Shown piece after piece: positions 1 to 64,000 of a stretch of DNA of 64,000 bases. Both the position numbers and the translations under genes were made by a program. The notes beneath the pieces are model-generated. The model worked only from the letters and a program-made list of their open reading frames with translations, had not been told where the DNA came from and ran no database searches. The stretch covers positions 1 through 64,000 of the forward strand of contig JAJNAZ010000005.1 of assembly GCA_021155855.1 (NCBI GenBank), in the 5' to 3' direction. How positions within the stretch are numbered: the stretch's first letter is position 1; each line of letters starts with the position of its first letter. Source of the DNA: Solirubrobacterales bacterium. Its GTDB lineage: Bacteria; Actinomycetota; Thermoleophilia; Solirubrobacterales; 70-9.

Positions 1-28
1 CTTTGTCTTCGTGCTCAAAATTGGCTGT

Positions 29-46
29 TTCCGGGCAACCCCGGAA
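29..46 (-). terminator. stem-loop just after fusA
   Basis: A 7-bp perfect stem (TTCCGGG/CCCGGAA) with a 4-nt loop begins 12 nt after the fusA stop codon. On the minus strand it is followed by only a short T stretch (AATTTT) some 8 nt further on. It could be a weak terminator or an RNA-processing or stability element between fusA and whatever lies beyond the window edge (tuf would be usual). Confidence 0.35.
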
Positions 47-58
47 GAATTACAGAAT

Positions 59-2173
<2,115 letters not shown>

Positions 2174-2441
2174 GCGTTTCGTAGAGTTGGTGTTAAGCGT
2201 TGTTGTGTAGGTTGAGCTTGGTTCAGGCGTAGTCCCGAGGAGGAGACGGAGCGGCCAACAAGCGGTCTCAGCGCAAAAAAAAGGGCCCTTTCGGGCCCGA
2301 GCGCATGATCGCGAATAGCCCGGAACGCCCTATGTCGTGCGGCTCTCCATGGAAGGAATACCCGCTCGCGCATCGCACTCGAGCGAGTCCGCGAGCGACG
2401 CGTGACTATAGCAGAGGGGTAAGGGGCACTTTGGCGGGCAG
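2174..2441 (-). promoter_or_regulatory. fusA leader region
   Basis: This 268-bp stretch lies between the fusA start and the divergent gene at 2442. It contains the terminator at 2275-2298 and, further upstream, a -10-like TATAGT (plus-strand ACTATA near 2404-2409) without a convincing -35. A 6-codon reading frame (MESRTT, 2330-2350 minus) lies between them but has no ribosome binding site. If the promoter is real, fusA has a leader of roughly 230 nt with an early terminator, as in an attenuated gene. I recognise no known riboswitch fold. Confidence 0.4.
2275..2298 (-). terminator. intrinsic terminator inside the fusA leader
   Basis: On the minus strand the sequence GGGCCCGAAAGGGCCC (2298-2283) is a perfect 6-bp stem with a GAAA tetraloop, followed directly by eight T residues (2282-2275). 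This is a textbook rho-independent terminator. It sits 102 nt upstream of the fusA ATG and points toward fusA. It therefore either stops minus-strand transcripts arriving from rpsG or acts as an attenuator in the fusA leader. Confidence 0.85.
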
Positions 2442-3203
2442 ATGAGCCTGGAACGACGCATCGCGAGCGTTCGCAAACGGCTCTCCGAATCGAGCGGGAC
2501 GGCGGCCGGGGGACCACGGACCGGGGCGCGCAAGGGCGAGGGCTCGGGCCCGGACCGCGAAGCGCACGGCCCGGGGCGCGAGATGTTCGTGATCCCGGCG
2601 CAGCTCTGGCTCGCCGTCGCCGAGATCGCTGGCATCGCGGTGCTCTTCGGCTGGCGCCGGGCGTTGCGACCGCCGCTCGTCGCCGTTTTGGCGCTGATTC
2701 GGGCCGCGTACCGACTCGCCCTGAGCCGCGTCAGCCCGGCCCGGGCGGTGACCGCCGTCTGCCTGGTCGCGATCGCCTCGCTGGCGGCGTCGCAGTGGCT
2801 CACCTATCGCGGCATCAGCGTCGGCACCGACGCCTACTCGGGCGGCGTCGAGGCGGTCGCCCCCGCGCCCGAGATCGATCGCCAGGCGGCCGGGGACGCT
2901 CACTATTGGGTGATGCTCCCGCTCGCTCTCACGGGGCTGGCGGTGCTGGCGCGGGCGCTGACCGGGCTCCAGTTCGCCGCCGGCGCGGTGCTGATCGCCA
3001 CCGGCCTGCTACTGCTGCGTTTCCTGCTCCCGGCCTCGGCCGCCTGGCGCGCCGCGGCTCCCGACGGGACCGGGCCGGGACCCGCCCGCCGGCTGCTCGC
3101 GCGCGCGCAGGGAACGCTCGAGCGCGGACCGCTGACCGAGCCCGGGGCCGACGCCGAGCGGAGGGTGAAGGGCAAGCGCGGGATGTCGGGGGCGAGCCCG
3201 TGA
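2442..3203 (+). CDS. hypothetical multi-pass membrane protein
   Basis: No family recognised. The 253-aa product has a basic, Gly/Arg-rich first 45 residues, then about four or five hydrophobic segments (roughly 48-70, 77-97, 102-122 and 156-198, the last long enough for two passes), and a charged C-terminus. Its stop overlaps the GTG of the next gene (GTGA at 3200-3203), so the two are translationally coupled and probably work together. The pair runs against the flanking rpsG and fusA and splits what is normally a continuous str operon. Confidence 0.75.
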   Translation: MSLERRIASVRKRLSESSGTAAGGPRTGARKGEGSGPDREAHGPGREMFVIPAQLWLAVAEIAGIAVLFGWRRALRPPLVAVLALIRAAYRLALSRVSPARAVTAVCLVAIASLAASQWLTYRGISVGTDAYSGGVEAVAPAPEIDRQAAGDAHYWVMLPLALTGLAVLARALTGLQFAAGAVLIATGLLLLRFLLPASAAWRAAAPDGTGPGPARRLLARAQGTLERGPLTEPGADAERRVKGKRGMSGASP

Positions 3204-3805
3204 GCGACGTCGGCCGCCTCACCCGGTTGCTGCCGCTCGCCTGCCTCGCAGCCGCGATCTGCCTCTTTGCCTCCGAGCTGATGACGACCTTCGAGTTCAC
3301 CCCGCCCGGCGGCGAGGCGCTCGATTCCCAGGACGGCGCCGATCGCCACGGCCACGCGCTCGCGGTGATCGCTGCGTTCGCCATCGGGGCGGTGGCGCTG
3401 GCCGTGTTCACCGCCTCGAAGCCGGCGGCGACCGCGGTCGCGGTCGCTGGCGTCGTCGCGCTGCTCGTCTTTTTGCTCGTCGATCTGCCGGACGCGAATG
3501 CGGTCGGCACCCTCGACGACGCGCGGCAGTCGTTCTTCGACGCCGAGGCCGTGCCCCAGGGAGGCTTCTGGCTCGAGCTGGTGGGCGCGCTCGCGCTCGC
3601 GGTCACCGGCATCGCCCTGGCCACGCTCACCCCCGAGCAACTCGCCGCCCTGCGGCCCCCGCGGCGCGAGCGCCCCGGAGACCCCCGCACCGACGACGAT
3701 GCGGCCGCGCCCGTCACGCGGTCCGCCGCCGCCCACCGGGCCGCCAAGCCCGACGGCACCCTCCGCCGCCTCACCCGCCGCCCGCGCGCCCGCCAGCGGG
3801 GTTGA
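3200..3805 (+). CDS. hypothetical membrane protein, coupled to the preceding gene
   Basis: A 201-aa product starting at GTG 3200, inside the stop of the upstream gene. It has four predicted hydrophobic segments: residues about 8-25, 50-68, 74-92 and 128-148. An extracytoplasmic acidic loop follows the first, and the tail of about 50 residues is very basic and Pro/Ala-rich, presumably cytoplasmic. The topology resembles its upstream neighbour, and the two may form one small membrane complex. No enzymatic motif was seen and function is unknown. Confidence 0.7.
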   Translation: MSDVGRLTRLLPLACLAAAICLFASELMTTFEFTPPGGEALDSQDGADRHGHALAVIAAFAIGAVALAVFTASKPAATAVAVAGVVALLVFLLVDLPDANAVGTLDDARQSFFDAEAVPQGGFWLELVGALALAVTGIALATLTPEQLAALRPPRRERPGDPRTDDDAAAPVTRSAAAHRAAKPDGTLRRLTRRPRARQRG

Positions 3806-3911
3806 TGATCAGACCGCGCGTCGACTTTGGCGCCCTTTGGGTCCATACGACCCATGAGGCGCAATGGGTGGACCTGCGCCCCCTACATGCTCGTCCGGAA
3901 CGCCGCGCCGC

Positions 3912-4382
3912 TTACCAGCGATAGTGGGCGAACGCCTTGTTGGCCTGCGCCATGCGGTAGATGTCGTCCTTTCGCTTCCAGGCGCCGCCCTGCTGGGAGA
4001 GTGAGTCCATGATCTCGTTGGCGAGCCGATCGGCCATCGACTTCTCACGCCGGTTGCGCGCAAAGCCGACCAGCCAGCGGACGGCGAGCGTGCGGGCGCG
4101 GGGCGCCGGCACCTCGACCGGCACCTGGTAGGTGGCGCCGCCGACCCGGCGCGAGCGGACCTCGAGCACAGGGGTGAGCTCCTTGATCGCGTCCTCGAGC
4201 ACCTCGACCGGCGCCCGGCCGCTGCGCTCGCCGACGATCGCGAGCGCGTCATAGGTGATCCGCTCGGCGATCGCCTTCTTGCCGGCGCGCATCACCTTGT
4301 TGACCACCTGCTGGACGAGCCGGCTGCGGTGAACGGAGTCGGCTTGGATCGGACGGGTCGCTGCGCGGGCGCGGCGGGGCAT
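3912..4382 (-). CDS. rpsG: 30S ribosomal protein S7
   Basis: Primary assembly protein of the 30S head, binding the 3' domain of 16S rRNA. It is 156 aa, the normal length, beginning MPRRARAA, with the conserved stretch RSRRVGGATYQVPVEV in mid-protein and the typical tail AFAHYRW. It follows rpsL by 3 nt on the same strand, the classic rpsL-rpsG pair. fusA, which normally comes next, is 1.7 kb away behind two opposing genes. Confidence 0.98.
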   Translation of the reverse strand: MPRRARAATRPIQADSVHRSRLVQQVVNKVMRAGKKAIAERITYDALAIVGERSGRAPVEVLEDAIKELTPVLEVRSRRVGGATYQVPVEVPAPRARTLAVRWLVGFARNRREKSMADRLANEIMDSLSQQGGAWKRKDDIYRMAQANKAFAHYRW

Positions 4383-4385
4383 GGC

Positions 4386-4778
4386 CTATCGCTTGACCCC
4401 GTAGACGGAGCGCGACTGCTTGCGATCCGCGACGCCGGAGGCGTCGAGGGTGCCGCGGATCACCTTGTAGCGGACACCCGGCAGGTCCTTGACCCTGCCG
4501 CCACGCACCAGGACCACCGAGTGCTCCTGGAGGTTGTGACCCTCGCCGGGGATGTAGCAGGTGACCTCCATGCCGTTGGTGAGCCGCACGCGGGCAACCT
4601 TGCGCAGGGCCGAGTTCGGCTTCTTCGGGGTGGCCGTATAAACGCGCGTGCAAACGCCGCGCCGCTGCGGGGCGGCGATCCGCCGCTTGCGCCCCTGGCC
4701 GGACTTGAGGCCCGGGGTGGCGACCTTCTTCTGCGGAGGCTTGCGGCCCTTGCGGATCAGCTGGTTGGTGCTTGGCAC
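4386..4778 (-). CDS. rpsL: 30S ribosomal protein S12
   Basis: Decoding-site protein of the small subunit. It is 130 aa, starting at GTG 4778 ([11 protein letters not shown]). The streptomycin-sensitive lysines are retained in [10 protein letters not shown] and in [11 protein letters not shown]. It opens the rpsL-rpsG transcription unit. The start codon has no Shine-Dalgarno sequence; instead a TATCTT hexamer ends 8 nt upstream, which suggests a leaderless mRNA. The divergent HAD-like gene begins only 42 bp away. Confidence 0.98.
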
Positions 4779-4786
4779 GGCGGCGG

Positions 4787-4792
4787 AAGATA
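4787..4792 (-). promoter_or_regulatory. -10 element of a likely leaderless rpsL promoter
   Basis: TATCTT on the minus strand, 8 nt before the rpsL GTG. A start point about 7 nt after a -10 would fall on or next to the start codon. The hexamer 17 bp upstream (CCAGCG) is a poor -35. The same TATCTT/8-nt arrangement precedes the gene at 26438. Confidence 0.45.
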
Positions 4793-4819
4793 GCAGGGCC
4801 GCCTCGCTACGCTGGCCCG

Positions 4820-5317
4820 ATGGCGGACCCCAGACCGGTTCTCGCGGTCGACGTCGACGGCGTGATCAGCCTCTTCGGGTTCGAGGGGCCGATCGAGAAC
4901 CTGGGCGGGCGCTTTCACCTGATCGACGGCATCGCCCACTACATCTCCGACCTCGCCGGCGCCCAGCTGCGGCGCCTCGGCGAGGTCTACGAGCTGGTCT
5001 GGGCAACCGGCTGGGAGGAGCGCGCCAACGACCGCCTGCCGATGATCCTCGGCCTCCCGAGCGAGCTTCCCTGCCTGCGGTTCGCCGGCCGAGCCAGGTT
5101 CGGCACCGCGCACTGGAAGCTCGATGCGATCGACGAGTACGCGCGCGACCGCCCGCTCGCCTGGGTCGATGACTCGCTCGACAACAGCTGCCACGACTGG
5201 GCCGCGCGGCGCGGGGCACCCACCCTGCTGCTGCCGACCGAGTCGCACGTCGGGATCACCGATGCCCACACCGAAGCCCTGCTGAGCTGGGCTCGCGAGG
5301 GCTACACTGCGGGCTGA
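4820..5317 (+). CDS. HAD-superfamily hydrolase-like protein
   Basis: A 165-aa single-domain protein with the HAD motif I region [10 protein letters not shown] at residues 7-16 (D-x-D, where the first Asp is the usual nucleophile) and a late acidic motif WVDDSLDN near residue 115 that fits HAD motif IV. It lacks a large cap domain, like the short HAD domains found with RNA-repair or nucleotide-phosphatase enzymes, but the substrate is unknown. I chose ATG 4820 rather than an upstream in-frame ATG (4772) because the latter would overlap the divergent rpsL start. A TACGCT hexamer 6 nt upstream hints at a leaderless transcript. Confidence 0.75.
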
Positions 5318-5335
5318 GGGCTGGCGAGAGAGACT

Positions 5336-5641
5336 GTGGACGGCTTCTTCCCGATCTTCTTTTTGATGGTGATCCTGAAGATCCCCGTCGCCGCGCTGCT
5401 CTACCTGGTCTGGTGGGCGTTTCGCGCCAGCACCGAGCCGGAGGAGGCGCCGCCGGGCCCGGACGGTCACCGCTTCGGCCGCTTCCGGCGCCAGCCGAAG
5501 CGCCCGCGCGGGCCGCGGCGCGGCGGGCACGGCGACGGGCTCCCGCCCCTCCCCGCCTGCCCGCCCGGCGGCCGCGCCCGGGTGCTCACACCGCCGGCGC
5601 CGATCCGCGCCTCACGGCGGGCGGTCAACGCCAGAGATTGA
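5336..5641 (+). CDS. small single-pass membrane protein
   Basis: A 101-aa product from GTG 5336, 18 nt after the HAD-like gene. Residues 3-30 form one hydrophobic helix (FFPIFFLMVILKIPVAALLY), ending WWAFRA. The rest is Pro/Arg/Gly-rich and basic, so probably cytoplasmic and disordered. The last 17 bp overlap the convergent secreted-protein gene ending at 5625. No function can be assigned. Confidence 0.55.
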   Translation: MDGFFPIFFLMVILKIPVAALLYLVWWAFRASTEPEEAPPGPDGHRFGRFRRQPKRPRGPRRGGHGDGLPPLPACPPGGRARVLTPPAPIRASRRAVNARD

Positions 5642-6266
5642 CCTGGAAGCCCTTTCCGGACTTGCCTCGCAGGAAGGTCCCGGTCTTGCCCTTGAGCTTC
5701 CAGCGCCCGGGCAGGTCGCCCTCGAACTTCTGCAGGAACGCGGCGAACTTGGTCGAGGCCTTCGCGCAGGCGAACCCCCCGAGGGCGGTCATCTGGTAGG
5801 TCCCCTTCGGAAACTTGACCTCGCCGATCCGGTCGTTGTGGAGGACCTGGAAGGTCGGGCAGCTGGTCGCCTCCCCGCTGGGATGGGTCGCACCGCCCCC
5901 GCCTGAGCCCCGTCGGACCCGCTTGACGCTGAACCCGGCGCCGTCGGGCTTCGAGAAGGTGGCGGTACCGACGCGAACCTTCCAGCCGCCGCCGAGCTTG
6001 CCGTCGAAGTCCTGGAGGAACTTCGCGAACAGCTTCGAGGCGCGCTTGCAGGTCAGCAGCTCATCGTCGAGCAGGGTCACGCGGTAGTTGCCCTTCGGCA
6101 GCTCGAGCTTGCCGATCCGGTCGTCGTGAAGGACGCGGAAGGTGGCCGGGCAGGTAGCGGTTGCCGCCTTGCTCGGGGCGGGGACCGCCAGCGCTGCGGC
6201 GGCGAGCGCGGCGGTCAGCAGCGCCAGCAGAAAAGCGGCGGGCAGGGTGCGGTGGGTGTGCGGCAT
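5625..6266 (-). CDS. secreted protein with two tandem homologous domains
   Basis: A 213-aa product with a clear Sec signal peptide (HRTLPAAFLLALLTAALAAAALAVPAPSKAA would be cleaved near residue 33). The mature part is two copies of a domain of about 75 residues joined by a Gly/Ser linker. Each begins with a Cys and contains F-x-V-L-H-(D/N)-D-R-I-G, a lysine-rich K-G-x-Y motif, a second Cys followed by K-A-S, and a closing G-F-x-V. The two Cys per repeat could form a disulfide. ATG 6266 is chosen because AGGAG lies 12 nt before it. No enzymatic residue is evident; a binding or cell-wall role is possible. Confidence 0.75.
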   Translation of the reverse strand: MPHTHRTLPAAFLLALLTAALAAAALAVPAPSKAATATCPATFRVLHDDRIGKLELPKGNYRVTLLDDELLTCKRASKLFAKFLQDFDGKLGGGWKVRVGTATFSKPDGAGFSVKRVRRGSGGGGATHPSGEATSCPTFQVLHNDRIGEVKFPKGTYQMTALGGFACAKASTKFAAFLQKFEGDLPGRWKLKGKTGTFLRGKSGKGFQVNLWR

Positions 6267-6370
6267 CGTTGCGAGTGGCTCCTGTCTCATCGGGTTCGTC
6301 GGATTCGTGGCGGTCGTTCCTTCGACGCGCCTCCTCAAAACCCCTGCGTGAGCGCGGAGTTGCGCCTCGA

Positions 6371-7465
6371 TCAACCGTCCAGGGCTCGCCCGAGGTCGGC
6401 GATCAGGTCCGCGGGCGCCTCGATCCCGCAGGAGAGTCGCACCAGGTCCGCCGGCACGGCCGCGGCGGAGTCCTCGACCGACTGATGGGTCATCGCCTGC
6501 GGCACCTCGATCAGCGACTCGACCCCGCCGAGCGATTCGGCGAGCGAGAACAACTCGGTGCGGCCGACGAGGCCGACCGCGTCGGGGTGGCGAAACGAGA
6601 CCATCCCGCCGAAGCCCGGCCAGCGGACGTCCTCGACCTCCGGTGCCCCGCGCAGCCACTCGCTCACCGCTCGCCCGTTCTCGGTGTGGCGGGCGACCCG
6701 CAGCGCCAGCGTGCGGATGCCGCGGTGGACGAGAAAGCAGTCGAACGGCCCCGGGACCGCGCCGACCGAGTTCTGGACGAACCGGATCCGCTCGGAGAGC
6801 AGGGGGTCCGCCGTCACTGTGACACCGCCGACGACGTCGGAGTGGCCGCCGAGGTACTTGGTGGTCGAGTGGACGACCGCGGTCGCCCCGAGCTCCAGCG
6901 GGCGCTGGACGATCGGGGTGGCAAAGGTGTTGTCGACGACCACGTTGCGACCCTCGGCGGCCGCGGAGACGGCGGCGATGTCGACCTCGTTCAGCAACGG
7001 GTTGGTTGGCGTCTCCACCCACACCAGCCGCGTCTCGGGCCGCAGCGCCGCCCGCAGCGCCTCGACATCGGTCTGGTCGACGAGATCGTAGGCGAGCCCG
7101 AACCGGGCGAGCACCTTGTCCACCAGCCGATAGGTGCCGCCGTAGAGGTCGAGCGGCAGCACCAGGTGGTCGCCGGCATCGAGCACCGCGGTCAGCAGCG
7201 CGTGGGTGGCCGCCATGCCGCTGGCGAAGGCGGCGGCCTCCCCGCCCTCGAGCTCGCCGAGCGCCCGCTCGAGCGCCGTACGGGTTGGATTGGCCGAGCG
7301 CGCGTAGTCGTAGTCCTCGACGAACTCCCCGGGCGCCGGCTGGACGAAGGTCGAGGTCTGGTGGATCGGCGGGATCACCGAGCCGTAGGTCGGGTCCGGC
7401 TCGAGGCCCGCGTGGACGACGCGGGTGTCGATCTGCGTCGCGCGCGGCTCGCCGGGCTCGCTCAC
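6371..7465 (-). CDS. cystathionine gamma-lyase/synthase (PLP-dependent)
   Basis: Cys/Met-metabolism PLP enzyme, 364 aa, the family length. It shows the conserved YARSANPTR segment near residue 55, SGMAA for the PLP phosphate, VDNTFATP, and the PLP lysine in HSTTKYLGGHSD near residue 205. The start overlaps the stop of the upstream cystathionine beta-synthase by 4 nt (GTGA). That pairing argues for gamma-lyase acting after CBS in homocysteine-to-cysteine conversion, but family members often also work as gamma-synthase, and sequence alone cannot separate them. Confidence 0.92.
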   Translation of the reverse strand: MSEPGEPRATQIDTRVVHAGLEPDPTYGSVIPPIHQTSTFVQPAPGEFVEDYDYARSANPTRTALERALGELEGGEAAAFASGMAATHALLTAVLDAGDHLVLPLDLYGGTYRLVDKVLARFGLAYDLVDQTDVEALRAALRPETRLVWVETPTNPLLNEVDIAAVSAAAEGRNVVVDNTFATPIVQRPLELGATAVVHSTTKYLGGHSDVVGGVTVTADPLLSERIRFVQNSVGAVPGPFDCFLVHRGIRTLALRVARHTENGRAVSEWLRGAPEVEDVRWPGFGGMVSFRHPDAVGLVGRTELFSLAESLGGVESLIEVPQAMTHQSVEDSAAAVPADLVRLSCGIEAPADLIADLGRALDG

Positions 7466-8835
7466 CGGTTGAGCGCCTCGATCAGGTCGAAGGCGGTGAG
7501 GATGCCGAGCGAGCGCCCGTCGTCGACGACGATCACCGGCTTGCCCTGGTCGCGCAGCATGTGGATCGCGTCGGCGACCGGGTCGGCCGCGGCGAGCTCC
7601 GGCAAGGGTGGCTCGAGCACCTCGGTCACCGGCTCGCCGAGGATGCCAGGGTGGTCGGCCGAGGCCATCAGCAGCCCTCGTTCGCTGACCGTGCCGACGA
7701 AGGCGCGCTCGTCCTCGCCCGAGACGACCGGCACCTGGGAGACCCCGTGCTCACGCATCAGCTCGAGCGCGCGGCCGACCGCATCGTGGCTGCCCACGGT
7801 CAGCAGCGGTCCCTCCTCGCCCTTGGCCGTGAGCACCTCGCCGACGGTGAGTCCGCCCTCGTCGCCGAGGTAGCCGTGCTCGCGCATCCATGAGTCGTTG
7901 AAGACCTTGGAGACGTATGGGCGCCCGCCGTCGGGGATGATCGTCGCCACCATCGCCCCCGGATCGTCGCGCTCGCGCGCGACCTGCAACGCGGCGCACA
8001 GCGCGGTCCCGGTCGACCCACCGGCGAACAGGCCCTCGCGGGCGACCAGCCGCCGCGCCATCAAGAACGAGTCGCGGTCGGAGACGGTGATGTAGCGGTC
8101 GACGATCTCCTGGTCGAGCGCCTCGGGCCAAAAGTCCTCGCCGATCCCTTCGACCCGGTAGGGGTGCACCGGCCCGCCGGAGTAGATCGAGCCCTCCGGG
8201 TCGGCGCCGATCACCTCGATCGAGGGATTCTGCCGCTTCAGGTAGCGCCCGACGCCGCTGATCGTCCCGCCGGTGCCGACCGCGACCACGAGGTGGCTGA
8301 GCCCGCCCCCGCTCTGCCGCCACAGCTCGGGCCCGGTGGTTGCGAAGTGAGCCTCGGGGTTGGCCGGGTTGAAGTACTGGTTCGGCTGGAAGGCTCCGTC
8401 GATCTCCTCGGCCAGCCGATCGGCGACCCGGTAATACGACTGCGGCGAGTCGGGCTCGACCGCGGTAGGGCAGACGACCACCTCGGCGCCGAACGCGCGC
8501 AGGGTGTCGATCTTCTCCCGGCTCATCTTGTCGGGCATCACGGCGATCACGCGGTATCCGCGCAGCGCCGCGGCCATCGCCAGCCCGAGTCCGGTGTTGC
8601 CCGAGGTTGGCTCGACCAGGGTCCCCCCCGGCCTCAGCTTCCCCTCCCGCTCGGCGGCGTCGATCATCGCCACCGCGGGGCGGTCCTTGACCGAGCCGCC
8701 GGGGTTCATGAACTCGACCTTGGCGACCAGCGGAGTTCGCAACTCGGGATCCAGCCGCGATAGCCGCACCAGCGGCGTCTCGCCGATCAGCTCGAGCACC
8801 GAGTCGTGGATCTCCGAACGCGCCTGCTCGGTCAC
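7462..8835 (-). CDS. cbs: cystathionine beta-synthase with C-terminal CBS pair
   Basis: Condenses serine (or O-acetylserine) with homocysteine or sulfide; PLP-dependent, cytosolic. Of 457 aa, residues 1-310 are the beta-family PLP fold, with the lysine in NPGGSVKDRPA near residue 50 and the PLP loop SGNTG. Residues about 325-457 carry two CBS repeats (one ending in the segment ILTAFDLI), the usual regulatory module. The GTG start at 8835 has no Shine-Dalgarno, but TAATAA ends 9 nt upstream. It is co-transcribed with the overlapping gamma-lyase gene, forming a two-gene reverse-transsulfuration unit. Confidence 0.93.
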   Translation of the reverse strand: MTEQARSEIHDSVLELIGETPLVRLSRLDPELRTPLVAKVEFMNPGGSVKDRPAVAMIDAAEREGKLRPGGTLVEPTSGNTGLGLAMAAALRGYRVIAVMPDKMSREKIDTLRAFGAEVVVCPTAVEPDSPQSYYRVADRLAEEIDGAFQPNQYFNPANPEAHFATTGPELWRQSGGGLSHLVVAVGTGGTISGVGRYLKRQNPSIEVIGADPEGSIYSGGPVHPYRVEGIGEDFWPEALDQEIVDRYITVSDRDSFLMARRLVAREGLFAGGSTGTALCAALQVARERDDPGAMVATIIPDGGRPYVSKVFNDSWMREHGYLGDEGGLTVGEVLTAKGEEGPLLTVGSHDAVGRALELMREHGVSQVPVVSGEDERAFVGTVSERGLLMASADHPGILGEPVTEVLEPPLPELAAADPVADAIHMLRDQGKPVIVVDDGRSLGILTAFDLIEALNR

Positions 8836-8844
8836 CGTGCGAGC

Positions 8845-8850
8845 TTATTA
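8845..8850 (-). promoter_or_regulatory. -10 element upstream of cbs
   Basis: TAATAA on the minus strand, 9 nt before the cbs GTG, with TTCAGG as a possible weak -35 at 16-bp spacing. The distance fits a leaderless or near-leaderless transcript. Confidence 0.4.
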
Positions 8851-8880
8851 CCCAGGGGGCAGGTGCCCTGAATCAGCGGG

Positions 8881-8945
8881 TGGCGGGTTCCGGCCCGCCC
8901 CCTCGAGGGGTTGCGTTGTCGTCGACTGGCCGCCGCGCGGCCACC
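8881..8945 (-). terminator. GC-rich stem-loops after rpoC
   Basis: The gap between rpoC and cbs holds two stem-loops: TGGCCGC/GCGGCCA with a 3-nt loop (8927-8943) and CCCCTCGAGGGG (about 8899-8910). Neither is followed by a T tract. They lie where the rpoBC transcript should end and may be a non-canonical or Rho-assisted terminator. Confidence 0.3.
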
Positions 8946-8958
8946 CGGCCGGGCGGCG

Positions 8959-13002
<4,044 letters not shown>

Positions 13003-13025
13003 GTCGGTTTGAGCTACTCCTCTGA

Positions 13026-16589
<3,564 letters not shown>

Positions 16590-16674
16590 CTGGGCGACTC
16601 CTCAGGTGGTCGTAAGGGCACGAACCCGCGCGAGGGATTCGGGGCAAAAAGAGCTCAACGGCGCGCGACGCACA

Positions 16675-16703
16675 AATATACCACAAGCACTTCACTTAGT
16701 GAA
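16675..16703 (-). promoter_or_regulatory. putative rpoBC promoter
   Basis: On the minus strand TTCACT (16703-16698), a 17-bp spacer and TATATT (16680-16675) match the housekeeping consensus at 4/6 and 5/6 positions with ideal spacing. It lies in an unusually AT-rich patch of this GC-rich sequence, 85 nt upstream of the rpoB ATG. An inverted repeat (CTTCAC/GTGAAG, 16690-16704) overlaps the -35. Confidence 0.6.
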
Positions 16704-16769
16704 GGCTGGGTCCGCGCGCTGAGGCCGCCGGGCCCCCCATTCGCGCGACGCGTGGCGACGGCGGGCCGC

Positions 16770-17162
16770 CTACTTTAGCTCAACGCTTCCGCCAGCTTCC
16801 TCGAGCTCGGACTTGAGCTTCTCGGCCTCCTCGCGCTCGACGCCTTCCTTGACCGGCTTCGGCGCCTCGTCGACCAGGGCCTTCGCGTCCTTGAGCCCGA
16901 GGCCGGTTGCCGCCCGCACCGCCTTGATCACCTGGATCTTCTTGTCGCCGGCGGCGGTGAGCACCACGTCGACGGTGGCCGACTCCTCGCCGGCGCCGTC
17001 CTCGGCCGCTCCCGGAGCGCCGGCGGCGGGGGCCGCCGCGGCAACCGCGGTCGCCGAGACGCCGAACTCCTCCTCGAGCGCCTTGATCCGCTCGGAGAGC
17101 TCGAGCACGGAGATGCCCTTCAGCTCCTCGATCCAATCCTCAGTCGTCACTTTCGTCGCCAC
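16770..17162 (-). CDS. rplL: 50S ribosomal protein L7/L12
   Basis: Stalk protein that recruits translational GTPases. It is 130 aa from GTG 17162, chosen because AGGAGGAG lies 6 nt upstream; a longer frame exists but is not needed. The N-terminal dimerisation helix ([20 protein letters not shown]), the Ala/Gly hinge at about 45-60, and the C-terminal domain with KIQVIKAVR and [12 protein letters not shown] are typical. The start lies 23 nt inside rplJ, so its ribosome binding site is within the rplJ acidic-tail codons and the two are translationally coupled. Confidence 0.97.
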
Positions 17163-17898
17163 TTGGCTCCTCCTGCTCTTGTTCGTCATCGGAAGTCTCT
17201 GTCTCCGCCTCCTGCTCGCCGCCCTCGGGCTCCGGTTCGCCGGGCGGCTCCTGCGCGGGCGCCTGCTCGGGCTCCTCCGGCTGGGCCTCCTGCTCGGCGT
17301 GCTCGAGGGGCGGCGCCTCCTCCCCCTCCTCGGCCTCGGCGGCCGGCGGCTCCTCCGCCGCGTCGGCCGGCGGCTCGCCGGAGACGAGGCCCTGCTCGGC
17401 GATCTGGCCGAGCGCGATCGCGAGCCCGGAGATCATCGAGCCCAGCCCGGTCACCAGGCCGGTCAGCGGACTCGCGGTGAGGCCGACCAGCTGGCCGTGC
17501 AGGACCTCGAGGCCCGGCAGCCTCGCGATCGCCGCGAAGCTCTCGGCGTCGAGCGCCTCGCCGTCCATCAGCCCGCCCTTGTATTCGAGCACCTGGTGCT
17601 CGCGGGAGAAGGTCGCGATCGCCTTCGCGGCGACCACCGCGTCGCCGTGGATCAGGGTCAGTGCGGTCGGCCCGACGAGCAGCTCGTCGACGCCCTCGGT
17701 GCCGGCGTCCTCGACCGCCCGCTTGGCGAGCCGGTTCTTGACCACCTTGAACACCGCGTCGGCCTCGGTCAGCCGCCGCCGCAGCTCGGCCGCCTGGGTG
17801 ACGCTGATCCCGCGGTAGTCGACCGCGAACACGGCCCCGGCCTGCTTCAAGTCGTCGGTCAGCTCGGCGACCGCTGTTGCTTTCTGTTCCTTGTCCAT
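17140..17898 (-). CDS. rplJ: 50S ribosomal protein L10 with long acidic tail
   Basis: L10 anchors the L7/L12 dimers on the 50S stalk. Residues 1-170 are the normal protein ([27 protein letters not shown]12-binding helix around 140-170). The protein then continues for about 80 residues as a disordered Glu/Pro/Ala/Gln tail rich in EPE and EQE, giving 252 aa against the usual 165-175. The tail is in frame and overlaps the rplL start, so it is not a frameshift artefact. An L10 leader and attenuator-like hairpin precede the gene. Confidence 0.96.
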
Positions 17899-17922
17899 CT
17901 CTCGGCTCTCGGCGCCGGCACG

Positions 17923-17948
17923 AAAAGAGCCTGCGCGCAGGCAGGCTC
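17923..17948 (-). terminator. attenuator-like hairpin before rplJ
   Basis: On the minus strand GAGCCTGC/GCAGGCTC forms an 8-bp perfect stem with a 6-nt loop (17948-17927), followed by TTTT (17926-17923). It lies 25 nt before the rplJ ATG and just after the L10 leader motif. It could be an attenuator or the barrier that tunes rplJL expression. Confidence 0.55.
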
Positions 17949-18030
17949 GAAAGACGTCCTCTCGACCCTCACCTGCGCCGGTCTTCCGGGTCCCGCGGGA
18001 CCCTGCCGACGGTCTTCGGCGGGTTACTGC
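17949..18030 (-). ncRNA. ribosomal protein L10 leader (autoregulatory mRNA element)
   Basis: The rplJ leader on the minus strand contains the features of L10 leaders: CCGAAGACCG, a GC stem (GGGTCCCGCGGGACCC, 17988-18003), then GGAAGACCGGCGCAGGTGAGG. In this family excess L10(L12)4 binds a kink-turn-like motif in the leader to repress rplJL. The call rests on sequence resemblance and position; I did not compute a fold. Confidence 0.65.
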
Positions 18031-18082
18031 GGCGAGGTTAGCAATCGCGCCCGCAGCGCGCGCGTCATCGCAGCAGATAGAC

Positions 18083-18274
18083 AGCCGCGCGTATCGGTTC
18101 CTCGGCCGGCGCCATCCGGACTGGCGAATCTCGGATATGCACTGGTACGCGTGGCGAGACTCGCCCGCTGTCGAGGCGTTCTGCAGCTTCTGTCAGCACG
18201 CGGGCCACTTCGATCTCGCCGGCGAGGCAAAGCCCGCCTGGCGCGCCTACCGGCAGGCGGTCCGCCGGCCCTAG
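18083..18274 (+). pseudogene. 3'-terminal remnant of a glycoside hydrolase-like gene
   Basis: A plus-strand frame ends [20 protein letters not shown], followed by RDSPAVEAF, a Cys-x-x-Cys, a [16 protein letters not shown]-like stretch and a stop at 18272-18274. This is the layout of the C-terminal end of clan-A glycoside hydrolase-like secreted proteins (W-Y-A-W-R-D, then G-L-F-D, then K-P-A-W). Nothing upstream in frame looks like the missing catalytic domain, which is replaced by the rplJ leader. The similarity begins before the only in-frame ATG (18137), so this looks like a decayed relic rather than a small gene. It overlaps the convergent arsR-like stop. Confidence 0.5.
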
Positions 18275-18600
18275 CTTCGTGCCTGGGAGAGGTGGCGCCG
18301 CAGCGCCGCCAGGCGCGCGTCCCACTGGCCGCCGACGGTGGCCATCCAGCTCATCGCCTCCGACATCGGCGCCGGGGTGAGCCGGTAGCGGACCTCGCGG
18401 CCCTGGCGCCGGTCGGCGACCAGCCCCGCGGCGGCGAGGCTCGAGAGGTGCTTCTGCACCGCCTGGCGGCTGACCGGGAGCTCGCGGGCGAGCTGGCTCG
18501 CGGACGCCTCGCCGCGCTCGCCGATCAGCTCGAGCACCGCGCGCCGCGTCGGGTCCGAGAGCGCCGCGAACACCTCGTCCGCCCGCGCCGCGGCCGGCAT
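18271..18600 (-). CDS. ArsR-family HTH regulator
   Basis: A 109-aa winged-helix repressor. Residues 8-85 show the ArsR fold, with [20 protein letters not shown] leading into the recognition segment [17 protein letters not shown] and the wing [10 protein letters not shown]. The metal-binding Cys motif of classical ArsR is absent, as in the ArsR regulators that pair with SRPBCC proteins. The ATG shares one base with the upstream SRPBCC stop (TGATG at 18602-18598). The probable operators are the two palindromes at 19020-19059 in the shared promoter region. Confidence 0.9.
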
Positions 18601-19004
18601 CAGCAGATCGCCGACAGCTCTGGCGCCCGCATCTGCGGCGAGCTGTCGCCGCCGAGCCAGGATTCGACCTCGATCCCGCGCGCGTCGAGGACCCGAAGCG
18701 GCCGCGACTCGACCACCCGCACCCGGGTGCCTTCTTCGTCGGGCTCGAGTTCGATCTCGACCCTGGTCGGCTCGTCGCCCTCCGGGCCCCACCAAAAGAC
18801 CAGCCGCCGCGGGGGATCGACCTCCTCGAAGAAGCCGCCGCGCTGCTCGCCGTCGACCCTCACCGCGAGCTCGCCGCTGGGACGCAGGTCCAATTCCGCC
18901 CCGTCGGCCAGCCACTCGGCCAGCCGCCCGGGATCGGTGAGCGCATCCCAGGTCTCCTCGGCGGATGCCGGGACGGTCAGCTCGCTGCTCGCGCCGTCGG
19001 TCAC
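18600..19004 (-). CDS. SRPBCC (AHSA1-like) ligand-binding domain protein
   Basis: A 134-aa START/AHSA1-fold protein. It begins with the typical [15 protein letters not shown] segment (residues 10-25) and ends with beta strands including [10 protein letters not shown] and [12 protein letters not shown] 19004 is chosen since the longer frame would run through the operators; TACGAT ends 7 nt upstream, suggesting a leaderless mRNA. It is the first gene of an SRPBCC-ArsR operon. Members of this family bind small hydrophobic ligands; the ligand here is unknown. Confidence 0.85.
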
Positions 19005-19011
19005 GCCGGGA

Positions 19012-19017
19012 ATCGTA
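19012..19017 (-). promoter_or_regulatory. -10 element of the SRPBCC-arsR promoter
   Basis: TACGAT on the minus strand, 7 nt before the GTG. A weak -35 (TTAGCG) sits 17 bp upstream, so the palindrome at 19020-19035 would occupy the spacer between the two. Confidence 0.4.
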
Positions 19018-19019
19018 TC

Positions 19020-19035
19020 GCAACCCGACGGTTGC
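19020..19035. promoter_or_regulatory. palindromic operator 1 (GCAACC-N4-GGTTGC)
   Basis: GCAACCCGACGGTTGC is a perfect 6+6 inverted repeat with a 4-bp spacer. It lies between the SRPBCC-arsR start and clpP. Its size suits an ArsR-family dimer. A second identical pair of half-sites lies 24 bp away. Confidence 0.75.
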
Positions 19036-19043
19036 GCTAATGT

Positions 19044-19059
19044 GCAACCAGGAGGTTGC
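19044..19059. promoter_or_regulatory. palindromic operator 2, overlapping the clpP ribosome binding site
   Basis: GCAACCAGGAGGTTGC has the same perfect half-sites as operator 1 around the spacer AGGA. That spacer plus the next bases is the AGGAGG Shine-Dalgarno of clpP, ending 7 nt before its ATG. A repressor bound here would cover the clpP initiation region. Confidence 0.75.
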
Positions 19060-19062
19060 AAT

Positions 19063-19689
19063 ATGTCGCCACTGATCCCGATGGTCATCGAGCAGACCGG
19101 CCGCGGCGAGCGGTCGTTCGACATCTACTCCAGGCTGCTGAGCGAGCGGATCGTCTTCGTCGCTCAGCCGATCGACGACGAGCTCGCCAACCTCGTCGTC
19201 GCCCAGCTCATGCACCTGGAGTCCGACGACCCCGACAAGGACGTCCACATCTACATCAACTCCCCCGGCGGCTCGCTGAGCGCGTCGCTGGCGATCTACG
19301 ACGCGATGCGATTCATCGGGCCCGACGTCGCCACCACCTGCTTCGGGATCGCGATGTCGGGCGGCTCGCTGATCCTCGCCGGAGGCGCCGACGGCAAGCG
19401 CGCGGCGCTGCCCAACGCCCGCATCCTCATCCACCAGCCCAGCTCCGGCTTCGAAGGCCAGAGCACCGACATCGAGATCCACGCCCGTGAGGTGCTCGAG
19501 CTGCGGCGGCGCACGGAGCAGATCTACGCCCGCCACACCGGGCAGACGATCGAGCAGCTCCACGACGACATGGAGCGCGACCGCTTCTTCAGCGCCGATG
19601 AGGCGGTCGAGTACGGGCTCGCCGACCGCGTGGTCGAGGAGCGAAAGCTGCCCCGGCGGCTGGCCGGGTTCGGGGCGCCGGCGGTCTAG
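19063..19689 (+). CDS. clpP: ATP-dependent Clp protease proteolytic subunit (orphan)
   Basis: Serine protease subunit that forms the ClpP chamber with ClpX or ClpC. It is 208 aa from ATG 19063 with AGGAGG upstream. Catalytic Ser99 lies in FGIAMSGGS (the usual context is GQAASMG), His124 in ILIHQP and Asp173 in ERDRF; all three are present. The residues flanking the serine are unusual. It stands alone, with no clpX and no second clpP nearby, divergent from the SRPBCC-arsR pair with which it shares operators, so it may be a regulated accessory ClpP. Confidence 0.93.
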
Positions 19690-22133
19690 CGGCGGACGAC
19701 GAGCTCCTCGGCATCGGCCCCGAGCCGGAGCTCGAGCACGCGCCGATCGGGGTCGAAGAACCAGTTGCGAAGCGGGCGGCCGTCGACCTCGACCGCCCTC
19801 GGCACGAACGGGTGCTCGAGATTTGCGAGCGACGCCGAGACCGAGATCCGGAGCTTGCGCGGCGAGTCGACCCGCAGGCGCCAGCGGCCCCTGCCCTCGC
19901 TCGAGCGCAGGCGCCCGTCGCCGTAGAGGCGGGCGCTCGACTCGCCCCGCGGGAAGGCGAGCAGGCGGAGGCGGTCGCGGCGATCGGCGAGCCGGACCAC
20001 GCCCGGCGTGTGCTTACCGTGCCCGGAGAGCGTGTCGACGCCGGGGGGCAGCAGCGGCAGCAGCGCCCCGGCACGAACCAGCAGCGGCAGCTCCTCCAGC
20101 GGCGCCGGCAGGGTCGCCTCGCGGCGGCCCCGCAACAGCCGCGCGCCGCCGAGCTCGAAGCCGCCCGATCCCTCGTCGTAGGCCACCGAGCGCCAGAAGT
20201 CGATCCAGCGACCCCGCGGCAGGTACAAAGAGCGTTCGGTCTGCCCGGGCTCGAGCACCGGCGCGGCGAGCAGGTCGTCGCCGAACAGGAACTCGTCCTC
20301 GATCCCCAGCGCCCGCTCGTCGTCCGGGCGGACGAGCGCCAGATGGCGCATGAACGGCATCCCGGTGCGCCGGTACTCGCGCTCGGCGCCCGCCAGGTAC
20401 GGGTAGAGCTGGGTGCGCAGCTTCGCGTAGCGGCGCCAGATCGCCAGCGTTGGCTGCTCCCAGACCTGCGGGCGGGAGTCCTGGGCAAGGCCGATGCCCT
20501 CCCCCTTGGTCCGCATCACGCCGGAGACGGCCCCGAGCTGGATCCAGCGCGCGAGCAGCTCCTCGGTCAGCGGCGGTGAGCTGAACGTGAAGAAGCCGCC
20601 GATGTCCGAGCCCCAGCTCGAGATTCCGGAGAGGCCCATCGTCAGCGCCTCGGTGACCGCGGAACGCAGCCCGTCGAATCCCCACTCGGTCGAGGGATCG
20701 CCGCCCCAGACGATCTGCGCGTAGGGATGCACCCCGGTCCATCCCGAGCGCACGAAGCGGATCACCGGGCGGCCCTTCGAGCGCGCGTAGCGATGGCCGG
20801 CGCGATGGTAGAGGACCGGGTAGTAGTTGTGCATCTGCGCCCCGCTCATGCCGTTGGCGGCGACCGAGTCCGGCGGCGCGTACTCGCCGTAGTCCTCCAT
20901 CCAGCCGTCATAGCCGTTGCGGTAGGCGCGGTCGAGGATCGAGGCGTAGATCCCCTGCGTCGCCGGATTCGAGAAGTCGAGCATGCCGATCTGGCTCTGG
21001 CCGCTGCCGACGAAGGCGGGGAAGGTGTAGGGGGTGCCGTCGGACCGCCGCAGGAAGGCACCCGCGGCGACGGCGCGGTCGAAGGGGTCGGTGTAGGTCT
21101 CGCAGACCGCCTCCCGGGTGTAGCTGAGCGCCGCCAGGCCGGCTGCGTGGAAGGCCGCCGTGCGCTCCCGCTCGGCCGCCTCCTGGCCCCGGTCGGCGCC
21201 GCAGGGCATGTAGCGCATGTGCGTCTCGACCGCCGACACCGGTGCGTCCGCCGCGCGCAGAGTCTCGAGGTGCGACTGCTCCTCGGGCTCGGTGTTCTGG
21301 TGGCCGGTCTGCACCCAGGGGCCGAGCTGCCAGGGGGCGCGCGGCTTCGGCTGGCGCCCCACCTTCGCCGTCATCCGCCGCACGACCCGGGCCGGCGTCG
21401 GCCCGGCGAAGATCCGCATCGCGAGCTCGCGGGCGTCGACCTCGACGCTCCACTCGGAGGCGCGCTCGCTCGCAAGCCGGAAGCGGCTCGTCTCGCGGTT
21501 CGAGACCAGCACCCCGAAGCCGCGGGTCGAGAGCAGCCACGGCATCGGGAAGTAGGTGGCGTCGGGCCGCTGGTGGATGCCCCAGGGCGGCACCTGGGCC
21601 TCGATCAACGGGTAGTCGAGCTCCTGGTAGGCGCCCTCGCCGACGAAGTTCTCGACCTCGTTGCCGCGCTGATCGACCGCGTTCGACCGCTCGCCGAAGC
21701 CCAGGTAACGCTCCCGCCCGGAGGCCTCGAACCCGATCCCGACCATCTCCACGTCGGTCGTGCGGCCGCCGACGCGCGCCTTCAGGCCGACGATCCCCGA
21801 GCGCCTGGCCCGCGCCTCGAGCATGATCGTGCGCCCGTCGGGATCGTCGGTCGCCAGGCGCAGCTTCGCCTCGCGGCGATCGCCCGACCGCCGCAGGACC
21901 TTGGTCGCATGAAACCACTCGCCGGCGGCGCGAAAGCCGACCCTGCCTCCGGGCCCGGCCCGCGAAGCGCCCGCCTCCGAAAGCCGGCCGTGTCCGATGC
22001 CCTCGATCGCGATCCTCCCGCTGCCGCGCTCGACCTCGATCGAGATTCCCCTCGCCCCCGTCCCCGGCGGCAGCGCGGCGAGCAGGATGAGCGCGACCGC
22101 GAACGCGAGTCCCGGTGTGCCCGCTCGCCGCAC
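19686..22133 (-). CDS. secreted glycoside hydrolase family 31 (alpha-glycosidase)
   Basis: An 815-aa exported enzyme with a Sec signal peptide at residues 8-27. The N-terminal beta-sandwich (about 30-270) precedes a (beta/alpha)8 barrel. The nucleophile Asp is in WMEDYGEY (about residue 412) and the acid/base Asp in WGGDPSTEW (about residue 476). C-terminal beta domains follow, including [16 protein letters not shown]. Family members hydrolyse alpha-glucosides, alpha-xylosides or sulfoquinovosides; the substrate here cannot be fixed. It starts 12 nt after rplA stops, so it may be read from the rplKA transcript, an odd partner for ribosomal genes. The GTG start is supported by the signal peptide. 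Confidence 0.9.
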
Positions 22134-22145
22134 CCCGGTGCGGCG

Positions 22146-22919
22146 TTAAGCGCCGGCGGGCTGGGCGGCGGGTTCGGCGGCGTCGCCGTTGCCCGACGGG
22201 GCGCCGGCGAGGATCTCCGACTCGCGGGTGCGGGAGGTGTCGACGCGGACGCCGGGGCCCATTGTCGTCGCCAGAGTGATCGAGAGCAGGTAGCGGCCCT
22301 TGGCGGCGGCCGGCTTCGCGCGCACGATCTCGTCGACGATCGCGGCGTAGTTTTCGAGCAGCGCCCGCTCGGGGAAGCTCGCCTTGCCGAGCGTCAGGTG
22401 GATGATCCCGGAGCGGTCGGTGCGGTACTCGACCTTGCCGGCCTTCGCCTCGCCGACCGCCTTGGCGACGTCGTCGGTGACGGTGCCGACCTTCGGGTTC
22501 GGCATCTTGCCCTGCGGGCCGAGGATCCGGCCCAGCTTCGAGACCACCGGGCCCATCAGGGCCGGGGTGGCGATGGCGACGTCGAAGTCGGTCCAGCCGT
22601 CCTCGACCCGCTCGGCCAGGTCGGCGGCGCCGACGTGGTCGGCGCCGGCCACGGTCGCGGCGCGGGCCGCGTCGCCCTCGGCGAAGACGGCGACCGAGAT
22701 CTCCTTGCCGAGCCCGTTCGGGAGCGCCAGCGTGCCGCGAAGCTGCTCCTCGGCGTGGCGGACGTTGACGCCGAGGCGCATGTGGACCTCGACCGTCTCG
22801 TCGAACTCGGTGCCGGCGGTCTGCTTGACCAACGCCATCGCCTCGGCCGGGGGATAGGCCGCGGTGCGGTCGACCTGATCGATCGCGGCGCGGTAGCGCT
22901 TGCCCCGGTTGCGAGCCAC
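22146..22919 (-). CDS. rplA: 50S ribosomal protein L1
   Basis: L1-stalk protein that binds 23S rRNA and often its own mRNA. It is 257 aa, slightly longer than usual (about 230) because of a Gly/Ala/Pro-rich tail of about 25 residues. The signature GRILGPQGKMPNPKVGTV is at about 135-152. It follows rplK by 4 nt as the standard rplKA pair. Confidence 0.98.
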   Translation of the reverse strand: MARNRGKRYRAAIDQVDRTAAYPPAEAMALVKQTAGTEFDETVEVHMRLGVNVRHAEEQLRGTLALPNGLGKEISVAVFAEGDAARAATVAGADHVGAADLAERVEDGWTDFDVAIATPALMGPVVSKLGRILGPQGKMPNPKVGTVTDDVAKAVGEAKAGKVEYRTDRSGIIHLTLGKASFPERALLENYAAIVDEIVRAKPAAAKGRYLLSITLATTMGPGVRVDTSRTRESEILAGAPSGNGDAAEPAAQPAGA

Positions 22920-22923
22920 GGCC

Positions 22924-23358
22924 CTAGACCTCGATCCCCTCGACCTCGACCCCCATCGACCTGGCGGTGCCGGCGATGATCCGCGACGCGGCGTCGATGT
23001 CGTTGGCGTTCAGGTCGGGCATCTTGCGCTCGGCGATCTGGCGGCACTGGTCCGCCGTCAGGCGGCCGACCTTCTCGCGGTTCGGCTCCCCCGATCCCTT
23101 CTCGATCCCGAGCGCCTCGCGGATCAGCACGGCGGCGGGCGGGGTCTTGGTGATGAAGTCGAACGAGCGGTCCTCATAGACCGTGATCTCGACCGGGATG
23201 ATCGTCCCCGCGTCCTGTTGGGTGCGGGCGTTGAACGCCTTGCAGAACTCCATGATGTTGACCCCGTGCTGGCCGAGCGCGGGGCCGACCGGCGGCGCCG
23301 GGTTCGCGGCGCCCGCCGGGATCTGGAGCTTGATCATGGTGAGGACCTTCTTCGCCAT
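22924..23358 (-). CDS. rplK: 50S ribosomal protein L11
   Basis: Component of the GTPase-associated centre, 144 aa from ATG 23358 ([20 protein letters not shown]). It carries the proline-rich [17 protein letters not shown] thiostrepton-binding segment, and the C-terminal domain ends [10 protein letters not shown]. It has no Shine-Dalgarno; TATCCT ends 9 nt upstream of the start. In most bacteria it directly follows nusG; here a pseudogene of about 780 bp separates them, so a private promoter makes sense. Confidence 0.98.
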
Positions 23359-23367
23359 CGGCGGGCG

Positions 23368-23373
23368 AGGATA
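23368..23373 (-). promoter_or_regulatory. -10 element upstream of rplK
   Basis: TATCCT on the minus strand, 9 nt before the rplK ATG, in a region with no Shine-Dalgarno. It could give a leaderless rplKA transcript independent of nusG. Confidence 0.35.
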
Positions 23374-23384
23374 CAGGGACCGGG

Positions 23385-24162
23385 TCAGGCGGAGATCGGC
23401 TGCACGTGGGAGACGAGCTCGTCGCCGAGCTCGGCGTGGAGCGCGAACGCGGGCGTGTCGGGGAAGATCCGGATCACGCCCTCGCCGATCTCCAAGGTGG
23501 GTGCTCGCGCAGGCGACGACGCCGCGGCCGCCTGCGGGGTCCAAGATCGTCCGGTGGAAGTGCCCGCCGACGATCCGGCGCACGTCCACAAAGCGCGCGA
23601 CCCGGTCACCGACCGCGATCCGATCCGCCTCGGGGAGCCCGATCGTGTCGAAGGCCCGGTTGCCGGCCCTCAGCGGAGGGTGGTGCAGCGCGATCACCGT
23701 CGGCGTCCCGGCGGCGGCATCGAGCTGGGCCTCGAGCCAGGCCAGCCGCTCCGGCCCGAGCGCGCCAGCCTCCTGCCCGGGTAGCGTCGTGTCGCAGGCA
23801 ACCAGGTGCAGGGAGCCGATCTCGGTCGCGTACTGAAACGGCTCGCCGACGGCGCCGGTCGGCCCGTCGAGGGCGAAGTACTCGCGCAGCGCATCGCGGT
23901 CGTCGTGGTTTCCGGCGAGCCACGAAGACCGGGACCGTCAGCCGGGCGAGCAGCTCGCGCACGCGCTCGTACTCGCGCGAGCCAGGGTCGGTAACTCGCG
24001 CGAGCCAGGGTCGGTAACGAGATCTCCGGTGATCAGGACCGCATCAGGCGGCATGCTGAGCGCGAGTACGGCATCGACCGCCGCCGACAGCGCCCGTGCC
24101 GACTCGCGGTCGCCGCGCCCGACGACGACGTGGGGATCGCTGAGCTGCGCGAGGACGGTCAG
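23385..24162 (-). pseudogene. frameshifted calcineurin-like metallophosphoesterase
   Basis: Read across three minus-strand frames, this is an Icc/CpdA-type phosphodiesterase: QLSDPHVVVGRGD (motif I), ITGDLVTDPGSRE (motif II), [14 protein letters not shown] (motif III), IALHHPPL and GGHFHR (late metal ligands). It is broken in three places. First, an exact 23-bp tandem duplication at 23971-24016 causes a stop 15 codons later. Second, one extra base sits near 23922, just before AGNHDD. Third, one extra base lies near 23495, before the final 30 residues ending HVQPISA. The likely original start overlaps the nusG stop. If these are assembly errors, the gene is intact; otherwise it is a recent pseudogene. 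Confidence 0.8.
23971..24016. repeat. 23-bp exact tandem duplication
   Basis: Positions 23971-23993 and 23994-24016 are identical 23-mers beginning ACTCGCGCGAG and ending GGTCGGTA. One copy fits the metallophosphoesterase reading frame; the second shifts it. Slippage or unequal recombination, or an assembly artefact, could produce this. Confidence 0.95.
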
Positions 24163-24680
24163 ATCTTCTTCACCTGGTCGTAGCCGACCTCGACCGGCGT
24201 CTCGCGGCCGAAGATCGAGACCAGGACCTTGAGCTTGGCCGCATCCTCATTGATCTCCGCGATCTCGCCGGAGAAGTCCGAGAGCGGGCCGGAGATCACC
24301 TTGACCGTCTCGCCGATGTCGAACTGGGCGCGGGTGCGGGGGCGCTCGGCGGTCTCGCGGTGCATGAGCCGGTCGACCTCGGGCTGGGAAAGCGGGATCG
24401 GCTTGTTGCGCGAACCGACGAACCCGGTTACTCCGGGGGTGTTCTTGACCAAATTCCAGGCGTCGTCGGTCATCTCCATGTTGACCAGCACGTAGCCGGG
24501 CATGGTCCGCTTGTCGACCGCGACCCGCTGGCCGTCCTTGAGCTCGGTGACCTGCTCGGTGGGGACGACGACTTGGCGCACGCGCTGGCGCGCGCCCATC
24601 GTCTCGACCCGGTGCTCGAGGTTGGCCTTGACCTTGTTCTCGTGCCCGGAGTAGGTGTTGATGACGTACCAGCGGAACAT
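24159..24680 (-). CDS. nusG: transcription termination/antitermination factor NusG
   Basis: Universal elongation factor linking RNA polymerase to Rho or the ribosome. It is 173 aa, the compact bacterial form. The N-terminal NGN domain begins MFRWYVINTYSGHENKVKANL, with PGYVLVNMEM and TPGVTGFVG. The KOW motif is GETVKVISGPLSDFSG (about 122-137). It follows secE by 7 nt, the standard secE-nusG order. Confidence 0.98.
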   Translation of the reverse strand: MFRWYVINTYSGHENKVKANLEHRVETMGARQRVRQVVVPTEQVTELKDGQRVAVDKRTMPGYVLVNMEMTDDAWNLVKNTPGVTGFVGSRNKPIPLSQPEVDRLMHRETAERPRTRAQFDIGETVKVISGPLSDFSGEIAEINEDAAKLKVLVSIFGRETPVEVGYDQVKKI

Positions 24681-24687
24681 GGTTGGG

Positions 24688-25251
24688 TCAGAGGATCCTT
24701 TGCACTAGCCAGTTAAAGATCGCGTCGAGGATGCCGAGGTAGGCGGCCATGATCGCGATGAAGATCAGCGTGATCGCGGAAGCCTGGATCAGGGTTTCGC
24801 GATCGGGCCACTGGACCCGCTTGAGCTCCGCCCAGCAGGAGACGAGGAAGCCGATGACGCCCCCGCGCTGGCGCTCGGCCGGCGCCTCCCTCGGCGCCCG
24901 CCGGCGCTCGGACTCCTTCGCCCGCTGCTGGCGCTCACGCTCCTCGGCCCGGCGGGCGCGCCGCGAGACCTTGTCCGCCGGCTCGGCCGGCTCGGCCGGC
25001 TCGGGGACCGTTTCCTGCGGCCCGACGAGACGGCCGACGTCGGCGCGCGACGGCGCCGGCGCCTTGCCGCGTAGCGACTCGAGGTCGGCGCCCTGCTCGG
25101 CGAGCTCGGCCTCGGCCACGTCGGCGGTCTCGGGCACCTGTGTGTCGTGCTGGGCACGTGACTCTTCGGCGAGCGCGTCCTCACCCTTGCGCGCCCGCTC
25201 CGCCTGGCGGCGGCGCTGCTCGGCCTTTCGCTGTGCGCGGGTCTTCGCCAC
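24688..25251 (-). CDS. secE: preprotein translocase subunit SecE with long charged N-terminus
   Basis: Essential Sec translocon clamp. It is 187 aa from GTG 25251 (MAKTRAQRKAEQRRRQAERA). Only the last 65 residues are the SecE core: the amphipathic segment SCWAELKRVQWPDRETLIQ, then one membrane helix (ASAITLIFIAIMAAYLGILD). The preceding 120 residues are a highly charged Glu/Arg/Ala/Pro-rich, probably disordered extension, longer than the typical actinobacterial SecE. It lies between rpmG (14 nt upstream) and nusG. Confidence 0.93.
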   Translation of the reverse strand: MAKTRAQRKAEQRRRQAERARKGEDALAEESRAQHDTQVPETADVAEAELAEQGADLESLRGKAPAPSRADVGRLVGPQETVPEPAEPAEPADKVSRRARRAEERERQQRAKESERRRAPREAPAERQRGGVIGFLVSCWAELKRVQWPDRETLIQASAITLIFIAIMAAYLGILDAIFNWLVQRIL

Positions 25252-25265
25252 GGTGCCCGGACCCG

Positions 25266-25430
25266 CTAGCGGGTCTCCTTGTGCGGGGTGTGGCGCCTGC
25301 ACCAGCGGCAGTACTTGCGCATCTCGATCCGGTCGGGCGTGTTGCGCCGCGACTTGTTCGTCTGATAGTTGCGCCGCTTGCACTCCTCGCACGCGAGGGT
25401 GACGGCAATTCTCACGTCTCCGCGAGCCAT
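25266..25430 (-). CDS. rpmG: 50S ribosomal protein L33
   Basis: A 54-aa protein beginning [20 protein letters not shown] and ending RHTPHKETR. Four cysteines (C-E-E-C and C-R-W-C) make it the zinc-binding form of L33. The ATG follows a good AGAGGAG ribosome binding site. It opens the rpmG-secE-nusG block, the usual arrangement. Confidence 0.96.
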
Positions 25431-25474
25431 CTGCTCCTCTGATCGCCTCTGGGTCCGCTATTCGAGCCCGACAG

Positions 25475-25517
25475 AAAAAAGACCTCGCCCCGGCGGACCT
25501 CCGCCGACGTCCGAGGT
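25475..25517 (-). terminator. intrinsic terminator upstream of rpmG
   Basis: Minus strand: an outer stem ACCTCG/CGAGGT and an inner stem CGGCGGA/TCCGCCG with a 2-nt loop, then CTTTTTT (25480-25475). It ends 45 nt before the rpmG ATG and 160 nt after the stop of the gene at 25678. It may simply end that upstream gene, or form part of the rpmG leader. The rest of the interval (25518-25677) holds no tRNA that I can fold. Confidence 0.75.
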
Positions 25518-25677
25518 GGGCGAAAAGGATAGCGCGCGTCGGCGCATCGACGCCGGCCTGCACGGGTCAACGGCGGGGAATCGAAGGCCGGAGACGAGGC
25601 CGCGTCTAGGCGTAACGGCCACGCCCTGGCGCGGCTTCACGTCAGTCACCGGTGGGTCGCCCGGTGCTAGTTCTTCG

Positions 25678-26310
25678 TCAAGGCTGACTGAGAGTCGCCC
25701 GGCGCCGGCGAAGCAGCCAGAACGCGATCGCGGCCAGCAATGCGGCGCCGAGAATGATCGGCAGCGCCAAGCCGAGCCCGCCCGAATCAGAATCACCCGC
25801 AACCGTGCCGAGGACGTCTCCGACCGCAGGCCCGCCACTCTCCGCGGCCTTTGCGGCGCTCGAGCCTCCGCCGGATCCGTGATCTGGACGAGCGGAATCC
25901 GAGCGCTCAGAGCCAGACCCCGCCTGCTGCTCGGGCGCGGTTGCCTCGGCCAGGTCGGCGGCGGCCGCCCCAGTCTCGCCGGCATCCTGCGGCGGGGCCT
26001 CGTTCGCCGGCGAAGGCGATGCGGCCGCTGCCTCGCCGCCGCCGGAATCGGAGCCGGAGCTTTCGCCCCCACCACCGCCGCTACCGCCGGAATCGGAGCC
26101 GGAGCTTTCGCCCCCGCCGCCGCCGCCCCCGCCGCCGCCGCCGCCGCTACCCCCGCCGCCGGCCCCGACGTCTTCGCTCGGCTCATCCCCGCCGGCGCCA
26201 GGGACGTTCTCTATGTACTGCTCGATCGCCGAGTCGTCCTGGGCCGGCGCACTCGCCGGGATCGCCAACAAAACGGCGGCCAGGGTCAGTGCAAGGGAAA
26301 TCCGGCGCAT
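25678..26310 (-). CDS. surface-anchored protein with Gly/Ser stalk
   Basis: A 210-aa product with a signal peptide (ISLALTLAAVLLAIPASAPA, cleaved near residue 23). A short conserved-looking segment (AIEQYIENVPGAGG) is followed by an extended Gly/Ser/Ala stalk (about 45-165), then a C-terminal membrane helix (GLALPIILGAALLAAIAFWL) and RRRR. The architecture is a cell-surface protein tethered by its C-terminus; no LPxTG sortase motif is present. The stalk contains a tandem repeat of ESSGSDSGG units. Function unknown. Confidence 0.8.
   Translation of the reverse strand: MRRISLALTLAAVLLAIPASAPAQDDSAIEQYIENVPGAGGDEPSEDVGAGGGGSGGGGGGGGGGGGESSGSDSGGSGGGGGESSGSDSGGGEAAAASPSPANEAPPQDAGETGAAAADLAEATAPEQQAGSGSERSDSARPDHGSGGGSSAAKAAESGGPAVGDVLGTVAGDSDSGGLGLALPIILGAALLAAIAFWLLRRRRATLSQP
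26041..26115. repeat. tandem repeat encoding the Gly/Ser stalk
   Basis: A unit containing CCGCCGGAATCGGAGCCGG and then AGCTTTCGCCCCC occurs twice (about 26040-26077 and 26085-26118), flanked by CCGCCG triplets. It encodes the repeated Gly/Ser segment. Such tracts commonly vary in length between strains. Confidence 0.7.
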
Positions 26311-26423
26311 ACGACAGTGTACGTTCCTGACCGCCCCAAGCTGACACCTCGGCGAGGCGACTCCTCACAGCGGCCGGGCACGGGCCCGAGCCGGGCAACG
26401 TCAGCATCCGGCTCGGTCGAACG

Positions 26424-26429
26424 TATCTT
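26424..26429 (+). promoter_or_regulatory. -10 element of the 26438 gene
   Basis: TATCTT ends 8 nt before the GTG at 26438, the same hexamer and spacing seen at rpsL on the other strand. No Shine-Dalgarno is present. Confidence 0.4.
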
Positions 26430-26437
26430 GAGACGCC

Positions 26438-28411
26438 GTGAGCAGCCGCCAGGAGACGCTCGACCAGCGCCTGCCGTCCGAGGGTGCGTGGGCCCGCCTC
26501 ACTCGCAAAACAACCCGCATCGAGCTCGGTCCCCGGCTCGCCGGCACGGTGCTCCCGTTCGCGCTCGTCGTCTTCCTCGCCCTCGAGGGAGGCGGCTACG
26601 ACGCGGTCGTGCGGAGCGAGGTCGGGCTCGCGGTCTGGTGGATCGTCCTGCTCGGCGCGGTCGTCGGGCTGCTGCCCGCGGTGCGACCCTCGGGCGCAGC
26701 TTTGATTGGGCTCGGCGCGCTCGCCGCCTTCGCCCTCTGGACGGCGCTCGCGATCGCCTGGTCGGACTCGGCCGAACGCGGCGTAGCCGAGGTGGCGCGC
26801 GTCGCGACCTACCTCGGCGTGCTCGTGCTGGCGGTCGCGGTTCAGGGCAAAGATGGGCTGCGGCGGGCCGTGTATGCGATCGGAGCGGCGCTTGCGCTCG
26901 TCGGCACGCTCGCGCTCCTCTCGCGGCTGCACCCGGGCTGGTTTCCGGCCGACGAGACGGCGGTCGCACTCGAATCGGCCCGCGCGCGCCTCAACTACCC
27001 GGTCAATTACTGGAACGGGCTCGCGGCGCTGATGGCGATCGGGCTGCCGCTCGTGCTCGCGATCGCGACGGACGCGCGCCGGATCGTCACGGCTGCGCTG
27101 GCTGCGGCCGCCGTCCCGGTGATGGCCCTGGTCGCCTACTACACGCTCTCGCGCGGCGGGGTGGTGGAGATCGCGGCCGCGATCGTTGCCTTCGTGGTGC
27201 TGTACCCGCGACGTCTCGCGGCCCTGCCGACCCTGATGCTGGGAACGCTCGGCGGAGGTCTGCTGATCGCCGCCGCCACGCAGCGCGACGAACTCGCCGA
27301 CGGTCTTTCGAACGCGACGGCGCTCGCGCAGGGCGACGAGATGCTCGTGATGACGCTGGTCGTAGGCGCCGGAACGGGGCTACTTCACGCCGCCGTCGGC
27401 ATCGCCGCGCGCCACGGGATCGGTCCTCGGTTCGCCGTCGGTCGTCGGGCCACCCGCGCCGCAGTCGGCGTCGGGCTGGCCTCGCTGCTGGTCGCGCTCC
27501 TGCTCGCTGGCGGCAGCGGGGAGCTCTCCGACCGTTGGGAGGAGTTCAAGAACCCGAGCATCGCCGACAACAGGAGTGCCGAGCGGTTCGAGAGCGCGAG
27601 CGGAAACGGCCGCTATCAGTACTGGCAGGCGGCGCTCGACGCGAACGCGACCGCACCCGTGACCGGAGTCGGCCCCGGAACCTATGAGTACTTCTGGGCG
27701 CGGGAGGGCACGATTCCAGGCTTCGTCCGCGACGCTCACTCGCTCTTTTTCGAGGTCCTGGCCGAGGTCGGGATCGTCGGGCTGCTGCTGATCGGCGGGT
27801 TCGTTGTCGGCGTGATCGCCTTCGGCGTCCGCGGCGCGGCATCGAGCGACCCTGCGTCGCGCCCATGGCTGGCGGCGGCGACGGCGGCGTCCGTCGGCTT
27901 CGGCGTCGCCGCCGCGGTCGACTGGGTGTGGGAGCTGGCGGTCGTACCCGTGGCCTTCCTGCTCCTGGCCGCGGCGATCCTCACCCATCGGCGCCCAGCT
28001 CCAAACGCCGAGCCGCGGGCGCTCGCCCGGATCGTGATCGCGGTCTCGGCTCTCGCCGCGATCGTCGTGATCGCAGTCCCGCTCGCCGGCACCATCTACG
28101 TCCGTGCGAGCAAGCAAGACGTCGATCAAGGACATCTCGATACCGCCCTCGACGAGGCGCGTCGCGCCACCGAGATTCAGCCCTGGGCCGCCTCGTCGCA
28201 CCTGCAGGAGGCCCTGGTGCTCGAGCTGCAGGGAAATCTCGACGCGGCGGCGACCGCGGCGCGAGCCGCGACCGAGGACGAGCCCACCAACTGGCGCACG
28301 TGGCTGGTGCTGTCGCGGATCGAGACCAACCGCGGCGAGTCCGCGGCCGGCGTCGTCGCCTACCGGGAGGCCCGCGACCTCAACCCGCGCTCGGACCTGT
28401 TTGACCGATGA
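26438..28411 (+). CDS. O-antigen ligase/polymerase-like membrane protein with C-terminal TPR region
   Basis: A 657-aa polytopic protein with about 12 hydrophobic segments. The Wzy_C/WaaL-type signature region lies in the large periplasmic loop around residues 385-430 (GNGRYQYWQAAL, then TGVGPGTYEYF, then DAHSLFFEVLAEVGI). The last 110 residues after the final membrane span are TPR-like (DEARRATEIQPWAASSHLQE). Such proteins polymerise or transfer lipid-linked polysaccharide on the outer face of the membrane. It opens the surface-polysaccharide region, divergent from the stalk protein gene and coupled (ATGA) to the next gene. Confidence 0.85.
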   Translation: MSSRQETLDQRLPSEGAWARLTRKTTRIELGPRLAGTVLPFALVVFLALEGGGYDAVVRSEVGLAVWWIVLLGAVVGLLPAVRPSGAALIGLGALAAFALWTALAIAWSDSAERGVAEVARVATYLGVLVLAVAVQGKDGLRRAVYAIGAALALVGTLALLSRLHPGWFPADETAVALESARARLNYPVNYWNGLAALMAIGLPLVLAIATDARRIVTAALAAAAVPVMALVAYYTLSRGGVVEIAAAIVAFVVLYPRRLAALPTLMLGTLGGGLLIAAATQRDELADGLSNATALAQGDEMLVMTLVVGAGTGLLHAAVGIAARHGIGPRFAVGRRATRAAVGVGLASLLVALLLAGGSGELSDRWEEFKNPSIADNRSAERFESASGNGRYQYWQAALDANATAPVTGVGPGTYEYFWAREGTIPGFVRDAHSLFFEVLAEVGIVGLLLIGGFVVGVIAFGVRGAASSDPASRPWLAAATAASVGFGVAAAVDWVWELAVVPVAFLLLAAAILTHRRPAPNAEPRALARIVIAVSALAAIVVIAVPLAGTIYVRASKQDVDQGHLDTALDEARRATEIQPWAASSHLQEALVLELQGNLDAAATAARAATEDEPTNWRTWLVLSRIETNRGESAAGVVAYREARDLNPRSDLFDR

Positions 28412-28659
28412 CCCAGGAGGAACCGAGAATGCCCGAGGCCCACGACACCAGCGCGATCGCGAAACGGCTTGAGGACTCGCGCCCGGTCCCCCGGGCGGTC
28501 TTCCGCGGCGAGCTGAGGAGGGATCTGCTCTCGGCCCACGGGCCTGGCCAGCCGATCCGGCGTCTTCGCCTGTTGATCGCGGCGTGCTCGCTCTCGGGCG
28601 GGCTGCTGCTCGCGGTCGCCGCGGTCGGTGTCGTCGGCGCGGGGCCGCTCGCCGCGTGA
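28408..28659 (+). CDS. small single-pass membrane protein
   Basis: An 83-aa product whose ATG overlaps the upstream stop (ATGA, 28408-28411). A charged N-terminal half (residues 1-50) precedes one membrane helix (LLIAACSLSGGLLLAVAAVGVVGAG would span 53-77; quoted only to mark the region). It ends 3 nt before the convergent ECF sigma gene. The layout, a cytoplasmic segment plus one helix, would fit a small sigma-factor partner, but there is no recognisable zinc anti-sigma motif. Confidence 0.6.
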   Translation: MTQEEPRMPEAHDTSAIAKRLEDSRPVPRAVFRGELRRDLLSAHGPGQPIRRLRLLIAACSLSGGLLLAVAAVGVVGAGPLAA

Positions 28660-28662
28660 CTG

Positions 28663-29196
28663 CTACGCCCGCTCGCGGCGCGCGAGCTCAGAGGACTCAA
28701 GCTCTGAGTGCAGTCGCCGCAGGGTCCGGGAGAGGATCTGCTGAACGTTGGCCAGTGTCAGCCCGGTGAACTCGGCGATCTCGGGTCCGGTGAGCTCGCC
28801 GCCGAAGCGCAGCGCGATCAGCTCGCGCTCGCGCTCGCCGAGGCCGGCAAGCGCCCGATCGAGCTCGGGATCGATCCCCAGGTCCTCCTCCGGTGCGGGC
28901 ACGGAGCCGAGCCTGTCCTCGGCCTCGGCACCCTCGACGGGCTGGCGAAAGCGCGAACGGTCGCGGCGGTAGTGGTCGATGAGCAGGTTGCGCGCGATCG
29001 AGAGCAGCCAGGTGGCCGCTTGGCCCCGCTGCGGATCGAACCTGCTCCACGCCCGTAGCGCCCGCTCGAAGGTCTGTTGGGTCAGATCCTCGGCGTCGTC
29101 GCGGGAGGCCACGCGGTACCCGAAGAACCCGTAGACGCGCCACACCTGTTCGTCGTAGAGCTCGGCGAAGGCGGCGCTCTTGGCGCGGCGCGCCAT
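28663..29196 (-). CDS. ECF-type RNA polymerase sigma factor
   Basis: A 177-aa sigma-70 family protein with only regions 2 and 4. Region 2 is FAELYDEQVWRVYGFFGYRV, then DAEDLTQQTFERAL; region 4 is LTGPEIAEFTGLTLANVQQI, with LSRTLRRLHSEL after it. The linker between them is acidic. It starts 2 nt after the aminotransferase gene, so it is the last gene of the polysaccharide operon starting at 31444. No adjacent anti-sigma gene is obvious. Confidence 0.92.
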   Translation of the reverse strand: MARRAKSAAFAELYDEQVWRVYGFFGYRVASRDDAEDLTQQTFERALRAWSRFDPQRGQAATWLLSIARNLLIDHYRRDRSRFRQPVEGAEAEDRLGSVPAPEEDLGIDPELDRALAGLGERERELIALRFGGELTGPEIAEFTGLTLANVQQILSRTLRRLHSELESSELARRERA

Positions 29197-29198
29197 CG

Positions 29199-30344
29199 TC
29201 AGGTGGCGCCTCCAGCCAGGGCCGTCGAGGGTGCAGCGAGGCTCGGCTCGAGCCGCGCGCAGACCTCCAGCACCTCCGCCTCGGAGATCCCGTTGAAGAT
29301 CGGCAGCGAGAGCTCCTCCGCCGCCCAGCGCTCGGCGCTCTTCAACGCGACGCGCGGCGACCGAGTGCCCGAGGCGAAGGGCGGCTGCTGATGGACGGCG
29401 GGGGAGTAATGGATTCCCGTGCCCACCCGGCGGACCTCGAGCTCGGCGCGCAAGAGATCGCGCGCACCGGTGCGGATTGGGAACAGGTGGTGGACATCCT
29501 CGGCCTCGGGGCGTGTTGACAGCGCGCCAACGCCGGCCGGGAGCCGATCAGCATAGGTACGGGCGGCGCGGCGGCGGCTCGCGTTCCAGGCGTCGAGGCG
29601 GCCGAGCTTCACGCCAAGGACTGCGGCTTGGATCGTGTCGAGCCGGGCGTTGAAGCCGGCGATCGCGTGGTCTCCCTTTCCGAGCTGCCCGAGGTTTCGC
29701 AGCCGCCGCGCCGTCTTCGCGACGGCCGGGTCACCGCTGCACACGGCGCCGCCATCGCCCGCCGCTCCCAGGTTCTTGCTCGGATAGAAGCTGAACGCCG
29801 CAGCGTGGCCGAAGCTCCCCACCCGCCGCCCGCGCCACCGAGCCCCGTGCGCCTGGGCGGCATCCTCGAGCACCGCGAGCCCACGATCGGAGGCGAAGAT
29901 GCCGACCGCGTCCATGTCGCACGCCTGCCCGTAGAGGTGGACCGGCATAACGGCAACGGTCCGCTCGCTGACGGCCGCCGCCGCCGAATCGAGGTCGATC
30001 AGGCCAGTCTCGCCGTCGACGTCGCAAAAGACCGGCTTCGCGCCGGCGTGCACCAGTGCCAGCGCTGAGGCGATGTAGGTGTGGGCGGGGACGATCACCT
30101 CGTCACCCGGTCTCACGCCAACGGCGATCGCGGCGATCGTCAGGGCCGTGGTGCCCGAGCTCACCCCCACCGCCTCGCTCACCCCGAGATAGTCCGCGAA
30201 CTCGGATTCGAAGCGCTCGAGCGCATTTCCGAGGATGAAGTCGCCGCCTGCGATCACCGCGTCCATGGCTTCGCGGATCTCACCCGCGAGCGGCCCGTGC
30301 ACCCGAGCGAGGTCGACGAACGGAATCGGGTCGGATGCGTTCAC
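29199..30344 (-). CDS. DegT/DnrJ/EryC1 sugar aminotransferase (WbpE-like)
   Basis: PLP enzyme that aminates a 3-keto (or 4-keto) nucleotide sugar. It is 381 aa from GTG 30344. The family signatures are SSGTTALTIAAIAVGVRPGD (about 58-77), DAAQAHGA and the PLP lysine in FYPSKNLGAAGDGG (about residue 185). The GTG overlaps the stop of the DUF354-like gene (GTGA). With the Gfo/Idh dehydrogenase and N-acetyltransferase nearby, it fits the WbpB-WbpE-WbpD route to 2,3-diacetamido sugars. Confidence 0.92.
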   Translation of the reverse strand: MNASDPIPFVDLARVHGPLAGEIREAMDAVIAGGDFILGNALERFESEFADYLGVSEAVGVSSGTTALTIAAIAVGVRPGDEVIVPAHTYIASALALVHAGAKPVFCDVDGETGLIDLDSAAAAVSERTVAVMPVHLYGQACDMDAVGIFASDRGLAVLEDAAQAHGARWRGRRVGSFGHAAAFSFYPSKNLGAAGDGGAVCSGDPAVAKTARRLRNLGQLGKGDHAIAGFNARLDTIQAAVLGVKLGRLDAWNASRRRAARTYADRLPAGVGALSTRPEAEDVHHLFPIRTGARDLLRAELEVRRVGTGIHYSPAVHQQPPFASGTRSPRVALKSAERWAAEELSLPIFNGISEAEVLEVCARLEPSLAAPSTALAGGAT

Positions 30345-31444
30345 CCCAGGCCTCTCTTCCGACTCAGAAGCTCGAAGACCGCGCCGGCGAAGGTGGCCTC
30401 GATCACGGCACCACGCTCTCGAATCCGCTCCGCCACGGGCGCGAGGCGCCGCCCGTCGAGCGAGATCTGCGAGGGCGTGGTGATGTGCTGGAGTCTGCCC
30501 TCCGATTCCAGCAGCCGGTCGACCGCCGGTCGGCGCCCGGAGAAGACGCTGAACGTCGGCACTCCAAGCAGGGCAGCCTCGCGCGTCATCGTCCCTCCGC
30601 CACCGAGGAAGGCGTCGGCCTCGAGCAGCAGCGAGTCGACTTCGACCGCCTCGGTCGGGACGCTGCAGCTCGGGAGCCCGAGTTCCTCGATCGCACGCCG
30701 CTGCGATTCGTGGCGAACGAGAACCACGCAGGCGGCGCCTCGGCGGAAGCAGAGCTCGCGCAGGCAAGCGATAAAGAGCGGGTTCGCGCGCCGGTGATAT
30801 GCCGCGCCCGTCGGCTCCGCCCTCGCGACGACCAGCGGCGCGTCCCTGGAACGGGACCCGCCGCGCCGTCCCGGAACGGCGCGGTCGTCTCCCGGGTGGG
30901 CTAGGTAGAGCTCCTCCTTCAACCCCTCGTAGCGCACGGTCTTCCTCGCACGGGCGCCCTGGCGGCGGACGACGCGGTCGGGCAACGCCGCCGGAAGCAG
31001 TACGCGCTCGGCGAGCCGGAAGGCGAGGTGGTTGGCCGGCTGGTACTCGTAATCCATCGCCGTCACACTCGGGATCCGTAACACGCTCGCAGCGACGAGC
31101 TGCGCGTAGGAGTTGTGCGAGAGTGCGACATCGGGCCGGGTGGCGCGCGCCCAGCGCGCGAGGTCACGGACACGGCCTACGAGGGCGCCGACATCAAAGC
31201 CCCCGCCGCCGATGCTCGCGGCGCCGATCACTTCGGCGCCGGGCAGGTGGCTGCGCGCGAGAGCGACGGTCTGCGCGTGGTCGCGCGCCGTCACGAGCAC
31301 CTCGGCTCCGCCGCGTTCGAGGCGCTCGGCGATCGGGGCGAAGAGCCGCGCATGGGGCGAGTTGGAGAGGTCAATCCAGACACGCGGCGCGCAGGTCGCA
31401 GCTCCCTCGAGGGTGGAGATATCCTCCGCGCGGGTGCCTGGCAC
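30341..31444 (-). CDS. DUF354-type glycosyltransferase-like protein
   Basis: A 367-aa protein whose start of homology is VWIDLSNSPHARLFAPI, the usual N-terminus of the DUF354 family. Later it has LARWARATRPDVALSHNSYA, and a C-terminal GGGGTMTREAALLG nucleotide-sugar-binding-like motif, resembling GT-B enzymes such as WecB. GTG 31444 was chosen because an earlier in-frame start would run through the divergent acetyltransferase gene; the exact start is uncertain. It is the first gene of the operon continuing to the aminotransferase and sigma factor. Confidence 0.75.
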   Translation of the reverse strand: MPGTRAEDISTLEGAATCAPRVWIDLSNSPHARLFAPIAERLERGGAEVLVTARDHAQTVALARSHLPGAEVIGAASIGGGGFDVGALVGRVRDLARWARATRPDVALSHNSYAQLVAASVLRIPSVTAMDYEYQPANHLAFRLAERVLLPAALPDRVVRRQGARARKTVRYEGLKEELYLAHPGDDRAVPGRRGGSRSRDAPLVVARAEPTGAAYHRRANPLFIACLRELCFRRGAACVVLVRHESQRRAIEELGLPSCSVPTEAVEVDSLLLEADAFLGGGGTMTREAALLGVPTFSVFSGRRPAVDRLLESEGRLQHITTPSQISLDGRRLAPVAERIRERGAVIEATFAGAVFELLSRKRGLG

Positions 31445-31453
31445 GCCCGAGTC

Positions 31454-31984
31454 ATGAACTCGCGACCGAGCAACGAAGCTCCTCATCGGTTGCTCCGCGA
31501 CTGCCGATTCGGCGACGGGGTGATCGTCCATAGCTTCACCAACCTTTACGGCTGCGAGGTCGGAGACGAGAGCCGCATCGGCCCATTCGTAGAGATCCAG
31601 GACGATGTCTCGGTCGGAGCCCGCTGCAAGGTGCAGAGCCACACCTTCATCTGCTCAGGGGTGGTGATCGAGGACGGCGTCTTCATCGGGCACGGCGTGA
31701 ATTTCGTCAACGACAAGCGGCCGCGGGCGACGCGCTCCGACGGCGTCCTCCAGGCCCCCGGCGACTGGGAGCGACTCGACGTGCGGGTCGGCGCCGGGGC
31801 CACGATCGGGTCCGCCGCGACAATCCTCGGCGGCGTCACGATCGGCGCGGGGGCGATGATCGGCGCCGGAGCGGTCGTCACCCACGACGTTCCCGCGGAA
31901 ACCACCGTCACCGGAAATCCCGCCGTGCCGTTGCCCGCTGGAGAGGCGGTCGAGCCGGGGCGGCGCGTCGACCCGGCCACCTAG
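31454..31984 (+). CDS. left-handed beta-helix N-acetyltransferase (WbpD-like)
   Basis: A 176-aa hexapeptide-repeat acyltransferase. Imperfect (I/V)-G-x-x-x-x repeats run from about residue 25 to 150 (DESRIGPFVEI, GATIGSAATILGGVTIGAGA). An FVNDKRPRATR loop sits in mid-protein, like the catalytic-loop region of WbpD/FdtC sugar N-acetyltransferases. It probably acetylates the amino group added by the aminotransferase. The start is 9 bp from the divergent DUF354-like gene, and the end overlaps the convergent sugar transferase by 4 bp. Confidence 0.87.
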   Translation: MNSRPSNEAPHRLLRDCRFGDGVIVHSFTNLYGCEVGDESRIGPFVEIQDDVSVGARCKVQSHTFICSGVVIEDGVFIGHGVNFVNDKRPRATRSDGVLQAPGDWERLDVRVGAGATIGSAATILGGVTIGAGAMIGAGAVVTHDVPAETTVTGNPAVPLPAGEAVEPGRRVDPAT

Positions 31985-33471
31985 TTCGTCCCGCGTCGCC
32001 GAAGCACCGCGGGCAGTGTCTTGAACAGCAGGCGGAAATCCATCCACAGCGACCAGTTCGTGACGTAGATGTAGTCGAGCTTGACCATCTCCTCGAAGGG
32101 GATGCTGGTACGGCCGAGCACCTGCCAGAGGCCGGTGATCCCGGGGGTGAGGTCGAGCCGGCCACGTTCCCTGCCACCGACCCGGGCGTCCTCCTCGACC
32201 GGCAGCGGACGCGGTCCGACGAGGCTCATCTCCCCGCGCAGCACGTTCCAGAGCTGTGGCAGCTCGTCGAGGCTCGTGACGCGCAGGATTCGCCCGACTC
32301 GAGTAATTCGTGGATCGTGCTCGAGCAGGAGCCAGTTCGGATCGCGGCTGGACGCGAGCAACTCGCCTCTCCGACGCTCGGCGTCGGCGGTCATCGTCCG
32401 GAACTTGAGCAGCGTGAACCGCCTGCCGCGGCGGCCCACCCGCGTCTGCCGGAAGAGGACGGGCCCCGGTGTATCGAGCTTGATTGCAAACGCAATCAAG
32501 GGATAGAGAGGGACCGCGGGCAGCAGCAGCGTCGCTGCCACCGCGATATCAAACCCCCGCTTGATCAACCTCGAGGTGCGGCTGAGGACACAGGGATTGA
32601 TGCCGAAGACGGTCACCCCCTCCACCTCGTCGAGCTCGGTCGAGGGCCCGAAGGCGTCGGCGGCGGCGGGCAGGATGCTCGCCTTGACCGAGTGGCGGCG
32701 ACAGGTGTCGAGCATCTCGACGACCGCCGGACCGCTGATCTCCGGCCGGCAGATGACCACGCGGTGCGCGCCGGTGGACTCGATCGCGCGGTCGAGGTCA
32801 GAGGTGCGGCCGACGACCGGAATGCCGCTCGCGTCCGCGGCCGCCGCCGCGGGACCATTCACCCCGTCGGCGGAACGGATCAAGCCGACGGTCGCGAGAC
32901 CGTACTCCGGGTGCTGCTCGAGCTTGCGGACCAGGATCGCGGCACCGGGCCCGGTACCGACCATCAGCACCCGCTCGGGACCCAGGATGCGCGGCAGCAG
33001 GGCGCGCACGGCGGCCCGCAGCCCGGCAGCCAGGACGAGAGCGCCGGTCGCAAACGCGAGCCCTTCTTCGAAGTAAAGCGCCTCCACCGGCAGCGCCTTG
33101 GTCAGCCCCCAATAGAGGAGCGTCCCGACGAGGACGGCGTGGAAAAGCCACGGGAGGTCGTCGATGCTGGAGTGGCTGATCCGCTTCGTGTCGCGCTCGT
33201 AGAGGCCGTAGAGCTTGAAGACGACGAGCCAGGCCGGCAAGCTGGCGGCGAGCACCACAAGCATCGTGCCGCGGCCACCGGCGACGATGATGGTCACCGC
33301 CCCTGCGAGGGCGATCGAGACGAGGTCGCTGAGGGCGAGGAGGCGCCGGGTCACACCGTCGCGGTCGAGCGAGCCGAACCGCCCGTCGGCGCCGGGCCGA
33401 GCCGAGCCGGCGGACATGTCGGTGCCGCCCTGGACGGCTACCGGCGAGCTGCCGCCGTCGGCTAACTCCAC
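31981..33471 (-). CDS. polyprenyl-phosphate sugar phosphotransferase (initiating transferase)
   Basis: Starts polysaccharide repeat-unit assembly by moving a sugar-1-phosphate onto undecaprenyl phosphate. It is 496 aa: about four N-terminal membrane helices, a Rossmann-like CoA-binding-type domain (LMVGTGPGAAILVRKL, about 165-180), a fifth hydrophobic segment, and the WbaP-type catalytic domain with KRGFDIAVAA, FRQTRVGRRGR, LLKFRTM, TSLDELPQLWNVLRGEMSL and GPRPLP. The GTG start overlaps the upstream oxidoreductase by 10 nt; ATG 33417 is an alternative. Confidence 0.93.
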   Translation of the reverse strand: MELADGGSSPVAVQGGTDMSAGSARPGADGRFGSLDRDGVTRRLLALSDLVSIALAGAVTIIVAGGRGTMLVVLAASLPAWLVVFKLYGLYERDTKRISHSSIDDLPWLFHAVLVGTLLYWGLTKALPVEALYFEEGLAFATGALVLAAGLRAAVRALLPRILGPERVLMVGTGPGAAILVRKLEQHPEYGLATVGLIRSADGVNGPAAAAADASGIPVVGRTSDLDRAIESTGAHRVVICRPEISGPAVVEMLDTCRRHSVKASILPAAADAFGPSTELDEVEGVTVFGINPCVLSRTSRLIKRGFDIAVAATLLLPAVPLYPLIAFAIKLDTPGPVLFRQTRVGRRGRRFTLLKFRTMTADAERRRGELLASSRDPNWLLLEHDPRITRVGRILRVTSLDELPQLWNVLRGEMSLVGPRPLPVEEDARVGGRERGRLDLTPGITGLWQVLGRTSIPFEEMVKLDYIYVTNWSLWMDFRLLFKTLPAVLRRRGTN

Positions 33472-34556
33472 GCTTCCCTCTCGAGCCCGGCGCCGTGCGC
33501 CGCGACGGGCACCGCGCGCCCCCCGTCCGCCATCGAGGCCTCGGTCGCCTCCACCATGCGGATCACGTCGACCGCGATCCGGGAGTTGGGGAGTTCATCG
33601 ACCTCGCCGCGGATCGCACCGGCGAAGTCCTTCAGCTCGAGCGCGATCGGCTCGCTGGTGTCGACCCGAGGCGAGACGATGTCACCGGTCCGATACGCGA
33701 GGTGGTATTCGCCGTAGGTCTCGGGGTCGCGGTACTCGATCCCGCTGTCGTAGATCCTGACCGGTTCGGGGCTGTTGTCCTCGTAGACCGCCATCTTCTC
33801 GCTGCCGACGAGGACCGTCCGGCGCAGCTTGCTGGGCGCGAGCCAGCTCAGCTCCATGTTCGCGACAAGGCCGTCCTCGAAGATGGCGTTGACGAAGGCG
33901 AAGTCGGCGACGCCGGTGGATATCACGTCGCGTCCCATGGCGCTCACATTGTGCGGAAGCGAGTCGAGCCAGTAGCGCAGGATCGAGAAGTCATGCGGGC
34001 CGAGGTCGAAGACGACGCTGACGTCGCTGCGATAGGGGCCGAGGTTGACTCGGCTCGAGGAGATGTAGTGGAGCTCGCCCAATTCCCCGGCCTCGAGGAT
34101 TCGCTTTATCGCGCGAACCGGCGGGCTGTAGAGGAACGTGTGACCGCACATCAGCACGCGGTCGTGCTCCCCGGCAAGCTGCACGAGGATCCGAGCCTCG
34201 CCGCTCGAGGCGGCGAGCGGCTTCTCGACAAATACGTGCTTTCCGGCCCGAAGGGCACTCGAGACCAGGCTCGCGTGGGTAAACACCGGTGTCGCGATCA
34301 CGACACCGTCGATCGACTCGTCGGCGAGCACCGCCTCGAACTCGTTGCTGCTCGCGGCGGCCGGATACCGGCGCTGGTAATGCGCCACCCGCGCCGGGTC
34401 GATGTCGCAGATACGTCCCACGTCGACATCGGGCATGTCGCTCAGGACTCGAAGCCGGTTCGGACCCCAGTAGCCGAGCCCGGCGACGGCGAGATTCAGC
34501 CGTGGCGGCGACCCGTCTACGATCGAGCCCGAGCCTGCCGTCCTGCTAGTGGTCAC
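33462..34556 (-). CDS. Gfo/Idh/MocA-family oxidoreductase (WbpB-like)
   Basis: NAD(P)-dependent sugar dehydrogenase, 364 aa. The Rossmann motif is VAGLGYWGPNRLRVL near residue 23. The E-K-P motif is VFVEKPLAAS (about 110), and the substrate-domain motif is DLGPHDFSILRYW (about 185). Together with the DegT aminotransferase and the hexapeptide acetyltransferase, it fits the WbpB step (oxidation at C3 of a UDP-GlcNAc-derived uronic acid). Start ATG 34556. It is transcribed with the initiating sugar transferase. Confidence 0.9.
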   Translation of the reverse strand: MTTSRTAGSGSIVDGSPPRLNLAVAGLGYWGPNRLRVLSDMPDVDVGRICDIDPARVAHYQRRYPAAASSNEFEAVLADESIDGVVIATPVFTHASLVSSALRAGKHVFVEKPLAASSGEARILVQLAGEHDRVLMCGHTFLYSPPVRAIKRILEAGELGELHYISSSRVNLGPYRSDVSVVFDLGPHDFSILRYWLDSLPHNVSAMGRDVISTGVADFAFVNAIFEDGLVANMELSWLAPSKLRRTVLVGSEKMAVYEDNSPEPVRIYDSGIEYRDPETYGEYHLAYRTGDIVSPRVDTSEPIALELKDFAGAIRGEVDELPNSRIAVDVIRMVEATEASMADGGRAVPVAAHGAGLEREAWS

Positions 34557-34652
34557 GTCCTGGCCCCGGTGCGTCTCCCGAGGGACTTACCGACATCCAG
34601 TCAACATAACCTGCTGCCACGCAGGTCGTTTGCCGGTCGCCCCATCGCTCCA

Positions 34653-36044
34653 TCAAGGCCTCGAGACGAGGCTCGTCTCCTGGCCGATCCGCGCCCGTAG
34701 CCTCGGCCGCCCATCCAGCTTGAGCTTGAGCTTGAACACCCCGCCGTCTTTTGCTTTGAGGGCGCTGACCTTGCTCCAGCCACCGCCGCTACCGCGCTCG
34801 ATCGTGAGCTTGCCCGAGGCCGGCGCCCTCCCCCAGGCGATCACCCGTCCGCGCTTGCGCCGGTCGAGCACGAACGGAAACCGAAACGCCTGCAGTGCCG
34901 GCTTCGGGGCGCCGTCGGCGAAGTAGAGGCCCGTGTTCAAGGGGAGGGTGGAATCGGCAACCTGGAGGATCATCGCCACGCTCGCGCCCTGGCGCCAGAT
35001 CTGGTACAGCGACTCCTGATACCAGCGCGCATGCTTGCGGAGCGGTACGCCGAGCTCGTCGGCCGGGGGATCGCTCTGCCACCAGAACTCGGTCGCCCAC
35101 AGAGGGTGGTTGCCACCCGTCCCAAGGGTCCGCTCGCGCTCGGCGGCGTGCAGCACCTTGCCGACGTTTCCGAGGTCGGCGATGCTCGCGTCGTCGGGGT
35201 GGATTGCACTACCGGTGGGGCCGCCGGCGCCGAGGTTGATCGGATGATGGGCGAGCGCGTCGAAATTGGGCTCAGGCTTGCAGCGCTTGCCCTCGAGCTT
35301 GCGCCGGCCCTTCAAGCACAGCACCTTGCGCCAGAATTGCAGCGGCCGCGAGCGGTGCCCTCCCGGGGGATCGCCGTACGGAGCGGTGCCGCCGGTGACG
35401 ACGAAGTTGTTCGGGCTGACCGACTTGATCCCGGCATAGGCTGCGTTGAGCATGCGGGTGTAGTGCTGCGGCGAGACGAGCTTTTTGCCCTCGTACTGGG
35501 GGGAGAGATAGTGGTCCAGGTTCGGCTCGTTCCAAATCTGGAAGCGGCGCACCCGCGGCAGGCCGGCGAACCCGCCGGAGTAGCGCTGCGCCAGGGCCCG
35601 GGCGAAGTCGCCGAGCTTGGTCGGATCGGGCTTCCAGGTCCCGGGGCGGACAAAAACCACAGGGCGATCCGGGCCCTCGGCCCACTCGGGCGCGTCGAAG
35701 ATCATCATCAGCACGTCGAGGCCACGCTGGTTGGCGGCGATCACGGCGGCGTCGAGCTCGGAGAAATCGTACGACGGATCGGTCGGGTCGGCCGGCGAGG
35801 CCGGCGGTGCGTCAGCGGCGATCTGCCGCCAGCGCGCCTGCAGGCGCACGATCCCGGCATTTGCCTCGACCGTGCGGTCGAACACCGACGCGCGCTCCTG
35901 CTCGGAGACGGCGAAGACGTAGTAATTGTCGCCGATACCGGTCGTCAGTCCGCGAGCCGCGCCGGCGGCGGTCGCGAGAGCGAGCGGGGCGAGCAGCGAG
36001 ATCGCCGCAGCGACCAGGATCTGGGTTCGAACGGATCTCAACAT
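34653..36044 (-). CDS. secreted clan-A-like glycoside hydrolase
   Basis: A 463-aa exported protein with a signal peptide in the first 30 residues. The (beta/alpha)8 barrel carries the acid/base motif IWNEPNLDHY (Glu about residue 172) and the nucleophile motif LWATEFWW (Glu about 318), as in GH5/GH39-type enzymes. A small beta domain of about 70 residues closes it. It is probably a polysaccharide-trimming or cell-surface glycosidase of this locus; the substrate is unknown. The decayed fragment at 18083-18274 looks like the end of a related protein. Confidence 0.83.
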   Translation of the reverse strand: MLRSVRTQILVAAAISLLAPLALATAAGAARGLTTGIGDNYYVFAVSEQERASVFDRTVEANAGIVRLQARWRQIAADAPPASPADPTDPSYDFSELDAAVIAANQRGLDVLMMIFDAPEWAEGPDRPVVFVRPGTWKPDPTKLGDFARALAQRYSGGFAGLPRVRRFQIWNEPNLDHYLSPQYEGKKLVSPQHYTRMLNAAYAGIKSVSPNNFVVTGGTAPYGDPPGGHRSRPLQFWRKVLCLKGRRKLEGKRCKPEPNFDALAHHPINLGAGGPTGSAIHPDDASIADLGNVGKVLHAAERERTLGTGGNHPLWATEFWWQSDPPADELGVPLRKHARWYQESLYQIWRQGASVAMILQVADSTLPLNTGLYFADGAPKPALQAFRFPFVLDRRKRGRVIAWGRAPASGKLTIERGSGGGWSKVSALKAKDGGVFKLKLKLDGRPRLRARIGQETSLVSRP

Positions 36045-36145
36045 CGAGATAACCCGGCGAGCGGCCCAAAGTCGCTGCCGCCCGCCGAGAAGTGGGTCCT
36101 GCCGCGGCAGAGGCTAGCAGCGACGGCGGGCAAGCACGGTGCGAA

Positions 36146-38278
36146 CTAAGCGACCGCGGTGACCCGCTCGGGGCCGCCGGTCTCCAGCGACCGCGCCGCG
36201 GCGAGCGTCGCCAGGGTCGAGAGCAGGTAGCGGTCGGGCGGCGGAGCCTCGGCCTCGCCCCTGAGCACCCCCGAGATCATCTCGAACTGGGCCGCGAAGC
36301 CCTTGTCCTGGGTGCGGCCGCCGAGCTGGCGTCGCTTGCGCCCGGTCCAGATCGAGCCACGCTTAAAGTCTTCGATCACGGCGTAGGCGCCTGGGGCGCT
36401 GGTTTCGAAGCGCTCTTTGCCGGGGCCGGCGGGGGCATCGGCAGCGTAGGCGACGGTGCCGGCGCTGCCGTCGGCGAACGCGATCTGGAGGCTGAAGTGG
36501 TCGGTGGCCGCCAGCGCCAGGGTCGGGTCGGAGCGAAACCCCGTGCACAGCACGCTGGCGGGATCGGCGCCGGTCTGGTCGCAGAGGAAGTCGATGAAGT
36601 GACAGCCCTCGCCCTTGAGTCGCCCGCCCCCGCGCTGGACGTCGTTGGTCCAATGCTCGGCCGACAGCGGACCGGCGTTGACCCGGTAGCTCATCAGCCT
36701 GGGCCCGCCGAGCTTTCGCAGCTCACGCGCCAGTGGCGCGTAGCGGCGGTTGAAGCCGACGAACAGATGCCCGCCGGTCCGCGCCAGCGCCCGCTCGATC
36801 GCCCCAACCTCCTCGAACTCGAGCGCCAGGGGCTTTTCGACGTAGACGCTGCGACCACGCTCGAGCGCCGCGACGACCAACTCGGCGTGTGAGTCATGCT
36901 GGGTGGCGATTGCGATCAGCTCGAGGTCGTCGTCGTCGAGCACAGCCTGCGCGCCCGCGGCGGCGGCTCCGAATCCGAATCGTTGCCGGGCGCTCTCGGC
37001 GCTTAGTCCCGAGGCAGAGGCTACGACCGCGGGCTCGAACCCCGCTTCGACGAGCCCCGGGATGATTTTCGCGGTCGCGAACGAGCCCGCTCCGATGAGG
37101 CCGAAGCGCGGCGGTCCGTCACCGCGGCGCGGGGGCGGCGCGGCCTCGGGCGTCGGGCGTTCGGCGGCGGGCGCTGGCGTCGCGGCCCGCGGGTAGGAGA
37201 GCACGATCGCCACCGGTCGCTCCGCCCGCAGCGCCTCGTAGGCGCGCTGCGCCTGGTCGAAGGCGAAGCGATGGCTGACCAGTGCGGCCGGGTCGAGCTT
37301 TCCCGCGGCGACGAGGCCGAGGAAGGCCTCCATGTTGCGTTGCTGTGTCCAGGGCACGTAGCCGGGCGGGTAATCGTGGCCGTGCAGCTCGTAGGCCGGG
37401 TCGTAGCGACCGGGCCCGTAGGAGCGCGAGAGGCGCAGGTCGAGCTCCTTGCGGTAGAAGGGACCGCGCGGGATCTCCATCCGCACTGCACCGACGACAA
37501 CCACCGGCGCCCGGTCGCGGGCCAGCTTGGCGGCGAGCTCGATCGGGTCGTTGGCGTCGGTCGAGGCGCAGATCAGGACCGCGTCGGCCGAGCCCTCGGC
37601 CGCGGCGAGCGGATCCTCGCGTACCCGCGCATCGGCCCCGGCCCGGCGCGCGAGCTCGGCCAGGTCGGAGTCGAGGTCGACGCCCTGGACGGTGCAGCCC
37701 GCCGCGAGCGCGATCCGGGTGACAAGCTGGCCGATCAGGCCGAGGCCGATCACGGCGACCATGGCGCCGACCTCGGCTCCGCTGCGGCGAAAGCCGTGAA
37801 GCGCGATCGCCCCGAGCGTGGCGAAGGCGGCGTCTTCGTCGCTGACGGCGTCGGGTACACGCGCGCAGAGAAGCTCCGGGACGACGTCGAGCTCGGCGTG
37901 GTTGGCGAAGCCGCCGCCGCCGATCGCGACCCGGTCTCCGGGGGCGATGCGGCTCACGCGCGAGTCGGCCTCGAGCACCGTGCCGGCGGCGCTGTAGCCG
38001 AGCGGACCGAGCTCGTCGAGGCGCCGGCGGACGAACTCGAAGGTCGAGCGCGGCCCCTCGGTGAGCACCCGGTCGAGGACCTGGCGCGCCTGCTCGGGAC
38101 GAGCCCGGGCCTTGGCGAGCAGGTTCTTCTGGGCCGCCTCCATCGTCGCGCGTTCGGTCCCGGCGCTGACCACCGAGGCCGCGACCCGCACCGAAACCTG
38201 TCCGGCGCCGGGGCGGGGATCGGGAACCTCCACCAGCTCCAGCGAACCATCCTTGAGCCTGCGCGCGATCTGTCGCAT
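36146..38278 (-). CDS. bi-domain oxidoreductase (zinc-type ADH fused to Gfo/Idh)
   Basis: A 710-aa fusion. Residues 1-345 are a medium-chain dehydrogenase (GYSAAGTVLEAD, nucleotide motif VIGLGLIGQLVTRIAL, about 180). A Pro/Ala-rich linker (about 348-375) follows, then a Gfo/Idh/MocA domain (FGLIGAGSFATAKIIPGL, VYVEKPLALEF, GEGCHFIDF). Such fusions recur in capsule and exopolysaccharide clusters, where a sugar or a polymer-linked residue is presumably oxidised and reduced in turn. The ATG shares a base with the upstream glycosyltransferase stop (TGATG at 38280-38276). Confidence 0.9.
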   Translation of the reverse strand: MRQIARRLKDGSLELVEVPDPRPGAGQVSVRVAASVVSAGTERATMEAAQKNLLAKARARPEQARQVLDRVLTEGPRSTFEFVRRRLDELGPLGYSAAGTVLEADSRVSRIAPGDRVAIGGGGFANHAELDVVPELLCARVPDAVSDEDAAFATLGAIALHGFRRSGAEVGAMVAVIGLGLIGQLVTRIALAAGCTVQGVDLDSDLAELARRAGADARVREDPLAAAEGSADAVLICASTDANDPIELAAKLARDRAPVVVVGAVRMEIPRGPFYRKELDLRLSRSYGPGRYDPAYELHGHDYPPGYVPWTQQRNMEAFLGLVAAGKLDPAALVSHRFAFDQAQRAYEALRAERPVAIVLSYPRAATPAPAAERPTPEAAPPPRRGDGPPRFGLIGAGSFATAKIIPGLVEAGFEPAVVASASGLSAESARQRFGFGAAAAGAQAVLDDDDLELIAIATQHDSHAELVVAALERGRSVYVEKPLALEFEEVGAIERALARTGGHLFVGFNRRYAPLARELRKLGGPRLMSYRVNAGPLSAEHWTNDVQRGGGRLKGEGCHFIDFLCDQTGADPASVLCTGFRSDPTLALAATDHFSLQIAFADGSAGTVAYAADAPAGPGKERFETSAPGAYAVIEDFKRGSIWTGRKRRQLGGRTQDKGFAAQFEMISGVLRGEAEAPPPDRYLLSTLATLAAARSLETGGPERVTAVA

Positions 38279-40689
38279 CAGCCGACTTTCGCAGGCGCGG
38301 CGCCGGGCAGGCGGATCGCCTCGCCCTCCGGCGCCGCCCGGGCCTCGTAGAGCATGCTGAGCGCGTCGAGCATCGGCGCCTGCACCCAGCGCACGTGCGG
38401 GATCGGGTTCACCCATCGCCGGTGGCGCTGAAAGACGAAGGCGCCGTCCCGACGCCGCATCCGGCGCACGGCGAATTCGTAGACCCGCGCCGCGGTTTGG
38501 AGGCGGGCGCGATCGAGCGCGGCGGCGAGCGTGAAGCTGCGGATCGCCTGGGCGACGTACTGCCCGTCGATCGGAAAGAGCGAATGGTCGAAGGCCTTCG
38601 CCGCCCCGTCGGCTGCGATCAGGTTGCGGGCGTAATAGTCGAGCCCGCGCCGGTGCGCGGCGCGCGCGCCGGAGAATCCGAGCGCGACCGCGCAGACCAA
38701 GAGGCCGTCGAGCACGTAGCCGGTATGCAGGCCGTCGACCCAGTCGCCGCGGGCGTCGCCCGCGTACGGCCAGGAGCCGTCGTCGCGCTGGTGCGCGACC
38801 GCGTAGGCGACGCCGGCTCGCGCCGCGCGCGCGAAGTCCTCGCGGCCGGTCGCCGGCTCCAGCGAGGCCAGCAGCGAGCAGGCGAGCAGGTTGGCGTTGT
38901 GGACCGGGGTCGAGTCCGTAGGCAGGTAGCCGAAGTAGGCGCCGATCTCGGCCGCTGTCTGCGGCACCTCGGCAAGGAGGAAGTCGCCGGCGCCCTGTGC
39001 CAGCTCGAGCGACTCAGCCGAGCCAGTGAGTGCGTGGGCGTCGAGCAGCGCGAGCCCGGCGAAACTCGTAGCGATCGTGTTCGGGGTGCCGGCGGCGTAG
39101 AAGAAGAAGCGGCTGCGCATGTCGAACGGATACCCCCACGCCGAGCCGGCGTGGCCGCTCGTTCGCAGCTCGCGCAGGGACCCGACCAGACGCTCGACTC
39201 GCGCCGCGCCCTCGTCGACCGACAGCACGCCCCCCCTCGCCATTCGCACGGTCGCCGAGAGCACGTGCGCGAGCGCCGCCGAGCTCGGCCGGGGGGCGAT
39301 CCCGAGCAGCGGGCGCGGATCGAGGGGTGACCGCTTCACCGCCTGGATCAGCGCTCGCCGAGCGAGCGCGCCCCGGGCGATGGCCGCAACCTTCGCGTTC
39401 AGGCCCTCGTAGGGATCGGAACCGATCCATTCCCGCGCTTCGCCCCAGGCGTCGAGCTCGGTCAGCGTGGTGCGTATCTGGACGGGATCGGCGCCCGGGG
39501 CGGTCGCGGTCGTCGGGGCCAAGTCCCGATAGAGCGCCAGCAGCTTGCGCTGTTCGAGCTCCCAGTTGTGCAGCTCCACGGCCTGACGGCGCGCCTCGGC
39601 GCGCCGCGCCTCGTATCCGTCCCCGGCCGCCCTGCGCACCGCCGCAGCGATGGAGCTCGGGTCCTCGGGGTCGAAGACCTCGCCAACCGGCGGTTCGCCG
39701 GCCCGGAGCACGCGGCGCACCTCCGGGAAGTCGCTGCCGGCGACCGGTAGTCCGCCCATCAGGTACTCGTACAGCTTGTTGGTGTCGCCGAGCACCGAGT
39801 TGGTGCTGATCGCCCGCAACGGCACCAACCCGACGGTGGCCGACGCGGCCGTCCCGATCAGCTGCCCAAACGGCAGCGGCTCGCGCAGGTGCACGCGCTC
39901 GGCCACATCGGCCTCGCTCGCCCATTCGCGCAGCTGGGCGAGGTCTGCCTCGCGGCCGAAGCCGACGATCACCAGGTCGAACTCCGGCAGCGAGGCGAGC
40001 GCACGGATCGTGGCCTCGAACGCGCGGGCGCGAGCGTAGACGCCGCCCTGGTAAAGCAACACGCGCCGGTTTTCGGCGACCCCGAGGCGACGCGGCTCGG
40101 CTTCCGCGAGCGCGGGGACGTTACGCAGCACGGTCACACGATCGAGTCGGTGGCGCTCCCGCAGCAAGGCCGCGCGCGACTCGTTCGTGGTGATCACCAC
40201 GTCGGCGCGGCGCGCGATCAGCCGCTCGGCCAGCCGCGCGCAGCGAGCGGTGAGGCGTTGGAGCGGGCTCGCGTCGCGAGCCGGCTCGCCGTAAAGCTCG
40301 TGTGCGTCATAGACGATCCGCGCCCCCCTGCTCCGGGCCGCAGCCACCGCCGCCGGCCCCGGATGGATGTTGTGGCAGTGATAGACGTCGGCCCGCGTTC
40401 GCAGCACCTGCCACCACAACCGCAGCAGGGCGCCGGCTCGGGTGCGCAACCGGGCGGCCACACCCACCGCGCCGCGGCTCCCAAACGGAATTTCGGTCAC
40501 CACGATCCCATCTCGCTCGCCGGTGGAAACGGACGCGGCGTCGTAGCTCATCCCGATCAAGCGCACGGACCAACCGGCCTCGGCGAGGCTGCGCGCTTGC
40601 TTCCACACGCGAGCGTCGAACGGCAGGTGTGAGACCACCGGCATGCAGCACGTGGGTCGAGGCCTGGCCATCGGCTGGGAATCGTTCAT
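38278..40689 (-). CDS. GT4 glycosyltransferase fused to an alpha/alpha-toroid domain
   Basis: An 803-aa fusion. Residues 1-390 are a GT-B glycosyltransferase (VSHLPFDARVWKQARSLAEA, VYHCHNIHPG, donor-site motif near GDTNKLYEYLMGGLPVAGSD). After a linker, residues about 440-800 hold repeated helix pairs with aromatic/Gly motifs (GYPFDMRSRFFFYAAGTPN, HNANLLACSLLASLEP, DDGSWPYAGDARGDWVDGLH), the pattern of (alpha/alpha)6 toroids seen in epimerases and lyases acting on uronic acid polymers. ATG 40689 overlaps the stop of the heparinase-like gene (ATGA). A coupled transferase plus polymer-modifying enzyme is likely. Confidence 0.82.
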   Translation of the reverse strand: MNDSQPMARPRPTCCMPVVSHLPFDARVWKQARSLAEAGWSVRLIGMSYDAASVSTGERDGIVVTEIPFGSRGAVGVAARLRTRAGALLRLWWQVLRTRADVYHCHNIHPGPAAVAAARSRGARIVYDAHELYGEPARDASPLQRLTARCARLAERLIARRADVVITTNESRAALLRERHRLDRVTVLRNVPALAEAEPRRLGVAENRRVLLYQGGVYARARAFEATIRALASLPEFDLVIVGFGREADLAQLREWASEADVAERVHLREPLPFGQLIGTAASATVGLVPLRAISTNSVLGDTNKLYEYLMGGLPVAGSDFPEVRRVLRAGEPPVGEVFDPEDPSSIAAAVRRAAGDGYEARRAEARRQAVELHNWELEQRKLLALYRDLAPTTATAPGADPVQIRTTLTELDAWGEAREWIGSDPYEGLNAKVAAIARGALARRALIQAVKRSPLDPRPLLGIAPRPSSAALAHVLSATVRMARGGVLSVDEGAARVERLVGSLRELRTSGHAGSAWGYPFDMRSRFFFYAAGTPNTIATSFAGLALLDAHALTGSAESLELAQGAGDFLLAEVPQTAAEIGAYFGYLPTDSTPVHNANLLACSLLASLEPATGREDFARAARAGVAYAVAHQRDDGSWPYAGDARGDWVDGLHTGYVLDGLLVCAVALGFSGARAAHRRGLDYYARNLIAADGAAKAFDHSLFPIDGQYVAQAIRSFTLAAALDRARLQTAARVYEFAVRRMRRRDGAFVFQRHRRWVNPIPHVRWVQAPMLDALSMLYEARAAPEGEAIRLPGAAPAKVG

Positions 40690-42758
40690 CGGGCGTTCGG
40701 TTTGAAGGTGTGGGAGAGCACGAGCGGCAGCCGACCCGACAAGCGTGCGACCAGGACCGGCGCCCGCAGCCGCACACCGTAGCTCGGAGACACCCACCCC
40801 TCTTCGAGGGAAACCGACATCTCCTCGCCGTCGAACTGGATCGCGCCACCGCCGGGGCAAAGCTCGGCTCGGTTGCCCTGCAGGTGTGGGTCGATTCCGG
40901 AGGCGAGGTGGATCCGGCACTCGGCGCTCGCCTCACCGCTGCCGCTGAGCTCGTCGACCACGCGCAGCTCGCCGCTCACACGGTCGAGGTCGAAGCGGCG
41001 CTCGTGATCGATCCGCGACCCAAGTCGCCGGTAGCCATCGTGGCCGGCGATCAGGATCGTGCGGTCGTCCGAGTCGCGCCACCGAGACACCCGCGGCGTC
41101 GCAACCTGGGGCAGCCGGAAGAGTTGGCCCGGAGGAATCGGATTCTGCTCGGAGCCATCGACGTTCACGGTGTTGTGCGCCGCCGTGGATCGAAACTCAT
41201 CGCGGGCTCGCGGGTCGGCGGTATAGACGTAGGTGCCGGGATCGACGACCACAACCCGCCCCCGCCAGAGCTCGTAGGAGAGCAGGTCGTTGTGGGCGTG
41301 CCCCCCGTTGCCGTTCTGACCGACGTCACCACAACGCATGACCACATGCGTGCCGCCGCCGGCGAGCACATAGATCCCGCCGGCCGAGAAGGCGGCGCTG
41401 CGGGGCGGGGGCGCGGCGGGCGCCGAGCCGGCCGCCGACCAGGCGTCGAGACCGAAGTTCCAGGCGACTTCGGCGTCGGGGAGGCCCTCTTTCGGGCGCG
41501 GGGTGGCCAGCAGGCCGGCGCCCGCCCAGAGCAAGTGATCATGGCCGAGGCCGCACGCCGGGCCCGCCGGTAAGACCCTGCCGTCGTCGGCGTCGCCGAA
41601 CGCCGGGATGCGACCGTCGGGCTGGCGAACGGCGAGGGAGACCGCGAGCATTCGCCGCAGCTGCTGTTCGTACGCGGCCGAGAGCGGCCGGCCGCGCACC
41701 GAGCAGACCCACCAGGCGATCAGGAAGATCTCCAGCGCCAGTCCGTGATAGCCGAGCGAGGCCTCGAAGCCGACCCCGTCGGAGAGCACCTGGCGGTGGA
41801 TCTCGCGCTCGAACGCCCTGCGGGCGCGCCGCTCCCACCGCTTCGCCGCGGGATCGCCGACGAGCACGGCGCCGAGCACGAGCAGCCCGAGCACGTCGGA
41901 GAGGAAGTGGTTGCTGCGCAGCTGCGGTGTTCCCTCGAGGTTGGCCGCTATGTGGCGGCCGTGGACCTGCAGGCTTCGGACCGCCTCCCCGGCGAGATTG
42001 GCATCGAGCCGGCCGGTATCACCGATCGCGCTCAAAGCCCACGCCCAGTTGGTCGCCCGCAGGGCGACCTCCATCGGGTTCACCCAGTTGACGCCGATCC
42101 CTGGCGGATTCGCCTCGATCCACGAGCCGATCTGACTCGCGAACTGATCGAGGTAGCGGTGGTCGCCGAACAGGGCCGCGGCGCGGCCAAGGGCGAGCAG
42201 CTGGTGGCCGCGGCTCAGCTCCCACGCGACCTTCGGGTCGCCGCTGTCTTCGAAGCTGACCGGCTTGATGTCCTGGTAGAAAGCCCGCGGCCAGGCCACG
42301 CCGCTTTTGAAGTCGCGGTGCCAGTCGATCTGCGGCCCAAGCGAGGTCGGACCCGACCCGAGCAGGTCGAACTCATGGGCGATCGCCCGCTCGGCCTCGG
42401 CGCGGACGGTGGCGGCGGCGGCGGCGAGCGCGGGCGGAAGATCGGCGGCGGCAGGTGGAGACACCGGCAGTCCGTCAAAGGACGCGTGAGCGCGGGGGCG
42501 CACAACAAACCGTCCGTAGGCCTTCCTCAGCCCGCGCGCTCGAGCCCTCTGTATGACCCGGTGTGCGATGTGATTGATCAGGTAACCGGGGTTCGCGCGG
42601 ATCCGGGCGAGATGCTGGCGGAGGTCTCGGGCGGCCACGGGGTGGTTCAGTGCAGCTCTATGAGCCTCGACCCATTCAGCTGAGCCGGATCGCTCTGGCG
42701 ACGACGCGCCACTCCACCGCGGCGGCGAATACCGTCCCCATCCACCGGGCATAGGCAT
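40686..42758 (-). CDS. heparinase II/III-like polysaccharide lyase
   Basis: Up to 690 aa. An N-terminal (alpha/alpha) toroid (about 60-400) carries NWVNPMEVALRATNWAWAL and LRSNHFLSDVLGL, and the heparinase II/III beta-sandwich domain includes NGNGGHAHNDLLSYELW and ATP-independent catalytic His/Tyr candidates in FRSTAAHNTVNVDG. No signal peptide is visible, so it may act on a lipid-linked or cytoplasmic intermediate. The start is uncertain: ATG 42758 gives extra low-complexity residues, while GTG 42638 gives a 650-aa form that fits the family better. It heads the operon with the GT-toroid fusion and bi-domain oxidoreductase. Confidence 0.82.
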   Translation of the reverse strand: MPMPGGWGRYSPPRWSGASSPERSGSAEWVEAHRAALNHPVAARDLRQHLARIRANPGYLINHIAHRVIQRARARGLRKAYGRFVVRPRAHASFDGLPVSPPAAADLPPALAAAAATVRAEAERAIAHEFDLLGSGPTSLGPQIDWHRDFKSGVAWPRAFYQDIKPVSFEDSGDPKVAWELSRGHQLLALGRAAALFGDHRYLDQFASQIGSWIEANPPGIGVNWVNPMEVALRATNWAWALSAIGDTGRLDANLAGEAVRSLQVHGRHIAANLEGTPQLRSNHFLSDVLGLLVLGAVLVGDPAAKRWERRARRAFEREIHRQVLSDGVGFEASLGYHGLALEIFLIAWWVCSVRGRPLSAAYEQQLRRMLAVSLAVRQPDGRIPAFGDADDGRVLPAGPACGLGHDHLLWAGAGLLATPRPKEGLPDAEVAWNFGLDAWSAAGSAPAAPPPRSAAFSAGGIYVLAGGGTHVVMRCGDVGQNGNGGHAHNDLLSYELWRGRVVVVDPGTYVYTADPRARDEFRSTAAHNTVNVDGSEQNPIPPGQLFRLPQVATPRVSRWRDSDDRTILIAGHDGYRRLGSRIDHERRFDLDRVSGELRVVDELSGSGEASAECRIHLASGIDPHLQGNRAELCPGGGAIQFDGEEMSVSLEEGWVSPSYGVRLRAPVLVARLSGRLPLVLSHTFKPNAR

Positions 42759-42867
42759 GACGATCCTCGACCATATGCGCGCTCGATCCCGGCTCGCCGG
42801 GGTCCGGCCGGATCAGCCGTCCATTGTTCGATAGCCGCCCGCCTAAGATCAGGCTCGAACCGCTCAA

Positions 42868-44529
42868 TTGCAATCCCTCTGCAGAAACTCCGTACCCGGC
42901 GCGAGGGTACCGATCACGCCCTGCACCGAGGCCGGGAGCCACGGGTGGCTGCTGATCGCCGCCAGCGCTCGCGGTGCGGCAGAGCGATTCGCCGCCCAGC
43001 ACGGCCTGCTCTCACCGATGATCGTCGACCGCTACGAGCTCGCTGGCAATCCGGTCGCCTTCGCGCGCGCCTGCCGGAGCCCCGCGATCGAGCATGTGGC
43101 CGTGCACAGCCTCGATTGGGAGCGCGAGATGATGCCGCAGCTCTACGCCGCCGCCTTGCTCAGCGCCGCGGGCCGGTCCCGATGGCTCGTCGACGAGCGC
43201 GCGGACACGATCAGGCGAGTCTCGGTGCGCCGCCTCGCCGCGGCGAGCGCGGCGGCGCCCGCCCTCGTCGGCGGGTCGTTGGCCCGAGGGTTGGCGGACG
43301 CCATTCGCTTCATCTGCCGGTCGCAGGCCGGGCGCAGCGACCGCGTCGATCGCCGGGACACGATGCTGGCGATCTGGGCCGGCGACGTGGGTGCAAGCGT
43401 AGGTGGCGCCGTCACCCACATAAGCGGCGTCCTGGGCGGCGTCCGGCGCCGCGGGCTGCGCATCGGGCTGGTCACAAGCGCGCAGCCGCCACCGCAAGTC
43501 ACTGACAGCGTCGACGACCTGGAGATCGCACCCCCGGAACCGTCCGGAGCAAGGTTCACCCCCGAGCTGGCGAGGCTCGCCAGCAACCGCACGATGATGA
43601 GCGCGGCCGACCGACTCGTGTCGAGGTTGGGCTCGCCCGGCATCGTCTATCAGCGCCATGCCGCCCTACGCATGGTTGGGGTAGACCTCGCTGAGCGCTA
43701 TCGCGCGCCGCTGGTTCTGGAATGGAACGGGTCGGCGAGCTGGGCCTTCGCGCACTGGTCGCACGGGGCGAAGCTGCTGAAGGGCCCGACAGGGTCGTTG
43801 ATCGCCGCCATCGAGCAACGGGTCGTGGCCTCGGCGGACCTGGTCGCCGCCGTGTCCAGGCAGGCCGGCGATATGGCGTTGCACGCGGGCGCGGACCCCG
43901 CTCGGGTAATCACGAGCCCGAACGCGGTCGATCTCGAGGCGGTTGATTCCGCGCTCGCCGGACACACCGCTCCAGCGCGTGACCACCCGCTGGTCGGCTG
44001 GATCGGCAGCTTTGGAAGCTGGCACGGAGCGGAAGTACTGGTGCGGGCAGTTCCACATCTGCCCTCCGCGACCCGCGTGCTGATGGTCGGCGAAGGCCGA
44101 GGGCGTCCTGCTTGCGAGCGGCTAGCAGCCGAGCTCGGTGTCCTCGACCGGGTGACCTGGACCGGAAGAACCCCGCACGACGAAGCAATTCGGCTGCTCG
44201 CCGATTGTGACGTTCTCACCGCCCCCAACATCGAGCTGACTGGCGGCGAGCCGTTCTTCGGCTCGCCCACGAAGCTGTTCGAGTACATGGCGCTTGCGCG
44301 GCCGATCGTTGCCAGCGAGCTCGGGCAAATCGGGGAGGTGCTGGAGCACGGTCGCACTTGTCTCCTCGTCACCCCGGGCGACGAACGCGAACTCGGCGAG
44401 GCTGTCTCGGCGCTTCTCGCCGACCCCGAACGCGGCCGCAAACTGGGCCGCGAGGCGAGACGCCAAGCCGAGGCATCGCACACCTGGGAGCACCGCGCCA
44501 CCACGATCCTCGAGGCGCTGGAGGGCTGA
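42868..44529 (+). CDS. glycosyltransferase family 4-like protein with extra N-terminal domain
   Basis: About 553 aa. The N-terminal domain (20-160) includes VAVHSLDWEREMMPQLYAAA and LVDERADTIRRV, a region found ahead of some actinobacterial glycosyltransferases and of unknown role. The GT-B part (170-553) carries VGWIGSFGSWHGAEVLVRAV and the donor-binding motif SPTKLFEYMALARPIVAS. The start is a TTG (42868) with no clear ribosome binding site and could lie further in. It is divergent from the heparinase-like operon and followed by the flippase. Confidence 0.8.
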   Translation: MQSLCRNSVPGARVPITPCTEAGSHGWLLIAASARGAAERFAAQHGLLSPMIVDRYELAGNPVAFARACRSPAIEHVAVHSLDWEREMMPQLYAAALLSAAGRSRWLVDERADTIRRVSVRRLAAASAAAPALVGGSLARGLADAIRFICRSQAGRSDRVDRRDTMLAIWAGDVGASVGGAVTHISGVLGGVRRRGLRIGLVTSAQPPPQVTDSVDDLEIAPPEPSGARFTPELARLASNRTMMSAADRLVSRLGSPGIVYQRHAALRMVGVDLAERYRAPLVLEWNGSASWAFAHWSHGAKLLKGPTGSLIAAIEQRVVASADLVAAVSRQAGDMALHAGADPARVITSPNAVDLEAVDSALAGHTAPARDHPLVGWIGSFGSWHGAEVLVRAVPHLPSATRVLMVGEGRGRPACERLAAELGVLDRVTWTGRTPHDEAIRLLADCDVLTAPNIELTGGEPFFGSPTKLFEYMALARPIVASELGQIGEVLEHGRTCLLVTPGDERELGEAVSALLADPERGRKLGREARRQAEASHTWEHRATTILEALEG

Positions 44530-44618
44530 CCGCTGCCGCGGGATCGCCGGTGGGCGGGAGGTGGCTGACGTTCCATGAGACCTACGCCCTTTGACGTGGT
44601 CCTGGCGAGCGGAGCGGA

Positions 44619-45947
44619 TTGACACGCGACCGCCGAATCCAGTCGGCGACCTGGCGCCTGGCGAGCCTGCGACAGCGGGTACTTCGTCATCGCAGCTCTT
44701 CGGTCGGGCGCCACACGTTGGCTTTCGCCCTTCTGTCCGTTGGCAGCGCCGGAATCACGGCGGTGGTGACTGCGGTCGTCGCCGCGGAGTTGTCGACTGC
44801 TGCATTTGCGGCGTTCACACTGAGCAAGTCGATACTCCTCTTTGTCGCCGCCTTCTTCGAGTTCGGCATCTTCTTTCCGGGAGCCCGGCTGACAGCCCTG
44901 GCGGATTCGACCGCCGAACGGCGTCGCTGGCTTGGCGCCCTGCTACTCGCCTATGTCCCCCTCGGCGTCATGTTCAGTGCGACGATGGCCGCCGTCTCGC
45001 TGGTCGTCGACTCGATCTTCACCGTCGAGGCCGGGACTGCGCTGCTGATCACCGCCCCTTTGTCCATCGCCTATCCGTTTGGGCTCGTGGCACTAGCGAT
45101 CAGCCAGGGAATCGGTCGTCCCTACCTGCAGCCTCTGATGACGCTGGCGGCGGCTGGTTTGACCCTCGTCGGTTTGTGGATGATCCTGGACGTCACAAAC
45201 CATGACCTGAACCTGACTCTCGTCCTCGCATTGCGAGCCGTGAGTCTGCTTCTGGCCGCCGCGCTGCTTGCGTATCTCATACGTCCGATATTTTCCCAGT
45301 TACGCACGAGGTGGCGGCGGATCTGGTCGGAAACTCGTCGCTGGGGACTGCAGGCGTACGCGGGCAGGCTGCTCAGTGTGGGTACATACAACACCGACGT
45401 ACTTATCCTCGGCGCGTTTGCGGACTCCCGCCAACTTGCCGCTTATGGTCTGACCGTGGCCGGAGCGAGCCTAATCCGTCTTCCGGCAATAGGCCTGGGA
45501 ACCGCCCTCTACGGTCGCATGACGAGGAGCGGCGCCCTGGACCGCCGTGCATTTGCACCGGTCGTCGTGTGGGGCGTTCTTGCAACGCTCGTTGCTGCGA
45601 TCGCAGCCGGGCCAATCGTGGATCAGCTAAACCCTGACCTCAGCGAGGTCCGGAGCCTGATCATCCCGCTCGGGCTGGCTGCCACGGCCGCTGGCGTAAC
45701 AAGCATCCTCAATGCCTACCTCAACGCTCGTGCCGCCGGCCGCGCCTTGCGTAATACGAGCTTGATCCTTCTAGGAGCCAACGTCCTACTGAATCCGGCG
45801 CTAATCATTCCTTTTGGTGCGCTCGGAGCCGCTTTTGCCAGCCTCCTCGCGGTGCTGGCCAACCTAGCCGGCTACATTTACTATGCGCGCCGTATCTCTC
45901 GTAGTCCCTACACGATCGAGCAACCCCGCAGCAGCACCAACGAGTAA
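44619..45947 (+). CDS. Wzx-like polysaccharide flippase
   Basis: A 442-aa polytopic protein with about 12 membrane segments, of the MOP/MATE-like oligosaccharide exporter type (HTLAFALLSVGSAGITAVV near the start, GILSIGTYNTD-like segment GRLLSVGTYNTDVLILGAF around 250, and LNAYLNARAAGRALRNTSLIL in the C-terminal half). It flips undecaprenyl-linked repeat units across the membrane. The TTG start is preceded by GAGCGG. Its last 84 bp overlap the convergent polymerase gene. Confidence 0.87.
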   Translation: MTRDRRIQSATWRLASLRQRVLRHRSSSVGRHTLAFALLSVGSAGITAVVTAVVAAELSTAAFAAFTLSKSILLFVAAFFEFGIFFPGARLTALADSTAERRRWLGALLLAYVPLGVMFSATMAAVSLVVDSIFTVEAGTALLITAPLSIAYPFGLVALAISQGIGRPYLQPLMTLAAAGLTLVGLWMILDVTNHDLNLTLVLALRAVSLLLAAALLAYLIRPIFSQLRTRWRRIWSETRRWGLQAYAGRLLSVGTYNTDVLILGAFADSRQLAAYGLTVAGASLIRLPAIGLGTALYGRMTRSGALDRRAFAPVVVWGVLATLVAAIAAGPIVDQLNPDLSEVRSLIIPLGLAATAAGVTSILNAYLNARAAGRALRNTSLILLGANVLLNPALIIPFGALGAAFASLLAVLANLAGYIYYARRISRSPYTIEQPRSSTNE

Positions 45948-47171
45948 TCCCATGAGCGCATTCGACGGTGACGAGGGAAGCATGGTGAGGGTAAGGGACG
46001 TGATCAGATAGGCAATACCGGCACCTGTGAGACACAGCGCAACGTATCGAACCTCTTGGGTTAAAGCGGCCTTGCGGACGGCCCGGATCAACCTCCACAC
46101 GACCACCGTGAGAAGGGCAAACGGAATAAAGCCGACTATGCCTTGCTCCGCTAGCAGAGCGAGGTACGAGTTATGCGGATTGTCCAGGGCGTAGACGCCT
46201 GACACCACGACGTTCGTCTCGTTGGTGGTGGATGACGTAAAGCGCTCTACGCCCACACCGAATACTGGTGCGGTTCCGAAGACCTTGAGGTCCTGGCCCC
46301 AGGTTGCGAGTCTCCCCGCCGCATTATCGCTGTCGCTCAATCGCGTCGAGACCGCGTCGGATTGAATCAAGCCGAACGCGACGACTGCAAACCCGAACAC
46401 AAGCGCGACTACGACCGCCGGCCGAGGCCGCGCCCGCACAAGGGGTAGACCGAATATGAAGACAATGATGACGAGGGCGGCGAGCCACGCGGCGCGGAAA
46501 AAGGTGATCCCGATTGCCGCGAGCTCGAGCGCCGCGATTGCGGCTACCAGTGAGAGGACGCCGTCGCCCCGGAGGCGCAGCGAGCACAGCGTCGCAGCGA
46601 AGCAGATCAGCAGCGACAGCGCGTAGGTCTCCGTGCTCGCATACGGCCCCGACACCCGCACCAAATCGATATTCCTGTCGTAGAACGGGGTCCCGCCGCT
46701 GCGAGTGGCCAGCTCGAAGCCGAACGCGAACTCGGCCAGCCCGATCAGCGAGAGCAGCGCCCCGGTCATCGCCAGCGCTCCGAACAGGAGCCTGAAGTCG
46801 CGCATCGAGCCGATCAGCTGGCGCGCGGCGAGCAGCAGGACCACCGGTAGGACGACTGCGTCGAACCAGATCTTGATCACGGTCAGCCGGTCCTCGGGTG
46901 TCAGCGCCGCACGGAGGCCGAAGGTAACGACGAAGAGCACCGCGGCCGCGACGACCAGGTCGGCGGCGGGCGAGCGCGGGCGCTCGCGCCGCGCGACCAG
47001 GTCGTAGAGGACCCAGATCCCGATCGCGCCGATCCAGACGCGGTCGAAGGTGACCCAGGCGGGCTCGCCGAGACGAAGGAACGGGTAGGTGATCACGCTC
47101 AGAGGCCCCCAGGCCAAGAGGGCCAGGAACGCCGCATCGCGAGCGCTCCTGATCTGGAGGTCGCGCGTCAT
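45864..47171 (-). CDS. O-antigen polymerase/ligase-like membrane protein (Wzy/WaaL)
   Basis: A 435-aa protein with about 11 membrane helices. The Wzy_C signature lies around 300-345 (GVGVERFTSSTT, then LDNPHNSYLALLAEQGIVGF), with a long extracytoplasmic loop. It probably polymerises flipped repeat units. It converges on the flippase with an 84-bp overlap, so the extreme C-termini of both are encoded on opposite strands of the same DNA. It starts 12 nt after the PRMT-like gene ends. Confidence 0.85.
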   Translation of the reverse strand: MTRDLQIRSARDAAFLALLAWGPLSVITYPFLRLGEPAWVTFDRVWIGAIGIWVLYDLVARRERPRSPAADLVVAAAVLFVVTFGLRAALTPEDRLTVIKIWFDAVVLPVVLLLAARQLIGSMRDFRLLFGALAMTGALLSLIGLAEFAFGFELATRSGGTPFYDRNIDLVRVSGPYASTETYALSLLICFAATLCSLRLRGDGVLSLVAAIAALELAAIGITFFRAAWLAALVIIVFIFGLPLVRARPRPAVVVALVFGFAVVAFGLIQSDAVSTRLSDSDNAAGRLATWGQDLKVFGTAPVFGVGVERFTSSTTNETNVVVSGVYALDNPHNSYLALLAEQGIVGFIPFALLTVVVWRLIRAVRKAALTQEVRYVALCLTGAGIAYLITSLTLTMLPSSPSNALMGLLVGAAAGLLDRVGTTRDTARIVNVAG

Positions 47172-47183
47172 CGACGCGGCAAT

Positions 47184-48200
47184 TTAGTCCCTCGGTGCCT
47201 CAGTCTTCCAGCGCCAGGTCTCCACGCGTTCCAGGGGATCAGCAGTCAGCTCAAGATCGATCATCTCCCCCACGCGGCGCTCTCGGGCCTCGGTCCGCAG
47301 TAGAACGGGTGGCCAGTTGGTCGGCGGCGCGAGCGGAGCGTTGGTGAACCGATTGACGGCATCGAAATGGGCTACGAAGTAGACGACCAGCCCATGCTGG
47401 ACGCCCGCCGAGGTTGCCGGGCGGCGCGAGCCGACGCGTGCGGGCAGGTTGGCGGGCCCGTGGCGCTCGAGGTCGATCGAGAAAACGGGCTCCGGCTCGC
47501 AGAGAAGGCGCTTAAAGGCGGCAGCCACCGCGCTCTGCGGCGGGGGATAGCTGGGTATCTCCCGCGCGACCGCTCGCAGCGCCGAGAAGTCGAGGCCCTC
47601 CACCCGATGTTCCCAGATCAGCGGCATCACTCTGTCCTCGCGTAACTCAGCGGGCTCGACGTAGACGTCGAATCGATTGGGCAGGATCCGCCCGCCGGGC
47701 CGAAGCACCCGGTCGCGCAGGGCGGCGACGCTTGTAACCATGCGTTCGTTGAAGATCGCCTTGCCGATCTGCTCTTGGACGATTACGTCCACAGCTTCGT
47801 CCGGGTCGAAATTGTCGCTGTGGATGCTCCTGAAGTCGATACCGCCAAGTCCGTTGGCCTCAGCCAATGTCCGAGCCAGATCCACCGCACTGTGGTCGAT
47901 CGCATAGACCTTCCGCGGCCGCCGGCGCGTTGCCAGGCATGCGAGGATTCCGACGCCTGTCCCAAGATCCAGGACAACGTCACCCTCCTTCACGTTCGTC
48001 GCGATGCCCTGCGCATAAGCTCGAATCCTGACCTCGTCGGCGAGCATCGCGTCGTGAACCGCCAGGTTCCCAAACTCGTCTCGGTTGACCGCGTCGTAGA
48101 AGAGTCGTTCCAGGCGCGGGTTCCGCGTGACCCGCCGCTTGAGCCGCACGGTGCCAGAGAACATCGCACGGGCGATACGCTCGGCCATCCTGCCGGGCAT
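47184..48200 (-). CDS. PRMT-like class I SAM methyltransferase
   Basis: A 338-aa protein. The SAM site is VVLDLGTGVGILACLATR (about 75-92) with AIDHSA (motif II). In place of the eukaryotic double-E loop it has VIVQEQIGKAIFNERM (about 138-153), where two Glu flank the active site as in protein arginine methyltransferases. The C-terminal beta-barrel-like region is about 170-330. Bacterial members are rarely characterised. The ATG shares one base with the upstream gene stop (TGATG). Substrate unknown. Confidence 0.82.
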   Translation of the reverse strand: MPGRMAERIARAMFSGTVRLKRRVTRNPRLERLFYDAVNRDEFGNLAVHDAMLADEVRIRAYAQGIATNVKEGDVVLDLGTGVGILACLATRRRPRKVYAIDHSAVDLARTLAEANGLGGIDFRSIHSDNFDPDEAVDVIVQEQIGKAIFNERMVTSVAALRDRVLRPGGRILPNRFDVYVEPAELREDRVMPLIWEHRVEGLDFSALRAVAREIPSYPPPQSAVAAAFKRLLCEPEPVFSIDLERHGPANLPARVGSRRPATSAGVQHGLVVYFVAHFDAVNRFTNAPLAPPTNWPPVLLRTEARERRVGEMIDLELTADPLERVETWRWKTEAPRD

Positions 48201-48820
48201 CAGCGATCGAAGCTCGACTCTTCGATTCGGCAGTCGGGCGCGCAGCCCTCCAGTTTCCCGACGACGTCGAGGAACCTCTTCTCGTCGATCACATACGGCG
48301 TATCACTGGTCGCGCTCCAGAGGTGATTACCGATCACGGCGTAGGCCGCCCTGCCTTGCTCGACCGCTTCAACCTCGTCGGCGCTGTGGAGAAAGGCGTT
48401 GATGTAATCGCGAGTCCTTTCGGGTGTAGGGATTGCATTGACCTGGAGATGGTCGCGGCCGAGACGGAACACCCCGTACCTCTGGTCGGTGCCTTCGGGA
48501 GGAGTGACACCGCCCTCTCCACGGCCATCCAGGTTGATCCACAGGGTGGCCTCGGAGGATGTGACGATGATGTCGTCGTGACACTCGACCCCCTCACCCT
48601 CCTGACAGGAGATCAAGCCGTAGCCGGCCGCCGCCGCCCGATCTTGAATCTTCACGAGAGACTTGGCAGCGTCGGATGTCTCAGGGGAAGGAGGCGACGA
48701 AGGGGGCGAATGGTCCCGTGTGAATCCAAGGATCAAGGCTGTAACAGTGAGTGCTAGTGCGACGGGCAGTGCGACGAGGTCGAAGAGATTCGGGGGAAAG
48801 TTCTTGCTGAGCCGGTTCAT
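48200..48820 (-). CDS. hypothetical membrane-anchored protein
   Basis: A 206-aa product. After 14 residues one membrane helix (LVALPVALALTVTALILGF) is followed by a Pro/Ser-rich spacer and a globular extracytoplasmic domain of about 150 residues. The domain has four Cys (CQEGEGVEC near 78-86 and CAPDC near 196-200), probably two disulfides. No family recognised. It is coupled to the PRMT-like gene downstream and divergent from the lasso-peptide exporter. Confidence 0.65.
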   Translation of the reverse strand: MNRLSKNFPPNLFDLVALPVALALTVTALILGFTRDHSPPSSPPSPETSDAAKSLVKIQDRAAAAGYGLISCQEGEGVECHDDIIVTSSEATLWINLDGRGEGGVTPPEGTDQRYGVFRLGRDHLQVNAIPTPERTRDYINAFLHSADEVEAVEQGRAAYAVIGNHLWSATSDTPYVIDEKRFLDVVGKLEGCAPDCRIEESSFDR

Positions 48821-49034
48821 GGCTCCCGGCCGGGATGCGGATTCGTGAGTCCGTCGTCCTCCCGGTACGCGTGTCCCGTGCAGCGGCGGTTGAACTGCGT
48901 TGCGTGATGCAGCAGGCGAGCTTACAAAACGTGGCGCAGCTGCCGAGGGGGCGATCACTCCGCGCCGCCGTGCCTCGGTCAATCCGAACGCTGAGCGGGC
49001 GCCTCGTTGCTCGTACCTGAGAAAGTCCGCTTTG
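48821..49034 (+). promoter_or_regulatory. divergent intergenic region upstream of the lasso cluster
   Basis: A 214-bp gap between the membrane-anchored protein gene and the exporter ATPase. The only promoter-like sequence seen for the plus strand is TTGCGT (48900-48905), a 17-bp spacer and TACAAA (48923-48928), a partial match in a short AT-richer patch, about 100 bp before the ATPase start. No operator or riboswitch was recognised. Confidence 0.3.
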
Positions 49035-49658
49035 ATGGCCTCTCCGCTGCTCAAAGTTCATCGCCTGGGGCGCCGCTTCGGCCCCCGCGAGGTCGTGCGT
49101 TCGCTCGATCTGGAGCTCGAGCCGAGCCAACGGGTCGCGCTGGTTGGCGCGAATGGCTCCGGGAAGACAACCGTGCTCCGCTGCGTCGCCGGGACCTTGT
49201 TGCCTGACCGCGGCGAGATCAGCATCGCGGGCCACGCCGCCGGCTCGATGGCGGCCCGCCGCCTGGTCGGCGCCTCGCTTGCCCAAGAACGCTCCTTCTA
49301 CCTGCGGCTGACGGGGCACGCCAACCTGATGTTCTTCGCCCGGCTTCGCTGCGCCACCGAGCGGGAGGCGGCGAGCCAGGTAAGTGAACTGGAGGAGGAG
49401 CTCGAGCTTTCCGAGATCCTCTCGAAGCGCACCGACGCCTGCTCCGCCGGAATGTTGCAGCAACTCGCGTTCGCCCGGGCTCTGCTCGGGGCTCCCGGGC
49501 TTCTCCTCCTCGACGAGCCGACGCGGTCGCTGGACGCAGATGCCGTGCAGCGCCTGTGGGCGGCGATCTCGCGACGGTCGCGAATGGCGGTGCTGGTCGC
49601 AACGCACCGTGACGAGGATCTCGACTACTGCGATGGCCGCCTTGAGCTTCCCGCCTAG
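49035..49658 (+). CDS. ABC transporter ATP-binding protein (lasso-peptide export)
   Basis: A 207-aa single ABC domain. Walker A is GANGSGKTT (about 38-46), the Q-loop is at SLAQERSF, the signature is degenerate (CSAGMLQQLAFARAL rather than LSGGQ), Walker B is LLLLDEP, and the H-loop is VATHRDED. It powers the permease encoded next, whose gene begins 26 bp inside this one. The position at the head of the lasso operon suggests export of, and self-immunity to, the peptide. ATG 49035. Confidence 0.9.
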   Translation: MASPLLKVHRLGRRFGPREVVRSLDLELEPSQRVALVGANGSGKTTVLRCVAGTLLPDRGEISIAGHAAGSMAARRLVGASLAQERSFYLRLTGHANLMFFARLRCATEREAASQVSELEEELELSEILSKRTDACSAGMLQQLAFARALLGAPGLLLLDEPTRSLDADAVQRLWAAISRRSRMAVLVATHRDEDLDYCDGRLELPA

Positions 49659-50460
49659 GCTTTCCCGAGGACGGGCGATTCTCGCCATCGTCCGCCGCGA
49701 TTACCTCGTCAGGCGCTCCTACCGGTTGGCGATCGGAATGGATCTCGTCTTCGGGGTCATGAACCTGCTCCTTTTTTATTTCATCTCCCGCACATTCGAG
49801 GATGCCGCCACGGCACCGCTCGGTGGAGCGCCGGACTACTTCGCCTTTGCGGTCGTGGGCATGGCGGTCACGCTTGTGGTGCAGGCCGCGATCACCGGCC
49901 TCGCGGTCAGGGTTCGCGAGGAGCAGCTGACCGGCACGTTGGAAACGCTGGTTGCTCAACCGCTTACGGCGACCGAGATGTCTCTCGGTCTATGCGGAGT
50001 GAGCTTCGTCTTTGCGATGCTGAGAACCGCTTTCTACTTGCTGGTCGCGGGACTGTTGCTCGGGTTGGATCTCGCCGGGGCCGACTGGAGCGGGTTCGCG
50101 ATCGTGCTGTTGGCGACCTGGCCCGCGATGGTCAGCCTTGGAATTCTCTCGGGCGCGGTGGTGATGGTCGTCAAGCGCGGCCAGGGCGTGATGGGCATGT
50201 TCGTCTTCGGGATGGGGTTGTTGAGCGGTGCCTTCTTTCCGGTCACGGTGCTTCCGGATTGGCTCGAACCGGTGGGCGCGGTGGTTCCGACCCGCTTCGC
50301 GTATGACGGGATTCGCGGCGCCCTCTACCAGGGCAGCGGCTGGCTCGCCGACGCCCTCATGCTGGTGCTCTTCGGAGCCGTCTTCCTACCGCTGGCGATC
50401 CTCGCCTTCGCCGCTGCGTTCAAAGCCGCCAAACGATCCGGCTCCTTGAGCCAGTACTGA
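49633..50460 (+). CDS. ABC-2 type transporter permease
   Basis: A 275-aa permease with six predicted membrane helices, including the ABC-2 pattern VREEQLTGTLETLVAQPLTATE on the cytoplasmic loop (about 95-115) and GMGLLSGAFFPVTVLPDWLE before the last helices. ATG 49633 lies inside the ATPase gene. Lasso clusters usually export with a fused McjD-type protein; here the two parts are separate, as in many actinobacterial RiPP clusters. It is followed 44 bp later by the RRE gene. Confidence 0.88.
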   Translation: MAALSFPPRLSRGRAILAIVRRDYLVRRSYRLAIGMDLVFGVMNLLLFYFISRTFEDAATAPLGGAPDYFAFAVVGMAVTLVVQAAITGLAVRVREEQLTGTLETLVAQPLTATEMSLGLCGVSFVFAMLRTAFYLLVAGLLLGLDLAGADWSGFAIVLLATWPAMVSLGILSGAVVMVVKRGQGVMGMFVFGMGLLSGAFFPVTVLPDWLEPVGAVVPTRFAYDGIRGALYQGSGWLADALMLVLFGAVFLPLAILAFAAAFKAAKRSGSLSQY

Positions 50461-50504
50461 TCGGGAACGCCTGAATCCCTTGCCTGCGCAAGGGAGGTGG
50501 TAGG

Positions 50505-50828
50505 GTGCACGGCCGGTTGACCGACGCTCGGACGCAGGGAGGGGAGCAGGGAGAGGCTGCGCAGCTGCGGCCCGCTCGAGATGTTGCCGCCCGCCGGCTG
50601 GGCGACAAGATCGTGCTCGTCAACCTGCACACGAACTTGATCTTCGAGCTCAACCGCACCGGCGCCCGACTGTGGGAGCTGCTCAGCGATGGCTTGGACC
50701 GGGCCGAAATCGAGCGATGCATGCTGCAGGAGTTCGACGTCGATCGGGACACCCTCCGGGGGGAGATCGACGGGCTGCTCTCGTCGTTGCGTGAAGCCGG
50801 GCTCGTAACGGTGGATGCTGGTGGCTGA
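50505..50828 (+). CDS. PqqD-like RiPP recognition element (lasso B1)
   Basis: A 107-aa protein. After a disordered N-terminus, residues 25-105 form the PqqD/RRE fold: VAARRLGDKIVLVNLHTNLI, FELNRTGARLWELL and IDGLLSSLREAGLVTV. In lasso biosynthesis this protein grips the precursor leader and delivers it to the B2 peptidase. GTG 50505 is preceded by GGGAGG at about 9 nt. The stop overlaps the cyclase start (ATG 50815). Confidence 0.9.
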   Translation: MHGRLTDARTQGGEQGEAAQLRPARDVAARRLGDKIVLVNLHTNLIFELNRTGARLWELLSDGLDRAEIERCMLQEFDVDRDTLRGEIDGLLSSLREAGLVTVDAGG

Positions 50829-52605
50829 GACCGTCGTGACTGCGGCGCCGGCCGGCCGCGCCGCCTGGGTGGGCGGCGAGCCGGAGATCCGCGCGGCGGA
50901 GGACGAGTGCGAGGCGTGCTTCGAGGGCACGCTGGACAATGCGGAGGAGCTACGCCGCGCGCTCTCCCTTGGCGAGTCGGCTAGCGCCGCCGAAATCGTC
51001 GTGCGGGGATATCTGCGGTGGGGCGCCGAGATGGTCCCCCGTCTACGGGGCGCCTTTGGACTGCTGATCTGCGATCACCGCCGCAACACAGCGCTTTGCG
51101 CGCGCGATCCGGTCGGCATCCACCCGCTCTTCTATGCGGAGGCGGACGGGAAAGCGCTCGTCTCGACGTCGATCCAGGACCTGCTCGACGACCCCCGAGT
51201 GCCCAGCTCGGTGAACCGGCTGGCCCTCGCCGATCACCTGTGTCACCGCTGGGCACACCGCGAGGGGGGGGAGACTTACTTCGAGGCAGTGCGGCGGATT
51301 CCACCAGGGCACGCTTTACGGATGTCGGCTGCCGGGAGACGAATGTACCGCCATTGGGATCCGGTCCGCCCCGAGGAGGACGTCGACTGGGTGAGTGAAG
51401 ACGAGCTCGAGCGTTTCGACTCACTCTTGGACCAAGCACTGGACCGCTGCATCGACGGCGGCCAAGCAGGTATTTGGCTGAGTGGAGGATTCGACTCGGT
51501 GACGGTCGCCGCGATCGCTGCCGATCGGTGCCGCAGGCATGGCTGGCCGGACCCACAGGCGCTATCGCTCATCTTTCCTCATCCGGACGCAAACGAGGAA
51601 TCGGTCCAGCGCGGCGTCGCGAATGCGCTCGGACTCCCCCACTTCCTGATGGAGTTCTTCGACGCGGTGGGCGATCAGGGCATGCTGGCGCCCGCGCTCG
51701 ACATGGCCAGGGGGTGGCCCGCGCCGCTTCTCAGCTTCTGGTTGCCCGCCTATCGCCAGCTCGGACTCGAGGGACGGCGTCGCGGCTGCACGACATTCTT
51801 GAACGGGGACGGTGGGGATGAGTGGCTTACCGTCACCCCGACCTACGCCGCCGATCTGTTACTGGCGCTCGATTTCACGGGCCTTTACCGCCTCGGTCAA
51901 AGCCACAGCCGTTCCTTTCGAACCTCGCGCCTGCGAGTGGTGCGCAATCTCCTGTGGCGATTCGGTGCCCGCCAGGTGATTGCCGCTGCGGTGGGTCATA
52001 CCGCGCCCTGGGCGATGCGAGCACTCAGACGCCGCAGGCTGGCGCGCGCGATGCCGGATTGGGTGGCCCCGGACCCCGCGCTTCGGCATGCGCTCGATCA
52101 ACGTGCAGAGATTCGATCGTTTCCACCGCCCAAGGACTTCTACATGAGAGAGCTGCGAGCGACGCTCGACCACCCCCTCGTATCAATGACCCATGAGGAG
52201 ATCTTCGAGAACGGTCGCCGCTTCGGTGGCCGCGTGGTCCGGCCATTCCTCGACGCCGACCTCGTCGACTTTCTGTTCCGCGTGCCACCTGAGCTTCTCA
52301 ATCGCGGCGGATACGCCAAGGGGCTCGTGAGACAAACCGTGGCAACGCGGTTTCCCGAACTCGGCTTCGCGCGAAAGAAGAAGGTCACTGCCACGGCCTT
52401 CTCCCGCCCACTGCTCGCCGCCGAGGGAGCGCGGATCTGGAAGTCGATGGGGGGCACCCCGGCCCTCGTCGAGGCCGGCCTCGTCGATCCCGATGGCGTG
52501 GGGCGCTGCATCGAGGAGGCACTTGCCTTCCGCGCCACGGGACGCTACGGTTACCGTATCTGGGATATTCTCAGCCTTGAGGCGTGGCTCCAACCCCGTC
52601 TCTGA
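50815..52605 (+). CDS. lasso peptide macrolactam cyclase (asparagine synthetase-like, C protein)
   Basis: A 596-aa ATP-dependent enzyme that activates an Asp/Glu side chain of the core peptide and closes the isopeptide ring on its N-terminus. The N-terminal glutaminase-like domain (10-200) has lost the catalytic Cys2, as in other lasso cyclases. The synthetase domain carries the PP-loop IWLSGGFDSVTVAA (about 220-233), and LNGDGGDEWL near 330 and RKKKVTATAF near 520 complete the site. It starts inside the RRE gene and ends 23 bp before the precursor gene. Confidence 0.92.
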   Translation: MLVAETVVTAAPAGRAAWVGGEPEIRAAEDECEACFEGTLDNAEELRRALSLGESASAAEIVVRGYLRWGAEMVPRLRGAFGLLICDHRRNTALCARDPVGIHPLFYAEADGKALVSTSIQDLLDDPRVPSSVNRLALADHLCHRWAHREGGETYFEAVRRIPPGHALRMSAAGRRMYRHWDPVRPEEDVDWVSEDELERFDSLLDQALDRCIDGGQAGIWLSGGFDSVTVAAIAADRCRRHGWPDPQALSLIFPHPDANEESVQRGVANALGLPHFLMEFFDAVGDQGMLAPALDMARGWPAPLLSFWLPAYRQLGLEGRRRGCTTFLNGDGGDEWLTVTPTYAADLLLALDFTGLYRLGQSHSRSFRTSRLRVVRNLLWRFGARQVIAAAVGHTAPWAMRALRRRRLARAMPDWVAPDPALRHALDQRAEIRSFPPPKDFYMRELRATLDHPLVSMTHEEIFENGRRFGGRVVRPFLDADLVDFLFRVPPELLNRGGYAKGLVRQTVATRFPELGFARKKKVTATAFSRPLLAAEGARIWKSMGGTPALVEAGLVDPDGVGRCIEEALAFRATGRYGYRIWDILSLEAWLQPRL

Positions 52606-52628
52606 CATCGACGCGCAGGAGGTAATTC

Positions 52629-52778
52629 GTGGATAAAAAGCACGAGAGGGTCTGGGAGTCGATGAGGCTCGACCCCGTCGGGCACATCGGTGATGTGCTG
52701 AAGGGTGGCGGGGGCAAGCTGTCCATTGTCTCGGACGACTCCGGCGACGCGCCGCGTAAGCCGTCGGGACTGGAGTAA
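52629..52778 (+). CDS. lasso peptide precursor (A)
   Basis: A 49-residue peptide from GTG 52629, with a strong AGGAGG ribosome binding site 6 nt upstream. The leader begins MDKKHERVWESMRL and contains DPVGHIGDVL (15-24), resembling the Pro/Gly motif that RRE proteins bind. A GGGGK junction at 26-30 precedes the core. The likeliest core starts at Gly29: its ninth residue is Asp37 and its eighth Asp36, either of which could close an 8- or 9-membered macrolactam with Gly29. The rest is a 12-13-residue tail ending KPSGLE. Cleavage after Gly28 is inferred; Gly28 as first core residue would put Asp36 at position 9. Confidence 0.82.
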   Translation: MDKKHERVWESMRLDPVGHIGDVLKGGGGKLSIVSDDSGDAPRKPSGLE

Positions 52779-52794
52779 CGGGCTTCTGACGGAA

Positions 52795-52837
52795 ACTCCG
52801 GCGGCGGGGAGGGTTTCGCCTTCCCTACCGCCGGAGT
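52795..52837 (+). terminator. large perfect hairpin between precursor and kinase genes
   Basis: ACTCCGGCGG (52795-52804) pairs with CCGCCGGAGT (52828-52837). Inside, a GGGGAGGG/CCTTCCCT arm adds further pairing around a TTTCG loop. It starts 17 nt after the precursor stop and has no T tract, so it is more likely a partial terminator or a 3' stabilising structure that lets the precursor be made in excess over the downstream enzymes. Confidence 0.65.
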
Positions 52838-52850
52838 CCCTCTGCCTCCT

Positions 52851-53666
52851 ATGCTGACGCTCAGGGCGGGGCCGGCCGGTGCCGTGCCCGAGGTCCCCCC
52901 GGGAGCGGAGGTCTGGCGAGACTCCGACGATAGAGTCGCCGCCTTCGGGTTCACGGTCGCCGGCGATCGCTGGATGAAGCTTCCCGGCGTCGCGAGTTTT
53001 CGCTTCTCCGACGGTCCAGAGGTGACATCGTTCGCCGAGCCCGGCGTTTCCGAGGAGAGGGTGCTGGACGCTTACCGGCGCACCGTGCTTCCAATGGCCC
53101 TGCAAGCGCTGGGAGCGGAGGTACTACACGCGAGTGCTGTGCGGATGGGCGAGGGCGTAGTTGGACTATGCGCCGTCTCGCAAACCGGGAAGTCGACGGT
53201 CGCCTACGCCCTCAGCAGGCGGGGGCATAGGATCGTCGCCGATGACGCCGTGCCATTCGACCTCTCAGGGCCGACCCCACGTGCCTTACGGCTCCCCTTC
53301 GAGCTCAAACTGCGTCCGGAGTCAGCCTCGTTCTTCGGCGTCTCCGGCCGGGTGACAGCTTCGGATCACGACGACAGTGACCCCGCCGAGCTGGCGGCGC
53401 TCTGCGTTCTCGAGCGCTCGCATCCCTCGGCCCCCGGAGGTCCGGTGGTGGTCCGTCGTCTCGAGCCGGCGAGCTCCTTTCCACGGGTCCTCGCCCACGC
53501 CTACTGCTTCAGCCTTGAGCCTCCCGAACGGCACGTCTTGATGGTGGAGCGCTACCTCGAGCTGGTGGCGCGCGTTCCGGTTTTCGAGGTATGCCTGTGG
53601 CCGGGACTGCACAATCTCGACCGCGTCGTCGACGAGATCGAGGGCGCCGTCCAGGCAGCCGCGTGA
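52851..53666 (+). CDS. HPr kinase-like lasso peptide kinase
   Basis: A 271-aa protein with an HPrK-type P-loop (CAVSQTGKSTVAYALSRRG, about 104-122) followed by IVADDAVPFD. Homologues in paeninodin-type lasso clusters phosphorylate a serine near the peptide C-terminus. Here the precursor has Ser46, four residues from the end. The HPr-binding signature of true HPr kinase/phosphorylase is not evident. ATG 52851 lies 14 nt after the hairpin without a clear ribosome binding site; the stop overlaps the B2 start (GTGA). Confidence 0.82.
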   Translation: MLTLRAGPAGAVPEVPPGAEVWRDSDDRVAAFGFTVAGDRWMKLPGVASFRFSDGPEVTSFAEPGVSEERVLDAYRRTVLPMALQALGAEVLHASAVRMGEGVVGLCAVSQTGKSTVAYALSRRGHRIVADDAVPFDLSGPTPRALRLPFELKLRPESASFFGVSGRVTASDHDDSDPAELAALCVLERSHPSAPGGPVVVRRLEPASSFPRVLAHAYCFSLEPPERHVLMVERYLELVARVPVFEVCLWPGLHNLDRVVDEIEGAVQAAA

Positions 53667-54211
53667 GCGCCTCGGCAGACGAGAGCCGGCGAACGCCGGC
53701 CGCACGGGTTCGCGCCTTGATGGCGTTCGTGGCGACGCCTGGCGACGGCGTGCTGCTCGCACGCATGTTCGCCTGGCGCCTCTGCCTCCCGGTGCTGAAG
53801 TACGTGTTGCCCCTGCCGCGCCTCGTACGGTTGATGTCATCCCGACCCCGACGAGGCGGCTTGCGGCGGCCGCGCGAGAGACGGATCGCGACAATGGCGG
53901 CATGGCTCTATCGGCGAGGCGGCATCCTGGCAACCGACGACAACTGTCTCGAGAGAAGCCTGCTCGCGTACCGATACCTGGCCCGCGAGGGTGGTGCGCC
54001 GACACTCGTAGTCGGGATGCGACCCGACTCGGACGCAGATCCACGCGGACATGTATGGGTCACCGTCAGCGGGCGGTCCGTGACCGACACCGAGACCTCG
54101 CTCGATGCTTTCCGTACGGTGGTCTCGTTCGGCGCCGACGGAGTTCGTGCGGCCCACGACGACCGTACCCATGACGGTCGCCGCCCCGGATCCTTCGTCG
54201 GCGCCGGGTGA
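53663..54211 (+). CDS. transglutaminase-like leader peptidase (lasso B2)
   Basis: A 182-aa cysteine peptidase that removes the precursor leader. The catalytic Cys lies in TDDNCLERSLLAYRYLAREG (Cys about residue 95), the His in RGHVWVTVSG (about 130), and the Asp in VTDTETS. This is the short Transglut_core3-type domain of lasso B2 proteins. GTG 53663 overlaps the kinase stop. It is the last plus-strand gene of the cluster; the next gene converges on it. Confidence 0.88.
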   Translation: MSASADESRRTPAARVRALMAFVATPGDGVLLARMFAWRLCLPVLKYVLPLPRLVRLMSSRPRRGGLRRPRERRIATMAAWLYRRGGILATDDNCLERSLLAYRYLAREGGAPTLVVGMRPDSDADPRGHVWVTVSGRSVTDTETSLDAFRTVVSFGADGVRAAHDDRTHDGRRPGSFVGAG

Positions 54212-54279
54212 CGAAAGCGGACGCCGCTCGGTCGGACGCGGGATCCGTCACCTGTTCACACATGTTTGGGGCAGGACAC

Positions 54280-55272
54280 TCAGCCAGCGTGCGAGTTCTG
54301 CCCTCGCCGCGCTCGCCGCACGGCGACGATCGCCCTCGGCAGCCGCACGAGGATCCAGATCAGCCGCCAGATGTAGGCGAGCCACAAACCGAGACCACCC
54401 TGCAGTAGCGCCCGGGCCCAGGGCCATGAACGGCCGCTGGCCCACTTTCGCATGTAGCCCGGCGATGGGAAGAGCGCCCCGAACAAGAGGCGAGCGCGTG
54501 CACGAAGCGGCCCCTCACTCGCGAGCCGCTCAAGGGTGATCGCCGCCCGGACCTCCGGGCCGGCGCGCAGAACGACCAGGGGCGGGCGATCCGCGGGGAG
54601 CTGCAGACGCTCCACCAGCCGCCTGCCTGCGGGGTCGTCGAGGCGAAGCCCGGCGGCAAACGCGGCTAGAGCGTCCACTCGCCGCGCCAGTTCGCTCGCC
54701 TCGCGCCAAACCTGCTCGTCGACCGCTCGGACGGCTCGCCCGAGGTCCTGCAGCGGGCGCTCGTGGTCGACCCCGTGCTGGGCCGCGTGAAGGGCGAGGT
54801 GCAGCGCCCGCCCCGGCATGCCGAGCACCTCGACGTCGATGCCGCCCACGCGCAGCGTCTCCGTCTCCCGAGCAAGCTCTTCCCAAAGAACGTCAGGGGA
54901 GGCGCAGACACCGACTAGAGAGCGATGGAGATCGACGGAGGCGTTGTCCGAGTGACGCAGCCAGGCCTGCGAATCAACATGCCCCTGGCTCAGGTAGCCG
55001 AGCGGGCGGAATCCGAGCGCCCGAAGAGCATTCTCCGCCGGCCGGTATGAGCCGGGGGATACGAGCAGGTCGGAATCTCCGTATGGGCGCGCAGCGCCGT
55101 CTCCGTACAGCCACCCGGCGATTGACGGTCCCTTGAGCAACAGCGGTCGAATCCCGGCATCGCGCAGCGCCGTGACCACCTCGGCGGTGACGGCATCGAC
55201 GGCGAGGGCGAGCGCGGTGGCGCGGATGCCTGGGGACGGGGGAAAAACGGTGCCGTTCTGCATCTGGGACAA
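54280..55272 (-). CDS. nucleotidyltransferase-fold protein (NTP_transf_5-like), probable lasso tailoring gene
   Basis: A 330-aa protein with the nucleotidyltransferase-like signature LLLKGPSIAGWLYGDGAARP, then YGDSDLLV (G-D-x-D, about 65-71), and NASVDLHRSL (a third acidic residue). This pattern resembles the uncharacterised NTP_transf_5 family, which occurs near lasso and other RiPP genes. It has a C-terminal hydrophobic segment (ALLQGGLGLWLAYIWRLIWI) and a basic tail, so it may sit on the membrane. It is encoded on the opposite strand, converging on B2 with a 68-bp gap. Start ATG/TTG 55272 is not certain. Confidence 0.78.
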   Translation of the reverse strand: MSQMQNGTVFPPSPGIRATALALAVDAVTAEVVTALRDAGIRPLLLKGPSIAGWLYGDGAARPYGDSDLLVSPGSYRPAENALRALGFRPLGYLSQGHVDSQAWLRHSDNASVDLHRSLVGVCASPDVLWEELARETETLRVGGIDVEVLGMPGRALHLALHAAQHGVDHERPLQDLGRAVRAVDEQVWREASELARRVDALAAFAAGLRLDDPAGRRLVERLQLPADRPPLVVLRAGPEVRAAITLERLASEGPLRARARLLFGALFPSPGYMRKWASGRSWPWARALLQGGLGLWLAYIWRLIWILVRLPRAIVAVRRARRGQNSHAG

Positions 55273-55349
55273 CCCTAGAAGATCCCTCCACCCTCGCTGG
55301 GAGCAGCGCGCCGCGAGATCCTCATAGAGGCGACCTCGGCGCCGCGCGG

Positions 55350-56492
55350 CTAAAGCCCCAGTGTCTTGGCGATGATGTTGCGCTGGATCTCGCTCGTCCC
55401 GCCGTAGATCGTCGAGACCAGTGTCTGGCGCACGAGCCGCTCCATGTCGTACTCCGACGAGTAGCCGTAGCCGCCCATCATCTGCATCCCCTCGAGCGCC
55501 GCCTTCTGCGCGGTCTCCGTGACGAACAGCTTCACCATCGAGGCCTCCCGGGGGAGCATCGTGTCCGGCGCCTCGTCGACCTTCGTCGCCACCCAGTGGG
55601 TCATCAGCCGCGCCGCCTCGAGCTCGGTGGCGAGGTCGGCGAGCCGGTGCTGGAGCGCCTGGAAGGAGCCGATCGGCTTACCGAACTGGCGGCGCTGCTT
55701 GACGTAAGCGAGCGCGTCGTCGAGGGCGCGCCAGCCGAAGCCGAGCATCGTCGCGGCGAGGATCAGGCGCTCGACGTTGAGCCCCGCCATCAGCTGCGTC
55801 CACGCCTGGTCGAGCTCGCCGAGCAGCGCCTCGGCGGGCGCCTCGCAGTCGCTCAGGTAGAGGTGGTTGGTCTCGCGGCCGCCAAGCGTGTCGATGGGCT
55901 TGATCTCCATCCGCGGGTGGTCGGTGGGGATGAAGATCATCGACAGGCCCTCGTGCTTGCTCTCGCCCCTGCTGGTGCGGCAGACGATGAGCACGTGGTC
56001 GGAGATGTGGGCGTTGGAGCAGAAGACCTTCTGGCCGTTGAGCACGAGACCGCCGTCGACGCGCTCGGCGCTGGTGGTCAGCGAGCCGACGTCTGAGCCC
56101 GCCTCGGGCTCGGTCATCGCGATCGCCTCGACCGAGCCGGCGGCGATCCCGCCGAGGATCTCGCGCTTCTGCTCGTCGCTGCCGAAGCGGGCGACGGCGC
56201 CGGCGACGATCAGGGTGGTCGCGTAACCGCCGATCGGTGCCAGCCCGCGCGAGGTCTCCTCCATGAACAGGCAGGCGTCGAGCATGCCGCCGCCGGAGCC
56301 GCCCCAGGCCTCGTCGATCGTCACCCCGAGCCAGCCGAGCTCGGCCATCTTCGAGTAGATCTCGGCCGAGTGCAGCACGGTGTGGCCCTCGGTGAGCCGC
56401 TTGCGCTGCTCGGGCGTGCCGCACTCGCGCGCGCAGAAGTCGCGGACCGCGGCGACGAAGTCCTGCTGCTCGTCGGTGAGCGAGAAGTCCAC
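55350..56492 (-). CDS. acyl-CoA dehydrogenase
   Basis: FAD-dependent alpha,beta-dehydrogenation of an acyl-CoA, 380 aa, a normal length. The signature AIAMTEPEAGSDVGSL is at about 122-137. The catalytic-base region and C-terminal helix bundle are intact (QMMGGYGYSSEYDMERLVRQ, YGGTSEIQRNIIAKTL). GTG 56492 (MDFSLTDEQQDF) is preferred to a longer frame that runs into tRNA-Thr. Substrate chain length unknown; no electron-transfer or thiolase partner nearby. Confidence 0.93.
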   Translation of the reverse strand: MDFSLTDEQQDFVAAVRDFCARECGTPEQRKRLTEGHTVLHSAEIYSKMAELGWLGVTIDEAWGGSGGGMLDACLFMEETSRGLAPIGGYATTLIVAGAVARFGSDEQKREILGGIAAGSVEAIAMTEPEAGSDVGSLTTSAERVDGGLVLNGQKVFCSNAHISDHVLIVCRTSRGESKHEGLSMIFIPTDHPRMEIKPIDTLGGRETNHLYLSDCEAPAEALLGELDQAWTQLMAGLNVERLILAATMLGFGWRALDDALAYVKQRRQFGKPIGSFQALQHRLADLATELEAARLMTHWVATKVDEAPDTMLPREASMVKLFVTETAQKAALEGMQMMGGYGYSSEYDMERLVRQTLVSTIYGGTSEIQRNIIAKTLGL

Positions 56493-56516
56493 GGGCGCGA
56501 AATCTAGCGTCGGCGA

Positions 56517-56590
56517 AGCCCGGAGTCGGATTCGAACCGACGACCCCCTCCTTACCATGGAGGTGCTCTGGCCTGCTGAGCTATCCGGGC
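56517..56590 (-). tRNA. tRNA-Thr (GGT)
   Basis: Folds as a full cloverleaf on the minus strand: acceptor GCCCGGA/TCCGGGC, D arm GCTC...GAGC, anticodon stem CCTCC/GGAGG with loop ATGGTAA (anticodon GGT, Thr), T arm GTCGG-TTCGAAT-CCGAC. No CCA is encoded. Its first 10 nt overlap the 3' end of the esterase gene. Confidence 0.95.
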
Positions 56591-57660
56591 GCAGCGCTGA
56601 GCGTAGCGGCCGCCAGGCCGGTGCGAATCGCCGCCGCTATCTCCGCGGTCGCCTCCCGAGCGCGGCCGCCGAGGCCGACCGCATTGATGAACCCGTGCAC
56701 GAGGTCGCGCTCGCGGCGCAGGGTGATCGGCACCCCGGAGGCCCGCAGGCGCTCGGCGTAGTCCTCGGCCTCGTCCCGCAGCGGGTCGAAGCCGGCGCTG
56801 ACCACGTGGGCGGGCGGGAGGTCGGTGAGGTCGGGGGCGAGGATCGGCGAGGCGCGGGGATCGGTGCGGTCCTCGGTGGTGGCGAAGTAGTGGTCGCGAT
56901 ACCAGTCCATCTCCTCAGCGGTGAGGAAGAAGCCCTCGCCGAAGAGCTCGTAGGAGCGCCGCTTGGCGGAGTAATCGGTGACCGGATAAATCAGCGTTTG
57001 GAAGATCGGCACCGCGCCGCCCGCGGCGACCGCGAGCCGGCAGACGGCGGCGGCAAGATTGCCGCCGGCGCTGTCGCCCGCGACCGCGACCCGCTCGGGG
57101 TCGGCACCCAGGCGCCCGGCCTCCGAGTGCGCCGTGACGAAGGCCGCGAAAGCGTCGTCTACCGCAGCCGGGAAGCGATGCTCGGGCGCCAGGCGGTAGT
57201 CGACCGCGAGCACCAGCGCACCGGCCTCGCGGGCGAAAAAGCGGCAGGGCTGGTCGTGGGTTTCGAGGTCGCCGATCACGTGCCCGCCGCCGTGGTAGTA
57301 GACGACCAGCGGCGCAGGGCGCGAGATCTCGACGGGCACGTAGAGCCGGGTGGGGATCGGGGCGGTAGGACCGGGCAGCTCGAGCTCCTCGACCCGCTCG
57401 ACCTCGATCCGCGGGCCGGCGAAGATGCGCGCCTCGCGGCGGCGGCGGACACGTGCCTCGGGGACTCCAAGCAGCTCCGAGCCCCCCGCGAGCCGCTCGA
57501 GCCGCAGCGCGAGCTGCACCTGGGGGTGCAGTTGCTGGCCGTCGATTCGGACCGGCGCGCCGGCGAGCGTCCGCGTCAACGGGCCCGGAAGGAGCGGGAT
57601 CGAGCGGGCGATCAGGCCCTCGGCTTGGTCGCGCACCGCGTCCAGCCCTGGAACAACCAT
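56581..57660 (-). CDS. alpha/beta-hydrolase fold esterase (HSL family)
   Basis: A 359-aa carboxylesterase. The oxyanion motif is VVYYHGGGHVIG (about 117-128), the nucleophile is in AVAGDSAGGNLAAAV (Ser about 192), the acid is Asp in GFDPLRDE and the base is His in LVHGFINA. Start ATG 57660. The stop TAG at 56583-56581 is supplied by nucleotides 8-10 of tRNA-Thr, so the last codons (Pro-Gly-stop) are the tRNA acceptor end. Substrate unknown. Confidence 0.9.
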   Translation of the reverse strand: MVVPGLDAVRDQAEGLIARSIPLLPGPLTRTLAGAPVRIDGQQLHPQVQLALRLERLAGGSELLGVPEARVRRRREARIFAGPRIEVERVEELELPGPTAPIPTRLYVPVEISRPAPLVVYYHGGGHVIGDLETHDQPCRFFAREAGALVLAVDYRLAPEHRFPAAVDDAFAAFVTAHSEAGRLGADPERVAVAGDSAGGNLAAAVCRLAVAAGGAVPIFQTLIYPVTDYSAKRRSYELFGEGFFLTAEEMDWYRDHYFATTEDRTDPRASPILAPDLTDLPPAHVVSAGFDPLRDEAEDYAERLRASGVPITLRRERDLVHGFINAVGLGGRAREATAEIAAAIRTGLAAATLSAAPG

Positions 57661-57674
57661 CGCCGCCAGGCTAC

Positions 57675-58739
57675 TCAGACGGGCGCGACCGCCGCCGCGA
57701 CCGCCGCCGCGAACTCGTCCACGTCCTCGGGCGTGGTGTCCCAGGCGCACATCCAGCGCACCTCGTCGGCCTCCTCGTCCCAGACGTAGAACGGATGCTC
57801 GCCGGGCAGCTCGACGAGCAGGCGGTCGATCGCCGGCCGCGGCAGGCGGGCGAAGACCGCGTTCGCCTCGACCGGGTGGGTGATCTCGACCCCGTCGGTC
57901 GCCCCCACCGCCGATGCCAGGCGCACCGCCATCGCGTTCGCGTGGCGGGCGCTTCGCAGCCACAGCTCACCGCCGAGCAGGGCCTCGAACTGGGCCGAGA
58001 CGAAACGCATCTTCGAGGCGAGCTGGAGCAGCTGCTTGCGGGTGAACGCGAACTCTTCGGCGAGCTCGGGGCGACAGAACACGACCGCCTCGCCGAGCAC
58101 GAGACCGTTCTTGGTGCCGCCGAAGGAAACCGCGTCCACCCCGGCCTCGGTGGTCAGGGCGGCGAGCGGGGCCTCGAGCGCCGCGGCGGCGTTGGCGAGC
58201 CGAGCGCCGTCGACGTGCACGAGCATGCCGAGCTCGTGCGCGGCCTCCGCGATCGCTCGGGTCTCGTCGAGCGTGTAGACGGTGCCGAGCTCGGTCGCCT
58301 GGGTGATCGAGACGACCCGCGGCTGCGCCTGGTGCTCGTCCCCGCGCCGCGCCTCCCAGCGGCGGACGTCGTCGGGGCCGAGCTTGCCGTGCTCGCTCGC
58401 CACGGTGAGCAGCTTGGTGCCGGTGAGCCGCTCCGGCGCCCCACACTCGTCGACGTGCATGTGGGCGACGTCGGTGCAGATCACCGCCTCGAACGGGCGG
58501 GTGAGCGCGTCGACCGCGGCGACGTTGGCGCCGCTGCCGTTGAAGACGCAGAAGCCGCGGACCTCGGCGCCGAAGTGCTCGCGAAAGAGCTCCTCGGCCC
58601 GGGCCGTCCAGGCATCGGCGCCGTAGCTGGCGGCGTGGCCGTGGTTGGCGGCGGCGAGCGCCTCGAGCACCTCGGGGTGGACCCCGGCCTGGTTGTCGGA
58701 AGCGAAGCCGCGCGGGGCCGGTGACGGCGGCCCGCTCAC
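57675..58739 (-). CDS. low-specificity threonine aldolase-like PLP enzyme
   Basis: Cleaves threonine or allo-threonine to glycine and acetaldehyde. It is 354 aa from GTG 58739. SDNQAGVHPEVLEAL at the start, HVDGARLANAAAAL (about 178-191) and the PLP lysine in DAVSFGGTKNGLVLGEAV (Lys about 213) are the family signatures. The GTG overlaps the stop of the upstream SDR (GTGA), so the two are co-translated. Confidence 0.92.
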   Translation of the reverse strand: MSGPPSPAPRGFASDNQAGVHPEVLEALAAANHGHAASYGADAWTARAEELFREHFGAEVRGFCVFNGSGANVAAVDALTRPFEAVICTDVAHMHVDECGAPERLTGTKLLTVASEHGKLGPDDVRRWEARRGDEHQAQPRVVSITQATELGTVYTLDETRAIAEAAHELGMLVHVDGARLANAAAALEAPLAALTTEAGVDAVSFGGTKNGLVLGEAVVFCRPELAEEFAFTRKQLLQLASKMRFVSAQFEALLGGELWLRSARHANAMAVRLASAVGATDGVEITHPVEANAVFARLPRPAIDRLLVELPGEHPFYVWDEEADEVRWMCAWDTTPEDVDEFAAAVAAAVAPV

Positions 58740-59452
58740 GGGTAGAGCGGGAGGCGCTTGCCGTTCATCTTCGCGCCTGAGTCCGAGCAGACGAAGGCGA
58801 TAGCGGCGGCGATGTCCTCGGCCGAGGTGAACGTCCTGTAGGGCTTGTCGGGATTCGCCTCGCGCATCTGCGGGGTGAGGATCGCGTTGACGACGAGCAC
58901 GTTCGCGGTCGCCGCCGACTCGTCGGCCGCGAACTGGTCGGCGAGGGCAAGGGTCCAGCTCTCGGCGGCCGCCTTGGTCGCCGCGTAGGCGGCGTTGGTG
59001 CCGGACGGGGCCTGCGCCTGCGAGGAGGAGACGAGCACGAAGCGGCCGTGCTCGGACGCGGCGAGCGGCTCGTAGAAGGCCCGGGTCGAGTTGACCACGG
59101 TGCGGACGAGCAGGTCGTGCAGCCACCCGTAGTCGGCGAGGTCGAAGCTCGCCAGCGCCTCGCCGCCGCGCCAGCCGCCGACCAGGTGCAGGAGCCCGTC
59201 GATGCGCCCGAAGCGCTCGCCCAGCCGCGCCGCCCAGTCGCGGGCGGCGGCCTCGTCGAGCAGATCGACGACCTCCAGATCGAGGCGCTCGTCGGGCAAC
59301 GCGAGCTCGCCGCCGAGCGCGTCGAGTCGCTCGCCGGCGACGTCGGTGCAGGCCAGGGTCGCGCCGGCCTCGGCCATCCGATCGCAGACCACCGGCCCGA
59401 GGCCGCCGGCGGCGCCGGCGATCGCGATCACGCGTCCTTCGAGGTCGGTCAT
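58736..59452 (-). CDS. short-chain dehydrogenase/reductase
   Basis: A 238-aa Rossmann enzyme. The cofactor motif is AIAGAAGGLGPVV (about 10-22; G-x-x-x-G-x-G form), NNAG is replaced by LHLVGG, and the catalytic Ser-Tyr-Lys appears as VLVSSSQAQ with AAYAATKAA (Tyr about 155, Lys 159). It is coupled to the threonine aldolase. Substrate unknown. Confidence 0.9.
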   Translation of the reverse strand: MTDLEGRVIAIAGAAGGLGPVVCDRMAEAGATLACTDVAGERLDALGGELALPDERLDLEVVDLLDEAAARDWAARLGERFGRIDGLLHLVGGWRGGEALASFDLADYGWLHDLLVRTVVNSTRAFYEPLAASEHGRFVLVSSSQAQAPSGTNAAYAATKAAAESWTLALADQFAADESAATANVLVVNAILTPQMREANPDKPYRTFTSAEDIAAAIAFVCSDSGAKMNGKRLPLYP

Positions 59453-59462
59453 CTCGGGGACG

Positions 59463-59993
59463 CTACCCGGGCGGGCGCCGCGGCGCCAACAGGGACGCGA
59501 GCCCGACCGCGCCCACCCCGCCCACGGTGCCGAAGAAGATGTCGAGCGCCGAGTCGCGCTTGCTCGGGATCAGCGCCGTGTCGAGCGCGCGGTCGCCCAG
59601 GTACTCGCCCAGCTCCCAGAGGATGGTCAGCGAGAAGACGCCGACCAGCACCGCCAGGATCCAAAGCGGCGAGGGCAGGCGGCCGCGCAGGTACTCCGCC
59701 AGCGCCCAGCCGACCAGCACACCGCCCGCAAGGTGCGCGAGCGCGCTCGTCTGCTGCAAGTCGGCCGGCGGATCGATCCACACCAACCACAACAGCACCA
59801 CCAGCCCGCCGGCCGGCGGCACGAGCGCCCGGTTCGAAAAGCCGGCCACCCGCGCGGCGAGCAGACCGACGAGGCAGAGCCCGCTCATGATCAACGCGGC
59901 GCCGTTGCGGGCACTGAAGAAGGCGAGCGTGAGCAGCGCCAACGCGCCGAGCGCAAAGGCGAAGAGGTCGATGCGAAGCCCGCGTCCGTTCAT
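59463..59993 (-). CDS. VanZ/YjdF-like membrane protein
   Basis: A 176-aa protein with about six membrane helices and the motif LAGGVLVGWALAEYLRGRLP, then ILWELGEYLGD and RDSALDIFFGTVGGV near the C-terminus, as in the VanZ-like/DUF2238 type (W-E-x-x-E, then D-x-x-x-D). ATG 59993 is preferred over an upstream ATG at 60038, which adds a short Arg-rich extension. Function unknown. Confidence 0.7.
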   Translation of the reverse strand: MNGRGLRIDLFAFALGALALLTLAFFSARNGAALIMSGLCLVGLLAARVAGFSNRALVPPAGGLVVLLWLVWIDPPADLQQTSALAHLAGGVLVGWALAEYLRGRLPSPLWILAVLVGVFSLTILWELGEYLGDRALDTALIPSKRDSALDIFFGTVGGVGAVGLASLLAPRRPPG

Positions 59994-60049
59994 CTGCGGA
60001 TAGCGTAGGCGGGTGCGGTAAAGCGGGGCCATGGCCACCGTGGGGTGGA

Positions 60050-60107
60050 CAGGCGCTCGAGCGCGTGCGCGCGGTTCGGCTTCGGCTGGGAGTAGTCCGA
60101 GCGCGGG
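60050..60107 (-). repeat. degenerate copy of the downstream end of the 60124 gene
   Basis: This stretch resembles 60163-60210: both contain GCTCGAGCGCGTGC, then CTTCGGCTTC or GTTCGGCTTC, then GCTGG and TAG at matching distances. On the minus strand the downstream copy would read YSQPKPNRAHALERL, against YVQLKPKLEHALEPP in the gene's last 25 codons. It is probably a decayed partial tandem duplication. The rest of 59994-60123 holds nothing I recognise. Confidence 0.6.
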
Positions 60108-60123
60108 GGCGGGTCGGGTCGCC

Positions 60124-62325
60124 CTACCCGGGGGAGGCGGCGGGCTCGGCCTCGCGGCGTGGGGGCTCGAGCGCGTGCTCGAGCTTCGGCTTCAGCTGGA
60201 CATAGAAGAGGCTGAGCGGGAACTCGTCGTCGCGGACCAAATCGACGAGCTGCTTCGGCTCCTCGACCTCGGGCAGCTCGCGGCCGGCCTTCGCCCAGAC
60301 GCTGTTCTCGGCCGGGGCGACGTACTCCGACATCAGGTCGTGGGCGGCGATCCACTGGCCGAGCTTCGAGCGGTCGATGCCGGAGTGATAGAGCTCCTGG
60401 ACGCGCTCACGGAGGCGGCCGACACCCTCGGCGATCCGCCCCCACTCCAGCGTCAGGCGGTTGTCGGTCCAGTGCAAATAGCCCTCTTTGTGCAGGAAGG
60501 CGAACAGGAGCTGGCCGCCGAGGCCGTCGTAGTTGCGCACCCGCGAGCCGGTGATCGGGAAGCGGAACAGGCGGTCGAAGAGGATCGCGTACTGGACGTG
60601 GCGGGCGAAGGCGAAGCCCTCGCGCTCGAGCTCGACCGCGGAGGCGAACGCGGTCAGGTCGCAGCGCAGCTCCTCGAGCGCATACATCCAGTAAGGGCTG
60701 CGCTGGCGGATCATGAACGGGTCGAAGGGCAGGTCGCCGCGCATGTGGGTGCGGTCGTGGACGAGGTCCCAGAGCATGTAGGCGCTCTGCGAGAGCTGGG
60801 CCGAGGAGAGCAGGCAGGCGGCCTCGGGGGGCAGGTTGAGCCGCAGGGTGTCGGCGGCGGCGCCGGCGACCCGGCGCAGGCGCTCGGCCTCGCGGTCGCA
60901 GAAGATGGCGCCGAAGTAGTAGTCGGAGGGGCGCTCGGCGGTGGAGAAGGTCTCGGGGAAGAGCACCGCGCACTCGGAGTCGTAGCCGGCGGTGTGGTCG
61001 ATGAAGGTGACCGGGAGGTACTTGGCGTTGTCGAAGCGGCTGCGCTCGAGCTCGGCGATCCACTCGGGCCAGGGAACGCGGACGATGAGCGCCTCGAAGC
61101 AGGTGTCGCGGGAGGCGTTCTGCTTGTACATCGGAAAGACGCAGAGATGCTCGATCGCGTCGGTGCGGTCACGCTCGGGGCGGAAGGCCTCGAGCGAGCG
61201 CATGAAGTCGGGCTTCTCGTAGCCGCCGTCGGCCCAGGCGATCAGGTCGGCACAGACGGCGTCGATGTAGTCGTGCTGATGGGCGAAGCGGGGCTTGAGC
61301 GCTTGTGCGGACTCGGCGATCTCGGTGACCAGGGGGCGGAGGGTGTCGGGGGCGTGCTCGGCAGTGTCGATCGAGCCGTCGGCGGATTGGGTGAGGCGGA
61401 GCTGCTCGGCGGCGGCCTTGAGGCGCAGCCAGGCGGGGTCGGCCGCGGCGGCGGAGGTCGCCGGCGCTGGCGGCTCGGCGAAGGCGGGCTGGGCGGCCCA
61501 GTAGACGAGGTTGAGCCACAGCGCCTCGTGGTCGAGCTCGGCGATGCAGTCATCGCCGAAGAGGTCGGAGTCGGCGAGCACGACGACTCGGCCGGCGCCG
61601 GGGGCGGCGGTGGCGGCGAGCGCGGCGTTGGGGAGCGAGGCGGTCGGGTGGGCGCGGGCGATGACGCGGACGCCGTTGGTGGCGCCGTTGGTGCTGAGCG
61701 CGCCGGCGCGGTAGAAGCAGGCGGCGGAGATGCCGGCGAGCGGATCGGAGGCGGGGCCGGTGACCGGGGCGTCGGGCTCGTCGGCGGCGGGGCGGACGCC
61801 GGCGAGCGGGTCGCCGAGCGCGGCGAGGATCCAGGAGGGGGCGTCGCCGTGGTGGTGCTCGTAGTCCTGCACGGTGGCGTTCTCGATCTCGATCCCGAAG
61901 CGGGCGCAGAGCTCGGCGACGTTGCTTCCGTACTTGTCCTGCTCGGTCTCGGCGAGGATGATCAGGCCGCCGCCGGCGCGGACGAAGGCCTCGATCGCGT
62001 CGAGCTCGGCGGCCTCGAGGCGCGGGGAGCCGCCGTCGACGGTCGCCTCCCACTTCGGCTCGGAGGGATGGGCGATGACCAGCACCGAGACGCCGCCGAG
62101 GACCTCGGCGGTGAGCGCGCCGCCGGTGTGGGCCGCGACCTCGAACTCGCGCGCGGCGAGCGCGGCGGCGGCGGTTGCGAGCGAGGAGTCGCCGGGATGG
62201 GCGGGCTGGAGCTCGCGGGCGACCTCGGGGCGGATCGTCCAGGCCTCGGAGTGGGCCTCGTCGAAGAGCACGCGGGCGCTCTTCGCGGGCACGGGCAGGC
62301 GGGCGGACGCGACGGCGGCGGGCAT
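60124..62325 (-). CDS. large conserved protein resembling DUF6421
   Basis: A 733-aa protein from ATG 62325, after a short Lys/Arg-rich N-terminus. Residues about 20-200 look like a class-I glutaminase/ThuA-type flavodoxin fold (VLFDEAHSEAWTIRPEVA, AEVLGGVSVLVIAHP, VRAGGGLIILAETEQDKYG). The C-terminal half includes LVHDRTHMRGDLPFDPFMIR followed by ALEELRCDL (about 520-555), an H-x-x-x-H plus Glu-Glu arrangement that could bind a metal. The order resembles the actinobacterial DUF6421 proteins. Biochemical role unknown. Divergent from an Lrp/AsnC regulator that probably controls it. Confidence 0.75.
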   Translation of the reverse strand: MPAAVASARLPVPAKSARVLFDEAHSEAWTIRPEVARELQPAHPGDSSLATAAAALAAREFEVAAHTGGALTAEVLGGVSVLVIAHPSEPKWEATVDGGSPRLEAAELDAIEAFVRAGGGLIILAETEQDKYGSNVAELCARFGIEIENATVQDYEHHHGDAPSWILAALGDPLAGVRPAADEPDAPVTGPASDPLAGISAACFYRAGALSTNGATNGVRVIARAHPTASLPNAALAATAAPGAGRVVVLADSDLFGDDCIAELDHEALWLNLVYWAAQPAFAEPPAPATSAAAADPAWLRLKAAAEQLRLTQSADGSIDTAEHAPDTLRPLVTEIAESAQALKPRFAHQHDYIDAVCADLIAWADGGYEKPDFMRSLEAFRPERDRTDAIEHLCVFPMYKQNASRDTCFEALIVRVPWPEWIAELERSRFDNAKYLPVTFIDHTAGYDSECAVLFPETFSTAERPSDYYFGAIFCDREAERLRRVAGAAADTLRLNLPPEAACLLSSAQLSQSAYMLWDLVHDRTHMRGDLPFDPFMIRQRSPYWMYALEELRCDLTAFASAVELEREGFAFARHVQYAILFDRLFRFPITGSRVRNYDGLGGQLLFAFLHKEGYLHWTDNRLTLEWGRIAEGVGRLRERVQELYHSGIDRSKLGQWIAAHDLMSEYVAPAENSVWAKAGRELPEVEEPKQLVDLVRDDEFPLSLFYVQLKPKLEHALEPPRREAEPAASPG

Positions 62326-62401
62326 CGCTTCTGAACGGTAGAGGGCGGACCGGATCGGGTCAATGGCGATTCCGGCGGATGAGTACGCAAGAATCGTGCG
62401 C

Positions 62402-62839
62402 ATGGACGCCACTGATCGCAGGATTCTTTCGCTGCTGATGGAGGACGGGCGGCGTACCTACGACGACATCGCCGGTCGGGTGAAGCTCTCGGCGCCGTCG
62501 GTGAAGCGGCGGGTCGATCGGCTGCGCGCCGCGGGGGCGCTGGTCGGGTTCACGGCGCTGGTCGATCACGCCGTCCTGGGGTGGAACACCGAGGCGCTGG
62601 TGGAGCTGTTCTACCGGCCGGGGACGACGCTGGCCGAGGTGGCGCGGACGCTGCGCGATCATCCCGAGGTGGTCGAGGCGTGGAGCGTCACCGGCGACGC
62701 GGATGCGATCGCGCGGGTGCGCACGGAGGACAACGCCGACCTCGAGCGGCTGATCATCGACCTCCAGCGCACCGGTCAGGTCGAACGCACCCGCTCCCAG
62801 GTGGTCCTGTCGCGGCTAGTTCACCACGGCGGTGACTGA
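62402..62839 (+). CDS. Lrp/AsnC-family transcriptional regulator
   Basis: A 145-aa protein from ATG 62402. The N-terminal HTH is MDATDRRILSLLMEDGRRTY, then KLSAPSVKRRVDRLRAAG. The C-terminal RAM domain covers residues 60-140 (VEAWSVTGDADAIARVRTED). It is divergent from the 733-aa gene with a 76-bp gap, the classic layout for a local regulator sensing an amino acid or related ligand. Confidence 0.92.
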   Translation: MDATDRRILSLLMEDGRRTYDDIAGRVKLSAPSVKRRVDRLRAAGALVGFTALVDHAVLGWNTEALVELFYRPGTTLAEVARTLRDHPEVVEAWSVTGDADAIARVRTEDNADLERLIIDLQRTGQVERTRSQVVLSRLVHHGGD

Positions 62840-62847
62840 CTCGTCTT

Positions 62848-62866
62848 CGACCCCTCGCGGGTCGAT
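62848..62866 (+). terminator. terminator of the lrp-like gene
   Basis: TCGACCC-CTCGC-GGGTCGA forms a 7-bp stem with a 5-nt loop, 8 nt after the stop, followed by the pyrimidine-rich TCTTCTCTTCG. This is a plausible intrinsic terminator with an interrupted T tract. The following 180 bp to the tRNA contain no gene that I can support. Confidence 0.6.
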
Positions 62867-63027
62867 CTTCTCTTCGTGCTCACGGAGCCGGGCGACGATG
62901 GCCGATTCCCTCCTGTGCCCTTTGACGGAGCTCACAACATCACGGTCGAGGATCGACGTACAACGAGTACGAGTTGCGCCCGGACACCCAATCGAAGCGA
63001 TCGTCTACGGCCCGACAGACCCCGCTC

Positions 63028-63033
63028 TAGAAT
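63028..63033 (+). promoter_or_regulatory. -10 element of tRNA-Tyr
   Basis: TAGAAT (5/6 match to TATAAT) ends 13 nt before the first tRNA-Tyr base, leaving room for a short 5' leader. The -35 at 17 bp (CTACGG) is poor. Confidence 0.5.
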
Positions 63034-63046
63034 CTGTTGCCACGCC

Positions 63047-63128
63047 GGGGGAGTGCCCGAGCGGCCAAAGGGAACGCGCTGTAAACGCGTCGGCTATGCC
63101 TACGCAGGTTCGAATCCTGCCTCCCCCA
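63047..63128 (+). tRNA. tRNA-Tyr (GTA)
   Basis: Class II cloverleaf: acceptor GGGGGAG/CTCCCCC, discriminator A, anticodon stem ACGCG/CGCGT with loop CTGTAAA (anticodon GTA, Tyr), a long variable arm (CGGCTATGCCTAC) and T arm GCAGG-TTCGAAT-CCTGC. No CCA is encoded. Confidence 0.96.
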
Positions 63129-63201
63129 TGCTCCGTGTTCGAGCCGACGGTCCCGGCCGGGTGATCCTCGAACGAATTCGCTCGCCGAATACGCTGCCGC
63201 T

Positions 63202-63489
63202 ATGACAATCGAAGCCCACCCCGCCGAGGCCTCCGCCCGCAAGCTCGCCGCCGCGCTCTACCTCAGCGGCGTGGTCACGCTCGTGGTCGGCATCGTCCTC
63301 GGCCTGATCTTCGACCCGGTCCTGTTCGCGATCGCCGCCTTCGCGATCGTCGACTTCGTCCTCGCCCGCCTCTACGAGACCGGCCGCATCGGGCCGCTCG
63401 GGGCCCGGCGCAGGGCCCAGGCGTCCGGCGACGAGGCGGCCATTGCCGAGTCCGACCCCAGCCACAATCCCTACGCGCGCGAGGACTGA
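63202..63489 (+). CDS. small two-helix membrane protein
   Basis: A 95-aa product from ATG 63202 with two hydrophobic segments (LAAALYLSGVVTLVVGIVLGL, about 14-34, and PVLFAIAAFAIVDFVLARL, about 39-57) and an acidic tail ending PYARED. Family not recognised. It lies between tRNA-Tyr and the sulfatase gene. Confidence 0.65.
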   Translation: MTIEAHPAEASARKLAAALYLSGVVTLVVGIVLGLIFDPVLFAIAAFAIVDFVLARLYETGRIGPLGARRRAQASGDEAAIAESDPSHNPYARED

Positions 63490-63509
63490 GGCGCGTCTTC
63501 GAATCTTTC

Positions 63510-63523
63510 CCCGCCGCGGCGGG
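63510..63523 (+). terminator. weak palindrome after the 63202 gene
   Basis: CCCGCCGCGGCGGG is a perfect 14-bp palindrome followed by TTT. It may act as a weak terminator before the sulfatase gene. Confidence 0.3.
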
Positions 63524-63534
63524 TTTCCCGCCTC

Positions 63535-64000
63535 GTGGACCTCGAAACTGAAACCGTGATCGACCGACCCCTGCGGCTCGCCGTCGCCACCGCGCTGCTC
63601 GCCCTCACCCTGGCAATCGCCGGCGCATCCGAGACGCCCGCCACCTCACCCGCGGCCAGCCCAGCCCCCCGCGCGGCCAAGCCGCCACCCAACGTAATCG
63701 TCGTCATGACCGACGACCAGTCGGTCGCCCAGCTCTCCCGGCGGACGATGCCGGAGACGATCCGCGCGCTGCGAGATCACGGCACCCAGTTTGCGAACAG
63801 CATCGTTTCCAGCCCCCTGTGCTGCCCGTCGCGCGCCGGCTACCTCACCGGCCAGTACCCGCACAACAACGGCGTCTTCGACAACGAGCCCGGCTACACC
63901 AGCCTCAACCACAAGACCTCCACCATCTACTCCTGGCTACAGGCGGCCGGCTACCGCACGGGCCACGTCGGCCGCTGGCTGCTCAACTACCACCGCGAGG
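63535..64000 (+). CDS. sulfatase, 3' truncated by the window end
   Basis: N-terminal 155 residues of an exported sulfatase. GTG 63535 (or GTG 63556) leads into a signal peptide (LRLAVATALLALTLAIAGAS). Then come the metal-binding NVIVVMTDDQS and the formylglycine motif SPLCCPSRAGYLTG (C-x-P-S-R; the second-to-last Cys before P-S-R is one position off, so the C-C-P-S-R form supplies C-x-P-S-R). The GQYPHNNGVFDN stretch matches aryl and N-acetylglucosamine-6-sulfatase types. The frame is open at 64000. Confidence 0.88.
   Translation, partial: MDLETETVIDRPLRLAVATALLALTLAIAGASETPATSPAASPAPRAAKPPPNVIVVMTDDQSVAQLSRRTMPETIRALRDHGTQFANSIVSSPLCCPSRAGYLTGQYPHNNGVFDNEPGYTSLNHKTSTIYSWLQAAGYRTGHVGRWLLNYHRE

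Follow-up and report, generated by a model that had tools for sequence, protein, structure and literature searches.

A kinase-bearing lasso-type RiPP cluster with a GGGGK-type precursor core in a Solirubrobacterales bacterium

What ring, if any, does a lasso-type gene cluster build when its precursor, after the usual cut, has no acid where lasso rings are closed? The question is raised by a cluster at positions 49035-55272 of the 64,000-nucleotide stretch of Solirubrobacterales DNA analysed here (the window). The lasso rules used by genome-mining tools are a Thr at position -2 and an N-terminal ring of 7-9 residues. The multi-phylum clade that contains the window cluster breaks them in one consistent way, with a Lys, a Ser/Thr and an Asp staying in register, and either the leader peptidase B2 cleaves at another site or the amine joined by the cyclase is a different one. 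The explanation we favour, to which we give a probability of about 0.4, is that the cluster represents a distinct, rare, cross-phylum subfamily of lasso-type RiPP clusters, the likeliest product being a lasso peptide with a 9-residue ring formed after a late cut between GGG and GK.

Gene content and relatives of the cluster

The first-pass annotation had described a lasso-type RiPP cluster with added kinase and nucleotidyltransferase genes, and the gene families support this description: all the genes it named are present, as judged from profile searches, the fold of the kinase and the conservation of the precursor. On the forward strand lie the exporter ATPase (D1, 49035-49658; PF00005, 88.8 bits), the ABC-2 permease (D2, 49633-50460, from an inferred start that overlaps the ATPase gene; PF01061, 56 bits), the RRE, a PqqD-like leader-binding protein (B1, 50505-50828), the Asn-synthetase-like macrolactam cyclase (C, 50815-52605; PF00733, 96.6 bits), the precursor (52629-52778, 49 codons), the HPrK-fold peptide kinase (K, 52851-53666) and the transglutaminase-like leader peptidase (B2, 53663-54211). 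They are followed, on the reverse strand, by the convergent gene of a nucleotidyltransferase-fold tailoring enzyme (N, 54280-55272; PF14907, 104.6 bits), in which the DxD motif is kept.

Comparison with lasso-specific models, a check proposed with the first-pass annotation, gave a mixed outcome. B2 scores above the curated cut-off of NF033537 lasso_biosyn_B2 (55.2 bits against 33; PF13471, 56.4 bits), with the catalytic Cys and His columns conserved. The RRE belongs to PF05402 PqqD (59.2 bits, cut-off 23.4) and its best NCBIfam match is lasso_PqqD_Strm, the lasso PqqD models ranking top in NCBIfam but below their own cut-offs. The cyclase, however, falls below the cut-offs of both asn_synth (137.7 bits, cut-off 267) and the lasso cyclase model (127.6 bits, cut-off 525); it has no Cys at position 2, and its SGGxDS and GxGGDE motifs are intact.

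The whole gene set recurs, in nearly unchanged order, in three other Thermoleophilia (L031, L032 and L043), with 55-63% identity for the exporter ATPase and 50-55% for the permease, and the nucleotidyltransferase gene is adjacent or near in these three loci and in L044 and L057. The relatives assigned here to the same class are recorded Thermoleophilia MAGs, which supports the host lineage suggested earlier. The window gave no match in PADLOC, nor did the plasmid records searched for the kinase. Horizontal gain was also considered from base composition, which gave no clear signal (63-70% GC in the cluster genes, 67-72% in the flanks).

In the cyclase tree the window enzyme falls in a clade of 17 loci (support 100/100) from Thermoleophilia, Acidobacteriota, Planctomycetota and one 'Deltaproteobacteria' bin. 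This clade is composed solely of kinase-bearing RiPP loci, all of which also have a leader of the Trp type; position -2 holds V, L, I or M in each, and Thr in none. B2 accompanies the cyclase in most loci; in L048 and L051 none turned up close to the cluster. The sister of the window cyclase is that of L031, whose core, GATGTLGD, fits a normal 8-residue ring, so small rings are what this type of cyclase should produce. We rejected the idea that GGGGK cores mark a clean clade, as some five changes of core type would have to be assumed on the tree and L031, with its canonical ring, sits beside the window cyclase.

The precursor and its conserved core

The precursor matches no family in profile searches, but we consider it real because AGGAGG precedes its GTG start (by 6 nt) and because its leader and GGGGK core are conserved at the same cluster position in clusters of other phyla, a conservation of the frame that had been set as a test of the earlier assignment. 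The leader ends in ...WESMRLDPVGHIGDVLK, and the usual cut leaves the 24-residue core GGGGKLSIVSDDSGDAPRKPSGLE. Set against the YxxPxL motif of lasso leaders (-17 to -12), the window leader has the exact spacing, with Trp replacing Tyr, but at -14 it has Met, where the relatives L051, L052, L058, L137 and L138 have Pro. At -2 there is a Leu in place of Thr, and exceptions with Ile or Val at this position have already been published.

The core type GGGGK[LM][ST]xxxxD[PST]G[DE] is shared by 12 of the 17 clade members. After the usual cut, 11 of these 12 cores have no Asp or Glu at positions 7-9, against 5 of 39 controls with Thr(-2). The first acids of the window core are at 11 and 12, and a cut three residues later would bring them to 8 and 9. 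With the usual cut no ring-closing acid is left at core positions 7-9, so that production of a lasso peptide by this organism does not follow directly from the gene content. The cores of L031, L044, L056 and L057 fit normal lasso rings.

Across the clade it is the spacing inside the core that is kept. A Lys stands 6-7 residues before an acid in 16 of the 17 members, compared with a mean of 3.7 and a maximum of 10 in 5000 shuffles, and a Ser/Thr follows at Lys+1 or Lys+2, again in 16 members (Ser at Lys+2 in the window). The distance from leader to Lys is variable (2, 3, 3, 5, 7, 11), whereas that from Lys to acid is fixed at 6-7. In the GGGGK-type cores the residue before the Lys is Gly (10/12) or Asn (2/12), and position -2 relative to the putative late cut holds Gly in 11 of 12, followed by a variable residue (G, I, S or Q). 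This fixed Gly with a variable neighbour resembles the canonical pattern of a fixed -2 and a variable -1 residue. Such conservation is unusual for the core of a lasso peptide and points to a single target or role common to these peptides. No paper linking the GGGGKL core to lasso peptides came up in a literature search, and one for Thermoleophilia with lasso peptides gave two papers, each with a single mention.

Ring closure and its alternatives

In the favoured scheme, the RRE would bind the Trp-type leader and B2 would take it off; the cut most probably falls late, between Gly3 and Gly4, so that GKLSIVSDDSGDAPRKPSGLE remains. Ring closure by the cyclase would then link Gly1 of this peptide to its Asp9 (Asp12 of the 24-residue stretch) in a 9-residue ring, and the exporter would secrete the product. 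The calculated mass before tailoring is 2109.07 Da for the cyclised 21-residue peptide (2127.08 Da when linear), against 2280.13 Da for a cyclised 24-residue core (2298.15 Da when linear). Across the GGGGK-type cores the late-cut ring would have 9 or 8 residues, since Gly or Asn precedes the Lys. Asn as the first ring residue is published for metanodin, whose ring begins with Asn and not Gly, and a late cut would give L058 and L138 rings with the same start; unlike the window, metanodin keeps Thr(-2) and a classical proteobacterial ABC layout (PMC12670498). Several observations speak against this scheme. We found no published precedent for a late cut at offset 3 (up to 9 residues in relatives). 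BsfB2 cleaves directly after Ile(-2)-x, and a hydrophobic residue occupies the same canonical spot in the window precursor. The rings of L044, L056 and L057 would begin with Ile, Leu or Thr. In addition, the cyclase scores slightly higher with the asparagine synthase model than with the lasso cyclase one, and the window leader carries Met, not Pro, at -14.

It is somewhat unlikely that the macrolactam departs from the known type, either by not being built on the N-terminus (a Lys-side-chain ring) or by exceeding the 7-9 limit (a ring of 11-12 residues). In the first case, which we regard as unlikely, the usual cut would be kept and the side chain of Lys5 joined to Asp12 (ring positions 1 and 8), giving a side-chain-to-side-chain macrolactam with a free glycine-rich N-terminal extension. 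The variable leader-to-Lys and constant Lys-to-acid spacing would then need no moving cut site, and among Thr(-2) precursors four of the five without an acid at 7-9 have a Lys 6-7 residues ahead of an acid; of the 34 that do have one, 6 show this spacing (Fisher p 0.011, a small sample). However, ring closure by known lasso cyclases involves the N-terminal amine, such a Lys is missing from L031, whose cyclase is the sister of the window enzyme, and the Gly conserved in 11/12 cores before the putative late cut would be left without a reason.

A linear or otherwise cross-linked phosphopeptide, made by homologues of the RRE, kinase, B2 and cyclase with no lasso at all, appears decidedly improbable. 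The ambiguous family-level assignment of the cyclase, a core motif unusually constrained across phyla and the two loci in which B2 was not found would agree with it, but the cyclase motifs are intact, B2 co-occurs with the clade in most loci, and four cores (those of L031, L044, L056 and L057) are compatible with normal lasso rings. More improbable again is a large ring, in which Gly1 and Asp12 would be joined after the usual cut in a macrolactam of 12 residues, or of 11 in L058 and L138. The canonical cut does lie 12 residues from the Asp in 9 of 12 cores, and canonical-place cleavage after a hydrophobic -2 residue is proven for BsfA, but L043 would require an 18-residue ring, an 8-residue ring is available in the core that belongs to the sister cyclase, and characterised lasso rings contain 7, 8 or 9 residues (PMC13352647). 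An ordinary paeninodin-type lasso peptide with a phosphorylated C-terminus, as initially proposed, is very improbable: the gene set is that of the paeninodin and pseudomycoidin clusters and the His-Lys-Asp-Asp residues of the kinase are present, but the C-terminal Ser, Thr(-2) and an acid at 7-9 are all missing.

Phosphorylation and further tailoring

The kinase is below Pfam and NCBIfam cut-offs (PF07475, 24 against 33.3), and its AlphaFold model (pLDDT 90.3) has HPr kinase/phosphorylase (HPrK/P) structures as top Foldseek matches, with the invariant H93, K114, D131 and D132 as the His-Lys-Asp-Asp residues. C-terminal phosphorylation, implied by the first-pass annotation, is unsupported because the window core, which ends in ...PSGLE, has no C-terminal Ser; such a Ser occurs in only 1 of the 17 clade members. 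From the core sequences, the Ser/Thr after the conserved Lys is the likelier phosphate site, and in the favoured scheme the kinase would phosphorylate Ser7 of GGGGKLSIVSDDSGDAPRKPSGLE, after the RRE has bound the leader and before B2 removes it. The nucleotidyltransferase would act on the phosphate, like PsmN in pseudomycoidin.

The pairing of kinase and nucleotidyltransferase is not new, since pseudomycoidin and bsf have it too. The clusters of pseudomycoidin (PsmK/PsmN) and of paeninodin (PadeK) contain an HPrK-type kinase with the same His-Lys-Asp-Asp residues, and PsmN is a nucleotidyltransferase-fold partner as in the window, but PsmK and PadeK act on a C-terminal Ser (PMC9266682), whereas the window core has neither this Ser nor Thr(-2). 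The bsf cluster of Bradymonas sediminis FA350 shares the split B1/B2, cyclase, exporter, HPrK-like kinase and nucleotidyltransferase, as well as a hydrophobic residue replacing Thr(-2) and an inner Ser as phosphate acceptor, the kinase BsfK phosphorylating core Ser3, not the C-terminus, with help from the RRE (PMC10368454). The window precursor has the same combination, Leu(-2) with a Ser at Lys+2. However, in BsfA, which has a Tyr-type leader, Gly1 and Asp8 come straight after the cut, whereas in the window the acid comes 12 residues after the usual cut, with a GGG in between and an invariant Lys, and there is an additional PRMT-like gene.

Between precursor and kinase there is a strong hairpin (52795-52837, forward strand) with 19-nt arms and a folding energy of -43.8 kcal/mol (z -4.3), and L047 and L050 have hairpins of different sequence at the same place. 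It has no T-run, so a Rho-independent terminator was rejected, and it is a candidate for setting the precursor:enzyme ratio.

The cluster probably extends to the left beyond 49035, where the first-pass annotation had missed a gene on the reverse strand (47184-48200). Its product has a PRMT fold (Foldseek match to PRMT2/PRMT6, E 7e-24) and is probably an additional tailoring methyltransferase, which would act on the peptide, perhaps at its single Arg. Overlapping it by one base, on the same strand, is the gene of a single-pass membrane or extracytoplasmic protein (48200-48820, start approximate), with no Pfam match and no relative among the fetched loci. The methyltransferase has relatives at 17 other lasso loci, each of which carries the kinase. 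In every genome searched the gene is single and lies at the cluster, and that of the window is the sole copy in its genome; a PRMT-type methyltransferase confined to lasso clusters in these genomes would be a new tailoring enzyme.

Gene content and relatives of the cluster

The first-pass annotation had placed a lasso-peptide cluster at 49035-55272, and its open reading frames there were borne out, the gene families being upheld by Pfam and NCBIfam searches. B2 (53663-54211) scores above the curated NCBIfam lasso cut-off, the RRE protein exceeds the PqqD cut-off, and the nucleotidyltransferase (54280-55272, minus strand) is above the Pfam cut-off for PF14907. The genes are tightly packed, with overlapping RRE and cyclase genes and a GTGA common to the kinase and B2 genes, and the GTG of the precursor gene (52629-52778) is preceded at 6 nt by AGGAGG.

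By scanning 399 genomes of the same class with the B2 family, and then taking wider regions, we found three other Thermoleophilia loci, L031, L032 and L043, with the complete set (ATPase, permease, RRE, cyclase, precursor, kinase, B2 and nucleotidyltransferase); the scan also gave L044, which is diverged. Scanning GTDB with a cyclase alignment extended this to Acidobacteriota, Vicinamibacteria, and one MAG each from Phycisphaera and 'Deltaproteobacteria'. A kinase profile run against 396 Acidobacteriota and against the phyla of the Phycisphaera and deltaproteobacterial MAGs (343 and 345 genomes) gave three further loci. The lasso subfamily of the window is rare and set apart: kinase-profile scores are at least 176 bits within it and at most 131 beyond, and the kinase-profile search did not find it in a same-genus genome. 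In the cyclase tree all 17 cyclases fall in a single clade (support 100/100), where the organisms do not track taxonomy, a deltaproteobacterial MAG being placed among Thermoleophilia, and the core type switches about five times. L031 adjoins the window in this clade, and the pair represents a natural switch of core type between nearest cyclase relatives. The L031 core (about 7000, minus strand), GATGTLGDGGGGSKRT, fits a ring of the normal kind with 8 residues and lacks a Lys ahead of the acid.

The displaced ring acid

The leaders of the window family can be aligned to the published YxxPxL register at -17 to -12, with Trp replacing Tyr, Leu(-12), Gly(-8), and V, L, I or M at -2; a hydrophobic -2 is already known in the bsf cluster of Bradymonas sediminis. 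The register works, since it places Asp or Glu at core 7-9 in 34/39 precursors from the same searches that carry the usual Thr(-2). By the same register, one of the 12 GGGGK-type cores has an acid at core 7-9 (Fisher p 1e-6, which overstates independence, these cores being kin). From the usual cut to the conserved Asp there are 12 residues in nine of these cores, 11 in another two and 18 in the last; counting from the residue preceding Lys, this Asp is at position 9 in 10/12 and 8 in 2/12. Across the 17-member clade, Lys stands 6-7 residues ahead of an acid in 16 members (shuffle mean 3.7, maximum 10), and Ser/Thr is found at Lys +1 or +2 in 16/17. Because this spacing is kept while the leader-to-Lys distance varies from 2 to 11, what the machinery recognises appears to be a unit of Lys, Ser/Thr and Asp rather than a set distance from the leader.

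Three ring models fit the core data. We favour, with a probability of roughly 0.4, a late cut between GGG and GK with a normal 9-residue ring, which accounts for the near-invariant Gly two before the cut and the free residue that follows this Gly. In two other loci, L058 and L138, a late cut would give an 8-residue ring with Asn first, and a lasso ring starting with Asn is published. The usual cut with the Lys side chain joined to Asp also fits, and accounts for the variable spacer without moving the cut site; the few Thr(-2) precursors that misfit tend in its direction. These precursors, without acid at core 7-9 after a normal cut, are L136 (position 1176), L158 (position 996), L045, L140 and L042, and in 4/5 Lys lies 6-7 residues ahead of an acid, as in the window family. 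A 12-residue ring after the usual cut fits as well, but L043 does not sit easily with it, nor does the limit of 7-9 residues in rings known so far. Our search of the open literature turned up neither the GGGGK core family nor the displaced ring acid; an earlier mention is possible, because subscription papers, supplements and figures lay outside the search.

Kinase, nucleotidyltransferase and hairpin

A kinase and a nucleotidyltransferase within a lasso cluster are already known from pseudomycoidin and bsf. The window kinase (52851-53666) scores under the Pfam and NCBIfam profile cut-offs; its structure, predicted from a 12-row alignment (mean pLDDT 90.3), best matches HPr kinase/phosphorylase, followed by PEP carboxykinases, which have a nucleotide-binding fold in common with it. 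Four residues do not vary in the alignment, His93, Lys114, Asp131 and Asp132, and they match the His-Lys-Asp-Asp set reported for lasso kinases. The target would be the Ser/Thr following the conserved Lys of the core, as expected because a C-terminal Ser is absent and BsfK, acting on a substrate that is likewise without one, phosphorylates Ser3 of the core, aided by the RRE. The nucleotidyltransferase would modify the phosphate, by analogy with PsmN of pseudomycoidin, and is accessory, because only some relatives have one.

A very stable stem-loop (52795-52837, z -4.3) lies between the precursor and kinase genes, and hairpins of unrelated sequence occupy the equivalent site in the loci L047 and L050. 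It may raise the precursor level over the enzymes.

A PRMT-like methyltransferase and the flanks

The divergent PRMT-fold methyltransferase (47184-48200, minus strand) matches loci of the lasso set repeatedly, and a profile detects it at 17 other lasso loci, typically adjoining the kinase gene. Among 60 related genomes besides the window's own, the sole strong match is at another lasso cluster, and five further lasso genomes each carry the gene once, at the cluster; a genome search did not find the gene in 14 genomes of the window's clade. Its placement is what leads us to infer an extra tailoring gene of the cluster. The structural model (pLDDT 75, termini weak) resembles PRMT2/6 (E 7e-24), and PRMT_C is above cut-off in two relatives. 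In the alignment, two Glu nine apart (EQIGKAIFNE) are kept in the window protein, which we take to be the PRMT double-E spacing; both are not retained together in the lasso relatives. The window core has a single Arg. A PRMT-fold methyltransferase is unnamed in the searchable lasso literature. A -CL ending is frequent in precursors of methyltransferase-bearing clusters (L039, L067, L071, L077, L124 and L152), possibly as a shared C-terminal signal.

The methyltransferase gene overlaps by one base that of a single-pass secreted-type protein with no assigned family (48200-48820, minus strand). To the right of the cluster lie tRNA-Thr (56517-56590, minus strand) and tRNA-Tyr (63047-63128, plus strand).
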